A stretch of 57,337 nt of DNA. Source: Kalymmatonema hyalinum WJT4-NPBG1 (GTDB lineage: Bacteria > Cyanobacteriota > Cyanobacteriia > Cyanobacteriales > Nostocaceae). The position numbers and the translations under genes are program-made. Below, piece by piece: positions 1 through 57,337 of this stretch; position 1 is the stretch's first letter; each line of letters begins with the position of its first letter. Where the stretch lies: NCBI GenBank assembly GCA_019359075.1, contig JAHHIB010000056.1:1-57337 (forward strand), read 5' to 3'. The notes under the pieces are model-generated. The model saw only the letters and a program-made list of their open reading frames with translations. It searched no databases and was not told the DNA's origin.

Positions 1-114
1 TCTTCATTGGAACTAACTCTGAGTGACGGTTGCGCTCTGCGCAACCGCTAAATTGGCATTGGCGATCGCATTAATCTCAGACTGCGAAGCGCTCGAACTC
101 AGATAACCCGCAAC

Positions 115-939
115 TTGGGTTATTATGAAAACTATGGTCCCGATGCAGTCATAGCGAGTGCAACTCCGCGTTATGTATCGCTGCATCCACCCGACTGGAC
201 TTTTGATGAAGCCGAACTGCGTCAAGCATTCAACAACAACACCAAAGCCATCATTATTAATACTCCCCACAACCCAACTGGGAAGGTGTTTAATCGTGAG
301 GAGCTAACCTTAATTGCCGAACTTTGCCAAAAGTGGGATGTGCTGGCTTTTACTGACGAAATCTACGAACACATTCTTTATGATGGAAATGAGCACATAG
401 CAATGGCAACTCTGCCAGGTATGGAGGAGCGCACTGTTACTATCAATGGTCTTTCCAAAACTTACAGTGTGACTGGATGGCGAGTCGGGTACATCTTGGC
501 AAATCCAGAATTAACTGGGGCAATTCGTAAAGTTCATGATTTTCTCACCGTAGGCGCACCCGCACCTTTACAACGAGCAGGAGTGGCGGCGATGCAACTA
601 CCACAGAGTTACTACAAGGAACTGGCAAGACTTTACCAACAAAAGCGAGACAGTCTGCTTCAGATTTTGGATAAAGTCGGGATTCCCTATTTTATTCCCA
701 AGGGAGCTTACTACGTACTCGCCGACATCTCCGGCTTTGGCTACAAGACGGATGTAGAGTTCACCCTGTATCTCATTAAAGAGATTGGAGTTGCAGTGGT
801 ACCCGGTTCCAGCTTTTTCTCTCAACCAGAGGCGGGTAGCAAATTTATTCGATTCTGTTTTAGTAAGAAGCCAGAAACTTTGGCGGCGGCGGGCGATCGC
901 CTACTAAAATTGCAATCCATCCTACAAGGAGCTAACTGA
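115..939 (+). pseudogene. PLP-dependent class I/II aminotransferase, 5'-truncated
   Basis: This is the C-terminal two thirds of a fold-type I aminotransferase (aspartate/kynurenine/methionine aminotransferase group). Visible motifs are YENYGPD at the very start, NTPHNPTGK, FTDEIYEH, the PLP lysine in NGLSKTYSVTGWRVGY, and the carboxylate-binding arginine in FIRFCFSK near the end. Family members are about 390 residues and this reading frame gives about 270, so roughly 110 N-terminal residues are missing. The loss is not caused by the window edge: the same frame has a stop at 49-51, and none of the three frames over 1-113 resembles an aminotransferase N-terminus. The first possible start is a TTG at 115 without a ribosome binding site. 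I infer a truncated pseudogene created by a rearrangement near position 115. An assembly junction is the alternative. Confidence 0.75.
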
Positions 940-1108
940 GGTTATAATTCAAGCACTCAGCAATCAGCGTTTTGTGGAGTGCTTATCAGAACCGCTAGAG
1001 CTTGCAAAGCGTTTAAAACCAACCGGAAAATCCATGCCTACACGTAGAGTATGGATAAAATATCGTCACCGGTTTAACTATTCGCGCTAAACCTATGCAA
1101 ATCTAGCT

Positions 1109-1141
1109 AATCCTGGTTTTCCCACTCAGCTAACCAGGATT
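1109..1141 (-). terminator. Stem-loop after the apcA-like gene
   Basis: A perfect 10-bp inverted repeat (AATCCTGGTT at 1109-1118 and AACCAGGATT at 1132-1141, 13-nt loop) lies just past the stop codon of the minus-strand apcA paralogue. The tract that follows on the minus strand is only moderately T-rich. It could end transcription or stabilise the 3' end of a phycobiliprotein mRNA. Confidence 0.55.
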
Positions 1142-1151
1142 CTACTTTGCC

Positions 1152-1637
1152 CTACTGCATGGCAGCGATTAGGTAGTCAAAGTAACCGCCAACAAGGGTT
1201 GCGTCTTCTGATGACAACATCGAGGTGGTGACATTCTTCATCGCACGGATGCTTTCAGCAACAGCCTCAATGGGAGTGCCAAGGGACCTATACATTTCCC
1301 TCACACCAATGACCCCAATCTCTTGAATCGGCGTCTCCTCACCAGCCACGACACTGTAGGTGATCAAGCGCAGGTAGTAATCTATGTCCCGCAGGCAAGT
1401 CGCACTCATTTCTTCACCGTAGGCGTTGCCACCAGGAGAGACAATGTCTGGGCGCTTTTGAAACAGCTGGTTTCCAGATTGCTTAACAATGCGCTCCCGG
1501 TTTTCTGTTAAAACCTGAACAAGGCGCAGACGGCGCTCACCACTTGTGGCAAAGCTCTTAATCTGGTCGAGATCCCCAGGGCTGAGATAGCGAGCTTCAG
1601 CGTCCGCGTTCATAATCGACTTTATGATAAGACTCAT
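1152..1637 (-). CDS. apcA: Allophycocyanin alpha subunit paralogue (orphan)
   Basis: The 161-residue phycobiliprotein has the normal length of an allophycocyanin alpha chain. It would bind one phycocyanobilin through Cys81 in the motif [13 protein letters not shown]. Other landmarks are [15 protein letters not shown] at the N-terminus, [14 protein letters not shown], and [13 protein letters not shown]. The sequence is closer to ApcA than to ApcD (alpha-B). The ATG at 1637 is preceded at good spacing by AAGGAG; a TTG two codons upstream is less likely. No apcB or apcC flanks it, so it is a stand-alone paralogue rather than the core apcABC operon. Such extra ApcA copies may pair with the main ApcB in alternative phycobilisome cores; that role is inferred. 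Several residues differ from the usual consensus (for example [11 protein letters not shown] at the C-terminus). Confidence 0.9.
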
Positions 1638-1643
1638 TAACAA

Positions 1644-1955
1644 ACTCCTTCAAAAAAATGAAATCAAGTTGATCTAAAAGTGTCGCGATTGACTAAAGAT
1701 GGTGGCATCATTATTTAGACAAATGATGAACTGTGGATACCATGACAACAGATGTTGGCATATTCACTGTCAACGCAACAGAAAGTGCTCACAACGTTAA
1801 AACCTTATGTCATAAAGTTGCGGTCAAGATAATGCTCTTGTCCAAAAATTTGTCACTCAGCACCTAGCTCCAGCAGAAGGGTAATTGTTTGGCGCTTGTG
1901 GGTACAATTCAATTAAATCCGCTTATCGATTGGGCTACGGATTCAACCAGAACTG
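1644..1955. other. Gene-free stretch upstream of the apcA paralogue
   Basis: No coding sequence with support was seen. Being upstream of the minus-strand apcA paralogue, this 312-bp interval should hold its promoter and leader, but I could not pick a confident -10/-35 pair. Confidence 0.4.
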
Positions 1956-2222
1956 TTAACTAAAGTAATTAGCACAAATTAAGTAGTCGTTGTGCATTTT
2001 CCCATCAGGCATTTTTGCCCTTCTCAGATTAGCCCCGCTTAGATTTGCTCTTCTCAGGCTGACCCAATTTAGATTGGCATTGCCTAAATCTAAGTTGCTC
2101 AAGTTTGAGTTGCTCAAATTTGCCCCAGTAAAATCTACTTGCCTCAAATTTGCTTTAATTAAGCTTATTCCTCTCAAGTCTGCCTTCCTAAAATTTCTTT
2201 CTCCGGCTGCATATCGCCTCAA
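1956..2222 (-). CDS. Pentapeptide-repeat protein without a clear start codon
   Basis: The product is about 88 residues of A(D/N)LXX pentapeptide repeats: ADLRG, ANLRQ, ANLSN, LDLGN, ANLNW, ANLSG, ANLRR. These form a right-handed quadrilateral beta-helix in known family members. The N-terminal VLRRYAAGERNF matches the usual opening of cyanobacterial pentapeptide proteins, which normally start a few residues further upstream. Here the upstream codons read ...RIWIANK- with no ATG or GTG, so only a TTG at 2222 (no ribosome binding site) or an ATT a few codons earlier is available. The gene may use a weak non-canonical start or have lost its ATG. Function is unknown. Confidence 0.6.
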   Translation of the reverse strand: MRRYAAGERNFRKADLRGISLIKANLRQVDFTGANLSNSNLSNLDLGNANLNWVSLRRANLSGANLRRAKMPDGKMHNDYLICANYFS

Positions 2223-2289
2223 AACTTTATTGGCAATCCATATTCGCTGCCTCGCAACGAGTAGCGTTGTCGCTGTTTATATATTTTAA

Positions 2290-2807
2290 TTATACTTCAC
2301 AATTCTTCTGTTTTCCCAAATGACAAATAAGAAATCACAAATAGGTAAAGTACAATTTGACTGCTCCAAGATGCGCTTGTATAACCTGGGAATAAGATTT
2401 TTGTCTGAAAAGCTTACTGGGTAGGAGGATATTGCATAATTTAGTCATATTTTCATTCAAGGTATTGGTTACACTCACATTATTAAAGAAATAAGTAGAA
2501 GGCTGCTATGCACCTATGCTGAACGGAACAGAGTTTTTTAAAAGAATTTTTCTTCACTTACTGACGTTTATTTTTTTCCACCTACTTACAAGCTATATAA
2601 TTAGATTTCTATGTCTTAAATTTTCTTATAAAAATATTATTCAGCAAGGGCTATAGTTCTGAAATGGCAGATGCTTACACGACACGTTTTTTTTGATTAA
2701 GCTATAATTAAATTATCGGAAATTATTTTCGGCTATGTGACTGAAATTTATAAATAAAAACCTCTAATAATCTAGTTTTATCTACCTGTTTCTTTCGAGA
2801 AATATTT
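2290..2807. other. AT-rich gene-free stretch
   Basis: About 520 bp of AT-rich sequence with no supported gene on either strand. The right end would be the 5' region of the dead RNA-binding-protein gene that follows. Confidence 0.4.
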
Positions 2808-3087
2808 ATGTAAATTTATGTTAAAATCTATCTGATGAGGTTGAAGAAGATGACCTCAAAAAGATATTTTTACAGCATGGATATGTTAACAAAATTCAAG
2901 TATCTATCAACCAGAAAACTGGCGAGAATAAAGGATTTGCCATTATAGAAATGGAAACTGATGCGGAAGAAGCAGCGGCAATTCGGGCGCTGCGAGGCAT
3001 TGAGTGGATGGGTCGTAGCCTCAAAGTTAATAGAGCTAGGACTAACTACAGTATTTCAGAAATCTGTGTGGATTCAACGACAAATTA
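2808..3087 (+). pseudogene. RRM-type RNA-binding protein (Rbp) pseudogene
   Basis: From 2825 one frame encodes most of an RRM domain: NLSDEVEEDDLKKIF, the RNP1-like stretch GENKGFAIIEM, then EWMGRSLKVNRAR and a short tail to a stop at 3085-3087. Cyanobacterial Rbp proteins start with M-S-I-Y-V-G-N-L. Here the start region reads ATG TAA ATT TAT GTT AAA followed by ATCTATCTG. Thus codon 2 is a TAA stop, and one A is missing from the run that should give AAA AAT CTA. Restoring both changes yields M-x-I-Y-V-K-N-L-S-D-E-V, a normal Rbp start. The gene therefore carries a nonsense mutation plus a 1-nt deletion and should be dead. No usable start codon lies between the lesion and the domain core. 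Confidence 0.8.
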
Positions 3088-3143
3088 GCGCCACCGTCTC
3101 TAGTGAAATATGAGTCGGACATCAATAAAAATCAGATAAAAAA

Positions 3144-3413
3144 ATGCAAGCTTTATTAAAGATATCGAGTCAATCACTGGCTCATCCTACAACTGATAAC
3201 AGCCAAGGAAATACAACTACATATACTTCGCAATCCATGTGGACTAAGCATAGTTGCCCTTGCTGCTCATACACTTTACTCCGTCATATGCGTTTAGGAG
3301 GTCTTTACTGGCGTTGTAGCCATTGTTACCAATAAATGCCAGTTTATACTCCATTGCAGGAAATGATATCTGCACTCATAAATCAGCGAAAAAATTTCAT
3401 CACAGCCATTTGA
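3144..3413 (+). pseudogene. Small zinc-ribbon-like protein interrupted by a TAA
   Basis: ATG at 3144 opens a 63-residue frame ending at TAA 3333-3335. It contains CPCCSYTLLRHMRLGGLYWRCSHC, written here as two parts: CPCC and, 17 residues on, CSHC, a probable zinc ribbon. Directly after the stop the same frame continues as MPVYTPLQEMISALINQR and ends at TGA 3411-3413. As I remember related cyanobacterial small proteins, they run through the CxxC pair into an MPV... tail, so the TAA probably replaces a sense codon such as GAA. The 63-residue product keeps both CxxC pairs and could still fold. Function is unknown; the tail-family match is from memory. Confidence 0.5.
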
Positions 3414-3691
3414 CCCACATTCCGCAGCTGCCATTGCTGGTTGTAGCGCAGTGGCCAAAGAGCAATCGCACTCGCATTGTATTTTTGAAGCATGACAGCT
3501 TCACCATTAGAAATCAGAGTATTACGGGAAGCCGATGAGTGTCTACGTCTGTGTAGCCGCAGATTCTATCAGGCTGTTGGTCTTCGTGCAAGAAGTGTAA
3601 TAGACCTCTCTAGAAATTAGTGAGCACATCAGGCAGCACAAGGGTTTCAGGTTGATTTTCCCAGATGTCTAATAGGTTTGCAGATGTTGCC

Positions 3692-4246
3692 TTATCGCTG
3701 CTTTCTTAGAAAATTACTGATCTGAGTTCCTGTATAGTGGGGCATCCACCCGTCCACTGTTGTAAAATAGCGTACTGCTTTGCAATGCAATGATGCAGCA
3801 GGTCTTATCCAATGCTCGACTCTGGCTGGGATGTGGATATAATCTTGTGCTTGAATTAAAAGCTGTACTTGGCTGCCATCCGGTCGCACAAAGCCGAAAA
3901 CCATCTCTCCTGCCAACATATAAAGGGCTTCCGGGGCAGTGTGAATATGGTAATGGTTGTAGGTCGCTATGAGTGTATCGAGATCGGGCAACCCAGGATG
4001 GACACTTAGCAAGTCACTCCAAAGATAGCTTCCTTCGTTTTTAAGATATTCAAACAGGCTGTCATGGATTTCGAGAATATAGTTCTTTTCCTTGTCTGTC
4101 AGGATTTCCTGTGAAAGTAGATCGCTAAAAAAGAGCGGCGTGCTTGGTTCGTAGTGTTTGAGGTTGATTCCAAGCGGTGATAGTTGATGAGCGATATCGA
4201 CCAAATCACTGTGTATTGTGCCGTCTTCAAGCAGTAGGATAGGCAT
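3692..4246 (-). CDS. mtnD: Acireductone dioxygenase family cupin (divergent)
   Basis: The 184-residue protein matches the acireductone dioxygenase family, which oxidises the 1,2-dihydroxy-3-keto-5-methylthiopentene intermediate of the methionine salvage pathway. The opening MPILLLEDGTIHSDL, the cupin metal site HIHTAPE (His, His, Glu), the fourth ligand in ARVEHW and AVRYFTTVDGWMPHYTG near the end are all family features. ATG at 4246 is the start. It lies 100 bp downstream of cysK on the same strand, so sulfur-amino-acid metabolism may be co-transcribed. It is more divergent than typical cyanobacterial copies (ALYMLAGEMVFGF in place of the usual R-Y-I-V-x-G-x-G), so the exact reaction product is uncertain. 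Confidence 0.8.
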   Translation of the reverse strand: MPILLLEDGTIHSDLVDIAHQLSPLGINLKHYEPSTPLFFSDLLSQEILTDKEKNYILEIHDSLFEYLKNEGSYLWSDLLSVHPGLPDLDTLIATYNHYHIHTAPEALYMLAGEMVFGFVRPDGSQVQLLIQAQDYIHIPARVEHWIRPAASLHCKAVRYFTTVDGWMPHYTGTQISNFLRKQR

Positions 4247-4350
4247 TATGACATAAATTATTTAATAACAATAAAAATTATACTTAACTCTTGCTTTGAA
4301 TCTAGAGCTCTCCGATAGTTAAACTGTAGTTTAAGATTCTTTCTTTTCTT

Positions 4351-5295
4351 TTAAGTTTGCTCTAAGTTTTTGAACAAGGGCGTACTCAAATATCGCTCAC
4401 CATAACTGGGCTGCACCATCACGATTAAACGTCTTGCATTCTCCGGACGCTTAGCAACTTGAACCGCTGCCCACAAAGCAGCACCAGTCGATATACCTGA
4501 CAGAATTCCCTCTTCTCGTGCCAGCCTGCGGCTATATTCAATCGCCTGTTCATCAGTCACCTGAAGAACTTCATCAACGAGTTCTATACGCAACACGGGA
4601 GGAACAAACCCAGCTCCAATGCCTTGAATTTTGTGTTCTCCCGGTTTACCACCTGTGAGTACGGCACTGTTAGCTGGCTCAACTGCGATCGCCTGAAATT
4701 CTCCTTTGCGGGACTTGATTGCTTCAGCAACTCCAGTAATTGTGCCTCCTGTGCCGACGCCAGCGACTAGGATATCAACTTGCCCATCGGTGTCTTCCCA
4801 AATTTCAGCAGCTGTTGTTTCCCGATGGCTTTTGGGATTGGCACAGTTACGAAACTGCTGAAGCATATAGGCATTAGGTGTAGTAGCAACAATTTCTTTA
4901 GCACGAGCAATAGATCCAGACATACCTTCAACTCCTGGTGTCAACTCCACTTCTGCCCCATACCCCATTAGCATTAACTGCCGTTCCGTACTCATTGTAT
5001 CTGGCATGGTTAAGATTAAACGGTACCCTTTGGGTGCCGCAACCATCGCTAGAGCAATGCCCGTGTTGCCAGAAGTGGGTTCTACTAAAACTGACTTTCT
5101 CGGGCGAATTAATCCTGCTTGCTCAGCAGCTTCAATCATGCTGATACCAATTCGGTCTTTGACTGAAGCTGATGGATTTAGCCCCTCTAGTTTGACCAAA
5201 ATCTGGGCAACACAGCCGTCAGATTGAGGAATACGATTAAGCTGAACTAGAGGCGTCCGACCAATCAGATCGGTGATATCACGAGCTATTCGCAT
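4351..5295 (-). CDS. cysK: Cysteine synthase A (O-acetylserine sulfhydrylase)
   Basis: The 314-residue PLP enzyme makes cysteine from O-acetylserine and sulfide. It has the Schiff-base lysine K46 in [11 protein letters not shown], the substrate loop PTSGNTGIA at 73-81, the phosphate-binding GTGGTITG, and the family C-terminus [13 protein letters not shown]. The ATG at 5295 is preceded by AGGAGAGAACAAAG; an upstream in-frame extension to 5355 lacks a ribosome binding site and family similarity. A perfect 8-bp inverted repeat lies about 50 bp upstream and may be an operator. The stretch MVAAPKGY has a proline where most members have alanine. The downstream neighbour is the acireductone dioxygenase. 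Confidence 0.95.
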
Positions 5296-5344
5296 CTTTG
5301 TTCTCTCCTGGAGTTGGCTGTGCAATACTGCTTTAATATACGCT

Positions 5345-5367
5345 ATATACGGCAATTAACCGTATAT
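5345..5367 (-). promoter_or_regulatory. Inverted repeat upstream of cysK
   Basis: ATATACGG (5345-5352) and CCGTATAT (5360-5367) form a perfect 8-bp inverted repeat with a 7-nt spacer, 50-72 bp upstream of the cysK start. The size suits a dimeric regulator overlapping the promoter. The regulator is not identified. Confidence 0.5.
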
Positions 5368-5570
5368 TAAAATACATTAAATTCGATCTAAATCAAGCAT
5401 ATTTATATATTTTCTCAAGAAAAAATTGACAATTGCAGAATAACGCGGCTGAAAAAGACGCCGAAAGAAAGACGTACACAAAAGTTAAAAGGTGATAAAT
5501 TTTGCTTCTGTTTTGACTTTTGACTTTTGTTAACTTTAAGCTAGTACAAAAGAACTATCCAAAGGATGGA

Positions 5571-7019
5571 ATGTCTGATTTAATTTTGTTTTGGCATCGC
5601 CGCGATTTACGCATTTGTGATAACACAGGACTCGCTACTGCAAGAAAGCAGAGTCCAAAGGTCGTCGGCGTGTTTTGCCTTGATCCGAATATTCTAGAAC
5701 GGGATGATGTTGCTCCGGTCAGAGTGACTTACATGATTGGCAGTTTACAGTCACTACAACAGCGATATGCTCAAGCAGGTAGCCAGTTGTTAATTCTCCA
5801 TGCCAATCCTACTACAGCCATTCCAGAACTGGCAGCGACTCTGGGCGCTAGAGCTGTATTTTGGAATTGGGATGTGGAACCGTATTCTCAAGAACGCGAT
5901 CGCGCTGTCACAGACGCACTAAAAGAAAAAGGTATTCAGTTTCTTGAGAAAAACTGGGATCAGATCTTACACTCACCAGAGGATATTCGTACTGGTTCCA
6001 ATCAGCCCTACACCGTCTACACCCCCTTTTGGAAAAATTGGATTGGTAAATCGAAGGCTAACCCAGTAGAAACTCTGGAAAATGCCGAAGGATTGACACA
6101 AGCCGAAAAAGAAATTGCAAAAGCTTCTGGGGTGATAGAATTACCCTCAGCCAAAGATTTAGGTTTCCATTGGGATGGAGAATTAGTCATTGCGCCAGGA
6201 GAGGCGGCTGCGCAAGAACGGTTAGAGGAATTTTGCGCCAGTGCGATTAATGAATACAAAGAACAGCGCAATTTCCCAGCAGTTGACGGTACATCTAGAT
6301 TGAGTGCTGCTCTAAAATTTGGCGTGATTGGTGTTCGCAGCGTTTGGCAAGCAACTTTGGAGGCGCTAGAAATTAGCCGCAGTGAGGAAACAGAAACCAG
6401 CATTCGCGCATGGCAACAGGAACTGGCGTGGCGGGAATTTTATCAACACGCAATGTATCACTTCCCAGAACTTGCAGAAGGTGCTTTCCGCGACCATTTC
6501 AAAAACTTTCCTTATGACAATAACGAAGAACATTTCCAAGCTTGGTGCGAGGGGAAAACTGGCTACCCAATTGTTGATGCAGCAATGCGCCAGATGAATG
6601 AACTTGGCTGGATGCACAACCGCTGTCGGATGATTGTCGCCAATTTCCTAACCAAAGACTTGCTGGTTGACCCCAGAATGGGAGAAAAATACTTTATGCA
6701 GAGATTAATTGACGCTGATTTATCTGCGAACAATGGCGGCTGGCAATGGAGTGCTTCTAGCGGTATGGACCCAAAACCCGTGCGAATTTTCAACCCTGCT
6801 AGTCAATCGCAAAAGTTTGACTTTGAGGGCGAGTACATTAGGCAATGGGTTCCGGAATTGCGGTCTATGGATACGGAATATTTGGTGACGGGGAAAATTT
6901 CACCCTTAGAACGTCATGCTGTTGGGTATCCTGACCCGATTGTGGATCACAATAAACAGCAACGACAGTTTAAAGAGCGTTATCAACGGCAGAAAGATGG
7001 ATTAGGGGCGCTGCGGTGA
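5571..7019 (+). CDS. phrA: Deoxyribodipyrimidine photolyase (class I)
   Basis: The 482-residue flavoprotein repairs cyclobutane pyrimidine dimers in blue light. The N-terminal photolyase alpha/beta domain starts LILFWHRRDLRICDN, and the C-terminal FAD domain carries DGTSRLSAALKFGVI, WQQELAWREFYQH, GYPIVDAAMRQM, MHNRCRMIVANFL and NNGGWQWSASSGMD, including the conserved tryptophans. Length matches the 8-HDF type known in cyanobacteria; the antenna type is inferred. ATG at 5571 follows AAAGGATGGA; an in-frame upstream extension to 5520 has no family similarity. It stands alone, divergent from cysK, and no terminator was found before the structured stretch that follows. Confidence 0.95.
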   Translation: MSDLILFWHRRDLRICDNTGLATARKQSPKVVGVFCLDPNILERDDVAPVRVTYMIGSLQSLQQRYAQAGSQLLILHANPTTAIPELAATLGARAVFWNWDVEPYSQERDRAVTDALKEKGIQFLEKNWDQILHSPEDIRTGSNQPYTVYTPFWKNWIGKSKANPVETLENAEGLTQAEKEIAKASGVIELPSAKDLGFHWDGELVIAPGEAAAQERLEEFCASAINEYKEQRNFPAVDGTSRLSAALKFGVIGVRSVWQATLEALEISRSEETETSIRAWQQELAWREFYQHAMYHFPELAEGAFRDHFKNFPYDNNEEHFQAWCEGKTGYPIVDAAMRQMNELGWMHNRCRMIVANFLTKDLLVDPRMGEKYFMQRLIDADLSANNGGWQWSASSGMDPKPVRIFNPASQSQKFDFEGEYIRQWVPELRSMDTEYLVTGKISPLERHAVGYPDPIVDHNKQQRQFKERYQRQKDGLGALR

Positions 7020-7049
7020 AAATTAAACGTAGGAGGATGAGGTCAGTAA

Positions 7050-7384
7050 ATATTAATTCCTTGTGGTGTTATGGAGATACCCCAAACCGCTAGTCGGGGG
7101 ACGAGAGTAGCCGTGGTGGGCGAACTCGTCTAAGCGGAGTTCATTCATGCTAGGCACCACACTGGGACTGGAGACGAATGCCGTAGTTTCCCGAGAGCCT
7201 TGTCCCTAAATCAAAACCTATTCGCCGCTCGGTTGGCTGGGCGACTGCCGGGGTCTAGGCTTTGACCTAGTAAACGTCTTTTGACGAGAGACGCCGTGTA
7301 AGACCAAGTTGTACTTGTACAAGGAGGCAACGGCGAGTGAGACCGGAAGCCTACATTCACCGCTTGCGGGAGTGTAGGTACTTC
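7050..7384 (+). ncRNA. Highly structured gene-free stretch, TnpB omega-RNA-like
   Basis: No protein is encoded between the photolyase and the permease, but the sequence is GC-rich and full of nested complementary arms. GTGGTG (from about 7113) pairs with CACCAC near 7160, enclosing GAACTC...GAGTTC. CGCCGT near 7291 pairs with ACGGCG near 7332, enclosing TTGTACTTGTACAA. The last part is GAAGCC, a hairpin of CCTACATTC with GAGTGTAGG, then GGTACTTCAC. A terminal hairpin followed by a TTCAC-like end is how right ends of IS200/IS605 elements and their TnpB guide RNAs finish, the guide being the flanking DNA. No tnpB is present, so this would be a solo or decayed copy. The stop codon of the neighbouring permease is formed inside this end. 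The assignment is by pattern memory only. Confidence 0.4.
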
Positions 7385-8429
7385 ACATTCCCATAAAGCC
7401 GCTTGCAGAACCCATCTGTCTGGCAGGGCTGATTTGAGCAGAGATTTGCATTGCTTTAGCAGAGCGGATACTTCCAATTAAACTGAGGACAATGCCAATC
7501 AAAATAATACTGCCGCCCATGTATTGAGTAGCTGTGGGTACTTCCCCTAGAATTAGATAGGCCATCACAATTGCAGCAATGGGATTAAACGAGTTAGCCA
7601 GAGTGATTTGAGCGGAAGTTGAGCCGCGCAAACCTGCAAACCAGCACAATTGCCCTGCAACGACAATCACAGCCCCGTAAAGGAGCATCCACTGCCAAAG
7701 ATACGGCGAGAACGCATCCTGAAAGTGTTGTGTTCCATAAAGCAACTGAGCGAGGAAGAAGAAGACAACCGTTCCCAAAGCCGTGCGAAAGATATTAAAA
7801 AAGCCTAGGGGGATATGCTGCAATCGTAACTTACTAATGACCGTAGCAACAGCCAAAACCACAGCGCCAGCGGCTGCCATTAACTCCCCGTTGCCAATGT
7901 GCAATAAACCCCCCATCAGCGCTACACTTTGACCAGAGCTAGGCAGAAATGAGGTGATAGCAACACCAGCAAAAGATACGATCGCACCCGCGATCGTCCA
8001 AGTATTGACCCTAACTCCTATTAACCAGATGCTTAAAGCTAAGGTCAGCGGTGGTTCCAGCCGACCAATCAGCACTACATTGGTTACGGTGGTGTTGTCT
8101 AGGGCACCAAAAATTAGCCCAGGACCAAGGGCACCGGAAAGGATAGCTATGACTCCCAAGCCAATCCAATCTCCACGGGTTAACTGCCTTAAGGTGCGTT
8201 GGTTCAATTCTCTGCCAAAAATTAACAACATCATCGCTAAAGCACAGAGGTTGCCGACAAATAAAACATTGCAGAGTGAAATGGGATTTCTGCCATCCAC
8301 CAGGTGCTGTGCTCCAATTTCTGTAATTTTGCGGGTCACGGCATTGGCAGCTGCAAAGATGAGGATGGCTGTCCACAGGTAGAAGGAACTGGAAACCCAG
8401 CTAAAAATATTTCTTTTTCTTGTTTTCAT
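7383..8429 (-). CDS. DMT superfamily (EamA) permease
   Basis: The 348-residue integral membrane protein has about ten hydrophobic helices arranged as two EamA repeats (roughly 20-160 and 185-320). It is an inner-membrane exporter or carrier of small metabolites; the substrate is unknown. GRLEPPLTLALSIWLIG, at the end of the first repeat, and the matching stretch ITLANSFNPIAAIVMAYLI, in the second, are typical. ATG at 8429 is the start. The last residues (SPARQMGSASGFMGM) and the stop codon lie against the right end of the structured element at 7050-7384, so the natural C-terminus may have been altered by an insertion. Confidence 0.85.
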   Translation of the reverse strand: MKTRKRNIFSWVSSSFYLWTAILIFAAANAVTRKITEIGAQHLVDGRNPISLCNVLFVGNLCALAMMLLIFGRELNQRTLRQLTRGDWIGLGVIAILSGALGPGLIFGALDNTTVTNVVLIGRLEPPLTLALSIWLIGVRVNTWTIAGAIVSFAGVAITSFLPSSGQSVALMGGLLHIGNGELMAAAGAVVLAVATVISKLRLQHIPLGFFNIFRTALGTVVFFFLAQLLYGTQHFQDAFSPYLWQWMLLYGAVIVVAGQLCWFAGLRGSTSAQITLANSFNPIAAIVMAYLILGEVPTATQYMGGSIILIGIVLSLIGSIRSAKAMQISAQISPARQMGSASGFMGM

Positions 8430-8889
8430 AAAATTTTCATAAAATATAAATGCATGATCCGTGTTGGCTTTTTGCTGTCACACAATTGTCCTATATTTTG
8501 ACACCAGAATTTGCTAGCCACTACGGACTTGAGGGGGTGCTAGGCTGAAGTTATCCGGTGCAAATGTAAAGATGAAGGTGGGATAATTGCTCGGATTCAT
8601 AGCTACAAAGGCTCATACAGAACACTATTATTTTGACGTGGCTCTAGGCAGCACAAATGAGCAACAGCTATAACTTATCAGATAATTTCTAGAGTTGTTT
8701 CTAAGTTTTTTTCAGCGAGTTCTCAGATAAAATTCATATTTTGACTGGAACTCAATTTGAGCCGTTTCTACGTAAAATCTTAGCCTTACTTCAGTTTTAT
8801 TCACCTATTTCTCAGGAAAAAATCATTTTCTCCCAGGCTAATTGAACCAAGATGAAATTGAGCCGACAAATTGAATGGAGTGAACAACA
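8430..8889. other. Divergent intergenic region
   Basis: A 460-bp interval between the minus-strand permease and the plus-strand DM13 gene. It should hold both promoters. No gene or strong repeat was seen. AATGGAGTGAACAACA just before 8890 supplies a GGAG ribosome binding site for the DM13 gene. Confidence 0.4.
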
Positions 8890-9405
8890 ATGAAACTGAA
8901 TCAGTTGGTATTACTAGGCGCGACTTCCTTAATCATTACCACTGTACCTGTGTTAGGACAAGCAGCTCAAATAACAGCGTCCCGAAACCTCAGCGACACT
9001 TCAAGTGCTAGCAACCATAATATCCTTGTGGCGCAAGGTAAGTCTATGGCTGTAGCATCTGGCAAATTTCTGGCTGGAGAAAAGCCAACTACAGGTTCAG
9101 CTCGCATCGTCACCGAAAACGGACATCGCTACTTGGAACTGGATGGTGCCTTCAGTACCAGCGACCAAGGACCGGATCTGCACGTTCTTCTAGATACCAC
9201 TGGCAAACCACCACAAACATATAAAAACCAGGGTAGTTTCGTAAACGTGGGGCGCTTACAAAAGTACAACGGGACCCAACGCTACCCCATTCCCGATGCT
9301 GTTAATGTAGCAAACTTCAAATCTGTGGTCATCTGGTGTCGGATGGCAAACGCCACCTTTGGCTACGCACCACTACAAGCTAGTAGTGGCGTTAGCGCTC
9401 GTTAA
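8890..9405 (+). CDS. DM13 domain secreted protein
   Basis: The 171-residue protein has an N-terminal signal peptide (hydrophobic residues about 5-23, likely cleavage after GQAAQ) and a DM13 domain from about 55 to 160. Family marks are SGKFLAGEKPTTGSARI, GPDLHVLLDTTG, and the conserved cysteine in VVIWCRMANATFGYAPL. DM13 domains are electron-transfer or redox-associated extracytoplasmic modules in other organisms; the role here is inferred. A clean stem-loop terminator follows at 9412-9433, so it is probably monocistronic. Confidence 0.85.
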   Translation: MKLNQLVLLGATSLIITTVPVLGQAAQITASRNLSDTSSASNHNILVAQGKSMAVASGKFLAGEKPTTGSARIVTENGHRYLELDGAFSTSDQGPDLHVLLDTTGKPPQTYKNQGSFVNVGRLQKYNGTQRYPIPDAVNVANFKSVVIWCRMANATFGYAPLQASSGVSAR

Positions 9406-9411
9406 GTGCTA

Positions 9412-9433
9412 GGGGAGATTATGTAATCTCCCC
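9412..9433 (+). terminator. Terminator after DM13 gene
   Basis: GGGGAGATT (9412-9420) and AATCTCCCC (9425-9433) form a perfect 9-bp stem with a 4-nt loop seven bases after the DM13 stop. No long T run follows. Confidence 0.6.
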
Positions 9434-9445
9434 AACCTTTGGTTC

Positions 9446-9520
9446 AACAGAAGCGATTGCGCGGAGCGCAGTGCCCTTGGCAATCGCGCTTTTCTCCCGC
9501 CGTAGGCAATCGCAAATGAC
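9446..9520. repeat. Dispersed gcgattgcg-type repeat
   Basis: A short GC-rich repeat with mutually complementary pieces (GCGATTGCGCGGAGCGC ... GGCAATCGCGC ... GTAGGCAATCGC) of the kind scattered through cyanobacterial genomes. A related sequence lies near 28925-29020. It separates the DM13 gene from the truncated kinase. Confidence 0.45.
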
Positions 9521-9534
9521 AAACGTTTTTTCTC

Positions 9535-10572
9535 ATGACTGCTATTAGCATCCTTTTACAGAAGATAATCAAAATTAAGTCGGGGTGGCTTGTTCCGTCC
9601 TCTTTAGTACTCCGTTTAACTTTGGGGATGATGGGTGTTTTTGCCCTGGGAATAGGGGTCGTTGTCATTTGCACAAGCTGGACAATGGAGCGCATGGTCA
9701 TTGAAAATCATCAACAAACGCTCTCATTGGTAGCAACTCAAGTGACCAATATGATGGCACCCAAGAGTAAGAGTATCCCTTGGCAACATGAGCTACAAGC
9801 AACTCTAGATAATTGGTCATCACTACCCATGTGGCTGTGGGTGAAGCAGACAAACACTGAAGTACTGGTATCCCCAAATTTGAGTTCAATGCCTGCTAGT
9901 GAAAAGGCAGTGCTGATGTCCCTTCAAGCTTCATCTATTCAAAACAGGCGCTACAAAGTTGCTGGACAACAACTGGTAGTGAAGGCGACGCCACTGCCAA
10001 TGGTGAACCAACCAACAGCTATGCTATATGTCGCTGCTGACATAACCGAGATGCTATCTCGCTCCCAAGCCGCAACCAGGAATTTAGCGATCGCCCTCAT
10101 CCTGTTTTTTCCCGTGCTTACGCTCACGATTGCAGTTATTGTACGGCGATCGCTTCTACCACTGTTGCAAATTAACAAGTGGATAACCCTCAACGATACC
10201 ACTCAACGAGTTCCTGTAAATCTGCAACAACTCCCCCGCGAAGTTCAACAACTGGTCATATCCTGCCATCAACTATCTACTAGCCTGTTTGCAACAAGAG
10301 TTCGACAACGGCAGTTTACAAACCAAGTTTCTCACGAGTTACGCACACCCCTCAGCATAGTCTACGGCTATCTCCAAAGCCTGTTACGCCGAGGGACTAA
10401 CCTTACGATTCCCCAACGCCAAGCCCTTGAAACGGCGGCTACAGAAACGGAACGCATCATTGAAATTTTACAAGACCTGCTTAACCAGGTACGCGCAGAT
10501 GACACCGTTCTATCGATCCCTTCAAAGTCAACTAATACCAAGTTGCAGTCAAAGCACAAAAAAGACGTATAG
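9535..10572 (+). CDS. Sensor histidine kinase lacking the HATPase domain
   Basis: The 345-residue protein has a membrane segment at about 22-48, a periplasmic sensor of about 135 residues, a second membrane segment at about 185-205, a linker, and a HisKA dimerisation/phosphoacceptor domain with the H-box VSHELRTPLSIV. It then stops after DLLNQVRADD and a basic tail (KLQSKHKKDV). Complete kinases of this type continue for about 120 residues with the N, G1, F and G2 boxes; none is found in any frame between the stop and the next gene at 10792. It therefore cannot bind ATP itself. It lies 219 bp upstream of an OmpR-type regulator, its natural partner. It is either a deletion derivative or a phosphotransfer protein fed in trans. 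ATG at 9535. Confidence 0.8.
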   Translation: MTAISILLQKIIKIKSGWLVPSSLVLRLTLGMMGVFALGIGVVVICTSWTMERMVIENHQQTLSLVATQVTNMMAPKSKSIPWQHELQATLDNWSSLPMWLWVKQTNTEVLVSPNLSSMPASEKAVLMSLQASSIQNRRYKVAGQQLVVKATPLPMVNQPTAMLYVAADITEMLSRSQAATRNLAIALILFFPVLTLTIAVIVRRSLLPLLQINKWITLNDTTQRVPVNLQQLPREVQQLVISCHQLSTSLFATRVRQRQFTNQVSHELRTPLSIVYGYLQSLLRRGTNLTIPQRQALETAATETERIIEILQDLLNQVRADDTVLSIPSKSTNTKLQSKHKKDV

Positions 10573-10791
10573 GAGGAAAAGACACGCAACATTTGGTTTA
10601 AACTAAAGGCAAACAGAAGTTTGTTCAAAAATTCCCGTCGCCCCTAATTCTCAATTCGTGGGGGCATATGATTTCACCGTGTCAGTTTGTCTGAACGAAT
10701 GCAACTTTGTATCAGGCTGTTTGTCCTATCTCTTCCGCTTGCTCCTTCCGAAGTTCCTAGAGTAACTTCGGTCTAAAAATAGTGAATTGTT

Positions 10792-11469
10792 ATGATAACC
10801 GCACATATTCTTTTAATTGAAGATGAAATCAAACTAGCTCGGTTCATTGAGCTGGAACTGAATAGTGAGGGATATCGTATCACCGTAGCGCATGATGGCA
10901 TGGCAGGACTAACCTTGGCGCGGGAGTCTACACCAGATTTGGTCATTCTAGACTGGATGTTGCCTGGACTGACTGGCGTAGAAGTTTGTCGCCGCCTGCG
11001 AACAACTGGAAACAAAGTACCTGTGATTATGTTAACAGCGCGGGATGAGGTGCAAGATCGCGTTGCGGGGTTGAATGCTGGGGCAGATGACTACGTCCTC
11101 AAACCCTTCAGCATTGAGGAATTGCTTGCCAGAGTTCGCGCCCACCTGCGCCGCCAACAGGAAGATGACCAAGATGTGTTGCAGTTTGCAGACTTGAGCC
11201 TGAATCGCCGTACACGTGAAGTATTCCGCGGGCAACGAGCTATCGAACTCACGGTTAAGGAGTTTGACCTGCTGGAGTACCTACTTACCCATCCCCGCCA
11301 AGTCTACGCCCGTGACCAGATTTTAGAACACGTTTGGGGCTATGACTTCATAGGAGATTCTAACATTATCGAGGTTTATATCCGCTACCTGCGCTTGAAG
11401 CTGGAAGAGAACAACGAAAAGCGGTTGATTCAAACCGTGCGAGGCGTTGGTTATGTGTTACGCGAGTGA
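10792..11469 (+). CDS. OmpR/PhoB-family response regulator
   Basis: The 225-residue regulator has a receiver domain (1-118) with the acidic pocket EDE at 10-12, phosphoacceptor Asp54 in VILDWMLPG, Thr/Ala in MLTAR and Lys in VLKPF, then a winged-helix DNA-binding domain (about 128-225) with [22 protein letters not shown] and the recognition-helix end RGVGYVLRE. It likely controls transcription in response to the upstream kinase, but that kinase lacks its ATPase domain, so another kinase may phosphorylate it. ATG at 10792. A strong terminator follows at 11520-11587. Confidence 0.92.
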
Positions 11470-11519
11470 TGTTCCAGCTCATAGACTTTTTGCACTCATT
11501 CCCGTTTAAAGATATTTGG

Positions 11520-11587
11520 AACCACTCATGGAACACAGATGCACACAGATAAATCATCAGTGTTCCATGAGTGTTCCATGAGTGGTT
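11520..11587 (+). terminator. Rho-independent terminator built from a repeat
   Basis: AACCACTCATGGAACAC (11520-11536) and GTGTTCCATGAGTGGTT (11571-11587) are a perfect 17-bp inverted repeat followed by a run of T. The right arm is preceded by an extra partial copy (tgttccatgag). The phrase ACTCATGGAACACAGAT recurs near 43950, so the terminator derives from a dispersed repeat. Confidence 0.8.
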
Positions 11588-11727
11588 TTTTTTCATAAAC
11601 ATTCACTTTTGCAAGAGGTTTAATAAAGAAGCTGATAGTTTCACAAAAAGCTACTCATGATTGATTCAGTAAAAATTAAGTTTTAATTACCTATGGAGTA
11701 AACAGGATATATTACTGTTGATAATAT

Positions 11728-14367
11728 TTGTACAATTTTGGAGTAAAAGCTATTGCCCCGCGATCGCGTCAAGTGAGCCAAGTCCATCAAGATAACCAAT
11801 TAGGGACACCTCTGCCGGAAAGAACGGCAGAACGTATCTTGGAAACACTATCTTTCTTGAGCTACCGTTCCGGTGAAATCAAAAGCTACCTATACGAAAT
11901 AACTTGCAGGCTCAGTCGTTTGCTGCGTTTGGACTGGTCAGCAGTCACCCTCTGTCAGGATGGGTTTGAGCGAGTTATGGCAAGTAGCTTAGAATTTGAT
12001 GGCATGGCTCAGCTTTATTCGCTACATGGCACACTGACAAATACGGTGGTGCAAACTGGGCGTACTTTGGCTGTGGCAGATGCGAGCATCACTACTCAGT
12101 ATGGTGAGCCGCCAGATGGCTACCTGTCTTACTTAGGTGTGCCACTGCGAACGTTTCAGGGACAGGTGATTGGTACGATTTGCTCGTTCAACGTCCAGCC
12201 CTGCCAGTTTAGTACTGACGAAATTCGCATAGCCGAAATTTTTGCAGAACGTGCTGCCACAGCGCTGTTTCATTACCAGATCTACCAACAGCAGCAGCAA
12301 TTTAATCAAACTTTGGAGGCTGAGGTAGCCAAGCGTACAGAAGCATTACGGGCTGCTCAAGCGAAATTAGTTGAAAGTGAGTGTCTGGTAGCAACGGGCG
12401 AATTTGCTGCAATGATTGTGCATGAGTTACGTAACCCCCTGACAACGGTCAAAATAGGGCTGAACTATTTTAAAAGAGCTGAACTGCCGGAACTAGGCAG
12501 GATGCAATTATTGCAAGCCTTAGGTGCAACCAGTCATTTAGAATACCTGCTGGAGCAAATTTTGGTTTACGCCAAACCCCTGGAGTTGCAACTGGCAGAA
12601 CTTGAGGTAAATTCGTTTATAACAGGAATTTTGGCGTCTTTGCAAGAGTTGCCTGCGGCGAGAGAGCGTCAAATTGAGTTTAAAATTGCCCCAGTTGCAC
12701 ATCTGTTCTTAGGCGACAAAGTAAAGTTACACCAAGCGTTGCTACATATGGTGGAGAATGCTTGTGAGGCAAGTCCTCCAAGCAGTGCGGTGCTCCTAAG
12801 CGTCGCAGAAAGTACAACAAGTCAGATGAGTATTCAGGTTCACAATAGCGGTGAACCAATTTCACCAGAACTGTTGCCAAAGTTGACAGAACCGTTCTAC
12901 TCCACGAAACACAATCGATATGGGCTGGGGCTAGCAATAGTCAAACGGATTGTGGTTGCCCATAGTGGGCAGTTGGTCATTAAATCTAACCTGACGACAG
13001 GTACGGTGGTAAGTATTTCGCTACCTGTCCTGGAGCCACCTGAACGTTCAACGCTCGCCATTTTCTCAGATTCTCATGGCACACAAGCCACGGAGTCCCT
13101 GATGAAGTTGCCAAGTACCCCCCAATTACACGGTCAGCATCATCAAAGGAGCATTGATATCTTATCCGCTCTCATTGGGCGTTCCCATCTTCCTGTTGAT
13201 CGCTATCTACAAGACATCGCCGCCAGTGTTAGCGAGTTGGTGCGTTCAGACTGGACGATTGTCACCCTACGTGAGGGAGACTCGGGGCGAATCGCTGCCA
13301 GTAGCTTGGTACTGAGCGAGAGTGAGCGGGTTTACTCGTTGCATGGCACCCTGTCAGACGTTGTTGCCCAGCACAGACGAACACTCGTGATAGCAGATGC
13401 TCGCCAACAAGGACATGGCACTCCACCAAAAGACTACCTTTGCTACCTTGGCGTGCCTGTGCAGACTCCCCAAGGCGAGATTGTCGGCACTATTTGTTCC
13501 TTTAATAAGCAACCGCGTCAGTTTACCAGTGAGGAATTGCGGATTGTGGAGCTGTTTGCAGAACGGGCAGCGATCGCTATCGACAACCACCGCCTCTACC
13601 ACCAGCAATGGCAATTTCAAGAAATTTTGGAAGCCGAGGTGATAAAACGCACCCAGGAACTACGAGCCGCCCAAGCTCGCCTGATTGAGAAGGAACGACT
13701 AGCAGCCGTTGGTGAGTTTGCCACGCGCACGGTGAACGAAATTCGCCAACCAGTGACTACAATAACTGATTGCTTGCATCACCTCCAGCAAATCAGCTTA
13801 TCCCAACCAGCTCAAGAGCGGCTATTCTTGGCAGTGGACGAGGCGCAGCGTCTAGCAAACCTGTTGAACGAAATCTCGCTTTACGCCAAGCCGCAGGTAT
13901 CTCAGAGAGCTGCTGTAGAAATCAACGCTTTGGCGGCTGCAACTCTGGATACCTTGCGGGCTACAAAAGAAGCCTTGGGGCGAGAAATTATCTTGACTCC
14001 GGCATCTTTTGCAGTGATTGTTTTAGGCGATCGCGACAAGCTCAAACAAGTGCTGATCAACTTGGTGCGGAATGCTTGCGAGGCGATCGCCCTTGGTGAA
14101 ACTGTAACTTGTACTGTTGAGTTGCACACCGATACCAGTCAGGTGTGCATCCATGTTCATAATGGTGGTGCGGCAATTCCACCCCATGTGTTGGCAAAGC
14201 TGACGCAACCTTTCTATTCCACCAAACCAAGTGGAACTGGGCTAGGATTGGCGATTGTCAAACGAATTCTACAGGAACACACAGGCACGTTGTCTATCCA
14301 GTCTGACCCCCTAGCAGGTACAACCGTGAGTATCCGTTTGCCGTTAGCGGATCCTTTGGGTGATTAG
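11728..14367 (+). CDS. Duplicated GAF-histidine kinase; second H-box degenerate
   Basis: The 879-residue soluble protein is two head-to-tail copies of GAF + coiled coil + HisKA + HATPase. Copy 1 has GAF about 45-185, H-box IVHELRNPLTTV with His232, N-box MVENACEA and G2 box YGLGLAIVKRI. Copy 2 has GAF about 485-625, the coil EAEVIKRTQELRAAQARL, TVNEIRQPVTTI with Asn670 where His232 sits in copy 1, N-box LVRNACEAI and G2 box GTGLGLAIVKRI. Copy 2 therefore looks able to bind ATP but not to autophosphorylate. Both GAF domains contain SLHGTL and YLGVP and lack an obvious bilin cysteine motif. The start is uncertain: TTG 11728 follows directly on an upstream stop, and GGAG at about 11740 could serve an ATT or later GTG. 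No partner regulator is adjacent. Confidence 0.85.
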   Translation: MYNFGVKAIAPRSRQVSQVHQDNQLGTPLPERTAERILETLSFLSYRSGEIKSYLYEITCRLSRLLRLDWSAVTLCQDGFERVMASSLEFDGMAQLYSLHGTLTNTVVQTGRTLAVADASITTQYGEPPDGYLSYLGVPLRTFQGQVIGTICSFNVQPCQFSTDEIRIAEIFAERAATALFHYQIYQQQQQFNQTLEAEVAKRTEALRAAQAKLVESECLVATGEFAAMIVHELRNPLTTVKIGLNYFKRAELPELGRMQLLQALGATSHLEYLLEQILVYAKPLELQLAELEVNSFITGILASLQELPAARERQIEFKIAPVAHLFLGDKVKLHQALLHMVENACEASPPSSAVLLSVAESTTSQMSIQVHNSGEPISPELLPKLTEPFYSTKHNRYGLGLAIVKRIVVAHSGQLVIKSNLTTGTVVSISLPVLEPPERSTLAIFSDSHGTQATESLMKLPSTPQLHGQHHQRSIDILSALIGRSHLPVDRYLQDIAASVSELVRSDWTIVTLREGDSGRIAASSLVLSESERVYSLHGTLSDVVAQHRRTLVIADARQQGHGTPPKDYLCYLGVPVQTPQGEIVGTICSFNKQPRQFTSEELRIVELFAERAAIAIDNHRLYHQQWQFQEILEAEVIKRTQELRAAQARLIEKERLAAVGEFATRTVNEIRQPVTTITDCLHHLQQISLSQPAQERLFLAVDEAQRLANLLNEISLYAKPQVSQRAAVEINALAAATLDTLRATKEALGREIILTPASFAVIVLGDRDKLKQVLINLVRNACEAIALGETVTCTVELHTDTSQVCIHVHNGGAAIPPHVLAKLTQPFYSTKPSGTGLGLAIVKRILQEHTGTLSIQSDPLAGTTVSIRLPLADPLGD

Positions 14368-15260
14368 CCAAAATCCCGATATTTCTTAAAAGAATTCTGA
14401 CAGTGGTCATAACATACTGGTGGCTGTTTACCAATTATCAGTTCTAGATCGGGAATAACATCACAAATCACCTGAGAGTTCGCACCCAAAGCGGCTTGGA
14501 TTTTTTCTCGCCACCAAAGTAAACAAGCTTCCGGTTCAGTCAGTAGTTGTCGCACTAATCCAGCAAAGACATTCACAACTGCAGAGTAAGGAATATTACG
14601 CCCAAACTGGTCAAATTTCCCCGTAATGAAATAACCGCGCTTAGAGGTAATCAGTTTATAAATTTCTTGCACCAAGGCTGATTTGCCTATGCCAGAATAA
14701 CTTGCTACAAGCATCATCTCACTTTGAGGTTTGCGGTTTGCGGATGCATCTACTACTAGACTTGACCCTGTACTGATTCGCTCAAATGCTGCTAATAATG
14801 TCTCAACTTGGGCTGAACGTCCATAGAGTTTTTGCGGAATCTGAAACTTATCATAAATGTCACTTGCACCTAATTGGAACGCTTCTATTCCACCTTTGTT
14901 TTCTAGCTGGTGCAGACATTGAGATAAATCAGCTAGTATTCCCCAAGCACTTTGATATCGCTCCTCTGCATTTTTCGCCATTAATTTCATGATGATGCCG
15001 GAAACGACTGAGGGAATTTGTGCATTCACTTTATCAGGTGGAGGAGGCTCAAGAGCGATATGACAATGCACCAATTCGAGCACATCATTAGCGACAAACG
15101 GCAGTTGCCCAACAAGCAGTTCGTAGAAGGTGACACCTAGCGAGTAAAAATCTGTGCGGTAATCCAATAGACGGTTCATTCTCCCCGTTTGCTGGGGCGA
15201 GATATAAGCGACGGAGCCTTCTAGGACATTCGGATTCTTAAAACTCGGACAGTGGGAATT
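14364..15260 (-). pseudogene. Fragment of a large STPK-AAA signalling kinase
   Basis: About 300 residues match the middle of the giant cyanobacterial proteins that join a serine/threonine kinase domain, an AAA-type ATPase, GAF/PAS domains and a histidine kinase. Present are the end of the kinase domain (NPNVLEGSVAYISPQQTGRM, DFYSLGVTFYELLVGQLPF, LMAKNAEERYQSA) and the start of the ATPase with a P-loop YSGIGKSALVQE and GYFITGKFDQFGRNIPYSA. The kinase N-lobe and catalytic loop are missing at the 5' side, and the frame ends after DLELIIGKQPPV in unrelated residues. Intact proteins exceed 1500 residues, so both ends are gone. The stop overlaps the convergent kinase gene by a few bases, and the 5' end abuts a transposase remnant. 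Confidence 0.8.
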
Positions 15261-15299
15261 GATTGCAGAACTGTTAACCACTAATCTAGAACACTACCC

Positions 15300-16105
15300 A
15301 AAAGGGTAAGTCTATCCGCGAATCAGTAGAAACAGCCACTATGATATCTCAGGAAGTGGGCTATGACGCTCTTAAGAAGATACACGGGCGTAAACGACAT
15401 TTAACAGTTGATTTACTAGGGCTTGTTTTACGGGTTTTGGTTACATCCGCTTCGCTTCCGGAGCGCACTGGAGCCAAAAAACTCCGAGTGGCGAGTTCAT
15501 TGTATGGGCGATTGCCCAAGGGGCAGTGGCAAAGCCAATCGCCTGAATCGCTTACATACGATTTGGATGGATGGTGGGTATCGAGGAGAAGACTTTATGC
15601 GTTGGGTGATGGATGTGTTTCGCTCTTCTTGTTGAGGTCGTCAGCCCCTAAGCCCTCCGGGCACGCTAGGCGAACGGGGAATTCAAAATTCGCTCATTCG
15701 CTCGTTCACGCATTAAAGACCCCACGGATGAATCCGGGAGCTTGAATAATGAAGCGAGTGCATTTTTATACCTCAATTAATAAATTCTTGGCGCAAGACC
15801 CTTACTCAAATTTCAATTTAATTCCAAAATTCAAAGAATTTAAAATTTTTCTTTTTCATTATTTCTTAATTATTTTTGAATTTTGAATGAGCGAATGCGT
15901 GAATTTGAGCGTGATCGTGGGTCAAGAGACCTTTGGAGAACAAGGGTTTCGTTCTATTACCAAAGCGCGCTTGTCGTAGAGCGAACATTTGGGTGGCTTA
16001 ATTGGTGTAGAAGATTAAGTAAGGACTACGAAAGATTACCTGAAACTTCCGAGACTTTTATCTACATTGCCATGATACGCATTATGGTCAGGCGACTCGC
16101 ATAAT
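15300..16105 (+). pseudogene. IS5-type transposase remnant with a 270-bp insertion
   Basis: Pieces of one transposase appear in order but in different frames. First comes SIRESVETATMISQEVGYD then KKIHGRKRHLTVDLLGLV (about 15310-15470). Next are IWMDGGYRGEDFMRWVMD (about 15560-15620), [16 protein letters not shown] (about 15925-15975) and [20 protein letters not shown] with the C-terminus [12 protein letters not shown] ending at 16104. DGGYRG and the downstream glutamate of VVERTFGW carry catalytic acidic residues. The N-terminal third is missing, there are at least two frameshifts, and between about 15640 and 15915 lies unrelated AT-rich sequence bounded by similar inverted phrases (aaaattcgctcattcgc... 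and ...gaatgagcgaatgcgtgaa). It cannot be functional. Confidence 0.8.
15640..15915. mobile_element. Small AT-rich insertion inside the transposase remnant
   Basis: About 270 bp separate VMDVFRS from [10 protein letters not shown] of the transposase. The insertion ends share the phrase tcgctcattc / gaatgagcga in opposite orientation next to aattcaaaatt / aattttgaat. This suggests a small non-autonomous element or a recombined repeat. A target duplication was not resolved. Confidence 0.4.
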
Positions 16106-16501
16106 TTTTTATTCGTTTAGACTTTTAAAACATCCTCTGAGCCTTAACTGAACTGTATTGTCTCATACCCCAGATTGCAAATCATCCTAGTTTGAAAGTA
16201 CTTTGATTGCAGGTTTGAGCGATTAGTATTGCAGGTCGCAACATTTAAGGTTTGAATTTAGATTCCAACTTTAGTTGGAGCTTACCTTCCACTTTAAGAT
16301 GGGCTGATTCATCAATCATTGTATTATGCAAAAGTTTCAACTCAAAGTGGACGACAAGTTAGAGTCAATTAGATATATTGAATTCATGCAAACATTGATA
16401 GCAATGCCCGTTGCAATATCTAAGTTTGCTTAACACAAATAAATCAAGCTAAATGAGCGCTTAACTTCTGTTGGGCAAATTTTTAAGGAGAAAAATCAAC
16501 C
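16106..16501. other. Gene-free AT-rich stretch
   Basis: About 400 bp after the transposase remnant with no supported gene. A weak hairpin (ccaactttagttgg, near 16266) is visible. Upstream of 16502 lies AAGGAGAAAAATCAACC, a good ribosome binding site for the tiny frame that follows. Confidence 0.35.
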
Positions 16502-16594
16502 ATGGCTCAAATACAACTCTTTAGGGATATAAATTGTAGTGGCTTGCTTCACAGATTATTGAGCAAGGCTTTATCAGCACTTATGACAAATTAG
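16502..16594 (+). CDS. Tiny 30-residue frame with a strong RBS
   Basis: ATG at 16502 follows AAGGAG with 9-10 nt spacing and encodes MAQIQLFRDINCSG plus 16 more residues before TAG. The opening resembles the first strand of cyanobacterial beta/gamma-crystallin-like proteins (M-A-x-I-x-L-F-x-x-x-N-x-x-G), but the rest does not continue the fold. It may be the surviving start of a truncated gene or a real small peptide. It sits 89 bp upstream of the secreted protein at 16684. Confidence 0.3.
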   Translation: MAQIQLFRDINCSGLLHRLLSKALSALMTN

Positions 16595-16683
16595 AAACCA
16601 GGTAAACAAACTAAAACTTCTGTTTTTTCTAAAAAATAGTTGCTCGTTAGTTAGATTTAAAAATTTTGTAAGGAGAAATTCGG

Positions 16684-16962
16684 ATGAAACTATCAACAAT
16701 ATGGTTAGCAGGTATTGGTTTACTTATCGGCGCTTCTACTTTAGGAATCGCTGCACTTTCTCAAGTTAACTCAAAAGCTGTTGCTACTGCACCAAATATC
16801 GCACCAGAGTTGACTAAACTTGGTGATAAATCTTATCTACTCAGTTGGACAGATGATTCTGCCGTATATGTCTCTTGTTATCCCACAGTTAAACCCATAA
16901 TGAAACCAGCACCAATTAAGCAAACACCAAATAGGTATGTCATTACCTGTAAAAATAAATAG
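16684..16962 (+). CDS. Small secreted hypothetical protein
   Basis: The 92-residue product begins with a signal peptide or membrane anchor (about residues 5-26, ending GIAALSQVNSKA) and continues as a short soluble domain with two cysteines (VSCYPTV and VITCKNK) that could form a disulfide. ATG at 16684 is preceded by AAGGAGAAATTCGG, an excellent ribosome binding site. I do not recognise the family. It lies between transposase and recombinase remnants. Confidence 0.6.
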   Translation: MKLSTIWLAGIGLLIGASTLGIAALSQVNSKAVATAPNIAPELTKLGDKSYLLSWTDDSAVYVSCYPTVKPIMKPAPIKQTPNRYVITCKNK

Positions 16963-16973
16963 GTCTGTAGCCG

Positions 16974-17426
16974 TTGCTGGTGTGTGGAGGAAACTGGTAC
17001 TTTGACACTACCCATTTCCCCACACCTGTTAAAAAAGCCAACACTAAAGGCAAGCTGGCTACTAGGTCAATTCCAGTTATTGAGGACTTGCGGCAACTGC
17101 TGACTAACTACTATCCAATTCGGGGTGATGTTTACCTGTTCCCCGCTCGCAGCAACGGACACTTGGCTGAAGATAGCGCCGCAAGGATATTAAGGGAAGC
17201 GTGTAAGCAAGTGGGGAGAATTGGTGTCAGTACCCACAGTTTTAGACGTACCGCGCTTACCCAGATGAGTAATGCTGGCATTCCATTGAGGGTGATTCAG
17301 CTTGGGTTTTGGATTTGTCAAAGCATCTGCCATTTCACAACCCATGACAAATGTAATGGTCTGAACATGGCACTTATTCGATGTAGCCAACCATTCATTT
17401 CCGATAACTTAAGACTATCCAAATGA
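16974..17426 (+). pseudogene. Tyrosine recombinase (phage-type integrase) fragment
   Basis: About 115 residues match the catalytic half of a tyrosine recombinase: KLATRSIPVIEDLRQLL, GDVYLFPARSNGHL, and the active-site segment THSFRRTALTQMSNAGIP followed by LRVIQ. After RVIQ the expected E-I-S-G-H and the terminal tyrosine motif are replaced by unrelated residues (LGFWICQS...). The first catalytic arginine region and the whole N-terminal half are also absent. The frame is a remnant, not a working integrase. It could mark an old integrated element whose cargo may have included the neighbouring CHAT gene; that is speculative. Confidence 0.75.
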
Positions 17427-17454
17427 ACTATCTGACATTTTTTATCAGACGCTT

Positions 17455-18753
17455 ATGAGTAGATTAGTAGTTTTAAGTTTGGGTCACGGAGATTTATACG
17501 CAGGTTTTCCCTTTGTAACAGTACATATCGGAGAATCAGACAACTGCTATCAAATGAAATTTACTGCAAGTTTACCAGCGGCACCAGAAATTGCCGAATC
17601 TTACCGCAAGCTGCAGTCAATATATTCAGTATATTATCATCGTTTAACTCGGTTTATTGACACTTCAAAAAATGAAGATGAAGATGATGATATTCTTGAA
17701 ATTGAAGAAGCTGGTATCACAAATGTTTCCGAGGTAGATATTAACGATTTCTGTCAGCGATTATCTCTTCAAATAAATGCATGGCTAAATTCAACAGAGT
17801 TTCACAAAATTTTACATCAATTAGATATACATTTGAAACCATCAGAAGAAATTCGTTTCATTATTGAAACCAATGATGATCTACTGCGGCGACTCCCCTG
17901 GCATTTGTGGAGTTTATTTGAGAACTATCCTATGGCAGAAGTTGCCTTTAGTGCTTTAGAGTATCAAAAAGTATATAAATTAACTAGAAATAATCAAAAA
18001 TCTAAAATCAGAATTTTAGCGATATTTGGTGATAGTCAAGGGATTGATATCAGCCAAGATATGGCTTTTTTAGAAAAATTATCAATTTGTTGTGCAGAAA
18101 TTAAATTTTTAGTAGAGCCAAAGCTTAACAAGTTTCATGAGCAGCTTTGGCAAGAAGATTGGGATATTCTCTTTTTTGCAGGTCATAGTTGTAGTAAAGA
18201 AAAAGGTTATCTTCAACTTAATCAACAAGACACAATTAGCCTTGACCAATTAAAATATGCTCTCAAGAATGCTATAAGTCGTGGATTACGCTTGGCAATT
18301 TTCAACTCTTGCGATGGTTTGGGATTGGCGCAGCAGCTACAGGATTTACAAATTCCCCAAGTTATTGTCATGCGAGAGCCTGTACCAGATGTAGTCGCGC
18401 AAGAATTTTTAAAGTCTTTTCTAGCAGAGTTTTCCCGTGGACAGTCCTCATATACTGCAATGCGTTCTGCACGAAAAAGACTGCAACAACTTGAGGGAGA
18501 ATACCCTTGTGCCACTTGGTTACCAGTTATTTGCACTAATCCTGCTGAACCGCCGATGGTTTGGCAAGTAGAACATACTGAAAGTGTAGACATAAGCGAC
18601 GTAGTAGCAACTTCTTCTAGTAGAGAAAAGTCTACCACTCGCCCGTTTGGAAGGCTCATACATTTCATGACAAATGCTATAGGCAATCCGAAGGTTCAAA
18701 AGTTTACCCAGATGAAGTTTCATAAGAACAGGTTCTTTGCTGCTAGAGTTTAG
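17455..18753 (+). CDS. CHAT-domain caspase-like protein
   Basis: The 432-residue protein has an N-terminal region of about 160 residues (VLSLGHGDLYAGFPFVTV at the start) and a CHAT protease-like domain at about 180-365. The expected catalytic pair is visible: His244 in FFAGHSC and Cys286 in IFNSCDGLG. The signature PQVIVMREPVPD and CATWLPVICTNPAEPP close the domain. In my recollection of close cyanobacterial relatives the next module is a membrane CHASE2 domain. Here about 60 unrelated basic residues follow and the protein ends, so it appears truncated to a soluble form. ATG at 17455. CHAT proteins act in bacterial signalling, and some are proteases in defence systems; no partner target gene is adjacent. 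Confidence 0.85.
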   Translation: MSRLVVLSLGHGDLYAGFPFVTVHIGESDNCYQMKFTASLPAAPEIAESYRKLQSIYSVYYHRLTRFIDTSKNEDEDDDILEIEEAGITNVSEVDINDFCQRLSLQINAWLNSTEFHKILHQLDIHLKPSEEIRFIIETNDDLLRRLPWHLWSLFENYPMAEVAFSALEYQKVYKLTRNNQKSKIRILAIFGDSQGIDISQDMAFLEKLSICCAEIKFLVEPKLNKFHEQLWQEDWDILFFAGHSCSKEKGYLQLNQQDTISLDQLKYALKNAISRGLRLAIFNSCDGLGLAQQLQDLQIPQVIVMREPVPDVVAQEFLKSFLAEFSRGQSSYTAMRSARKRLQQLEGEYPCATWLPVICTNPAEPPMVWQVEHTESVDISDVVATSSSREKSTTRPFGRLIHFMTNAIGNPKVQKFTQMKFHKNRFFAARV

Positions 18754-19135
18754 ATGAGTTAGGCGTGCAAAACTCGCTCAAGGTTAGTTTATATATTAAA
18801 TTTAAAATATTAGTAAGAATCAAAAATCATTAAAAAAAATAATTGAAAAGTAAATGACTTATGAATGAAGTTAGATAAATTAAAAATAAAAATATTTTCT
18901 TTTCGCATTTTGCATTTTGAATTGTAACGAATTCATGTCATCTCACTTAATTTTTGATACAAATTCACCCCACCAGTCTTAACCTCCCCAAGGCATCGGG
19001 CAGGTTAGGAACGGTTATATGTTTCAAGCAAAAAGTGAATTGGTATAACGGTCAGCCGAGCAAGTGTCACAAATGATGCAAAACTAATTTTTATCAAGAG
19101 GATTATTTAACTATCGCGCTCTGTGCGTGGGGCTT
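18754..19135. other. AT-rich intergenic region
   Basis: About 380 bp of low-complexity AT-rich DNA (including ttcgcattttgcattttgaattg) with no gene. The right part should contain the promoter of the DUF2157-like gene. Confidence 0.35.
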
Positions 19136-22100
19136 ATGTCATTGAACTTTGATCCTCCACTCAAAATTGAACTGAGACTTCCATCTACCCATCCTGAGTT
19201 ATTGCATGGGCTCGATCTATGGTTGCGCTTGGGTTTGATATCGGATGCCCAAGTTAAGCAGATTTGTCAAGAGTTTCTGGTTTGTCGTGTGGAGTTGCAA
19301 CCTCAGGCTATACCTGAACCACAAGAGACGTTCGCCAATGTAGAACTCTCGGATGCAACGTCTTTACATCAGGACGATGCATCACTAACAGCCAAGAAAC
19401 CCAATATCCTATCTAGGATGTTGCAGTCGCTGGGCGAAGAATTAAGCGTCCGCTGGCTGCTGTTTTTAGGAATGTTCTTAGTGGTGGTGTCCTCTGGGGT
19501 ACTTGCTGCTAGTCAGTGGGAAAAGTTTCCGCCTTCTGGACAATATGGAGTTTTGCTTGCCTATACCCTAAGTTTTTGGGGGATAAGTTTTTGGGCTGGC
19601 AGACAGCCTAATTTAAGCTTAACAACTCGGGCATTGCTCATTGTCACACTGTTGTTAGTGCCAGTAAACTTTTGGGCAATGGACAGCTTCAGTCTCTGGC
19701 AAAATCCTTTGGGCTGGATAGTGGTTGCAATAGCCTCTATTACCCTCACAGCTATTACTGTTTTACTGGGCGACAATCGGCTGTTTGCTATCAATAAGCA
19801 AGCTAGGAGATTACCTCTACTCAATATTTTAGGACTGTCGTACTTACACTGGGGCTGGCAAATCCCAGGATTTCCCTTGATTGCTGTTTATCTGGCAACG
19901 GTAGGAACAACGATTACTACCATTTATCACACTCGTACCCAGCAAAGGCAAATTGCACCAGTTGGGGAGAGGCAAACTGACTTGGGTATCAGTCTGCCTT
20001 CGGTTGTGATTATTTATGCTTTATTGGTACTGCTGGTACGAGCACTTTTTATTGTTCGCGTAGATGTCCAAGAACTGGGGTTAGCAATTGGCATTTGCGG
20101 TTGGCTGGTGGCTTGGTTGGCGCAGAACCTCACCCCCAGCCCCTCTGGGCAAGCAGAGAGGGGAGCAGTCAACGGCGAAGTGAGGTCAAATAATGCTACT
20201 TCTCCATCTCCCCCCACTCCCCCGACTCTTCCTTGGCAACTCCTTGGCGGTATCTTGTTGTTCCTTGGTTGGCTGGTGTCGGTTAGCGCACCCTTTCCTT
20301 GGCAAGCAACAGCTGTCAGTGGGTTGGGTTTGTGGTTTTTGGGGCGTCGCTTGCAGTTGCGTGGTACACCAATGGATGTGGCGGCAATTTTCGTCATCGG
20401 GTTGGAGACGATTTGGCTGGGTTGGCTGTTAGTGCCTTCTCAATTGCAGCAATGGGCGATCGCCACTGGGACTCAACTGACTTATTCTCAAAATGCACCT
20501 TGGGCATTACTGAGTGTGGCGTTATTTCCCTACGTCGTTTTCATGCTGGTGTTGAGGGATAGGCTTTACCGGGCTGACAAGGTGGAATTGGCTAATTTTG
20601 CGGAAACATTAACGCTGGTGTTTGCAATTTCGCTGACTGGGGTGAGTTTGATAAATCCCACGTTACGTTCCTTGAATTTACTCTTGTCCACAATCACTCT
20701 TTGGATTGTTAGCCAGCGACGGTTTCCCACCAGAATAAGCCTGGTGTACATGACTCAGATTGCTGGAGTGCTGACGCTTTGCTCAATCATTGACCGCTTC
20801 CTTCCCAATCTTAATACACAAGTCTGGGCAAGTATTGTGTTAGCCGTGGCGGTTGCAGAGTGGTTATTTAGTTGTGTAGGCAACGGAGTCTGGCAACGCA
20901 GTGCATGGCACATGGGTTTGGGACTGGCGGTACTTAGCTACGCTCTATTATGGAAGAATGCTGAATCAGCGTCGTTTGGTTCTGGTAATGGCAGTGAGAA
21001 TTGGGGTTTAATTTGGTTAATAGTCCCGATGACTCTCACAGGTATTGCCATTTTGGGATGGAAAAATCCAGCTAGCGCAATAGCACCTCCCACTCTCAAC
21101 GGTTGGTTGAGTGTCACCGCCTTAGGACTTGCTCAGTCACTAACTTTACCTCTATCTGGAGGTAGATTAATAAGTTTGGCTGTCGCTAGCGCTTTGATGT
21201 TGCTCAATACGCAGTATTTGCAACACAAGCTATCTGCGTTAATTACTGTAGGTTTTGGGCTGAGTTTCATCGCTGCCCTGTTATGGGAAGGTGTGCCTGG
21301 TTTAGCGCGATTGTCAGTACAGGGGTGGTTTGTAGCGGGAGCAGCCTGCACTGTGAGCTTATGGCTAGTTCGTAGTTTGTTCAGCAGGAGAGAGAACGAG
21401 TTAGTAGCGATTTATGCCGAAGCAAGCGATAAGTGGGCGATCGCACTATGCAGTGTTGAGTTATTGCTGCTGAGTCTTCACTCCCTGTTTGTTTACCAAG
21501 GGCTTGCTCAATCTGGATTTTTGTACTTAACTTCCTCGGCAATAATTTTAGGGGCAATTGTTTACCGCAGTTGGCAGCAACCCACCAATTGGGGCTTTTA
21601 TGGTATTGGATGGTGTCTGGAATTATTGATTGCCGAAGTCCTGGGTTTTGGCGAACGTTCTATCATCAAGATTGCAATTGCCAACATCGCTTTAGGGTTG
21701 ATAACTCAGCTTTTAGGGGAGTGGTGGCGAAGAAAACACCGGCTCGAACAACTTCCCAACCGCTGGCACATTCTGCCCCTCGTGTATGGTGTCTTTGGTG
21801 CCGTGCTGCGATCTTCAAGCTTTGCCAATTGGACAGGCTTATCAACCCTTGCGATCGCTTTAATTGCTATTGGAGTAGGGCGACGTCGTCAAGAATTCAA
21901 ACCCCTAGTTTATCTGGGACTCGTTGGGGTATCAATTTCGGTATATGAGCTTTTATTATACCAACTCTTGCAAGTACCAGGAGGAGCATTCGGCGATGGC
22001 TTAATTGCCATGTCTGTTGTTGGCACTGGCATTATGTATGCATATCGCGTTCTCTCGCCTTGGCTTGTAGACTACTTACGTCTAACCACTGAAGAACTGA

Positions 22101-23101
22101 AAGTCGTTGCTCATGTTCACTGGGCTGTCAGTAGCTGTCTATTACTTTGTGCCACCTTCACCCCGATTGCAATCAACCGCCTTGTAGGTTTGGGAGTAGG
22201 GGTGTTTTTGATTCGCTATGCCATTTTTCAAGGACGATCCCCCCTTAGTCCCCCCTTAATAAGGGGGGTTGGGGGGATCACAAAAGCAGAAACGTGGGTT
22301 TACCTCGGCTTGTTAGAAATAGCTGGGCTAAGAATTTACTGGATACATACAGCAGTAGGACGCTTGTTTGCTGGACCTTTGCTTCCTTGGAGAGCGCCTA
22401 TTGCCTCCGTAGTTGCCTACTTTCTGTATATTTTACCTTGGGAGCGTTGGGGCTGGTCTAAAAGACCTTGGCAAAATGCTGCATATATTTTGCCATTAAT
22501 ATATTTATGGGAAAGTCGAGCAGAAATTTATCCAGTCGGGTTAGTGATTACAGCTGGATTTTATGCCTTTGTTGCCAAGTTTTCAGAAAAATTCCGTTTT
22601 ACCTATGTCAGTGTGATCCTGATTGATTGGGCGCTGTTTCGTTGGTTTTCTGGCTTACATCTGACTGATGCTTTGTGGTATGTCACACTAATTGGTTTAT
22701 CACTGCTGTATGTTGCCCAATGTGACCCTGGGTTGAGACTACCAGAAATGAAAGCAAGTCGCCACTGGTTGCGGCTCCTAGGCAGCGGTTTGATTTGTGG
22801 ATGGGCTATTGTGTTTCATCAAGACACAGCATTTGTACCAGGAATTTTCAGTCTGATCGCCATTTTTGCAGGATTAGCTTTGCGAGTGCGGGCTTTTCTC
22901 TATGTTGGTGTAGGCACCTTTTTTATCACGAGTTTCTATCAACTGGTGATTTTCAGCTTGCGTTATCCATTTTTCAAATGGGTTGTTGGCTTGCTTGTTG
23001 GTATCGTACTGATATCTATTGCTGCGAACTTTGAAACTCGTCGCGAACAGCTCAATTCTTTACTTCGCAATACAACTGAAGAATTGCAGGAATGGCATTG
23101 A
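19136..23101 (+). CDS. Giant DUF2157-like multi-spanning membrane protein
   Basis: The 1321-residue protein has a short N-terminal cytosolic domain (about 1-100, containing LWLRLGLISDAQVKQICQEF) and then more than thirty hydrophobic helices to the C-terminus. The N-terminal segment plus long helix array is the layout of cyanobacterial DUF2157-type proteins. The function is unknown and the location is a membrane. ATG 19136 is chosen over GTG 19127 because neither has a strong ribosome binding site and family starts begin near MSLNF. Two loops look repeat-derived: NLTPSPSGQAERGAV around 20130-20230 and RSPLSPPLIRGVGG at 22236-22279, each an in-frame insertion. A hairpin at 23106-23128 ends the gene. 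Confidence 0.8.
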   Translation: MSLNFDPPLKIELRLPSTHPELLHGLDLWLRLGLISDAQVKQICQEFLVCRVELQPQAIPEPQETFANVELSDATSLHQDDASLTAKKPNILSRMLQSLGEELSVRWLLFLGMFLVVVSSGVLAASQWEKFPPSGQYGVLLAYTLSFWGISFWAGRQPNLSLTTRALLIVTLLLVPVNFWAMDSFSLWQNPLGWIVVAIASITLTAITVLLGDNRLFAINKQARRLPLLNILGLSYLHWGWQIPGFPLIAVYLATVGTTITTIYHTRTQQRQIAPVGERQTDLGISLPSVVIIYALLVLLVRALFIVRVDVQELGLAIGICGWLVAWLAQNLTPSPSGQAERGAVNGEVRSNNATSPSPPTPPTLPWQLLGGILLFLGWLVSVSAPFPWQATAVSGLGLWFLGRRLQLRGTPMDVAAIFVIGLETIWLGWLLVPSQLQQWAIATGTQLTYSQNAPWALLSVALFPYVVFMLVLRDRLYRADKVELANFAETLTLVFAISLTGVSLINPTLRSLNLLLSTITLWIVSQRRFPTRISLVYMTQIAGVLTLCSIIDRFLPNLNTQVWASIVLAVAVAEWLFSCVGNGVWQRSAWHMGLGLAVLSYALLWKNAESASFGSGNGSENWGLIWLIVPMTLTGIAILGWKNPASAIAPPTLNGWLSVTALGLAQSLTLPLSGGRLISLAVASALMLLNTQYLQHKLSALITVGFGLSFIAALLWEGVPGLARLSVQGWFVAGAACTVSLWLVRSLFSRRENELVAIYAEASDKWAIALCSVELLLLSLHSLFVYQGLAQSGFLYLTSSAIILGAIVYRSWQQPTNWGFYGIGWCLELLIAEVLGFGERSIIKIAIANIALGLITQLLGEWWRRKHRLEQLPNRWHILPLVYGVFGAVLRSSSFANWTGLSTLAIALIAIGVGRRRQEFKPLVYLGLVGVSISVYELLLYQLLQVPGGAFGDGLIAMSVVGTGIMYAYRVLSPWLVDYLRLTTEELKVVAHVHWAVSSCLLLCATFTPIAINRLVGLGVGVFLIRYAIFQGRSPLSPPLIRGVGGITKAETWVYLGLLEIAGLRIYWIHTAVGRLFAGPLLPWRAPIASVVAYFLYILPWERWGWSKRPWQNAAYILPLIYLWESRAEIYPVGLVITAGFYAFVAKFSEKFRFTYVSVILIDWALFRWFSGLHLTDALWYVTLIGLSLLYVAQCDPGLRLPEMKASRHWLRLLGSGLICGWAIVFHQDTAFVPGIFSLIAIFAGLALRVRAFLYVGVGTFFITSFYQLVIFSLRYPFFKWVVGLLVGIVLISIAANFETRREQLNSLLRNTTEELQEWH
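20127..20232 (+). repeat. In-frame repeat-derived loop in the DUF2157 gene
   Basis: Within the membrane protein the DNA cctcacccccagcccctctg and the following purine-rich part read as NLTPSPSGQAERGAV, then SPSPPTPPTLP. This proline/serine-rich loop sits between helices, and its DNA is typical of intergenic cyanobacterial repeats. Confidence 0.5.
22236..22279. repeat. Palindromic repeat inside the DUF2157 gene
   Basis: GATCCCCCC (22236-22244) pairs with GGGGGGATC (22271-22279), and the interior CCCCCCTTA pairs with TAAGGGGGG. The 44-bp palindrome is translated in frame as RSPLSPPLIRGVGG between two helices. Confidence 0.75.
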
Positions 23102-23105
23102 CTTC

Positions 23106-23128
23106 TCCCCCGCATGAATGACGGGGGA
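23106..23128 (+). terminator. Hairpin after the DUF2157-like gene
   Basis: TCCCCCG (23106-23112) and CGGGGGA (23122-23128) form a 7-bp stem six bases after the stop codon at 23099-23101, followed by TTCT. The sequence also resembles the hairpin that follows many cyanobacterial tnpB genes, so it may be an insertion-element end. Confidence 0.45.
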
Positions 23129-23362
23129 TTCTAAAAGGTTGTTACGCGACGGGCACCTATTCGCTCTTTGTGTATTCTACCCGTTTGCAAACCGCTATAA
23201 GTCCGTAAAAGCAGACCTTGTCCTGATGTAAAATTAAAGATAGTTATCATGTAATGAGCAAAACAAGACAAGGGGACTTGCACAATCATCGGAATTGATG
23301 AAAAATTGTACGGCGAGTAGCCATTGGGCATTCTCGCTTGCAAGAAACCCAAGAGGATATCA

Positions 23363-24631
23363 GTGAAAGTTTTAGTTGTCGGTAATGGAGGGCGAGAACA
23401 CGCCCTAGCCTGGAAATTGTTGCAATCAAAGCAAATTGAGCAAGTTGTCTGTGCGCCGGGGAATGGAGGGACGGCAGGTATAAAAGGCTGCCAAAACTTA
23501 CCCTTAGCAGTAGATGATTTTGAGGGGATCAGCCAATTTGCTCTTGATGAGGGCATTTCTCTTATATTGGTGGGACCAGAAGTGCCCTTGGCAAAAGGCA
23601 TAACAGACTATCTCAACTCAAAAGGTTTGAAGGTTTTTGGTCCAACGAGAGCAGGCGCACAGATTGAGGCTAGTAAAGCTTGGGCAAAAGCCTTGATGCA
23701 GGAAGCAGGAATTCCGACGGCACAAGCTGCGGTATTTACGGAGGCAGCAGCGGCAAAATCCTATGTGAAAGCACAAGGGGCACCGATTGTTGTCAAAGCT
23801 GATGGTTTGGCAGCTGGTAAAGGTGTCATAGTTGCTGAAACGGTGGAACAAGCACAGGCGGCGATTGATGCGATGTTCGGCGGGGAATTTGGCAGTGCTG
23901 GGAAATTTGTTGTTATTGAAGAATATTTGACTGGGGAAGAAGTTTCGGTTTTAGCGCTGACAGATGGGTTAACAATTCGCCCGTTGCAGCCAGCTCAAGA
24001 CCATAAGCGGATTGGTGAGGGTGATACGGGGGAAAATACTGGTGGAATGGGAGCTTATGCCCCAGCGCCCATTGCGACGCCAGAGGTGATGGCAAGAATT
24101 CAAAAGGAAGTCTTGGAAAAAGCGATCGCCGCACTCAAAGCAAAAGGCATTGACTACCGAGGTGTGCTTTATGCTGGGTTGATGATGAGTCCTCAAGGTG
24201 ATTTTAAGGTTTTGGAATTTAACTGTCGCTTTGGCGATCCAGAAACACAAGTGGTGCTACCACTGTTGGAAACACCTTTAGAAGAGTTAATCTTAGCTTG
24301 TGTTGAGCAGCGTTTGGCCCAAATGCCACCCATTGCTTGGAAACAGGGGGCTGCTGTCACGGTGGTTGCTGCTTCTGGTGGTTATCCTGGAGCATACGAA
24401 AAAGGAAAAGTCGTTACTGGCATTGAGCAGGCAGAGGCACTAGGAACAACTGTATTTCACGCTGGGACATTGAACCAAGAACAACTGCTCACAGATGGCG
24501 GTCGCGTGTTAAATGTTACCGCTGTGGGAGAAACTTTCGACCAAGCGCTTGCCCAAGCGTACGCTGGGATACAGTGTATTCACTTTGAAGGGATGTATTA
24601 TCGCCGAGATATCGGTCATCGAGTCAGGTAA
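23363..24631 (+). CDS. purD: Phosphoribosylamine-glycine ligase
   Basis: The 422-residue ATP-grasp enzyme catalyses the second step of purine synthesis (phosphoribosylamine + glycine + ATP to GAR). The N-terminal VLVVGNGGREHALAWKL, VGPEVPLAKGI, ATP-grasp parts VVKADGLAAGKGV and EEYLTGEEVSVLAL, GGMGAYAPAP, LEFNCRFGDPETQVVLPLL and the C-terminal VVAASGGYPG are all present. The start is a GTG at 23363, preceded by AGAGGATATCA; the upstream in-frame extension has no similarity to PurD. It is followed 273 bp later by nblS, an arrangement I recall from several cyanobacteria. Confidence 0.95.
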   Translation: MKVLVVGNGGREHALAWKLLQSKQIEQVVCAPGNGGTAGIKGCQNLPLAVDDFEGISQFALDEGISLILVGPEVPLAKGITDYLNSKGLKVFGPTRAGAQIEASKAWAKALMQEAGIPTAQAAVFTEAAAAKSYVKAQGAPIVVKADGLAAGKGVIVAETVEQAQAAIDAMFGGEFGSAGKFVVIEEYLTGEEVSVLALTDGLTIRPLQPAQDHKRIGEGDTGENTGGMGAYAPAPIATPEVMARIQKEVLEKAIAALKAKGIDYRGVLYAGLMMSPQGDFKVLEFNCRFGDPETQVVLPLLETPLEELILACVEQRLAQMPPIAWKQGAAVTVVAASGGYPGAYEKGKVVTGIEQAEALGTTVFHAGTLNQEQLLTDGGRVLNVTAVGETFDQALAQAYAGIQCIHFEGMYYRRDIGHRVR

Positions 24632-24904
24632 GAAGAGGAGTGAGGCAGGGAGTGAGGGAGGGAAGTTTCCCTGGCTGTGTCCCTCTTTGGGTCTCTCGCT
24701 CCTGTTTCTCCTTACTTGTTTGTCAAATAAGCTGTTAATTTTTAGTTGTTGGGGTATATGTTTGGCTCCTTGATAGGGATCAATGCACAACTATCTTCGC
24801 CCTAACAAGTCAAACCCTGAGCAAACCCTAACAGGTATTAGGTAAAGTATATATTTCCCTACTGCCTTGATTGTCAGCACCATAATAACTTTTAACCTTT
24901 TAAG

Positions 24905-26830
24905 ATGATAGCTCTTTTAAAAACAATCAGAGAAGCAATTGTCAATTGGTGGTCGGAGTTCACTCTCCAGACCAAACTTTTAGCAGCCGCCACTTTGGTG
25001 GTTTCTCTGGTGATGAGTGGTTTGACCTTCTGGGCTGTGAATACAATTCAGCAGGATGCACGTCTGAATGATACTCGCTTTGGTCGTGACCTTGGGCTGT
25101 TGCTTGCGGCTAACGTTGCTCCGCTGATTGCTGACCATAATCTCACCGAGGTAGCACAATTTTCCCAACGCTTCTACAGCAGCACGTCGAGCGTGCGTTA
25201 TATGCTTTATGCTGATGAAACGGGGAAAATCTATTTCGGTCTTCCCTTTTGGGAACCGGAAGTAGAAACCTCGCTTGCGATTGAACGGCGGATAGAATTG
25301 CCAGAGGATTATGCTGCTGATGCACAAAAGCCGATGGTGCGACAACATCGATCGCCTGATGGGGAAGTCACCGATGTGTTTGTGCCAATAACTACAGATG
25401 GCAAATACTTGGGTGTGTTGGCAATTGGGATTAACCCTAACCCCGCCGCTGTGATCTCGACAAATTTCACCCGCGATGTCACCATTGCCGTTTTTATCTC
25501 AATTTGGGTGATGGTGATTTTGGGAGGGGTGATTAACGCTTTGACAATTACCAGGCCAATTAAAGAATTGCTGGTAGGGGTAAAACAAATTGCTGCGGGG
25601 AATTTCAAGCAGCAAATTGACTTACCACTAGGAGGCGAACTTGGGGAATTAATTCTCAATTTTAATGAGATGGCAGAGCGCTTGGAGCGCTATGAAGAAC
25701 AAAATATTGAGGAACTGACGGCGGAAAAAGCCAAACTAGAAACTCTAGTTTCCACAATAGCCGACGGAGCCGTCCTTATTGATAACAGTATGCAGGTGAT
25801 TTTAGTTAACCCCACAGCACAAAGAATTTTCGGCTGGGAAGGGGCTAAGGTTGTAGGCGAAAACGTTTTGCATCATTTGCCTTCAACGGTGGAAATGGAA
25901 ATCACCCGTCCTTTGTATGAAATGGCAGCAGGAGAATGCGAAAGCGCTGAATTCCGCATTCTCCTTAACCAACCTATTAAAAGAACTATCCGCATTCTTT
26001 TGACTACCGTTGTCAACCAAGTCAACCAACAACGCGAGAGTATCAAAGGTATTGCGATCACTGTACAAGATATCACGCGCGAGGTAGAGCTAAACGAGGC
26101 AAAAAACCAATTTATCAGCAACGTTTCCCACGAACTGCGAACCCCCTTATCTGCTATCAAATATGTGATTGAGACTTTGCACGACTACGGGGAAGAGTTA
26201 AGTACTGAAGAAAGGAAGGAGTTTTTGGTCACTGTCAATCATGAAACTGATAGATTGACACGCTTAGTGAATGATGTGTTGGATTTGTCAAAGTTGGAAT
26301 CTGGTCGCAGCTATAACTTCAATGGAGTGGATCTGGCGCAAGCGATCGAGCAGACAGTGCGTACTTACCAACTGAATGCTAGGGACAAAGCCATTAAACT
26401 CATTCAGGAAGTTGCTCCTAGCTTACCACTGGTTGTGGGTAATTACGATTTGTTGTTGCAAGTGTTGGCTAATTTGGTTGGTAATGCCCTCAAGTTCACT
26501 AATGCGGGTGGAAAAGTTGCCCTCCGCGCTTACCAAATCGTACCAAAGTCCAACTCTATCGACCATCAAATACCTCAGGTGCGAGTGGAAATTTCTGATA
26601 CTGGAATTGGCATTGCCCCAGAAGACCAAGAAGCCATTTTTGACCGCTTCTTCCGAGTAGAAAACAGAGTTCATACTCTAGAAGGCACTGGTTTAGGGCT
26701 ATCTATTGTCAGGAATATTATGGAAAAGCATCACAGTAAAATGCATCTGGTCAGTGAAGTTGGCATTGGCACGACTTTTTGGTTCGACTTAGTGGTATTT
26801 GATGAAGAAGCGTCTCATGTTAAGAAGTAA
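24905..26830 (+). CDS. nblS: Sensor histidine kinase NblS (Hik33/DspA type)
   Basis: The 641-residue membrane kinase governs high-light, nutrient and cold responses in cyanobacteria and phosphorylates RpaB-type regulators (established for the family). It has a first membrane helix at about 25-47, an extracytoplasmic sensor to about 190 (including GKIYFGLPFWEPE), a second helix at about 192-215, HAMP (ITRPIKELL...), PAS at about 285-395 (IADGAVLIDNSMQVI), HisKA with His409 in VSHELRTPLSAIK, and HATPase with N-box LVGNALKFT, G1 DTGIGIAPED and G2 GTGLGLSIVRNI. All catalytic motifs are intact. ATG at 24905. A 33-bp perfect palindrome 33 bp downstream should end transcription. Confidence 0.95.
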   Translation: MIALLKTIREAIVNWWSEFTLQTKLLAAATLVVSLVMSGLTFWAVNTIQQDARLNDTRFGRDLGLLLAANVAPLIADHNLTEVAQFSQRFYSSTSSVRYMLYADETGKIYFGLPFWEPEVETSLAIERRIELPEDYAADAQKPMVRQHRSPDGEVTDVFVPITTDGKYLGVLAIGINPNPAAVISTNFTRDVTIAVFISIWVMVILGGVINALTITRPIKELLVGVKQIAAGNFKQQIDLPLGGELGELILNFNEMAERLERYEEQNIEELTAEKAKLETLVSTIADGAVLIDNSMQVILVNPTAQRIFGWEGAKVVGENVLHHLPSTVEMEITRPLYEMAAGECESAEFRILLNQPIKRTIRILLTTVVNQVNQQRESIKGIAITVQDITREVELNEAKNQFISNVSHELRTPLSAIKYVIETLHDYGEELSTEERKEFLVTVNHETDRLTRLVNDVLDLSKLESGRSYNFNGVDLAQAIEQTVRTYQLNARDKAIKLIQEVAPSLPLVVGNYDLLLQVLANLVGNALKFTNAGGKVALRAYQIVPKSNSIDHQIPQVRVEISDTGIGIAPEDQEAIFDRFFRVENRVHTLEGTGLGLSIVRNIMEKHHSKMHLVSEVGIGTTFWFDLVVFDEEASHVKK

Positions 26831-26863
26831 CCACCTTTTGAAGGTAATATAGCAAGAAGAACA

Positions 26864-26896
26864 AGATTCCCGACTTCTTAAAGAAGTCGGGAATCT
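26864..26896. terminator. Palindrome copy 1 (AGATTCCCGACTTCTT family)
   Basis: AGATTCCCGACTTCTT (26864-26879) and its exact reverse complement (26881-26896) flank one base. It lies just after nblS and is one of three relatives in the window (36231-36264, 39186-39218). It probably acts as a terminator, but belongs to a dispersed repeat family. Confidence 0.75.
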
Positions 26897-27135
26897 GAGC
26901 TAATAATTATTTGGTCATTTCAACGAATCTTACTTGAAAGTTTGCAACTTTTTCTGCTTCTATCTTCATGCAATTTATCTGTTCAAATAGCTATTCAAGA
27001 TTTTCAGTATTTAATTTATTTTACAAAGAAAAGATTTAAAAGATTTAATAAAATATTTTTATTGTAACTCCATAATTAATATATTGCTTACTTGCCTATG
27101 TATTTAATCGTATAATAATATAAATTGAAAACAAA
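26897..27135. other. AT-rich spacer
   Basis: About 240 bp between the palindrome and the next terminator, very AT-rich. No gene was seen. Confidence 0.35.
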
Positions 27136-27158
27136 AGAGCCAGAACACTTCTGACTCT
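27136..27158 (-). terminator. Terminator for the secreted protein gene
   Basis: On the minus strand AGAGTCAGAA, a 3-nt loop and TTCTGGCTCT are followed by TTTGTTTTC, a good intrinsic terminator 54 bp past the stop of the gene ending at 27213. Confidence 0.65.
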
Positions 27159-27212
27159 TAGTTTTTATTCAAAATTCTGGCTGAATTGACCTATTCAATC
27201 TGCACTAGTAAC

Positions 27213-27836
27213 TTAATCGTCAATTTTCGCAGTAGTAATTCCAGCATCTAGCACGGTTTGCAAATTTTCAGGAATAAACCAGTTAGCTTCGCCAGATTGA
27301 AAAACCTTCGCAGGTGGAAGATTAAACTCAGTTTCTCCAGTTTCAGGATTAGTTGTTACAACTAATCGAGTTCCATGAACAATCTTAAAAGCTTTAGCAG
27401 GGGTGGCTTCTTGTTCTTCTGTAGCCGCTTGTCCAGGAATATAAACACCTTGACAGTCCCATTCATCATCGGTTTCTGCGCCACTAGAGAGCAGATATAA
27501 TTCATTATCGTAGGTTGAGGTAGATTTTTTTGGTTTCTCACCGTATATCAACAGTGTTTTCTCGGTTTCATTGCGACAAATTCCCACAGGATCTTTACTA
27601 TTTTCCAAAATGTACTTTTGGTATTTCAAATTAGTAATTTTTTGCTCAAAGTCTGGTGTAATTCCTTGGACTTGTTTATCCTGTAAAGCAGATTCTAGTG
27701 ATTTGGTGACTTCTATATAGTCTGGGTCATCAGCTAATTTTTTTCCTGCCCAAGATGGTTGAGCAATTATCAAGTTGAGTAGCAGCAATAAGCAAACAAG
27801 CGTAATTTTAACAAGAGCGTTTTTGAAAATTTTCAT
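27213..27836 (-). CDS. Secreted hypothetical protein
   Basis: The 207-residue product starts with a clear signal peptide (hydrophobic residues 8-24, cleavage expected after PSWAG). The mature part has two cysteines (VGICRNETEK and WDCQGVYIPG), which may pair, and an acidic C-terminus. ATG at 27836 follows AGGAGAAACAC. I do not recognise a family. The gene is monocistronic with its own terminator at 27136-27158. Confidence 0.7.
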   Translation of the reverse strand: MKIFKNALVKITLVCLLLLLNLIIAQPSWAGKKLADDPDYIEVTKSLESALQDKQVQGITPDFEQKITNLKYQKYILENSKDPVGICRNETEKTLLIYGEKPKKSTSTYDNELYLLSSGAETDDEWDCQGVYIPGQAATEEQEATPAKAFKIVHGTRLVVTTNPETGETEFNLPPAKVFQSGEANWFIPENLQTVLDAGITTAKIDD

Positions 27837-28307
27837 GTGTTTCTCCTAATCAATTAGTTTTTTCAGATACTAACTACCTAATTTAAGGTATTAATTGAGC
27901 AGTTTTTCATCTATCTGTTGATGCCAGTTGCAAATATAAAAGCTCATTTTTGTCTAATTCCAGGTATAACTTCGGCTTCAGACGATCCCAAAGAAAATCC
28001 ATAATTTCGGTCAAGCATCTGTATCGGTGAGATAGAGGTTGCGAGTGTGGAAAATTCGTAATTTCAGAAAATCATTAGTCTAGTTAGCACTTTTGCTAGA
28101 GCCATAGTTTCACTCTATAGCTACCCATCAATAAGAGCAAACAGTCTTTTTTGTTAAATGCATAGACTGAATTTATGGATATGTCGATATAACTGTAACC
28201 ACATAATTGGCAACATTGAGAGATATCTACAGTTTTACGCTAATTTTACCGTATAATCCTTTCAGGGTGTTCAAAATCACTACCATACAACCCTGTACAT
28301 ATTCCAA
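27837..28307. other. Intergenic region upstream of the lysR remnant
   Basis: About 470 bp without a gene. It should contain the promoter of the minus-strand secreted-protein gene and the old promoter of the LysR-type gene whose first codons remain at 28308. Confidence 0.35.
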
Positions 28308-28358
28308 ATGACGCTCGAACAGTTGCGAATTTTTTTAGCCGTGGCGGAAATGCTGTAG
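28308..28358 (+). pseudogene. First 16 codons of a LysR-type regulator
   Basis: ATG at 28308 encodes MTLEQLRIFLAVAEML followed by TAG. This is the standard opening of LysR-family regulators, whose helix-turn-helix begins here. The rest of the gene is absent: the sequence passes directly into the 3' half of a CadD-type transporter gene. A deletion or recombination joined the two. Confidence 0.75.
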
Positions 28359-28360
28359 GT

Positions 28361-28705
28361 ATGTATGATTTGGGTTTGGTTACAGGGGAGATTAAACCAT
28401 CGTTACAGCAATCTTTAGAGCAAGACGAAGTAGGAAGCGATCGCCTGCCAATTGGCGATCATATCAGTATTTATATTCCCTTATTTGCTAGTAGCAATTT
28501 TATCAATTTACTAATAATTATTATAGTTTTTATTGTTATGAAAGGACTTTGGTATGCAGTTGCTTATTTATTCGCTCGCCAACCTAGAATCGCCCATATT
28601 ATAACGTACTCTGGTAAAAATGCTGTGCCTTTTATATTAATTGCTTTAGGTTTGTATCTGATGTATGAAAGGGGTACATTTGCCCTATTGTCTTGGGGTC
28701 AATAG
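28361..28705 (+). pseudogene. 3' half of a CadD-family transporter gene
   Basis: About 114 residues match the C-terminal half of CadD-type transporters: DHISIYIPLFASSNFINLL, then a helix, WYAVAYLFARQPRIAHII, and SGKNAVPFILIALGLYLM. Compare NIGIYVPLFASSSL in the intact relative at 29152. The N-terminal half, with the first helices, is missing, and the frame starts a few bases after a LysR start fragment. One transport-motif residue differs (DHISIY versus NNIGIY). It is very likely non-functional. Confidence 0.8.
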
Positions 28706-29151
28706 ATATTCTGCTATTTGTAATATTTTTCAAATTGATATCTTTAATGCACACAGAATGACTCAATGTCAAGGGAATATTTCTGTCATTCAATTACTTT
28801 TATTTATCGTTTTAAAAACAAAGAGTATTTGCTCTTATCAAGCAGAAAGAAATAATATTAGTTTCAGACAAAGCCAAGTATTTGAGTGAGAAAACAATAA
28901 CAGAAAATCATCAATTTGTTTGATAGCGATCACCTACGGTGGGCGGAACGCCATCTCTACGTTCCCTGCGCGGAAGAAAGCTGCGCGGAGCGTGTCGTAG
29001 ACAGGGGCTGCGCCAACGCCTTCAAAGTTTCTCAAAATTATCTGTCTGTTAATACTAGGCAAAACACTCAAACAATCTCCTAATACATCCTCACCTTAAA
29101 AAGTAGAGAGAAGCTAGGGAGAACAGAATTAAATCCTTGCGAGCAACAAAT
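28706..29151. other. Intergenic region with a dispersed repeat
   Basis: No gene. Positions 28925-29020 hold a GC-rich repeat (cctacggtgggcggaacgcc ... gctgcgcggagcg ... ggggctgcgccaacgcc) of the type scattered in this genome, in an otherwise AT-rich region. Confidence 0.45.
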
Positions 29152-29826
29152 ATGAGTTGGTTAATTGGTACTCTAATTATTGGGATTTCTACTGCTATTG
29201 CAACGACCTTTGATGACAACTTGTACTTGACAGCTTTCTTCGGTAAGGTCAATCGCACCTTTCGTCCTCACCATATCATTCTCGGTGAATTTATAGGATT
29301 TACTGTGCTAGTACTGGCCAGTCTCCCTGGTTTCTTCGGTGCTCTGATTATTCCTCATACCTGGATTGGATTACTGGGTTTTCTTCCAGTCGCTATTGGT
29401 ATCAATCATCTCCTCCGTCGAGAAGATGAGGAAGAGGTAGTGCAAGCTGTATCAATTGACTTTAACTCTCGTGCTAAACCGCAGCGCCATAAAAAATCTT
29501 TATTAGCAACTCTACGCGACCCTCAAACTTATCGTGTATCTGCTGTTACTATCGCTAATGGTGGAAACAACATTGGTATTTATGTACCGTTGTTTGCTAG
29601 TAGTAGTCTTCCAAGTTTGAGTGTAATTTTGTGTGTTTGTTATTTGACACTTGGAATATGGTGTTTTCTCTCTTATCACCTGACTCGTAATCCTGTCATG
29701 GCTCCCGTTCTTACTCGCTATGGCCGGAAAGTCTGTCCTTTCATATTAATTTATTTAGGATTCTCTATCCTGATGAAAAGTGAAACGTATCGGCTATTAC
29801 CTAGTATTGCTATGTTTTCTAATTAG
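29152..29826 (+). CDS. CadD-family cadmium-resistance-type transporter
   Basis: The 224-residue membrane protein has about five or six helices. Family features are ISTAIATTFDDNLYLTAFFG near the N-terminus (a membrane-embedded acidic pair), the middle PQTYRVSAVTIANGGNNIGI, YVPLFASSS, and TRYGRKVCPFILIYLG at the C-terminus. CadD-type proteins give cadmium resistance in Gram-positive bacteria; related cyanobacterial proteins may move other solutes, so the substrate is open. ATG at 29152 fits the family start; a TTG at 29137 adds five residues without support. A broken relative lies 446 bp upstream, so this is a former pair. Confidence 0.85.
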   Translation: MSWLIGTLIIGISTAIATTFDDNLYLTAFFGKVNRTFRPHHIILGEFIGFTVLVLASLPGFFGALIIPHTWIGLLGFLPVAIGINHLLRREDEEEVVQAVSIDFNSRAKPQRHKKSLLATLRDPQTYRVSAVTIANGGNNIGIYVPLFASSSLPSLSVILCVCYLTLGIWCFLSYHLTRNPVMAPVLTRYGRKVCPFILIYLGFSILMKSETYRLLPSIAMFSN

Positions 29827-30026
29827 ACACAGACAATTTATTTCAATTAACTATGACCATTGACACTCCCCTTTTAGCATTACCTTTTTTTAAAGTCTTT
29901 CTGGCTTTTTTAAACCATATTTCAGTATTAATACTACTTACTCTGTAATCAATATTTTTTGTACTGACGAGAATGATTAGCGATCGCACTTTTTTTGGGG
30001 TCATCTAACAAAATCGCATTGCTCCT

Positions 30027-30048
30027 GGGGCACAGCATGCTGTGCCCC
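30027..30048. repeat. Perfect 22-bp palindrome
   Basis: GGGGCACAGCA followed immediately by its reverse complement TGCTGTGCCCC. It lies in a dispersed repeat between convergent genes and could end transcription from both sides. Confidence 0.7.
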
Positions 30049-30117
30049 TACGGCTGCACACCCTCCATTTCGGAGGACTTGGGCGGCTGCAACATCTTGC
30101 GCCCTCTGAGTTTTCGC

Positions 30118-30504
30118 TTAAGTTGTAGACAAAGCAATCATCAAACATACAAATAATAGAACCAGCAGCAAAACCAAAGCCTGATTCCGTCTCATCCAAC
30201 TTCTCACAGTTGCACCAAAGCTGCTGGTGTAACGCCGCTGTTGCAACTCTTGCTTACTCTGTTCGATATTTTGGTAGAGAATGCATTCTTTAGCAAAAGG
30301 ACGTTGGGGAAAATTGCAAGTATCGTCAGCGTGGTAAGTGCAGGTATCACAGAGATACTCCTTCCCAGTGGCGCGGTGTAGGGGAATGCCAGGATGTCCA
30401 TAAGCTTTCAACTGGTTACCACAATGAGGACAGGTGACAGCTTGGGAATTCACGGGTTGATGACAGCGAGGGCAAGTTGCAGTGTCCACAGCTTGAGCGT
30501 TCAT
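30118..30504 (-). CDS. Zinc-ribbon protein with C-terminal membrane anchor
   Basis: The 128-residue protein begins MNAQAVDTATCPRCHQPVNS and contains two CxxC pairs (CPRC, CPHC) forming a zinc ribbon. A second cysteine-rich block (CDTC, later CNFP and KECILY) follows at about 52-77, and then a basic stretch and one hydrophobic helix at about 108-126. It would be tail-anchored with the metal-binding part in the cytosol. ATG 30504 is chosen because family-like sequence starts there; an upstream extension runs into the tandem repeat. I do not know its function. The 21-bp tandem repeat lies immediately upstream, in its probable promoter. Confidence 0.75.
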   Translation of the reverse strand: MNAQAVDTATCPRCHQPVNSQAVTCPHCGNQLKAYGHPGIPLHRATGKEYLCDTCTYHADDTCNFPQRPFAKECILYQNIEQSKQELQQRRYTSSFGATVRSWMRRNQALVLLLVLLFVCLMIALSTT

Positions 30505-30550
30505 GAGCAAACATCTTGATTTTAGCCATTCACTCACAACATTGGGTAGA

Positions 30551-30802
30551 AAATACTCGCTCACGAGTTTTCAATATTCATTCACAAAGCTCAAACACTC
30601 GTCCACGAGTTCCAAACACTCGTCCATGAGTCCTAAATACTCGTCCACGAGTTCCAAACACTCGTCCACGAGTCCTAAATACTCGTCCACGAGTTCCAAA
30701 CACTCGTCCACGAGTTCTAAACACTCGTCCACGAGTTCCAAACACTCGTTCATGAGTCCTAAATACTCGTCCACGAGTCATAAACACTCATGGACGAAAG
30801 GA
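30551..30802. repeat. Twelve 21-bp tandem repeats with an internal palindrome
   Basis: The unit is AAACACTCGTCCACGAGTTCC with variants AAATACTCG... and ...GAGTCCT. Twelve units fit 30551-30802; units 3-11 are nearly identical and the outer ones are degenerate. Each core contains ACTCGT-CC-ACGAGT, a 6-bp inverted repeat. Because 21 is a multiple of three the array is open in several frames on both strands (heptads such as KHSSTSS), but this looks like a by-product. It sits between two minus-strand genes. Confidence 0.9.
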
Positions 30803-30822
30803 AACACCTCGTTTTGCAAATC

Positions 30823-31299
30823 TTAAGAATCAGAAGCAGGTTTAACAGGTTTGCTTCTGATAGCTTTAAAGCGATCGCCTAACTGTTCAGCAAGACTTTT
30901 TAAACCAGGAGTCTTTTTAGCAGCTGTTTTCACGTAGTCATAAACCGTTAAACTGCTGCTGATGGCTTCACTCCCCACAGCTAATAAGGTATCATCTACC
31001 TGTTCGCTCAGTTGCCGCAGTGCAATCAAAAGTTCGGTGAGTGTAGCGGCTAATTGATAATCCCGTACAAATTCCTGAATGTCAAAACTAGCTGGTAAGA
31101 TGTCGGGGTTGGACTGAGCAGCGGTGATACTGTTGTTAACAAAGGCTAGGCTTTTATCGCCCATTTTAAATAACTTGCGGCGTTCTTCAGTACTTAAGGT
31201 AATCAGGAAAGGTAGCTTCTTTTGAATTGTTTGCAACGCTGCTTTGATTTGTTGCATATCTTCGGGGGAAAGAGAACCAGTGATGTTTTGGTATGCCAT
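30823..31299 (-). CDS. Conserved hypothetical helical protein
   Basis: The 158-residue product begins MAYQNITGSLSPEDMQQIKA and is predicted mostly helical, with no signal peptide. It ends in a basic, lysine/proline-rich tail (KAIRSKPVKPASDS). I recognise the pattern only as a conserved cyanobacterial hypothetical. ATG at 31299 is preferred over an upstream in-frame TTG-type extension, which reads like leader sequence. It is separated from the zinc-ribbon gene by the 21-bp tandem array. Confidence 0.7.
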   Translation of the reverse strand: MAYQNITGSLSPEDMQQIKAALQTIQKKLPFLITLSTEERRKLFKMGDKSLAFVNNSITAAQSNPDILPASFDIQEFVRDYQLAATLTELLIALRQLSEQVDDTLLAVGSEAISSSLTVYDYVKTAAKKTPGLKSLAEQLGDRFKAIRSKPVKPASDS

Positions 31300-31338
31300 C
31301 GTAAAATTACCGTGGAAATTCAAGTGGTTAAGTAGCAA

Positions 31339-31843
31339 TGTCTGCTACTTTTAGGATTCCCATTGGTAAGTTAAATTACACAACTTGATAATTCAATTTT
31401 TACTTTGTGATATGATTTTCGCTCTTATTGCCCATGAGAAAACTTATTTGTAGTAAGGACTTCAGTCCTTGCTTTGTCGGTAAAGAGGACTAAAGTCCTC
31501 ACTACGAACTTCCGCAGGGTTATATAACCGGGCACGATATCATACGTCATAACGCTGATGCAGATCGCTACTTGCCTGCTTCTACCAGGGTTTGCCGCTC
31601 TGGAATTCCCTGATCACTGTTAAAATCTAGAATGCGTGCTGTTAGAGTTGATTTATAAAGTAAATCTTAAGTAGGGTGCGTTATGGCTTTAGCCTAACGC
31701 ACTATGTTATATGCCGGTGCGTTAGGCGCTCATGTCATGTTTTTCGTTACAAATTAAATCGAAAGGGTGCGCCTAACACACCCGACAAAAATTTTATTTT
31801 TACTTTATAAATGACCTGTTACTTTTACAATGTTAGTCAGTAC
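31339..31843. other. Repeat-rich intergenic region
   Basis: About 500 bp without a gene. It contains the inverted repeat at 31450-31505 and, at 31674-31790, a repeat with gtagggtgcgttatggct, cctaacgcacta, ggtgcgttaggcgc and gggtgcgcctaacacaccc in alternating orientation. Confidence 0.5.
31450..31505. repeat. Inverted repeat of the gtagtgaggactttagtcc type
   Basis: GTAGTAAGGACTTCAGTCCT (31450-31469) and AGGACTAAAGTCCTCACTAC (31486-31505) are near-perfect reverse complements (about 18 of 20), each with its own internal palindrome (AGGACT...AGTCCT). It is a typical small dispersed palindromic element. Confidence 0.8.
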
Positions 31844-32098
31844 TTACTCAGCACTAATATACTTATAACCCCGCGCTTTTGCTAGCGTTATTATATGCTC
31901 TAGCGTCAGGAAATGGTTTAATTCCCGCTTTTTCTCTGGTGTGAGTTCCCCCATTTTGTGTTTATACACTAGGTCTTCCAAACAATCTTTTGCTGAATCC
32001 GAAAGTTGAAAATTGGCAACGGTTTGGGGCGTGGTTCCAGCAGCAATGAAGTCAATAATTTCGTCGTAAACTTTTGTGGTTTGGGTAGGTGTATTCAT
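31844..32098 (-). CDS. Small hypothetical protein, antitoxin-like context
   Basis: The 84-residue soluble product begins MNTPTQTTKVYDEIIDFIAA and ends ARGYKYISAE. It contains the helical stretch ELTPEKKRELNHFLTLEHII. I recognise it only as a recurrent small cyanobacterial protein, often found next to toxin-antitoxin genes. It is the last gene of a tight minus-strand run (NACHT gene, 76-residue gene, HicB-like gene, this one) with a 32-bp gap to the HicB-like gene. No toxin is adjacent. ATG at 32098. Confidence 0.65.
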   Translation of the reverse strand: MNTPTQTTKVYDEIIDFIAAGTTPQTVANFQLSDSAKDCLEDLVYKHKMGELTPEKKRELNHFLTLEHIITLAKARGYKYISAE

Positions 32099-32130
32099 GG
32101 GCGTGTCCCTCTTTATTGCTCATTGTACTT

Positions 32131-32364
32131 CTATGCTACTTTCCAGGATTTTGCTAGCGTTTGAGGTTCTGGCAGAGGTTCACCATTTTCTAAAGATGTC
32201 TCAATTAACATCTCTATCACTTCTTGAGCATTTTTGAGAGCTTCTTCGTAGGTGTCTCCGTGAGTATGACAAAACTCTCCCCATTCAGGAAAACTGACAA
32301 CAAAACAATCATCTTCGTCAGACCACTGAATAATTATGGTGTAGTGAGAATTTACACTATACAT
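32131..32364 (-). CDS. HicB-like antitoxin family protein (no HicA)
   Basis: The 77-residue protein has the HicB partial RNase-H-like fold signature: YTIIIQWSDEDDCFVVSFPE near the start, then THGDTYEEALKNAQEVIE and a short tail with EPLPEPQ. HicB antitoxins normally pair with a HicA mRNA interferase. No HicA-like frame is adjacent, and the usual C-terminal DNA-binding part is absent, so it is a short orphan. ATG at 32364. Its start overlaps the end of the upstream 76-residue gene by 8 bp, indicating translational coupling. Confidence 0.8.
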   Translation of the reverse strand: MYSVNSHYTIIIQWSDEDDCFVVSFPEWGEFCHTHGDTYEEALKNAQEVIEMLIETSLENGEPLPEPQTLAKSWKVA

Positions 32365-32587
32365 CTGACCGAATTGTTCTCCAATTTTTTACACGACCTT
32401 CGGCAATATCTTTTTTACCCCTCTCAAAAGATTCTATAAAACCTGGAATATCGAGTAATTCTTGGGTTGCTTCTTCACTCTCTTTCTCTGCTAGATAAGC
32501 TAAAAAATCAGCAACTAGTTCTAGGTGTTCGGAAGATAATTCATCAAGGTATTGGTTGATTTGCTGACCAATTGCAGTGTTGTTCAT
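32357..32587 (-). CDS. Small antitoxin-like helical protein
   Basis: The 76-residue product starts MNNTAIGQQINQYLDELSSE and contains LELVADFLAYLAEKES and GKKDIAEGRVKNWRTIRSDV. This pattern matches small cyanobacterial proteins usually encoded just before a RelE/ParE-type toxin, which suggests a type II antitoxin; the assignment is from memory. Here the next gene is HicB-like instead of a toxin. It begins 16 bp after the stop of the NACHT gene (ATG 32587) and overlaps the HicB-like gene by 8 bp, so the run is very likely one transcript. Confidence 0.65.
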   Translation of the reverse strand: MNNTAIGQQINQYLDELSSEHLELVADFLAYLAEKESEEATQELLDIPGFIESFERGKKDIAEGRVKNWRTIRSDV

Positions 32588-32603
32588 ATTTTTTATGACT
32601 ACT

Positions 32604-35600
32604 CTACTTCTCTAATTCTGCCAACTTCTTCTGAGCAAACTCCCGCACTTTCTCATCGGGATCATTCTCCGCTCTGTCGCGCAACAGTGGTAAAGTTTGG
32701 GGATGGTGAGGATGTTGTTTGACAATTATCTCAAGTGCAACTCGCCGAGGATTGGTTCCATTGTTCTTCTCATGCTCAAAGGGGTCATTAACAGCGCAGT
32801 TGTAGTAGATATCAAACAACTCAGGCAGATAGGTGAAATTTTTACCTAATGCTTGGACTGCTGCACGTCGCACATCCGAATCATCATCAGCAGTGGCGCG
32901 TTCTTTGAGGAAGGCTAGGGTAGCGGCGTCATCTTTGTAGTTGCTGGCTAATGCTTGGACTGCTGCACGTCGCACAGACGAATTATCATCAGCAGTGGCG
33001 CGTTCTTTGAGGATGGCGAGGGTAGCGGTAGCGGTGTCATCTTTGTAGTTGCTGGCTAATGCTTGAACTGCTGCACCTCGTACATACTTATCATCATCAG
33101 CAGTGGCGCGTTCTTTGAGGATGGCGAGGGTAGCGGTAGCGGTGTCATCTTTGTAGTTGCTGGCTAATGCTTCGGCTGCTGCATATCGCACAAACAAATT
33201 ATTATCAGCAGTGGCGCGTTCTTTGAGGATGGCGAGGGTAGCGGTGTCATCTTTGTAGTTGCTGGCTAATGCTTGGACTGCTGCACGTCGCACATCCCAA
33301 GCATCATCAGCAGTGGCGCGTTCTTTGAGGATGGCGAGGGTAGCGGGGTCATCTTTGTAGTTGCTGGCTAATGCTTGGACTGCTGCATATCGCACACGCC
33401 AATTATCATTAGCAGTGGCGCGTTCTTTGAGGAAGGCGAGGGTAGCGGGGTCATCTTTGTAGTTGCTGGCTAATGCTTGGACTGCTGCACCTCGCACATT
33501 CCCAGAATAATCAGCAGTGGCGCGTTCTTTGAGGAAGGCGAGGGTAGCGGGGTCATCTTTGTAGTTGCTGGCTAATGCTTGGACTGCTGCACGTCGCACA
33601 TCCAAATGATTATCAGCAGTGGCGCGACCTTTGAGGATGGCTAGGGTAGTGGCGTCATCTTTGTAGTTGCTGGCTAAAGCTTGGATTGCTGCACGTCGCA
33701 CATCCGAATCATCATCAGCAGTGGCGCGTTCTTTGAGCCAGGCTAGGGTAGCGGCGTCATCTTTCCAAGTCGTTGCAACTGCTGCAACTGCTTGGGTGCG
33801 AATTTCCTGAACTAGTTTTCTCTCTTCTTCATCTTCATAGAGGTCGTAATAGTAATTTAAGTCATATTTGGTTAAATCTTTAAAGCGGTTAAGTAATTGC
33901 TGAGCAGTTTTTGCAATCACCGTCCTATTCCTGACATCTACAAGACACTTAGCCGCCAAAAAGAGATTGCTGAATTTCTCCGCCTCGCCATTTTGCGCCA
34001 TTAGGTAATCAAGAATTTCCCCTACAAATTTTGGCTCAATCATTCCTGTAATCAACCGCAGAACTTCATGCCAAGTTTCATCCCGCCAGTGTTTGCCAAA
34101 AACTTCACTCTTGAGTTCTTCAATTTCCAGAGTTTGCGTTTCTTTAAACTGCCAGACAAACTCCCAAGCACAGAAATATTCCAAAAACGTCCGATGGACA
34201 AAGGCATAGTAATCTGCACCCAGGAAACATAACATAAAGTTGCGAGTCCGTAGTTGCTCCCTCATCACCCTCGCAGCTTCTCTGGCTTTGTCAACTTCTA
34301 TGGTTTTTAGATACTCAGTCAAAATCCTTTCTAAATCATTTGCACTTATCAAATTGCCTGCCAAACCTTTTTCACTGGTTTGCATATGGTAAGCAACTTG
34401 ACGCAACATTGCTTGCTTATCTTTATAATCTATCGTTTTTGGGTCTAACCTCTTATCTTCCACCAAAGCGCGTTCCACATCCCATTGATGCAGTAAAACC
34501 CGCGATGCTTGATTGTAAAGTTCGGCTCTATCTCTTGGCAGTTCTTGGTTACGATTTAGAATTGCCATCATTGTTAACAGTAAAGGATTTCCTGCGAGTT
34601 CTGCAATCGATTTTGATGTGTCAATTCCTCTTTGCAGTCGCTCTTTTTTTCTCTCTCCATCAATCTTGTCAGTAAAAGTGTCAGAATGCCAACGGTTGAT
34701 AAAATCCTGAATTTGTTTTGGTTCCAAATCTTGCAGCATGAAATGCTTAAACTCAGCATCTCGCAGGCGTTGTGCTTTATATCCAATGACGCGAGAAGCC
34801 ACAATAACCTGCACATTGGAGTAGTCATTAGTGAAGCGATGAATATCTGTAATCACATCTTCTCGCCTACCAGGATCGAAGACTTCATCCAAACCATCAA
34901 ACATCACCAAGGCGTTACCAGCCTTGAGTTGTTCCTGCAATTGATGCTGATTCAAGTGAGCGATCGCACCGCTACATTTATGGAAGAATTCCAGAAAATT
35001 ATTGCATTCTTTGTCCTCCCGTCGCCGCATATAAGTGCGTAATTCAATCAGCAACGGAATTGGCAGATGATTTTTCTTATCAAGCTGATCAAGTGTTTGT
35101 TCTACCCAATCTAACGCTAGGTATTGCAATAACGTGGACTTACCTGAACCTGGATCGCCTAAAATTACGATACATTTATACTTTTGCTTGTCTTCGACAA
35201 TCTCTTTAACAGAACGCACAGTTTGTTCAAAATAATCTCGTTTGTGGCGTTCCAACTCTTCTTGTAAAATTTCTTCTGCTTCTAGTTCGTTCTTTTCTCG
35301 CAGTCGTCGGAGATGTTCTTTAGGCAATTCGTGAACTTGTGGTAATACTTGGTGAACTTCCCGCACATTTTGAGGGATAAACATTCGCCATAACCGCAAT
35401 TCATTATACGCGTAACCGCTGGTATCTAGACTATCAAATTTTAGATTGGCGTAGCGCTCGCGAATTGCTTCTTGATATTTAATTAAATTAAATTCGGGGA
35501 TAATACCAGCAGTCTCTGTTGTGTTTTCTGCGATTTTTTCAAGATTTTTGGAATCCAGAATAGCTCTAAGTTCAGATGAGTCCTGAATAATCGCTTTAAC

Positions 35601-36056
35601 TTTTTTGACGTAACGCTTCCCCAGCTTACTCCAATCAAAGTCGTTTGGTAGAGATAATAAATTCAGTTCGTGCCAAATGCTTTTTAATGTCTTTATATCT
35701 ACAACGTCACACTCATCATTAAAAGGAGTTCCCAGTATTTGTTTAACTCTTTGATCATTGAGAAATTTTTGGAGTGGTTTGTTATATTCCCTAACTTCGT
35801 TATCAGAAATGTCAGCATCTTGTAAATCTTGCTGCACCAGTGCTAAAAATTCTTTGAGTGCTTTGCCAGCAGCAATGTCTATGTCTTCCTTTTTTAATCG
35901 CTGTAAAATCCGACTGGGGACAGCTTTTAATACATCTTTGAGGACATCTTTTAATAAATCTTTGCCTACATCTTGGGCAAATTGTTTCATCACTGGTTGG
36001 AAGAGAAACCCAACAGCAGTACTAACTCCCCAAGCCGTTAAGAAGTCTATAGGCAT
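32604..36056 (-). CDS. NACHT NTPase with nine near-identical HEAT-like repeats
   Basis: The 1150-residue STAND protein has a helical N-terminal domain (about 1-190, starting MPIDFLTAWGVSTAVGFL), a linker, and a NACHT NTPase (about 290-500) with Walker A GDPGSGKST at 300-308, Walker B LVMFDGLDE at 383-391, a VIVASR sensor and the NPLLLTMMA motif. A helical arm follows with FVHRTFLEYFCAWEF at about 619-633. From residue 765 to 1074 there are nine HEAT-like repeats of 34 residues (two of 36), then a divergent repeat-like C-terminus. Consensus pieces are KDDxATLAxLKERATADD, then xxxVRRAAVQALASNY. Bacterial NACHT proteins include antiphage sensors; a recognition role here is inferred. ATG at 36056. 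It heads a four-gene run with antitoxin-like genes. Confidence 0.92.
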   Translation of the reverse strand: MPIDFLTAWGVSTAVGFLFQPVMKQFAQDVGKDLLKDVLKDVLKAVPSRILQRLKKEDIDIAAGKALKEFLALVQQDLQDADISDNEVREYNKPLQKFLNDQRVKQILGTPFNDECDVVDIKTLKSIWHELNLLSLPNDFDWSKLGKRYVKKVKAIIQDSSELRAILDSKNLEKIAENTTETAGIIPEFNLIKYQEAIRERYANLKFDSLDTSGYAYNELRLWRMFIPQNVREVHQVLPQVHELPKEHLRRLREKNELEAEEILQEELERHKRDYFEQTVRSVKEIVEDKQKYKCIVILGDPGSGKSTLLQYLALDWVEQTLDQLDKKNHLPIPLLIELRTYMRRREDKECNNFLEFFHKCSGAIAHLNQHQLQEQLKAGNALVMFDGLDEVFDPGRREDVITDIHRFTNDYSNVQVIVASRVIGYKAQRLRDAEFKHFMLQDLEPKQIQDFINRWHSDTFTDKIDGERKKERLQRGIDTSKSIAELAGNPLLLTMMAILNRNQELPRDRAELYNQASRVLLHQWDVERALVEDKRLDPKTIDYKDKQAMLRQVAYHMQTSEKGLAGNLISANDLERILTEYLKTIEVDKAREAARVMREQLRTRNFMLCFLGADYYAFVHRTFLEYFCAWEFVWQFKETQTLEIEELKSEVFGKHWRDETWHEVLRLITGMIEPKFVGEILDYLMAQNGEAEKFSNLFLAAKCLVDVRNRTVIAKTAQQLLNRFKDLTKYDLNYYYDLYEDEEERKLVQEIRTQAVAAVATTWKDDAATLAWLKERATADDDSDVRRAAIQALASNYKDDATTLAILKGRATADNHLDVRRAAVQALASNYKDDPATLAFLKERATADYSGNVRGAAVQALASNYKDDPATLAFLKERATANDNWRVRYAAVQALASNYKDDPATLAILKERATADDAWDVRRAAVQALASNYKDDTATLAILKERATADNNLFVRYAAAEALASNYKDDTATATLAILKERATADDDKYVRGAAVQALASNYKDDTATATLAILKERATADDNSSVRRAAVQALASNYKDDAATLAFLKERATADDDSDVRRAAVQALGKNFTYLPELFDIYYNCAVNDPFEHEKNNGTNPRRVALEIIVKQHPHHPQTLPLLRDRAENDPDEKVREFAQKKLAELEK
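32835..33764 (-). repeat. Nine-unit intragenic HEAT-like repeat array
   Basis: Seven 102-bp and two 108-bp units encode residues 765-1074. DNA identity between units is very high (for example ttgctggctaatgcttggac and gcagtggcgcgttctttgag recur in almost every unit). Change is concentrated in codons 17-21 and 24 of the unit: DDDSDVRR, DNHLDVRR, DYSGNVRG, NDNWRVRY, DDAWDVRR, DNNLFVRY, DDDKYVRG, DDNSSVRR, DDDSDVRR. Units 7 and 8 carry an extra TA dipeptide (TATATLA). Confidence 0.95.
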
Positions 36057-36523
36057 AATACTTGTGTCTGCTCAGCTTTTGACTACAAGTATATACATCC
36101 GCCCAAGTCATGTTTCCTGATTTCACGGTGATTTCAGAAATATCACAGTCAAAGAAATGCGATGATTCACATCCTGTATCTATCTATTGACAAAATACAA
36201 TAATTATGCATTATGCAGAGCCAAACACTCAGATTCCCGACTTCGCGGGGGTTGTCGGGAATCTTGTTGTTCAGGAGAAAAATTCTGAGAATCTTCAGAA
36301 AATCCTCATATTCTTTTTTTACTATTCTTTATGTATTAACGTTCAGATAATTTAAATACCTTATATTTAAATATAAATACATATCTGAGCGTTATCAAAT
36401 GTGTTCCCTACATAACTAAGGTTCTAGAGTCAGTTCTCCATTATAAGTTGTGCTGCTCATAGTACAAGTCTTATTCATGACCGAGCTTTGTTGGTCTAAC
36501 AATAATCTTTGCAAGGAGAGGCA
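36057..36523. other. Divergent intergenic region with palindrome copy 2
   Basis: About 465 bp between the NACHT gene (minus) and the GTG-start gene (plus). It holds the NACHT promoter region and the palindrome at 36231-36264. No gene was seen. Confidence 0.4.
36231..36264. repeat. Palindrome copy 2 (AGATTCCCGAC family)
   Basis: AGATTCCCGAC (36231-36241) pairs with GTCGGGAATCT (36254-36264) around a different loop (ttcgcgggggtt). It is followed by TGTTGTTC, as in copy 3. Confidence 0.75.
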
Positions 36524-37093
36524 GTGATTTTAATTGATTGGACTAATATGACTCAATCGGTACGACATGAGAATTGGGAGGATTGGTTGCAACAGCATGA
36601 ATATACCCTTGTCCTGAGCGAATATGTTGAGGATATAGAAATTCAAATGTTTGCGTCTGATAAAACCATATGTTTTGCTGTGTATGCTCCCATCAGTTTT
36701 GGCTTAATCTACATTAATATCCCTACTGCCGAAGATGCACTCATGTTGATAGCAAGGCTGAGACACTTGCTATTACTACCGTGGGATAAAGTTCAAGATG
36801 ACGGTTCTTGTGCCGACAAGCAAAGTCGTTCTGAAACCTTTCTAACTATAGAAGGTGGAACAATGCAAGAAAAAATTGACACACTAAAAGCCGAAATTCC
36901 TGCACAAGAGATGCAACACGAAGAGGTCATTGACCAATCAACCGTGCTTCAACTTCAAAAAGATACTGCTATTGTAATGGCCTCTCTCAAACAGATGGCA
37001 GAACGTAATATTTGCCCAAAAATTGCGTGCCGAAGCATCAAACTGCTTAGTCAGTATCAAAAAATTGTCGATCGCCTGTTGGCGCAGTTATAA
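36524..37093 (+). CDS. Hypothetical protein, GTG start
   Basis: The 189-residue soluble product starts at GTG 36524, placed by AAGGAG with a 5-nt spacer. Its first half (ILIDWTNMTQSVRHENWEDW, then YAPISFGLIYINIPTAEDAL) looks like a small alpha/beta domain. The second half (from about residue 115) is helical and probably coiled (KIDTLKAEIPAQEMQHEEV). I do not recognise the family. It is not in an operon. Confidence 0.6.
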   Translation: MILIDWTNMTQSVRHENWEDWLQQHEYTLVLSEYVEDIEIQMFASDKTICFAVYAPISFGLIYINIPTAEDALMLIARLRHLLLLPWDKVQDDGSCADKQSRSETFLTIEGGTMQEKIDTLKAEIPAQEMQHEEVIDQSTVLQLQKDTAIVMASLKQMAERNICPKIACRSIKLLSQYQKIVDRLLAQL

Positions 37094-37167
37094 CGTCTAG
37101 CTTTACATAAAGGAGCATCGCTTCCTAAGATAGTTTGACGCTAAATATTTGAGGAACGCGCTTCCTT

Positions 37168-37607
37168 TCATTGGGAAACAACTTCTAGCACCAAAATAGG
37201 GACAACATTTTCGTCCCACAGCACATAACTGGGGCGTAACTCCTCATCAAAAATGCGTTCTACCCCTAAGCTCAAAAACCCATCTGGCACCATGGGAGGT
37301 TTGTCGGGGTAATACAGCGCTTTTCACATGATTAGACCACAAATCGTAGGGTGGAGAGAAGTCCTGCAGGCGGGTTTCCCGCCGTAGGGAACTTCGGGGC
37401 ATTGCCCGTAAAAGCCCATGTGGTGGACATTTGAGATATTGGTGAGCAATGCCCACCTTACAGAAAACCGCTGTAAATACCCATATCTATCCCAAAAAAC
37501 CAGTCCATGCGTGCCCATAGAATTAGCACTATCGCTTTGAGCAAGCCTGGTATCAATTCTTGCAGTTCATTATCCACAGGGGTGTCGTCATCGGGTAGTT
37601 CTACGTC
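37168..37607 (-). pseudogene. Uma2 (DUF820) family gene interrupted by a MITE
   Basis: On the minus strand the first part reads VELPDDDTPVDNELQELIP then GLLKAIVLILWARMDWFFG and IDMGI. The second part, beyond an inserted element, reads YYPDKPPMVPDGFLSLG, then VERIFDEELRPSYVLWDEN and VVPILVLEVVSQ before TGA at 37168-37170. Together these are the N-terminal two thirds of a Uma2-family nuclease-fold protein. Removing the element and one copy of its TA duplication restores the frame exactly as MGIYYPDKPP. The C-terminal third and a start codon are also missing. It is a pseudogene. Confidence 0.8.
37313..37475. mobile_element. 163-bp MITE with TA target duplication
   Basis: The insertion has terminal inverted repeats CAGCGCTTTTC (37315-37325) and GAAAACCGCTG (37463-37473), matching 10 of 11, flanked by TA on both sides (37313-37314, 37474-37475). 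TA duplication is typical of IS630/Tc1-mariner-driven elements. It encodes no protein and contains a further inverted repeat (gtagggtgg ... ccaccttac), possibly a nested insertion. Confidence 0.8.
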
Positions 37608-37750
37608 TTGTTAAATAAGATGAGTGGTTTAAAGCGAAAACTTATCAAATTTACAGTGAATTAAACTTCAAAGAATCGGTTGTGTTGATACCAAGTTGCG
37701 ATCATACATCTTACCTTGTCTCCCTCATCCCCCTCATCGCTTCAACAACG

Positions 37751-38059
37751 CTACTTTTGTGGAAATTTCCGCACTTGATACTCGCCTGACTCCACAATCG
37801 GGTAGGATTTTCCCATCGCTGCGGTGAACTTTCGCTCAATATCCTCCAGTTCTGCTTGGGATATCGCTTTCCAATCCTCCTTCGTCGCCCAGTGAATGAC
37901 CAAAACCACTTCTTTGGAGTCGTTGGGATTGATCCAAACTTCTTTACCAAGAAATCCTGGATGTTTAGCCAGCGCCGCTGTCCAAATTTCCGCATCTTTC
38001 TGGATATATTTTTCTCTTTGTTCGGGCGGAACTTTCACCTTAAGTAGTTCGATTATCAC
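37751..38059 (-). CDS. TIGR03792 family protein (ABM-like fold)
   Basis: The 102-residue protein matches the small cyanobacterial TIGR03792 family, which has a dimeric alpha/beta barrel like antibiotic-biosynthesis monooxygenases. Signature pieces are IELLKVKVPPEQREKYIQKD, KHPGFLGKEVWINPND and VVLVIHWATKEDWKAI. The reaction is unknown. The start is GTG at 38059, preceded by AGGAAATAAAAAGT. It is divergent from the phasin-like gene, and the shared region 38060-38190 holds both promoters. Confidence 0.85.
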   Translation of the reverse strand: MIIELLKVKVPPEQREKYIQKDAEIWTAALAKHPGFLGKEVWINPNDSKEVVLVIHWATKEDWKAISQAELEDIERKFTAAMGKSYPIVESGEYQVRKFPQK

Positions 38060-38190
38060 ACTTTTTATTTCCTGTGTGCGTTTGTCAAAATAGAGTTGTA
38101 GTCTATATTAATTATCCTTCCACGATGGGTGTATAGGATAGATTTATGAGAAACAGTCATCTGATTTGAAAAAAGTGATAGAAAGGGATT

Positions 38191-38514
38191 ATGGACAACA
38201 ACAACTGGATGCAGCAGTTATTAATGCTTGGTATTGGCACAACGTCAGTAGTTGCAGACAAAGTGCGGGAAGTAAGCGATCAACTTGTTAAGGATGGCAA
38301 GCTTGATCCCGAGCAAGCCAAGGCAGTTATGGATGATATGGTACAGCAGTTGAAGTCGGAGCAGGGAAGCTGGGAAGGCAACGTGCAACGACAAATGCGA
38401 AATATGTTGCAGGATTTGGGGGTGCCTCGTCAGTCGGAAGTGGACGAACTGCGCGGTAGAATTGACCGATTGGAGCGTCAACTACGCGATTTAGAAAATA
38501 AGCTTTGGCGTTAG
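38191..38514 (+). CDS. Phasin-like coiled-coil protein
   Basis: The 107-residue protein has a short hydrophobic start (MDNNNWMQQLLMLGIGTTSV), a helical middle (DKVREVSDQLVKDGKLDPEQ) and a heptad-repeat C-terminus (ELRGRIDRLERQLRDLENKL). This layout matches phasin-family/polyhydroxyalkanoate-granule-like proteins of cyanobacteria. Granule binding is inferred only. ATG at 38191 follows GAAAGG. It lies 76 bp upstream of the FKBP gene in the same direction. Confidence 0.75.
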   Translation: MDNNNWMQQLLMLGIGTTSVVADKVREVSDQLVKDGKLDPEQAKAVMDDMVQQLKSEQGSWEGNVQRQMRNMLQDLGVPRQSEVDELRGRIDRLERQLRDLENKLWR

Positions 38515-38590
38515 GGCGTCGTCTGATTTACACTAAGTTTTGTCCTAGTGGTAATCTCATTCCTAGACTACTAAGTAGAGAGGACTGATT

Positions 38591-39115
38591 TTGAAAGCGA
38601 TTTTACTCAGCATCGGCTTCATGCTGGTTTGTGTTTTGGTTTTAGTGTTGGCGCAAATTGGCGATAACAAACAAGATATCGCCGTTGCTGCCCAGCTAAC
38701 CGCAACGACTCCAGCACCCATCCAGGTACAAGAAAACAAGACCCTAATTGCGAGAAAAACTATGTCTGAAGCTAATGCCGTCACCACACCCTCTGGGCTT
38801 AAGTACATTGAGTTAAAAGAGGGGACTGGGGCGACTCCGAAAACTGGACAAACAGTTGAGGTTCACTACACTGGTACTCTCCAAGATGGTACCAAGTTTG
38901 ATAGTTCACGCGATCGCGGCCAGCCATTTAAATTTAAACTTGGTGTCGGACAAGTCATCAAAGGCTGGGACGAAGGACTGAGTACTATGAAAGTAGGCGG
39001 ACGTCGTGAGTTAACCATACCCCCAGAGTTAGGTTATGGCGCTCGTGGTGCGGGTGGCGTGATTCCACCCAATGCTACCCTAAAATTTGATGTGGAATTG
39101 CTCGGAGTTAAGTGA
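38591..39115 (+). CDS. FKBP-type peptidyl-prolyl isomerase, exported
   Basis: The 174-residue protein has an N-terminal hydrophobic signal/anchor (about 3-20) and a complete FKBP domain (about 62-174): [58 protein letters not shown], and [10 protein letters not shown] followed by [17 protein letters not shown]. It should speed proline isomerisation during folding on the outer side of a cytoplasmic or thylakoid membrane. The start is a TTG at 38591 after AGAGAGGACTGATT; no ATG or GTG lies nearby in frame. Palindrome copy 3 ends it. Confidence 0.9.
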
Positions 39116-39185
39116 TAGCTAATATAGCAATCCTCCGCACATTTGTGTGAAAGTGCCTGCGCTAAACGCATAAATCGAAACGCTC

Positions 39186-39218
39186 AGATTCCCGACTTCT
39201 TTAAGAAGTCGGGAATCT
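39186..39218. terminator. Palindrome copy 3 between convergent genes
   Basis: AGATTCCCGACTTCTT (39186-39201), one base, and its exact complement (39203-39218), followed by TGTTGTTC. It sits between the convergent FKBP and dnaB genes and can end both. Confidence 0.75.
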
Positions 39219-39234
39219 TGTTGTTCACTCAGTT

Positions 39235-41838
39235 TCAATAATTGTTCGGTCTGACTAAATTTTTAAATTTGGTAAATTGTGGGTCAAACAAGAGTCTAAC
39301 ATTACCAGTGGGACCATTGCGGTGTTTCGCTACGATGACCTCGGCAATTCCTCTTTCAGGGCTGTCGCTGTTATAGTAATCATCTCTATACAGCATTAAC
39401 ACTAAATCCGCGTCCTGTTCGATACTTCCACTTTCTCTTAAATCGGATAACATGGGACGCTTGTTAGTGCGTGATTCTACTCCTCGACTCAACTGAGATA
39501 GAGCAATCACTGGGACAGATAATTCACGCGCTAAACTTTTAATACTTCGGGTAATTTTTGATATTTCTTGCACACGATTATCCCCCGCTCCTTCCATCAA
39601 TTGCAAGTAATCTATGATAATTAGTCCCAGTTCTGTACCCAATTCCGCTTGCAAGCGCCGTGCCTGACTCCGCATTTCTGTGACTGTAATATTGGGCGTA
39701 TCGTCAATAAAAATTGGCGTTTCCGAGAGCATACCAATAGCACGGCTTAAAGGTTCCCATTGAGTTTGACTGATGCGTCCACTCCGCAAATAACCACTTT
39801 CAATTCCCGCTTCGCTCGCCAACAGCCGCTGCACCAGTTGTTCTTTTGACATTTCCAAGCTGAAAACAGCAACTGGTAATTTATATGAAGCTGCAATGTT
39901 ATGAGCGATATTCAAACAAAAAGCGGTGTTGTGAACACAAATATCATTGGCAACAAAATTATGGGTAACAGGAATTGTCAAGTCATACACTTGTTTGTAT
40001 CCCACTGATTCTATAGAAACGATTTCATCCCAATAGACATCTCCTGTTGCTGATTGTTGTAAGGAGAAATCTTCTAATCTATTTGCCATCAAACAACGTT
40101 CTGGTGATAAAGCTTGTTTTACCACAGGAATATTTGTGTCTGCTTTGATTCTCGTTCTACGTGCTAAAACTGTCCACGGTTCTTCATCTTTGGCTGCTGT
40201 TATCTCCCGGAAGGTTTCTACTGGAATGAGATCATAATTAGTTTGATATCTCTTATTAATTAAAGCTACTTGTACTTGTAACAAAGCGCTTTCTTTGCTA
40301 AAGATACCAATTTCTGAGAGAAAAAATTGAATAGATTGGGTATCAGTAATATCTAGTTGCCAAGCTTGTCTACAAGTGTCTTTGTATTTAACAGACCGCT
40401 TGTTCAAAGTCGCAATGATGCCAAACCTCAGCAGCAGATGTTGTACCTGTCTTGCCAGTTTCTCGCTAACAGTGCAATAGCCTAATTGTGCCTGACCACT
40501 TGCAAGCAGCGTAGCCCAACCATCTGTGGCAAAGAGACGGTTGAGGAATAAAGAAACTTGCGATCGCTCTAGTTGAAAGATACAAGCAGGAATTATTTTT
40601 TCCTCAGCTTTTTTGCCCCATAAAGCCTGATTCTCCAGCCACTCAGTTAGAGGGCTTTTTTCCTCTTGGCACATAGCAGCATACAGAATTGAGGAACGCT
40701 CAGGGCGATAATTGCAAACTTTCAGTTGAGGAGAAAAGCTGATAACAGCATTTTGGAAATCTTCCTGAATCAAAGGGTTTATATTTGTCAATTCAGGTGT
40801 TGTGTCTGTCAAACAACCATCTCCTATAAAGTAGGCAAGTAATTTGACTTCACACTCACGAATTGTTTTTGTACCAAACACATTTATTCTGCGAGGTACA
40901 GCAATTTTATCACCTACTTTCAGTTCTGAAAGTGGACGCCATCCATCAAGAGTCAAATAAGGATGAGTCATGGTCGTTTCAACATATCGCCCCAGTCGAG
41001 TTGTGACGCCTAAAACTGGTTTGATACCGTCATCGACAAATGCAGATGGTTGAGCAATCTCTAATTTCCAATCGTCTGTTAAGGTCAGTAGATCTGCATG
41101 ACGACGATGATAAATTTCTTCGATAGTAGAAATGGAACCATCTGCTAGAAGAATTTCTGTGTTATGTGCTATACATTTCCCCATTGATGGGCGACCAGCA
41201 ACAATAATTAAATCAGAACGCTGAAAACCACTGGTCATTCCATCTAAATCGTAAAACCCGCAGGGAATACCTGGTAAGGCGACACCTTCATTGCGAGTTT
41301 CAATATCTTGAAAAGTATTAATTAGGGTGTCAGAAATGTGAACCAGACCAACTTGAGGGCGTTCTTGAGTGACGTTGAACACTTTTTGTTCTGCTTGGTC
41401 TAAAACTATTGGTAATTCGGTTTCTGTCTGGTAACCCAAATGCACTATTTCATTACCAGCCTTAATTAACCGACGCCGCAGGTATTTTTCCATCACCAAC
41501 TCTGCTAAAGCGTCGATGTTGACGGCTGATACTGTGCGGTCTATTAGTGTTGCTAATTTATTTCTACCGCCAACACGCGCTAGCATATCGTGGTCGTTTA
41601 GCCAATTTATCACCGCAAGCAAATCTGTGGGCTTACCTTCACTGTGTAGGCGTTGCGCTGCTTGATAGATATCTTTATGAGCGCTAATGTAAAAAGCTTC
41701 TGGAATCAGGCGATCGTTCACTCTGCTGATCGCTTCCGGATCTAGCAAAATTCCGCCCAATATCGCTTCTTCCGCCTCAATGTTTTGGGGAGGGAGGCGA
41801 TCCATACCATTACCTTGAAAGTTTAGTTCTTCAGACAT
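39235..41838 (-). CDS. dnaB: Replicative DNA helicase DnaB with an in-frame intein
   Basis: The 867-residue precursor splits into DnaB exteins of 221 + 230 residues (451 after splicing, the normal DnaB size) and a 416-residue intein. N-extein: LPPQNIEAEEAILGGILLD, and the P-loop AGRPSMGK. C-extein: TAFCLNIAHN, VFSLEMSKEQLVQRLL, LIIIDYLQLM, ALSQLSRGVESR and AKHRNGPTG. It unwinds DNA at the replication fork as a hexamer. The intein splits the Walker A motif between Lys221 and Thr638, so the helicase is inactive until splicing. ATG at 41838. The common cyanobacterial neighbour rplI is not present upstream. Confidence 0.95.
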   Translation of the reverse strand: MSEELNFQGNGMDRLPPQNIEAEEAILGGILLDPEAISRVNDRLIPEAFYISAHKDIYQAAQRLHSEGKPTDLLAVINWLNDHDMLARVGGRNKLATLIDRTVSAVNIDALAELVMEKYLRRRLIKAGNEIVHLGYQTETELPIVLDQAEQKVFNVTQERPQVGLVHISDTLINTFQDIETRNEGVALPGIPCGFYDLDGMTSGFQRSDLIIVAGRPSMGKCIAHNTEILLADGSISTIEEIYHRRHADLLTLTDDWKLEIAQPSAFVDDGIKPVLGVTTRLGRYVETTMTHPYLTLDGWRPLSELKVGDKIAVPRRINVFGTKTIRECEVKLLAYFIGDGCLTDTTPELTNINPLIQEDFQNAVISFSPQLKVCNYRPERSSILYAAMCQEEKSPLTEWLENQALWGKKAEEKIIPACIFQLERSQVSLFLNRLFATDGWATLLASGQAQLGYCTVSEKLARQVQHLLLRFGIIATLNKRSVKYKDTCRQAWQLDITDTQSIQFFLSEIGIFSKESALLQVQVALINKRYQTNYDLIPVETFREITAAKDEEPWTVLARRTRIKADTNIPVVKQALSPERCLMANRLEDFSLQQSATGDVYWDEIVSIESVGYKQVYDLTIPVTHNFVANDICVHNTAFCLNIAHNIAASYKLPVAVFSLEMSKEQLVQRLLASEAGIESGYLRSGRISQTQWEPLSRAIGMLSETPIFIDDTPNITVTEMRSQARRLQAELGTELGLIIIDYLQLMEGAGDNRVQEISKITRSIKSLARELSVPVIALSQLSRGVESRTNKRPMLSDLRESGSIEQDADLVLMLYRDDYYNSDSPERGIAEVIVAKHRNGPTGNVRLLFDPQFTKFKNLVRPNNY
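39928..41175 (-). mobile_element. DnaB intein with LAGLIDADG-type endonuclease domain
   Basis: Residues 222-637. The first residue is Cys222 (CIAHNTEILLADGS), block B is TTMTHPYLTLDGW, and the C-terminal blocks are VYDLTIPVTHNFVAND and CVHN, with Thr638 as the +1 nucleophile. The endonuclease core shows two LAGLIDADG-like helices, LLAYFIGDG and FLNRLFATDG, each ending in the catalytic aspartate. Both splicing and homing activities look intact. The insertion point is the P-loop site used by many DnaB inteins. Confidence 0.9.
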
Positions 41839-42075
41839 AAATGAATTTAGATTTTAAATTTTAGATTAGGTTCAACTATTACCCTTATAGACCAAAATTT
41901 ACATTTCCAACATATGTGCTGTTATATGTGCTGAATGAAAGCGTCTCTACACCTTTGAGATTAAGAACTGATTTAGAAGTGAGTTGTTGAAGAAGTAGGA
42001 TGGATTAACGTAGTGTAACGCACCACTTTAACTGTATGTTGAGGTGCAAAAATTTATATTATTTAAAAAGCAGGT

Positions 42076-42489
42076 TTAAGAAGGAGATAAAGAGAGATTT
42101 GGAATAATTTCCAGTTCTTTATAACCTGTTTGTTGGTCTAAGGTTCTAACAAAGGTGTATTCTTCGCTGATACCAATGACTATTTCGGCGGTTGTGTAGA
42201 TAATGCATCCATCGTCGAGATGTCCGCCGATGGTTTTTCCTTGTTTGTCAGAAATTGCAATGTGAAGATGAACGCCAGTGGTGGCTATTGTACCGTTAAG
42301 AGAAAGAATTTCAAATTTTTCAGATAAAACTGTACTTGTGTCTTGATTGGCAAAGCGAATTGTTGCCACCTTTAAGCTGCCAATTGCAGTTAATATAAAC
42401 CCTGCTTTAATATTTTCCTGCAAGGCAAAAATCTTTAAAGTTTGTTTTAAATCTTCATTTGGTTTGAGTCTCAAAGCAAATACTTTCAT
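42076..42489 (-). CDS. PPC/DUF296 domain protein
   Basis: The 137-residue protein is a single PPC (DUF296) domain: VFALRLKPNEDLKQTL, then NIKAGFILTAIGSLKVATIR, LNGTIATTGVHLHIAISD and IGGHLDDGCIIYTTAEIVIG. The histidines in VHLHI and GGHL are the usual metal ligands. In plants the domain accompanies AT-hook DNA-binding proteins; the bacterial stand-alone role is unknown. ATG at 42489. It lies 237 bp upstream of dnaB in the same direction, with a dispersed repeat (taacgtagtgtaacgcacc) between. Confidence 0.85.
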   Translation of the reverse strand: MKVFALRLKPNEDLKQTLKIFALQENIKAGFILTAIGSLKVATIRFANQDTSTVLSEKFEILSLNGTIATTGVHLHIAISDKQGKTIGGHLDDGCIIYTTAEIVIGISEEYTFVRTLDQQTGYKELEIIPNLSLSPS

Positions 42490-43311
42490 TGGAGATTCTA
42501 GAGTCAGGTATTAAATAAATATTAAATTTTAAATGACAATATGGTGGTGATCCGCATCCTGGCAATATAATTTCTTTATCAATCAGAAAAAATTATATGT
42601 TGAATATATGACCTAGTCAATACATAGAACCTATGTAACAACACGGTTTCTCAAATATGCTGTTAATACTATACTGTGTCTTTGGCAAGTTTAAATATGT
42701 TAGGATGAGTGCTTCAATGCAAAAGTTTGAAAGAACAAGTTGGTTTCTATCACAATTTTGACACAAAGAATCGTCATGACGTTTATTACGATGTGACCTT
42801 AGTGCAAAAAACCATTACATTTGTCAAGTAATTTCCCCAAAGTTTAGGATTATGTTTACAGGTGCATTTAGTGGAGTATATTTATATCAACACGTCCATA
42901 AAACAAGAGTAGTTTCTACTATCAATAACTATTTGCAATCTATAGCAATTCTATAATTATCTATTGCCTGTCATTGGACAATCTGATATAAAAATTGCTA
43001 ATTTAACTCCTTTTGACAAGAATTTGGTCGAGTCAAATAGTGTAGTGAAATCTAGAGAATTGTAGTTTTAAACACGAAAAATACATAGATAAATAAAGTA
43101 CATTAGTTATCTACTTTCGTCTGTGTACCCTACCTTAAGGGAAGCTGCTGCATATGATTCGTAGCTCCGACCAAGAGACACGCGTCAACGGAGTCTATGC
43201 AAAGTCGCCATCTCGGCGTCTATTCTGTATTTTTTTGACAAAATTTCAATGGCTTGGTAGAGATTGTAGGACAATCTCAAGAACTCGGGATTAGTAAGGA
43301 GGATATTTTAT
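42490..43311. other. Long gene-free region
   Basis: About 820 bp without a supported gene. It is mostly AT-rich; near 43130-43225 lies a GC-richer stretch (cgtagctccgaccaagagac, gcgtcaacggagtctatgc) resembling a dispersed repeat. The last bases contain GTAAGGAGG, the ribosome binding site of the KGK gene. Confidence 0.4.
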
Positions 43312-43875
43312 ATGTTGCCTAACCAATTAAAACGATTGGAGCAAGAAGATGATGTGATTTTGTTAGAGAATAAAATATTTAATGCAGTTCAAATTGTCAA
43401 TCAGGTGCTTCAAGATCTTGAGCCCAAGGGAAATGATTTAAATTTACGTTGTAAAGATAAATTTCTTAAAAAATATTTCAAAAAAAGGAATGTCCAAGGC
43501 ATATTTAATAGAGTAGAATGGCAATTTTCACTCAGACGAGGCATTCAATGTGAATTTATCGTACCTGGTAATAATGGTAGACAAAAAGGCAAACTTGAGA
43601 TTAGGGTCACTTTAGAATTCTCTCCATCAAAAAAACAATTTTCATCCATGAGTGATGGTGAGAGTATGTCTGACTCTCTATCACTTACAGACAGTAAGAG
43701 TTCCAAAAATTTTGAGATCAAAGTTTCGTTAGACTTTTGTCCTGAGGAAATGATTTCAGAGAAAAATCATGACGAAAACTCCTTGCATTTTTATTCCTCT
43801 AACAGTGAGGAAGTATATATTCCCACGCGACCAATACTAATGCCAAATCTCTGGGAAAACTCCAGTAGAAACTAA
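43312..43875 (+). CDS. KGK-domain protein
   Basis: The 187-residue protein belongs to the cyanobacterial KGK family of unknown function. The naming motif appears in GRQKGKLEIRVTLEFSP, and the companion FEIKVSLDFCPEEM follows about 45 residues later. The start (LEQEDDVILLENKIFNAVQ) is also family-like. A serine/aspartate-rich linker (SDGESMSDSLSLTDSKSS) separates two similar strands, so the second may be a duplicated hairpin. ATG at 43312 follows GTAAGGAGGATATTTT, a very strong ribosome binding site. It is not in an operon. Confidence 0.8.
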   Translation: MLPNQLKRLEQEDDVILLENKIFNAVQIVNQVLQDLEPKGNDLNLRCKDKFLKKYFKKRNVQGIFNRVEWQFSLRRGIQCEFIVPGNNGRQKGKLEIRVTLEFSPSKKQFSSMSDGESMSDSLSLTDSKSSKNFEIKVSLDFCPEEMISEKNHDENSLHFYSSNSEEVYIPTRPILMPNLWENSSRN

Positions 43876-44217
43876 CCTAGCTATCGACTATATAGCGCTT
43901 GGTGGTGTTGAGTGCAATATATCAAGAAATAAGAACTACAGATGGACACTCATGGAACACAGATAAATAATTACTTCATCCAAACGAGAAGCGCTATATT
44001 ATCTTGTTGAGTGTTGGTGGTACCACATTAGTCAGTTGCAACTTATTCAAGGTAAGAAAGCCCTGCAATCAATTGCAGGGCTAATAGCTTAAGTGAAATA
44101 CAGCTTATTGTAGGGGCGTAGCGCAAGCACTGCTGCTTTGTAGGAGCCACGCCCGACATCGAAAATCGCTATTTAGTCCCTAAGGGGTAGCTACTTGAGC
44201 GTTTTGGCGTGAGATTG
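43876..44217. other. Spacer with a dispersed repeat and a terminator
   Basis: Contains ggacactcatggaacacaga near 43945 (same phrase as in the terminator at 11520-11587), the hairpin at 44059-44082, and a repeat with gtaggggcgtagcgcaagc near 44110. No gene was seen. Confidence 0.45.
44059..44082. terminator. Hairpin between the KGK and GH57 genes
   Basis: AGCCCTGCAA (44059-44068), loop TCAA, TTGCAGGGCT (44073-44082). A perfect 10-bp stem between convergent genes; it can serve both. Confidence 0.65.
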
Positions 44218-46935
44218 CTATCCCAATTGACTTAGCCAAGGACTGACATCTACCGCTAACTTTTGCCCCAGCTTCAACAACTGACAGCACTGAGCGGTAT
44301 CCTGACTTTTAGCAGTTTTGGCAACAAAGACTGGGACAATCTGACTGTACAGACAGCTATAGTACAGTTCTTGAGAGCGCTCAAGGGAGACGCCAAGATT
44401 TAACTGATTTGCCAGATCAATTAACCGCTCTAGGCGTTGCAAATCTGCATCAAAAGTGCCATTGGGATCGTGCAACAATTGCCATAGAGAACGCAATATC
44501 AACTGCTCTAACATCTGCTTACCTTCGGGAATGTTCAGATGACAGTGCAGGTGTTTGGCTTCTGTGGCGATCGCCTCTAACTCGACGATGTGATTCCAAC
44601 TTGATGACAGTTCAGCAATGTCTTGCTCAAGCAAGCGTAAACTCATCATACATCGATACCCCAAGGCAATTTCTGCTGCGACCTGCAACTCTTGCGGCGC
44701 AGCTAGTCCATCGCGGTGAAATGCCATCAACACTCCGTAATTATCACGGTATGCTTGGGTATAAAGTTGGTCTAAACGTGAGAGAGTTTCTTGACTCAAC
44801 AGGTGCATGAGTCGGTGGCGTTCTTCGGCAAAGAGATTCTGCAAGTTGAAAGACTCTTCGCCAAATAGCTGTGTCATCGCTAAGATGGTTTGAGCTGCAC
44901 TAGCCTGTTGTAGCGCTTCAAACAGCTTTTCTTTTAACTGAATGTAGGCACGTCGTCCCTGGAAGGGTTGAATGCAACAGTGGAAATCCCAGCCACCAAG
45001 ATGCAGAACAGCAAATACCAATTCTTCACTTTCCCAGGTAATCTCTGACACTAGGTTCAAATTTCCCACGGCAAGAGTTAATGATCCCATCCGTTGCAAT
45101 TGGTAATCTAGCTCGTTAGCGGTGTAGCAATAAACCCGCTTTTGGTAGGGATGAGAATGTTTGCTCAAACCATTTCCATTTCCATTTTGTAGAGATGTTG
45201 GATGCAACGCCTCTACAGGTTTATGATTGGCAAACAGTGAGGTGAGGGCGTACTGGGCTGCAACTTGTTTAAAGTTCACTTGAGCCGTTAGTACCAACTG
45301 GCGATACACTTCGCCACCGTGTTTGAACAAATCAATATTACTAGCTGCTTGATTTAGGCGTTTGACGAAGCCGAGTTCCAACTGCACGCCAGCCACATCT
45401 CCTGCGAGTTCTAAAGCACGGGCGGCGTAACGCAAAATTTGCGTCCCCTCTGGACGCGAGAGTTCTTCAAAAAACCACCCGCAACTGGTGAACATTAGCA
45501 AAGCATGACGTTGCATTTCCAGTAGGCGCAAGGCGTCTACTTGTTCAGCAGATGTGAGTTTATGGGTTTGGTGACGTGAGAGGAACCGACTCACGTTCTC
45601 TGGAGAGCGATCGCGGATCACCTGGATATACTCATCGCGTGCTTGCCAGGGATCACGGAAAAACAGTTTGCCATGTTCTTCATACACCACAATCAGGCGA
45701 TCGCGCAGCCAATTCAAGGCATCCCGCAAGGGGCGACGCCATTTTTGGTGCCATGTGCCGCCACCACCGCAACCGCAATCATCCTGCCATCTATCGACAC
45801 CGTGGGCGCAACTCCACGCTGTGACTGGCTTTAATTCCACTTCCCATGTGGGAGTATTCAAGCTGAGGTAGTGGGCAAAGTTGGTGACAGTCCAACCCCA
45901 ATGAGGAAACTCTTTTGTAAAGGCGTAGGCTAATGTTTTCTCGGTTCCTCCCTTGTGATGTCCAAAGGTTTCCCCATCTGTGCCAACAGAAATTAACTGT
46001 GCAGGGCGATGATCCCCACGCACTGCCGAACCGATGCGTCCTGCTAAGTGACTGGAATTGAACAGGACATCACTAAAACCCATATCCCGCGAGATGGGAC
46101 CATCGTAGAAGAAGATATCAATATAGGGTCTGTCGTTTGTCATTTGTCCTTCGTCTGATAAAGGATCAATGACTAATGACGAATCACTCTCTTTCAAAAA
46201 ACATCTGTAGGGGCGTGTGGGATCAATCTGATTTCCGCCAACTTCGTGCCATTCAGGGTTGGAATTATCGTTGGTGGGCAACAGACGGCAACGCTGTGCT
46301 TGCGATGGTGCAAGGACAATGAAGCGAATTCCTTCGTCTACTAATGCTTGCAAAGTTGCATAGTCTACAGCAGTCTCTGCCAGCCACATTCCTTCGGGAT
46401 CGCGTCCAAACCGGGATCGGAAATCTTCTTTGCCCCAACGGATTTGGGTGTATTTGTCGCGATCGTTTGCCAGGGGCATGATGATGTGGTTGTATACTTG
46501 CGCGATCGCATTGCCATGCCCGTTGAGGCGATCGCTACTTTTACGATCCGCTTCCAAAATCTGCTGATAAACCTCTACATCGTGGCGTTCTAGCCACGAC
46601 ATAAGAGTTGGTCCAATATTAAAGCTCAAATACTCATAGTTATTTACGATCCCCACCAGTTCGCCTCGGTCATTTAACACCCTGGCAAAGGCATTGGGAC
46701 GATAGCATTCGTGCTGAATTCGTTCGTTCCAATTATGGAAAGGCGCTGCACCCGGTTGCCGTTCAATCGAGTCTAGATAAGGGTTTTCGCGTGGTGGTTG
46801 GTAAAAGTGCCCATGAACAGTAACGTAAACACCCGTAGCTTGTCTCAGGGGATCAAGCATTTTGGTGTTTTTGATATTTTCAGGTGGCGTCAAATTTGAA
46901 CCAGCACTAGCTGGCAGTTCAGCAGCAGAAGTCAT
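44218..46935 (-). CDS. Glycoside hydrolase family 57 / DUF3536 protein
   Basis: The 905-residue protein has an N-terminal GH57 catalytic barrel (about 40-420) with VYVTVHGHFYQPPRENPYLD, WNERIQHECYRPNA, GMWLAETAVDYATL and SVGTDGETFGHHKGGTEK, then a long helical DUF3536 region. GH57 enzymes are retaining alpha-glucan hydrolases or transferases; the exact substrate here (glycogen-related) is inferred. The histidine in VHGHFYQPP and glutamate in LAETAV fit the family. ATG 46935 is chosen (ggaaatactcc upstream); a longer in-frame start reads like leader sequence. Two repeat-derived insertions lie in frame: LVIDPLSDEGQMTNDRP near 46140-46190 and PVEALHPTSLQNGN near 45180-45225. Confidence 0.88.
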   Translation of the reverse strand: MTSAAELPASAGSNLTPPENIKNTKMLDPLRQATGVYVTVHGHFYQPPRENPYLDSIERQPGAAPFHNWNERIQHECYRPNAFARVLNDRGELVGIVNNYEYLSFNIGPTLMSWLERHDVEVYQQILEADRKSSDRLNGHGNAIAQVYNHIIMPLANDRDKYTQIRWGKEDFRSRFGRDPEGMWLAETAVDYATLQALVDEGIRFIVLAPSQAQRCRLLPTNDNSNPEWHEVGGNQIDPTRPYRCFLKESDSSLVIDPLSDEGQMTNDRPYIDIFFYDGPISRDMGFSDVLFNSSHLAGRIGSAVRGDHRPAQLISVGTDGETFGHHKGGTEKTLAYAFTKEFPHWGWTVTNFAHYLSLNTPTWEVELKPVTAWSCAHGVDRWQDDCGCGGGGTWHQKWRRPLRDALNWLRDRLIVVYEEHGKLFFRDPWQARDEYIQVIRDRSPENVSRFLSRHQTHKLTSAEQVDALRLLEMQRHALLMFTSCGWFFEELSRPEGTQILRYAARALELAGDVAGVQLELGFVKRLNQAASNIDLFKHGGEVYRQLVLTAQVNFKQVAAQYALTSLFANHKPVEALHPTSLQNGNGNGLSKHSHPYQKRVYCYTANELDYQLQRMGSLTLAVGNLNLVSEITWESEELVFAVLHLGGWDFHCCIQPFQGRRAYIQLKEKLFEALQQASAAQTILAMTQLFGEESFNLQNLFAEERHRLMHLLSQETLSRLDQLYTQAYRDNYGVLMAFHRDGLAAPQELQVAAEIALGYRCMMSLRLLEQDIAELSSSWNHIVELEAIATEAKHLHCHLNIPEGKQMLEQLILRSLWQLLHDPNGTFDADLQRLERLIDLANQLNLGVSLERSQELYYSCLYSQIVPVFVAKTAKSQDTAQCCQLLKLGQKLAVDVSPWLSQLG
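45188..45217. repeat. Palindromic repeat in the GH57 gene
   Basis: TGTAGAG ... GTTG-ga-TGCAAC ... CTCTACA is the tgtagagacgttgcatgcaacg-type repeat of cyanobacteria, here translated in frame as part of PVEALHPTSLQ. Confidence 0.6.
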
Positions 46936-47506
46936 GGAGTATTTCCAAAAAAATAAACAGTCCTTGCAGTTGCGTCCAAGATAATGCTTACAAACCTTCC
47001 TACAGCGGCATTCCAACAACAATTGGTACAGACAACAACTATGAGATAGAACCAAATTCCGAGGTAGCGGTCTTCGTGTTGGGGGTAATCTGCATTATCC
47101 AGCAGTCCTTTGCCCGGTGCAATCAACCATAGACAAAAGCCATATTAACGGGTTTTGTCGTTGGTACTGCCAAAATTTTAATTGTCTTTTAATATATTAA
47201 ACCGCATCCTTGGTGTACTATTTGGGGTTTATTAGAAACTTTTGCAACAAAAGATTGCAAATTCTACTCATACTGCAATCTTATTTTACAAATCTCGCTC
47301 TAGAAAGCAAACAGTACAATCTTGAAACCCCTCAATCAGAGGGTTGGGAGTATTCTAGAGTCTGGTCTACACAAGTGCTGAGTGCTAAGTGCTGAGTGCT
47401 AAGTGTATATTGTTTGTTACTTAACACTTCTTACTCATGACTCAGGACTAGTTGAGGACTACCTCCTCACGCAACTGTCTCTAATACTTTCAGTTCAAAA
47501 TAACAA
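46936..47506. other. Divergent intergenic region with heptamer repeats
   Basis: About 570 bp between the GH57 gene and cax. At 47374-47405 there are four and a half copies of the heptamer AGTGCT(G/A), a short tandem repeat typical of heterocystous cyanobacteria. No gene was seen. Confidence 0.5.
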
Positions 47507-48598
47507 ATGTCAGGTAAAAACATTGTATTTTTGGTTCTGTTACTGTTTATTCCAGTTTCCATCGCGGCTCATTACTTGAAGTGGGGAGACTTAACAGTTT
47601 TCATCACAGCGAGTTTAGCCATTTTGCCTTTAGCAGCTTGGATGGGCGCAGCCACAGAAGAAATTGCTGTCGTGGTTGGTCCATCGCTGGGGGGGTTGTT
47701 AAACGCCACTTTTGGCAATGCTACGGAACTGATTATTGCTCTAGTTGCCCTAAATGCCGGACTGGTAGATGTGGTCAAAGCCAGTATCACGGGATCAATT
47801 ATCGGCAACTTACTACTGGTGATGGGTCTTTCGATGCTTCTAGGCGGACTGCGCTACAAAGAACAGACATTTCAGCCGATAGTGGCGCGGGTAAACGCTT
47901 CTTCGATGAATCTGGCGGTGATTGCGATTCTACTACCTACAGCGATGAAATTTAGCGCTCACGAAATTAGTCAAAACACACTGCAAAATCTGTCCCTTGC
48001 TGTTGCTGTGGTACTCATTCTCGTCTATGCTCTAACTCTGTTATTTTCCATGAAAACCCACTCTTATCTTTACGAAGTGGCGATCGTAGAAACAGTGGAA
48101 GACGAAACCCATCATGGCAAGCCAAATATTTGGTTGTGGACTGGAGTGCTGCTAATATGTACCCTGTTGGTCGCATTGGAATCAGAATTGCTTGTCAATT
48201 CTTTAGAAGTCGCCACATCGCAGTTGGGTCTAACCGCACTGTTTACAGGAGTCATCCTTGTGCCCATTATTGGTAACGCCGCTGAACACGCTACAGCTGT
48301 GACTGTGGCAATGAAGGATAAGATGGATCTTTCGGTTTCCGTGGCGGTGGGATCAAGTATGCAGATTGCCCTGTTTGTTGCTCCCTTTTTAGTTTTAGCA
48401 GGGTGGGCATTAGGTCAACCGATGGATTTGAATTTCAACCCGTTTGAATTGGTGGCTGTGGCTGTAGCGGTGTTGATTGCTAATAGTATTAGTTCCGATG
48501 GTAAGTCAAACTGGTTAGAAGGCACATTATTATTAGCAGCATATACAGTGTTGGGGTTTGCTTTCTACTTCCTTCCAGTTGTTGATGGTCTCGGGTAG
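47507..48598 (+). CDS. cax: Calcium/proton antiporter (CaCA family, CAX)
   Basis: The 363-residue protein has about eleven helices in two inverted halves with the two signature alpha repeats: FGNATELIIALVALNAG in the first and GNAAEHATAVTVAMKDKMD in the second, each with the cation-binding glutamate. An acidic linker (VETVEDETHHGK) separates the halves. It would export Ca2+ in exchange for H+ across the cytoplasmic or thylakoid membrane. ATG at 47507. It stands alone, with no obvious terminator. Confidence 0.92.
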   Translation: MSGKNIVFLVLLLFIPVSIAAHYLKWGDLTVFITASLAILPLAAWMGAATEEIAVVVGPSLGGLLNATFGNATELIIALVALNAGLVDVVKASITGSIIGNLLLVMGLSMLLGGLRYKEQTFQPIVARVNASSMNLAVIAILLPTAMKFSAHEISQNTLQNLSLAVAVVLILVYALTLLFSMKTHSYLYEVAIVETVEDETHHGKPNIWLWTGVLLICTLLVALESELLVNSLEVATSQLGLTALFTGVILVPIIGNAAEHATAVTVAMKDKMDLSVSVAVGSSMQIALFVAPFLVLAGWALGQPMDLNFNPFELVAVAVAVLIANSISSDGKSNWLEGTLLLAAYTVLGFAFYFLPVVDGLG

Positions 48599-49103
48599 TT
48601 ATCACGTCAAAGCGTATCAGCAGCATTTTTCTTTGGGGTTTGCGACAGATGATCCCCCCGTCCCCTAGTTAAGGGTTGGCTGCCACGAATGCAAATAAGC
48701 ACGATACGATATCACAAGCCTGCGCACCTGCAGCAGGCGCTGATACTTCCTTATCTTTCTCATCTAAACTTAGTCCGATTTCGGTATATGCGAATATGAT
48801 GGTTTTGGGGTGTGGGGGAATTATTATCCGTTACCTTCTTACCTAGTGAGATACTACCCCAACAGGGTACTGCCAAAGCGAGTCCGTTAAAATTACCCTA
48901 GAAATGTGGAAACAAAGTTCATGAGCATGAATAATATCCGTAGAATATTACCGAGCAACTAATCACTGTTTATGTGGGTATGCACTGCCACAAGAGCTAA
49001 AACAACCCGATTGGATAAGTTAATTCTTTGGCAATCCAAATACGGTTGAAATGTGTGAAAAATAGTTTTATAAATTAGAAAAATAGTTTTATAAATTAAT
49101 TGT
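48599..49103. other. Gene-free stretch
   Basis: About 500 bp with no supported gene. It includes gatccccccgtcccctagtt near 48650 (related to the palindrome inside the DUF2157 gene) and a direct repeat, aaaaatagttttataaatta, twice near 49059-49098, just before the PG-binding gene. Confidence 0.45.
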
Positions 49104-49442
49104 ATGGAAGAATCTACAAATCAACCAAAACCTGAAGAACAACCTAAGGCACAACCTAAGGCACAACCTGAGGCACAACCTGAGGCAAAACCTGAATTAC
49201 AATCTCTGATCAAGCCCACTGCGATCAGTTCTGGTTCTGGTCTGCCAACTCTACGGTTTGGTGCAAGAGGTGATTCTGTAAAAGCCCTACAGCGACTTTT
49301 AGTGTCTAATGGCTACTTTGTTAAAATTGATGGAGTTTACGGGGCGCTCACAGAGGCTGCTGTTAAAGCCTTTCAAAGTGGGCGTGGTCTCAGGGCGGAC
49401 GGAGTTGTTGGTCCAAGAACTTGGGGCATTTTGACAGCCTAG
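49104..49442 (+). CDS. Peptidoglycan-binding domain protein (short)
   Basis: The 112-residue protein has a proline/glutamine/alanine-rich N-terminus (imperfect repeats of QPKA/QPEA) and one PG_binding_1 domain at about 48-110: LRFGARGDSVKALQRLLVSN, GYFVKIDGVYGALTEAAVKA, and DGVVGPRTWGIL. No signal peptide is visible, so its route to the wall, if any, is unclear. ATG at 49104. It shares the domain with the gene at 50007; the two domains are clearly paralogous. Confidence 0.85.
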   Translation: MEESTNQPKPEEQPKAQPKAQPEAQPEAKPELQSLIKPTAISSGSGLPTLRFGARGDSVKALQRLLVSNGYFVKIDGVYGALTEAAVKAFQSGRGLRADGVVGPRTWGILTA

Positions 49443-50006
49443 GATATGGTAGCTTTATTTCCGCGCCCAACGTACTAGTACAGCATGGCGGAAGTAAACC
49501 GACCATTATTTTGACTCAAATTTCTCGTACACGGACTATAAAAAGATGGTAGGCGTATTTACGCCGCACGGTAGTAGTCACAAAATGAGTCAATATATTG
49601 TCATACAAATTCTGTATGAAGATGCGCCGCCTTAATACCCCCCTGTAGTCCCCTCAAGGCATCGGGGGGACGGCGTTAGCCGGGGGTAAATATATTGCAG
49701 CTTCACAAATAAACGGTATCAGTTATGAATTATGAAACTTTTTCTCACTCATAATTCATATTTTTTATATAATTTTTTATCAGTTCTACTTCATAATTCT
49801 TTAAGAAAACTTTGCTCATTTGTAAATCATTTATATTTTATGCTTTTTGTTTACGCCTTTAAAAAGGGCAAATACTTGAGTATTCTATTTTACTGATTCT
49901 TTGAAAAGAATTTATTAGATTTTTTTATTTTTAAGTACTGTCTATTCCGGAATAGCAGCAATTTTTCCTGTCAAAGGAAACATGGGTGTTAGGAAAATGA
50001 AATACA
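49443..50006. other. Gene-free stretch between the PG-binding genes
   Basis: About 560 bp, AT-rich on the right. Near 49630-49690 a GC-rich repeat (ccctgtagtcccctcaaggc ... cgggggga) is present. No gene was seen. Confidence 0.4.
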
Positions 50007-50810
50007 ATGACAGATATTGCCCTGCTGATGACGGGCGTGTTAACAACAGGACAACCATCCCCGCCCATTGCACCGGAACTTCCACTCGTTCAGCGAGACA
50101 GTGATCAGGAGAAGTCAACACAAAGGCAGCTATCTCAGATACTTCCAGCTGCTCAAATTACACCACCTGAATTTGTGCAGCCTGAAGCGACTGCCCAAGC
50201 TGCCGCGTCAATAATAACTGTAAAAAATGAAAGTACACTTAATCCAATAGAAATAAATATTCTCTCTGAAATCTCTTGCCTAGTTGGCTCTAGGAATTTT
50301 CAGGTTTTAAGGAAGGACAATAAAGATGTCATTGCACCTTTGAGCTTTCATGTGTGTCCACCAGAAATGCTTTTGTCTAGTGAGCCTATCCCCAAGTTGG
50401 TAGCCCAGTGGGGAAACACTGTCCGAAGTTTTCAAAAAAGTCCGCTTAAACAAAGTAAGAAGATTATGGTTGCTTCTACTTATTTTGTCGGATTCCAACT
50501 AGCATCGGACAATCTCCCGACCACGGCTCTTTCTCGGCGCGCGCAAAGACCTACTGGCAAACAAGGTAGTAATCAGATCAGGGCTCAAATGTATAATAGC
50601 CAATCTTTGCCCGCTTTGCGTTTTGGTGACTCGGGTGTTGCTGTCAGAGTCCTGCAACGACTGTTATTGTCTAGTGGTTATAATGGTGTTCAAGTTGATG
50701 GAATGTTTGGTGTCCTAACGGAGGCTGCTGTCAAAGCCTTCCAAAACAAGCGGAGTTTAGCAGTGGATGGCATCGTTGGTCAAAGAACTTGGTACGAGTT
50801 GACAAGATAG
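50007..50810 (+). CDS. Peptidoglycan-binding domain protein (long)
   Basis: The 267-residue protein has an N-terminal region of about 195 residues of unknown type and a C-terminal PG_binding_1 domain (about 203-266): LRFGDSGVAVRVLQRLLLSS, GYNGVQVDGMFGVLTEAAVK, DGIVGQRTWYEL. The N-terminal part contains two cysteines (EISCLVG, FHVCPPE) and no clear signal peptide. ATG at 50007. It is a paralogue of the gene at 49104 with a different N-terminal half. Confidence 0.8.
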   Translation: MTDIALLMTGVLTTGQPSPPIAPELPLVQRDSDQEKSTQRQLSQILPAAQITPPEFVQPEATAQAAASIITVKNESTLNPIEINILSEISCLVGSRNFQVLRKDNKDVIAPLSFHVCPPEMLLSSEPIPKLVAQWGNTVRSFQKSPLKQSKKIMVASTYFVGFQLASDNLPTTALSRRAQRPTGKQGSNQIRAQMYNSQSLPALRFGDSGVAVRVLQRLLLSSGYNGVQVDGMFGVLTEAAVKAFQNKRSLAVDGIVGQRTWYELTR

Positions 50811-50856
50811 TCATTAGTGATTATTCATTAGCAAATGACTAATCACTAATCACTAC

Positions 50857-53277
50857 TTAACGATACTTATGCTGCTCCAATAGTTGTTGCGCTCTGGGTT
50901 TGTAAATTAAATAAAACAAAGCCTCGATATAACGCAGCAAATCTTCCCGGTTTTCTCTGGAAATAAAGTTCCAGAAGCCATAAATACGCGCCAAAGATAA
51001 CAGCTTTGAAGTGTGAATTTTCCATGTGTAAGTGCTGTAAACCCTGTCAATGGCTCGCTGGGAAATTTCATACCAATAGTTGGGGTTTTGTTCGCACTTG
51101 TCGAGAAAAACCAGGATTTTTTCGGCTGTTTCTTCTAAGTTGGTTGGGTTGATGTAAAAGCCATTGACTTGATCTTGAATAATTTCTAAAGGACCACCAA
51201 ATTGTGTAGCAAAAGTTGGCAATCCTGAAATCATCGATTCTAAAATTGTCAAACCAAAAGCTTCAAACAAAGCAGGTTGCACAAATATTCCCTGGCGATC
51301 GCCAATCACCCGATAAATTTCTCCAGAGTCAGATTTGGTCAAACGCACACCTAACCAACGAATCTTGCCGTGGAGATTGTACTCCTCTATAATCCGGTAC
51401 AGTTTGACAATCTCATCACGTTCTTCGTTGTCACCTGATTCTTCTGTTCGCAATTTACCTGCTACCAAAATGAGGTTGCATCGTTCTTGCAATTGTTGAC
51501 TCCGACCAAAGCATTCGGCTAAACCAGTGAGGTTCTTAATGCGGTCAAGACGCGCCATTGAGAAAAGTGGACGCTTGTTTGGGTCATCGAGGGTACCAAA
51601 AATTTGGGTGTCGTCTTCCAGAGTGAAGAGCATTTCTTCTATTCTGGCGCGATCGCTCTCAACTCTGTCTTGCGTACGTGTGTAGGGGAAATAGGAATTC
51701 TCGTTGACTCCAGGCGGTACCACGTTAAACTTGGGACTAAACAGTTCAATCCCATTGACGACGTGGTATAGTTCCGGCATGGTGAAGCACTTGAGAGACT
51801 CGTACTGTCCTACACTATCCGGCGTTCCCACAATTTCTTGGTAGGTGCTGCTGATGATGAAATTGGCAGCATTCATCGCCAATAAATCGGCAGTGAATTG
51901 TAACGAAAAATGATATTTCTCCTCCAAATCTTGCCAGTATAGGTTACTGAACAAGTATTTGGACTTTTCCAACGCATGGGCAATGTTACATTGCGTTACG
52001 CCAAGGCGGCGTGACAGCAAAAATGCTACTAAATTTCCATCAGTGTAGTTGCCAACAATTAAATCTGGTCTACCGTGAAACTCTGCCAGCAGTTCTTTTT
52101 CAGCATCAATCGCAAAGGTTTCCAGGTAGGGCCAAAATTCAAACCGCGAAATCCAGTTTTGCGTCATGTTGGGATTGAATTCGCGCAAAGGCACTCGCAA
52201 AATCCACGCATTTTCAGTATCGTAGACTTTTTCTAAGCGTTGGTTACAAAGAGTGCCATCACTATTGGGGATCAGGCGAGTGAGAATAATCACCTTCGGC
52301 TGGACATTTAATCGCCCTAAACCAGCCAATGTGGCATCTTCTTGCAGCTGCTTTTCCAGATTCTTCGCCTGGTCGAGGACGTAAACCACTTGACCGCCAG
52401 TATCCGGACGCCCCAAAACTCCCTCTTGGCCAAACCAACCATGAGCAGAGACCAAGACGATTCTAAAAATCATCGGGATGCGAGAGATAAAGGCTTCCAG
52501 AGTTTGGGGAGCCGGAGAGTCAAGCAGTTCATCCAGAATGCTTAAGGTTTCCTGGACTTTTTGGGCGGTGTTCCCCCAACCCGGCTCAAAACCCATTGTT
52601 TGTAAGTCAAAACGAAATTCTTCGTAAGGTTGCTCATTAGGGCGAGAACTGACGAAAGTTATGGCTTTTTTGACTTGCTCGGAGAGTTGCTGCTGCGACT
52701 GAATACGCTCATTAATGAGCAATTGCACGCCGTTGTACTGGTGTAGGCGCAAGAAGTTAAACAAAGTTTCTAGCCATTGCTTAGGGTCAGCAAACAGCTT
52801 GCTGGATAGATAACGGTTGAGAAACTGCACACCCTTACCAATGTTTTTCGGGTCACGAATGACTGGGGTGTAGTCATAAAATGGACCAAAGTCCAACTCC
52901 AAGAGGTCGCCTTCGTTGGGGTTATATCGGTTGACGAAGCGATCGCGCAAATCCAACAGTTCCTGAACCGTCATCGGCTCAATACTCAAGTCGCCTGTCA
53001 GCCGGTAAACTTCTTGACTGGCAATCTTTGGGCGGATAATGAAGCAGAGGCTTGATTCCTCTTGAATAATTTCTTGAGTGTAGTAAATAAGTTTGCCCAA
53101 GTCAGAGGCAGTGTAAAACGTCTCAGGCTTTTCGTACTTAGAGCAGTATGCACTATACAGGTTGAGTATATCGTTTCGCAGCAAATACTTTTTTTCTTGC
53201 TGGCGTAACTCACTAATTAAGGAACGCAAGTCACTTTTCTCTTCACTATCCAGAACGGCTTGAAGTAATTCAGACAT
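50857..53277 (-). CDS. susA: Sucrose synthase
   Basis: The 806-residue GT4 enzyme (usual length about 805) interconverts sucrose + NDP with NDP-glucose + fructose. In heterocystous cyanobacteria it mainly cleaves sucrose and affects carbon flow and glycogen. Visible features are the N-terminal regulatory region (1-265), LVSAHGWFGQEGVLGRPDTGGQ, the nucleotide-sugar site in MARLDRIKNLTGLAE, and the E-x7-E retaining motif in ALFEAFGLTILESMISGLPT. ATG 53277 gives the family N-terminus MSELLQAVLDSEEK. Its 3' end converges on the PG-binding gene, 46 bp apart. Confidence 0.95.
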   Translation of the reverse strand: MSELLQAVLDSEEKSDLRSLISELRQQEKKYLLRNDILNLYSAYCSKYEKPETFYTASDLGKLIYYTQEIIQEESSLCFIIRPKIASQEVYRLTGDLSIEPMTVQELLDLRDRFVNRYNPNEGDLLELDFGPFYDYTPVIRDPKNIGKGVQFLNRYLSSKLFADPKQWLETLFNFLRLHQYNGVQLLINERIQSQQQLSEQVKKAITFVSSRPNEQPYEEFRFDLQTMGFEPGWGNTAQKVQETLSILDELLDSPAPQTLEAFISRIPMIFRIVLVSAHGWFGQEGVLGRPDTGGQVVYVLDQAKNLEKQLQEDATLAGLGRLNVQPKVIILTRLIPNSDGTLCNQRLEKVYDTENAWILRVPLREFNPNMTQNWISRFEFWPYLETFAIDAEKELLAEFHGRPDLIVGNYTDGNLVAFLLSRRLGVTQCNIAHALEKSKYLFSNLYWQDLEEKYHFSLQFTADLLAMNAANFIISSTYQEIVGTPDSVGQYESLKCFTMPELYHVVNGIELFSPKFNVVPPGVNENSYFPYTRTQDRVESDRARIEEMLFTLEDDTQIFGTLDDPNKRPLFSMARLDRIKNLTGLAECFGRSQQLQERCNLILVAGKLRTEESGDNEERDEIVKLYRIIEEYNLHGKIRWLGVRLTKSDSGEIYRVIGDRQGIFVQPALFEAFGLTILESMISGLPTFATQFGGPLEIIQDQVNGFYINPTNLEETAEKILVFLDKCEQNPNYWYEISQRAIDRVYSTYTWKIHTSKLLSLARIYGFWNFISRENREDLLRYIEALFYLIYKPRAQQLLEQHKYR

Positions 53278-53519
53278 GGCAACTCTTGAGATGATTGTAT
53301 TTGGATTCAGCGTTTGACTGGGCAATAGCTAATAGCCAACTGCCCATCGCTAATAGTAAAAACAACTACTAACAATTAGCAATTAGCAATTATTACTATT
53401 GTTACTACCCTTAAACCTCTCTACCTTCCTACGCTTATCTTATCTATGACTACTTTGCACTCTAACTAAAGGCGTACTCTTTTTTTCTTTTTGTTACTGA
53501 CAAAATAGCAGACATCAAG

Positions 53520-53655
53520 CTAGTGGTCTGTCAACCGAAAAATGACGGGTGAAGGCAGGCAGTTCTTGAGCAGGGGAAGCAGAGGAGCAGGGGGAGAAAA
53601 GAACTTGGATTTTTTTACCATTAACCCAGCACGCGTTAGCTTGACAGACTACTAG
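53520..53655. mobile_element. 136-bp MITE-like element
   Basis: CTAGTGGTCTGTCAA (53520-53534) and TTGACAGACTACTAG (53641-53655) are terminal inverted repeats matching 14 of 15. The interior encodes nothing convincing. It lies next to the decayed tnpB. Confidence 0.7.
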
Positions 53656-53684
53656 TAGAAATTTTTTTGTCACTTTGACATCCT

Positions 53685-53706
53685 CCCCAGCCGTCCATGC
53701 ATGGGG
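53685..53706 (-). terminator. Hairpin at the 3' end of the tnpB remnant
   Basis: CCCCA and TGGGG (53685-53689 and 53702-53706) form a short stem; the adjacent cctaagtcgtgagtcttagg forms another. Such paired hairpins follow cyanobacterial IS200/IS605 tnpB genes and may be the right end of the element. Confidence 0.4.
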
Positions 53707-53717
53707 ATTCCTAAGAC

Positions 53718-54464
53718 TCACGACTTAGGTTTGTGCTTCTTTCCCTTACGGGTTTTGCTTACGCACGCCCCTTCGGATCTACGCAACTGCCCTTCAACCT
53801 TATTGTTGTCAGGTCTTATGTTCGCTCCACAGACTGAAACGGCAAGCCCTGCCGCCAAGATGTTCTTACTTGCATTGATATCTCGCTCATGAACAGTGCC
53901 GCATTCTGGACACTTCCACTCTCTAATATTCAACGGCATCGAACCTACTATATGCCCACAGTTGCCACACCTTTTAGAGCTTGGAAACCATCGATCAAGA
54001 ACATGACCGCAGCATGAACAAGTCTTGGAACTGGGAAAAAATCTCCCTATTTCTACAAGTTGTCCATCCACCGCTTTCAACTTGTAGTCTAGGAAATTGA
54101 TAAACATTCCCCAACCAACATCGGATATTGATTAAGCTCGTGCTTCCGGTTGCGTACCATTCCCTTGACGTGGAGGTTCTCCACAGCAATAACTTGGCTT
54201 TCGTTTACCAATTTTCTGCTCAATTTATTTATGCAAAAAGTCTTGGCGGGAATTTGATACTCGTTCGTGAACAAGAGCTACTCGTTTTCTATATTTCTGT
54301 CTAGAATTGCTTCCTTGTAGAGACGCGCCATCCGAGAGTTCTACACGGGCAAGCTTTTTCTGTTTACGAGCTAGATTTTTCTCATGACGTTTGAGGTGTT
54401 TTGGATTGGAGTGCTTGGTAACTTGTTCACCATCATGAACAATAGCAAAATCTTTCAATCCCAA
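53718..54464 (-). pseudogene. tnpB: Decayed IS200/IS605 TnpB (RNA-guided nuclease) gene
   Basis: Three frames on the minus strand give, in order, GLKDFAIVHDGEQV with NPKHLKRHEKNLARKQKKLA (54464-54225), KLSRKLVNESQVIAVENLHV (from about 54225 to 54130), and DYKLKAVDGQLVEIGRFFPSS (from 54107) through CPECGTVHERDINASKNILA. They cover the RuvC I region, the RuvC II glutamate in AVEN, the zinc ribbon and the RuvC III aspartate in ERDINAS. Lesions: the N-terminal half is absent, an extra TAAA after FLHK shifts the frame, a second frameshift lies near 54115, SDGASLQ is inserted after ARVEL, and the first zinc-ribbon half is duplicated (FPSSKTCSCCGH, FPSSKRCGNCGH). It is not functional. Confidence 0.85.
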
Positions 54465-54556
54465 ATGACAAGATGCGTTTGCCCTGGGGTACGGGTACAG
54501 CCAGATCGCGGTTGTAGGTAGGGATGCCCGATAGTTTTAAAACTCTTATAGGATTT

Positions 54557-54585
54557 AATCCCCCGAACTTAAACTTCGGGGGATT
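54557..54585. terminator. Hairpin between tnpB remnant and tRNA-His
   Basis: AATCCCCCGAA (54557-54567), 7-nt loop, TTCGGGGGATT (54575-54585): a perfect 11-bp stem, 58 bp downstream of tRNA-His. It may end the tRNA transcript or be the other end of the IS200/IS605 element. Confidence 0.55.
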
Positions 54586-54643
54586 TCGCGTTGACCACTG
54601 CTTGAGCTTAATGTCAACCCGATTGTTACTCTTTTAACTGCAG

Positions 54644-54717
54644 GGCGAACGATGGGAGTCGAACCCACCAGTGGAGGTACCACAAACCTCTGCCTTAACC
54701 GCTTGGCTACGCTCGCC
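54644..54717 (-). tRNA. trnH: tRNA-His (GTG)
   Basis: Read on the minus strand, the gene folds into a full cloverleaf. The acceptor stem is eight pairs (GGCGAGCG with CGTTCGCC), i.e. with the extra G-1:C73 pair diagnostic of tRNA-His. The anticodon arm is GAGGT-TTGTGGT-ACCTC with anticodon GTG, and the T arm contains GGTTCGACTCC. CCA is not encoded. It is a possible integration target, as the tnpB remnant lies close by. Confidence 0.95.
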
Positions 54718-54828
54718 ATTACTATCCATAGTATAACACTGCTGCTGAATAGATCAAGTGCTTTTGCCAAAGGAACGGACTCAGTTAATCTGGAGTCTAA
54801 TTACTACGGCGAATAGCAATTATGAAAA

Positions 54829-55209
54829 ATGAGAGCCTTTACTATTATTGCATGTGTGGGAGTAGTGGGAGTATCAGTTTTGGGTCTCGCGATGGCGAAC
54901 ACAAATCCTAGTCAGGCGAGATATGAAGAGTATGCAGTGGAAAGGCTGACCGAATACTTGAAAAGCAATGTTTGTAAGAAAACTACAAATTTATTAGAGA
55001 ATTTAATACAAATGAACTGCGATAAATTGGTAGACGTAGCAAACCCGCGTATCAGGGAAGTTATCTCAATTCGTACACAAAAACAAGATTTCATCCTTTT
55101 TAGTGTTTACCGTACAGATCTAAAACTCAATAATTGGATACCCTCTTATAAATTTGAGACCGTGGGAGCATTGGACAACTTCTACACATACAGCGCCCAA
55201 AAGCAATAG
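54829..55209 (+). CDS. DUF4359 family exported protein
   Basis: The 126-residue protein has an N-terminal hydrophobic segment (about 5-23, signal or anchor) followed by a DUF4359-like domain: TNPSQARYEEYAVERLTEYL, two cysteines (NVCKK, MNCDKL), QDFILFSVYRTDL and SYKFETVGALDNFYTY. The function of the family is unknown. ATG 54829 (an ATG seven bases upstream is out of frame). It stands alone between tRNA-His and the catalase gene. Confidence 0.85.
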   Translation: MRAFTIIACVGVVGVSVLGLAMANTNPSQARYEEYAVERLTEYLKSNVCKKTTNLLENLIQMNCDKLVDVANPRIREVISIRTQKQDFILFSVYRTDLKLNNWIPSYKFETVGALDNFYTYSAQKQ

Positions 55210-55406
55210 CTTGCCTGAAAATAATAACGACTTTGGATAGAGGAACTCACAGAGCAAGTCTTTCTCAGGATGCAGGTTTCAGCGAGCTGTCACCCTTAAC
55301 ATTTGTAAATGGGTGCGGAAAATTTCCAGCTTTCAACAAGAGTCCGATTCACAAAGCTTACTCTTAAGGAACTGGAATAAATAAATCAAAAAAAAGGAGC
55401 AGAGTT

Positions 55407-56090
55407 GTGTTTTTTCACAAAAAAGAAACAATTAAACCTGTTAACATTGCTGAACCGAATCCACGTTTTGCTCAACTACTTTTAGAGCAATTTGGTGGTG
55501 CAACAGGTGAATTAACAGCAGCTTTGCAATACTGGACGCAGTCCTTACACTGCGAAAATCCTGGAATTCGGGATATGTTGCAAGACATTGCTCTCGAAGA
55601 GTTTAGCCATTTGGAGATGGTAGGCAGACTCATCGAAGGTCATACTAAAAATGTTGACCAAACCGAGGCTTACAAAAGCACTTTGTTTGCTGTGCGGGGT
55701 GTGGGACCTCACTTGCTAGATAGTCAAGGTCAAGCTTGGACAGCAGCTTATGTTAATGAAGGTGGTGACGTAGTACGCGATTTGCGGGCTGACATTGCTG
55801 CTGAAGCTGGCGCACGTCAAACCTACGAAGAATTGATTAAGCTAGCTTCTGATGACGCTACTAAACAAGCACTCGTTCATCTTCTGACGCGGGAAATTTC
55901 TCATACCCAAATGTTCATGAAGGCTCTGGATTCTTTGGGTAAGTTAACTGACCCATTCTTCGGTAATATCCAACCTGACACCACTGTGGACATTTACTAC
56001 AACTTGTCTAGTAATGGTAAGGACGAACGCGGTCCTTGGAACTCTGAACCAACTTTCCGTTACGTTGCTGATCCCGTTGCAGAAAAGTAA
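55407..56090 (+). CDS. Manganese (non-haem) catalase
   Basis: The 227-residue protein is a dinuclear-manganese catalase that destroys H2O2 in the cytosol. The ferritin-like four-helix core keeps the ligands: glutamate in GATGELTAALQYW, the ExxH pair in ALEEFSHLEM, glutamate in DIAAEAGARQTYEE, and the second ExxH in TREISHTQMF. The start is GTG at 55407, preceded by AAAAGGAGCAGAGTT. The length matches the short cyanobacterial manganese catalases. A hairpin at 56141-56165 follows, so it is monocistronic. Confidence 0.93.
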   Translation: MFFHKKETIKPVNIAEPNPRFAQLLLEQFGGATGELTAALQYWTQSLHCENPGIRDMLQDIALEEFSHLEMVGRLIEGHTKNVDQTEAYKSTLFAVRGVGPHLLDSQGQAWTAAYVNEGGDVVRDLRADIAAEAGARQTYEELIKLASDDATKQALVHLLTREISHTQMFMKALDSLGKLTDPFFGNIQPDTTVDIYYNLSSNGKDERGPWNSEPTFRYVADPVAEK

Positions 56091-56461
56091 GTTGAGAAAT
56101 CAACTGACATCTGACGGCATTCTCAATTAATCTCCACAACAGCTAGGAACTTACAGTTCCTGGCTAATTGCTATTTCTAACCCCCATTCATTCCGCACCC
56201 CAACTGTCACAAGCGGCAATTAATGAAGTAATTTTTTCAATAAAAAATAACATTATACTTTTGATTGAGTAAAAACAAGAAAGAGAAAGCGTAAAGACTA
56301 AGATTTAACACATCCAAATTATTCTCAATTATTAGCAATAAGAAGGAAATATCTTTTCTGTTGTATTTTATAAATGAATCTTTATGGTTACCAGGGTAAA
56401 CCCATCTAATTTTATTTGACAAATCATCAATTGTATGAGTTGTAATTTAGAGGTGTATTTT
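56091..56461. other. AT-rich stretch after the catalase gene
   Basis: About 370 bp with no gene apart from the terminator at 56141-56165. Confidence 0.35.
56141..56165 (+). terminator. Hairpin after manganese catalase
   Basis: AGCTAGGAAC (56141-56150), loop TTACA, GTTCCTGGCT (56156-56165): 10 pairs with one T-G wobble, followed by AATTGCTATTTCT. Confidence 0.6.
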
Positions 56462-56624
56462 GTGATCTATCAAACTGTAAAGTTGTGTAATTACTGCAAT
56501 ATTTCCATGAAAAATAGCGATCGCAACGATATCTAGCAATTGATGTTGTTTAGTACGCTTAATTCTTGGGTCTTCCAGGGAGCGAAAAGTATTTGAGGAT
56601 AGTATCGTCGAAGTTCGCAGTCAT
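56462..56624 (-). pseudogene. N-terminal fragment of an ISAs1-type transposase
   Basis: ATG at 56624 (minus) encodes MTANFDDTILKYFSLP, then a one-base frameshift leads into LEDPRIKRTKQHQLLDIVAI and AIFHGNIAVITQLYSLIDH. D-P-R-x-x-R-x-K-x-H-x-L-x-D-I is the opening signature of ISAs1-family transposases. Only about 55 of about 370 residues remain. It is a dead remnant. Confidence 0.7.
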
Positions 56625-56850
56625 AATTTGTCAATCTTGCGATCGCCTGAAATGCTGACAAAACTACAATTCCCTACTATACCTCATCTTTAGAACTGCA
56701 AATGTTATTTATTCTTAAAACAATAAATAGAACTGAGGAAGGACAGGAGACGTCATTGCACAATTGCCTATTCATTCCACATCTTCGTGGGCTTTCACCT
56801 TCAAAATCTGTAAAAATTGAAAAATAACTTGAATACTGGAATTCTCCTAG

Positions 56851-57150
56851 CTAAGCCAAAAGACTATAGCGGCGGATATCAGGTTCAGCAGCAAGCAAAC
56901 CGTCAAGTTTAGCATCTGCTTCCTTTATATGGGCTGTGGCTAAATGAGCATCAAGAGCATCATCAGAAGCCCATTCCTCAACAAAAGTGAAATCTGTGGG
57001 AGCAGACTGATTTTGTAGTAATTCATATTTTATACAGCCTTGCTCCTGTCGAGATGGTTCAATGAACCCCAGCAGCACAGCTTTAACAGCTTCCACTTTT
57101 TCAGGTAAAGCAACAATCCGAGCAACAACGCGAACAGTTTGGTTAGTCAT
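56851..57150 (-). CDS. ABM-domain (quinol-type) monooxygenase
   Basis: The 99-residue protein has the small dimeric alpha/beta-barrel ABM fold: VRVVARIVALPEKVEAVKAV, EQGCIKYELLQNQ, FTFVEEWASDDALDAHLATA. Relatives include YgiN-type quinol monooxygenases and many uncharacterised proteins, so the substrate is open. ATG at 57150. It is monocistronic as far as visible. Confidence 0.85.
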   Translation of the reverse strand: MTNQTVRVVARIVALPEKVEAVKAVLLGFIEPSRQEQGCIKYELLQNQSAPTDFTFVEEWASDDALDAHLATAHIKEADAKLDGLLAAEPDIRRYSLLA

Positions 57151-57261
57151 TGGTGATGTAAGTTAGTTGTTAATTGCTGGTTATGAATTATTAGTGGTTA
57201 TTTGTCAACAATTAACCCAAGTTGCTAGTTATTTGAGAAGGCGATCGCAAAGATAATAAAA

Positions 57262-57289
57262 TCCCCTCCAGTAAGAAAAACGGAGGGGA
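57262..57289. other. Hairpin just before the right-edge transposase start
   Basis: TCCCCTCC (57262-57269) pairs with GGAGGGGA (57282-57289) around a 12-nt loop, ending 3 bases before the ATG at 57293. It could be the element end or a structure that hides the start from ribosomes. Confidence 0.5.
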
Positions 57290-57292
57290 ATT

Positions 57293-57337
57293 ATGTTAAA
57301 TGAAACAATTGCTGTCTATGCTATCATTGACGACTTG
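57293..57337 (+). CDS. Start of a transposase, cut by the window edge
   Basis: ATG at 57293 encodes MLNETIAVYAIIDDL to the last base. The opening resembles transposases with a YAI-x-DDLLK N-terminus that I associate with IS982-like or IS4-like elements in Nostocales. Only 15 codons are visible, so family and intactness cannot be judged. Confidence 0.45.
   Translation, partial: MLNETIAVYAIIDDL

Follow-up and report, generated by a model that had tools for sequence, protein, structure and literature searches.

Gene organization and domain architecture

The window, a 57,337-nucleotide stretch of the filamentous cyanobacterium Kalymmatonema hyalinum WJT4-NPBG1, carries on its minus strand an open reading frame (32604..36056) encoding an NNH2-NACHT-HEAT protein of 1150 residues. 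The protein combines an N-terminal NNH2 domain (NACHT N-terminal helical domain 2; residues 31-212, 35421..35966, minus strand; PF22734, E 3.6e-66), a central NACHT NTPase domain (residues 296-459, 34680..35171, minus strand; PF05729, E 3.4e-12, above the cut-off) and C-terminal HEAT superstructure repeats, which is the layout of STAND/NLR proteins. The HEAT array (32846..33764, minus strand), identified by Tandem Repeats Finder, a domain search and its VR motifs, contains nine near-identical units of 34 residues and is followed by a conserved C-terminal cap (32607..32834, minus strand). Across 22 sequences the P-loop residues G300, P302, G303, G305, K306 and S307 of the NACHT domain are invariant, as are D1091, P1103, A1107, L1122, L1125, D1132 and D1134 of the cap.

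A hydrophobic helix lies at the N-terminus (approximately residues 3-22, 35991..36050, minus strand), with W9 invariant and G16 nearly so in the same 22 sequences. Its top 19-residue hydropathy is 1.43 in the window gene and 1.24-1.98 across 17 open reading frames, in several of which the top-hydropathy stretch precedes the likely start. Residues 1-16 have a pLDDT below 50 in the predicted model, and these features weakly suggest a possible membrane-acting part. The full model is fair (pLDDT 75.8, pTM 0.47), with the bulk of the array near 90, and the array modelled alone without an alignment reached a pLDDT of 84.5. Foldseek neighbours of this fair model included NOD2, NLRC4 and NLRP3 beside HEAT proteins, with E-values down to 1.5e-7 and TM-scores of about 0.2.

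Known antiphage models were considered for the gene and set aside. PADLOC matches were confined to the AAA region (best E 2.4e-6), and the NCBIfam matches were HEAT proteins, the antiphage NACHT model EruA scoring far below its cut-off (42.5 bits versus 1000). Like the window protein, bNACHT25 and other bacterial proteins join a NACHT engine to an N-terminal domain acting as effector, a role that is putative for the window protein; bNACHT25 contains a nuclease together with an NCH1 domain, and an array like that of the window is absent from its description in the available part of the source (PMC12169576).

The neighbours at nine viewed loci are toxin-antitoxin-like modules and a conserved gene of 158 amino acids, which in the window lies at 30823..31299 (minus strand). 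It follows the window gene and 12 relatives on their downstream side, and no relative of the conserved type described below is among them. A HicB-like antitoxin gene occupies 32131..32364 (minus strand), and no HicA-like open reading frame of at least 55 residues was seen beside it. Downstream HicA-HicB-like pairs were recognized by eye at L052, L053, L094, L110 and L112, the Pfam matches being tested for the window HicB and the L094 HicA only.

Near-identical repeats with a variable block

Tandem Repeats Finder assigns the array a period of 102 nucleotides and 8.9 copies with 89% matches, and the VR motifs of the nine units lie at residues 786, 820, 854, 888, 922, 956, 992, 1028 and 1062. Eight units are complete, the block of the ninth continues into the C-terminal cap, and an insertion of two residues extends two of the units to 36 residues. 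The variable block of unit 1 (DDDSD-VR-R; 33693..33716, minus strand) is followed by the remaining eight at steps of 102 or 108 nucleotides, ending with unit 9 (DDDSD-VR-R; 32865..32888, minus strand), whose codons are identical to those of unit 1. The blocks read DDDSD.R, DNHLD.R, DYSGN.G, NDNWR.Y and DDAWD.R in units 1 to 5 and DNNLF.Y, DDDKY.G, DDNSS.R and DDDSD.R in units 6 to 9, giving eight distinct blocks among nine units with the first equal to the last.

Among the eight complete units, three or more residues occur in block columns 7, 8, 9, 10 and 13 and in scaffold columns 16 and 27, representing five of six block columns versus two of 28 scaffold columns (Fisher p=0.0004). The earlier note had described nine near-identical units with their differences focused in a small block, and this concentration in columns 7-10 and 13 is real. 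Scaffold nucleotide identity inside the array is 0.89. The nine units have no synonymous block differences, and the block changes among the eight complete units fall at least 13 times at codon position 1, eight times at position 2 and never at position 3. This codon-position bias had gone unmentioned in the earlier note.

Selection and homogenisation across related arrays

Arrays were parsed from 71 loci, among the matches listed, with none taken from another set of 80 loci, and comprise variable-type arrays and those of a sister clade of 28 sequences that retains a recognisable 12-unit barcode (conserved type); L059 (a run of X) and L099 (a broken frame) belong to this clade and lie outside its 26 arrays. 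Pairwise counting was used for pN/pS, with one genome per species. The degenerate first unit (LVQE type) was kept in the variability profile of 24 arrays, a first pN/pS set of 23 arrays and the block-copy comparison, and was dropped for pair identities, scaffold homogenisation, the 26-array pN/pS, unit counts, and the codon-position and coupling recount. L053, with two units, is absent from the scaffold-homogenisation analysis and all later array analyses, and L092 and L040, with diverged scaffolds, are in the 28-array codon-position and homogenisation sets and out of the 26-array pN/pS and unit-count sets.

Variability peaks at identical unit columns across the 24 arrays. For the 26 variable-type arrays the block pN/pS is 1.57 (bootstrap 1.22-2.16) versus 0.72 (0.63-0.84) for the scaffold, with block pN exceeding pS in 22 arrays and the ratio not above 1 in the other four; in the first set it was not above 1 in four of 23 (L015, L040, L043 and L058). 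The nearest scaffold was found in the unit's own array for 180 of 292 variable-type units versus 16 of 309 conserved-type units. These values point to concerted evolution of the repeats in variable-type arrays together with diversifying selection on a small number of sites in each repeat, and they agree with the earlier proposal of homogenised repeats and a diversified strip, as well as with its expectation of a block ratio above 1 in a site-wise check. Per column in the same 26 arrays, ratios reach 4.4 at column 7, 3.1 at column 10 and 8.3 at column 13; because block columns 6, 8 and 9 singly have values below 1 (0.87, 0.87 and 0.78) and scaffold columns 1, 4, 14, 15, 17, 19, 25, 30, 32 and 34 have values above 1, the strip has no sharp limits. 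Block dN/dS was also below 1 in the close variable-type pairs L110/L111 (0.49; Nd 6, Sd 2) and L094/L095 (0.37; Nd 4, Sd 2).

Change is often tolerated in the turns that join helices, and repeat arrays readily gain and lose units, so the block could instead be a loosely constrained loop in repeats that are homogenised by slippage or conversion. The wide range of unit numbers (4 to 16 between species among the 26 variable-type arrays) would suit such a loop, as would the low single-column ratios. A loose loop, however, predicts silent change as often, whereas in 27 of 28 variable-type arrays, versus eight of 26 conserved-type arrays, blocks agreed less at codon positions 1 and 2 than at position 3, and in the eight complete window units 21 or more block changes affect the first two codon positions and none the third. 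Mean identities in variable-type arrays were 0.638 at block positions 1 and 2, 0.825 at block position 3 and 0.774 at scaffold third positions; L040 goes against the diversified-strip reading in the codon-position comparison. We count as a strong argument that constraint on the block exceeds that on the scaffold in the conserved clade (ratios of 0.058 and 0.139; bootstrap P 0.0003), since harder purification of the block than of the scaffold in a sister clade implies a functional strip and no loose loop. The codon-position and conserved-clade tests led us to reject the loose loop, which we regard as very improbable.

Variable and conserved versions of the predicted receptor

The 17 variable-type pairs with 93-96% NNH2-NACHT identity matched at 0.39 of block residues versus 0.38 for any-unit pairing, with 0.78 in the scaffold, and block identity was 0.97 in 11 conserved-type pairs, a contrast that is partly circular because the conserved group was first recognized via its barcode. 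Evidence independent of the barcode comes from the monophyly of this group on NNH2-NACHT alone (quick tree of 28 rows, seven partial loci left out). The pair L110/L111, nearest of the variable type with engines 97% identical, still has 0.93 of its block residues in common.

The conserved clade retains its barcode across an NNH2-NACHT dS above 1 (e.g. L015/L043), as would be expected of a housekeeping interaction, and the protein might accordingly have no part in conflict and work with a housekeeping partner, as a conserved scaffold or regulator. Against this stand variable-type members that have engines 93-97% identical and mostly unlike blocks, the replacement of whole arrays, and a patchy presence (at least 119 of 217 family genomes with a match at E<=1e-150), and we judge a housekeeping role improbable. 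Diversification as originally proposed holds for the variable-type arrays and fails as a property of the whole family, since the sister clade of 28 keeps its 12-unit barcode under strong purifying selection. Most likely, these predicted sensors come in hypervariable and conserved versions. Plant NLRs also split into hypervariable and conserved receptors, and the variable residues of the highly variable ones cluster on the binding surface; in the plant case, as far as the available part of the source extends, the repeats are LRR, the data are within species and the conserved receptors are dispersed in the tree, whereas here they form one clade (PMC8226289).

Exchange of blocks and replacement of arrays

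The unit-number change foreseen earlier as a route to variation was found between species, but it is not the sole route, as block exchange and whole-array replacement are also involved. Identical blocks occur in units with differing flanks, one recent event in L110/L111 resembles a short-tract copy of a block, and whole arrays were replaced between relatives while the NNH2-NACHT engine stayed alike. Coupling between columns, evaluated on 222 array-and-block rows from the 28 variable-type arrays with degenerate first units removed because they inflate coupling, was strong only for columns 8-9, 8-10 and 9-10 (z 8.9, 5.8 and 5.8), with z of 0.5 to 2.6 for column-13 pairs and 0.5 to 3.0 for other pairs. 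It is conceivable, if rather unlikely, that the block is a modular cassette (recurring endings WD, SD, ED and EY; coupled columns 8-10) passed by short tracts, with the order of units encoding the target. Such a bacterium would carry a conserved-barcode sensor and a freely rewritten one built from common parts, the rewriting being done by a short-tract exchange process.

Another possible source of new blocks is a diversity-generating retroelement or other template-driven mutator. AAY codons vary at positions 1 and 2 under adenine mutagenesis, and the block codons of the window vary at these positions only. Nine RVT_1 matches, of which eight exceed the cut-off, are present in the genome as well, but these reverse transcriptases were not linked to the array. 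However, the array DNA matches its own 8.4-Mb assembly (95% complete) at a single site, so that no template repeat is present there; the codons of columns 6 and 7 in the window, with no template for comparison, change the first base and never the second-base A; and short block-sized exchange between units was observed. Sensors diversified by retroelements and tied to NACHT proteins have been described in multicellular bacteria, and like the predicted sensor of the window they are diversified and sit on NACHT proteins; in the available part of their description they are C-type lectin domains into which a reverse transcriptase writes mutations from a template (PMC10907252). With the template copy absent from the assembly, this origin was rejected, and of the explanations considered we hold it the least probable.

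Proposed recognition surface and function

At E<=0.001, PDB sequence matches to the array were artificial alphaRep-type binders only, ten distinct sequences in all (best E 3.2e-10), one of them named BGFP-C and the other nine bearing the name alphaRep or artificial helical repeat protein. The HEAT unit has 34 residues versus 31 in alphaRep, and position 30 of alphaRep, which is also randomised, corresponds to unit column 21. With the common VR taken as positions 20-21 in our reading of the alignment, the randomised positions 18, 19, 22, 23 and 26 of alphaRep, which has the same repeat type (PMC3754942; PDB 4zv6, 3ltj and others), equate to unit columns 9, 10, 13, 14 and 17. The randomised positions fall on the naturally variable columns (p=9e-5), which supports placing these columns on a known binding face. 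Unlike the window gene, alphaRep is a laboratory library without NACHT, and columns 7 and 8 vary in the natural arrays in addition. Exposure was argued from the helix boundaries of the model and from alphaRep homology. The three outcomes that the earlier note took as contrary (a ratio at or below 1, identical arrays and buried residues) did not appear, the putative exposed position of the variable residues being judged by the homology alone.

The window gene probably encodes an intracellular NLR-type (STAND/NACHT) sensor whose HEAT solenoid would serve for recognition and carry a continuous contact strip. Each HEAT unit would give a few contact residues to this strip, mainly columns 7-10 and 13 with a lesser part for 14, 17 and 21, and the strip may bind an invader protein or a changed protein of the host or of kin. 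Binding would free the NACHT switch for oligomerisation, after which the NNH2 helical domain and the hydrophobic first helix may harm or kill the cell. Genes of the variable type would directly keep pace with a rapidly changing ligand, while those of the conserved-barcode clade would survey a conserved ligand. Such a protein would provide bacterial innate immunity with a natural, readable specificity strip, in which nature varies largely the surface that engineers randomised for HEAT binders. As the engines are alike and the presumed contact residues differ, and as these residues were retained in a sister clade of the same architecture, specificity would be testable by swaps of a few codons. 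The family parallels variable and conserved plant receptors and the repeat-based receptors of fungi, and does so in culturable organisms.

The fungal NLRs of the Podospora HNWD, ANK and TPR types share with the window gene near-identical repeats, change in repeat number and diversifying selection that acts on a handful of codons in each repeat, on the predicted binding face (PMC4986451, PMC12222747, in their available parts); NLRs of fungi with HEAT repeats that are highly conserved internally are also mentioned (PMC12222747). The window gene differs in being bacterial, with HEAT units and NNH2, between-species variation and a conserved-barcode sister clade. The evolutionary signature, equal to that of these fungal receptors, would also be compatible with recognition of kin or self variants instead of phage, in the manner of heterokaryon-incompatibility NLRs, and kin recognition has been raised for sensors of multicellular bacteria (PMC10907252, available part); no polymorphic partner gene, however, stood out next to the gene at the nine viewed loci, and allorecognition appears unlikely, though less so than the other alternatives. 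Npun_R6612 of Nostoc punctiforme (WRAP domain) is a cyanobacterial STAND protein that has near-identical repeats, recent amplification and rapid turnover in common with the window gene. Its repeats are WD40 blades of a beta-propeller, and those of the window gene form a HEAT solenoid; the available part of that account deals with amplification (PMC9218822), whereas the window family adds a diversified strip on a homogenised scaffold and a conserved counterpart.

Results and Discussion

The window gene and its repeat array

The window gene is a reverse-strand open reading frame of 1150 aa (32604-36056) encoding an NNH2 domain (residues 31-212), a NACHT domain (residues 296-459) and, C-terminal to NACHT, an array of HEAT units with a period of 102 nt (32846-33764). 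There are nine units, eight of them complete, with eight different blocks among the nine, the block being columns 6-10 and 13 of the 34-residue unit and the scaffold the other 28 columns. Among the eight complete units, three or more residues occur in five of the six block columns versus two of the 28 scaffold columns (p=0.0004). The array DNA has one match in its own 8.4-Mb assembly, and NACHT has 35 (E<=0.001). No synonymous block differences separate the nine units. The third base of their block codons is constant (T T T G T, with T after the VR motif of columns 11-12; 32846-33764), and the first and second block bases show at least 21 changes among eight units; with equal rates per site, a hand calculation puts the chance of no third-base change at (2/3)^21, about 2e-4. 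This constancy is mostly explained by selection, and mutational bias may also contribute.

Opposite regimes in two groups of relatives

Relatives fall into a variable type with reshuffled blocks, which includes the window gene, and a conserved type. Within-array amino-acid differences in 24 arrays are highest at columns 7-10 and 13. Across 26 variable-type arrays, with the degenerate first unit of each omitted, pN/pS is 1.57 for the block (bootstrap over arrays 1.22-2.16) and 0.72 for the scaffold (0.63-0.84), and block pN exceeds pS in 22. Taken singly in these arrays, columns 7, 10 and 13 give 4.4, 3.1 and 8.3 and columns 6, 8 and 9 give values under 1; in the scaffold, columns 14 and 17 reach 7.8 and 5.4. 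In a first set of 23 arrays of both types, the block ratio was above 1 in 19 and not in four. In 27 of 28 variable-type arrays (the exception is locus L040), block codons agree less at positions 1 and 2 than at position 3; this holds for just 8 of 26 arrays of the conserved type. The commonest variable-type block residues are D, N, S, R, Y, E, G, W and H.

The conserved type comprises 28 sequences sharing a recognisable barcode (the ordered block residues along the array) and forming a single clade on the NNH2-NACHT part, or engine, alone. At 93-96% engine identity, block and scaffold identities are 0.97 and 0.90 in conserved-type pairs (n=11) versus 0.39 and 0.78 in variable-type pairs (n=17), the variable-type block value being close to that of any unit against any other (0.38). 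Three variable-type pairs exceed 96% engine identity, with block identities of 0.93 (L110/L111), 0.32 (L110/L112) and 0.35 (L111/L112). The conserved barcode does drift: where engines are 70-85% identical, block identity has fallen to 0.69-0.70, which is nonetheless double the 0.35 of any unit against any other. Neighbouring conserved-type species give ratios of 0.058 (0.028-0.096) for the block and 0.139 (0.115-0.165) for the scaffold (P 0.0003, bootstrap, 83 unit pairs, 7 species pairs). From the opposite block ratios and identities, the same residues are therefore pushed to vary in the variable type and retained in the conserved type. At least four genomes, G016, G026, G027 and G034, carry both types. 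With the degenerate first unit omitted, conserved-type arrays have 12 units (23 of 26) or 11 (3 of 26) and variable-type arrays 4 to 16 (26 arrays), numbers that may include miscounts where assemblies are short-read. Runs of X (N in the DNA) inside the arrays of L051, L059 and L044 are probably assembly gaps.

Modes of array change

Of 292 variable-type units, 180 have their nearest scaffold in the same array, versus 16 of 309 conserved-type units. Over the first twelve windows of 60 aa, L110 and L112 are 90-100% identical, and their upstream flanks match at 98%, whereas seven array windows are only 53-68% identical, a contrast that, read from the sequences, is whole-array replacement. Unit 1 differs between L110 and L111 at columns 8-10, and the three codons of L111 there are those of its own unit 2; it keeps the unit-1 form in the codon after VR and those following, and column 4 has also changed, to a codon present in unit 3. 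This looks like a short-tract copy, in one direction or the other. Among 26 arrays, 143 unit pairs have identical block codons, only 23 of them with identical flanks as well, and 44 pairs have identical scaffolds, 23 of them with differing blocks. L054 and L057 show duplications spanning several units. Coupling among columns 8, 9 and 10 exceeds within-array shuffles (z 5.8-8.9); for the remaining block column pairs it is weak or absent by the same shuffles.

Candidate binding surface and putative role

By sequence, the PDB gave at E<=0.001 only artificial helical binders similar to alphaRep, ten in number (best E 3.2e-10); the randomised positions of alphaRep include 30. Anchored on the shared VR, alphaRep positions 18, 19, 22, 23, 26 and 30 map to unit columns 9, 10, 13, 14, 17 and 21, which are more variable than the other 28 (mean 0.55 vs 0.24, one-sided p=9e-5). 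By HEAT numbering the block is presumably equivalent to the intra-repeat loop of PP2A, and the helix following the loop begins at column 9 in structure models. PMC3754942 places 18, 19, 22, 23 and 26 among the randomised positions, describes concave binder faces, and assigns all 19 interface residues of A3 to randomised positions, though for bA3-2, its partner, just 11 of 22; in the PP2A scaffold, intra-repeat loops also form a partner-binding ridge (PMC1945078). The strip, formed by the blocks of successive units, is probably a binding surface.

By analogy with NLRs, the strip would bind a ligand, the NACHT switch would then open and assemble, and NNH2 would act after this assembly. A hydrophobic helix preceding NNH2, in a region of low model confidence, weakly suggests membrane action. 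Phage defence is the likely role of the window gene, and allorecognition in its place is the main alternative.

This family shares near-identical repeats with diversified positions with fungal NLRs, where they are already known (PMC4986451 and PMC12222747), and a split into variable and conserved receptors with plants (likewise known, PMC8226289). PMC9218822 and PMC10907252 document near-identical WD40 blades in cyanobacterial STAND proteins and retroelement-diversified NACHT sensors in multicellular bacteria, respectively. Among the matches listed from the open-licence literature (subscription papers and preprints excluded), no title concerned bacterial NACHT-HEAT proteins that combine a diversified strip with a sister clade of conserved type.

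Distribution and chromosomal slot

Relatives of the NNH2-NACHT part occur in 119 of 217 family genomes searched (E<=1e-150). Among named relatives, of which 80 were kept from 129, are Nostoc, Brasilonema, Anabaena, Calothrix and Mastigocoleus, with Okeania less alike. Scytonema sp. NIES-4073 and Tolypothrix campylonemoides VB511288 were judged to share a genus with the host. The family can be mobile, since one relative (L183) sits on plasmid1 of Nostoc carneum NIES-2107. Stop codons break the frames of L028 and L029, which suggests turnover by decay.

Downstream of the window gene and of 12 relatives, none conserved-type, there is a 158-aa gene at a distance of 0.4-2.1 kb and in the same orientation. 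It was not found beside conserved-type loci (downstream flanks fetched, 0.14-3.9 kb) or beside L044, L046, L048, L053, L057, L091 and L092 (flanks >2.1 kb). From this distribution, part of the variable-type genes therefore have one chromosomal slot in common, with HicA-HicB-like and other small modules inside it. The upstream flank of the window gene matches two congeners at 91%, and its NNH2-NACHT part clusters with other genera in the tree, which together suggest that the gene was replaced within the slot.

Directly after the window gene is a 76-aa ORF (32357-32587) that by eye resembles a toxin-antitoxin component; Pfam and NCBIfam searches gave no match to it. It has close relatives following L041 and in the neighbourhood of L110 and L112. 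In the window, a 21/42-nt tandem array with inverted halves (ACTCGT...ACGAGT) lies downstream of the 158-aa gene (30593-30789); repeat ORFs of a different sequence follow that gene at L054 and L094. A DnaB-like replicative helicase ORF (39235-41838) appears from its translation to contain a putative intein.
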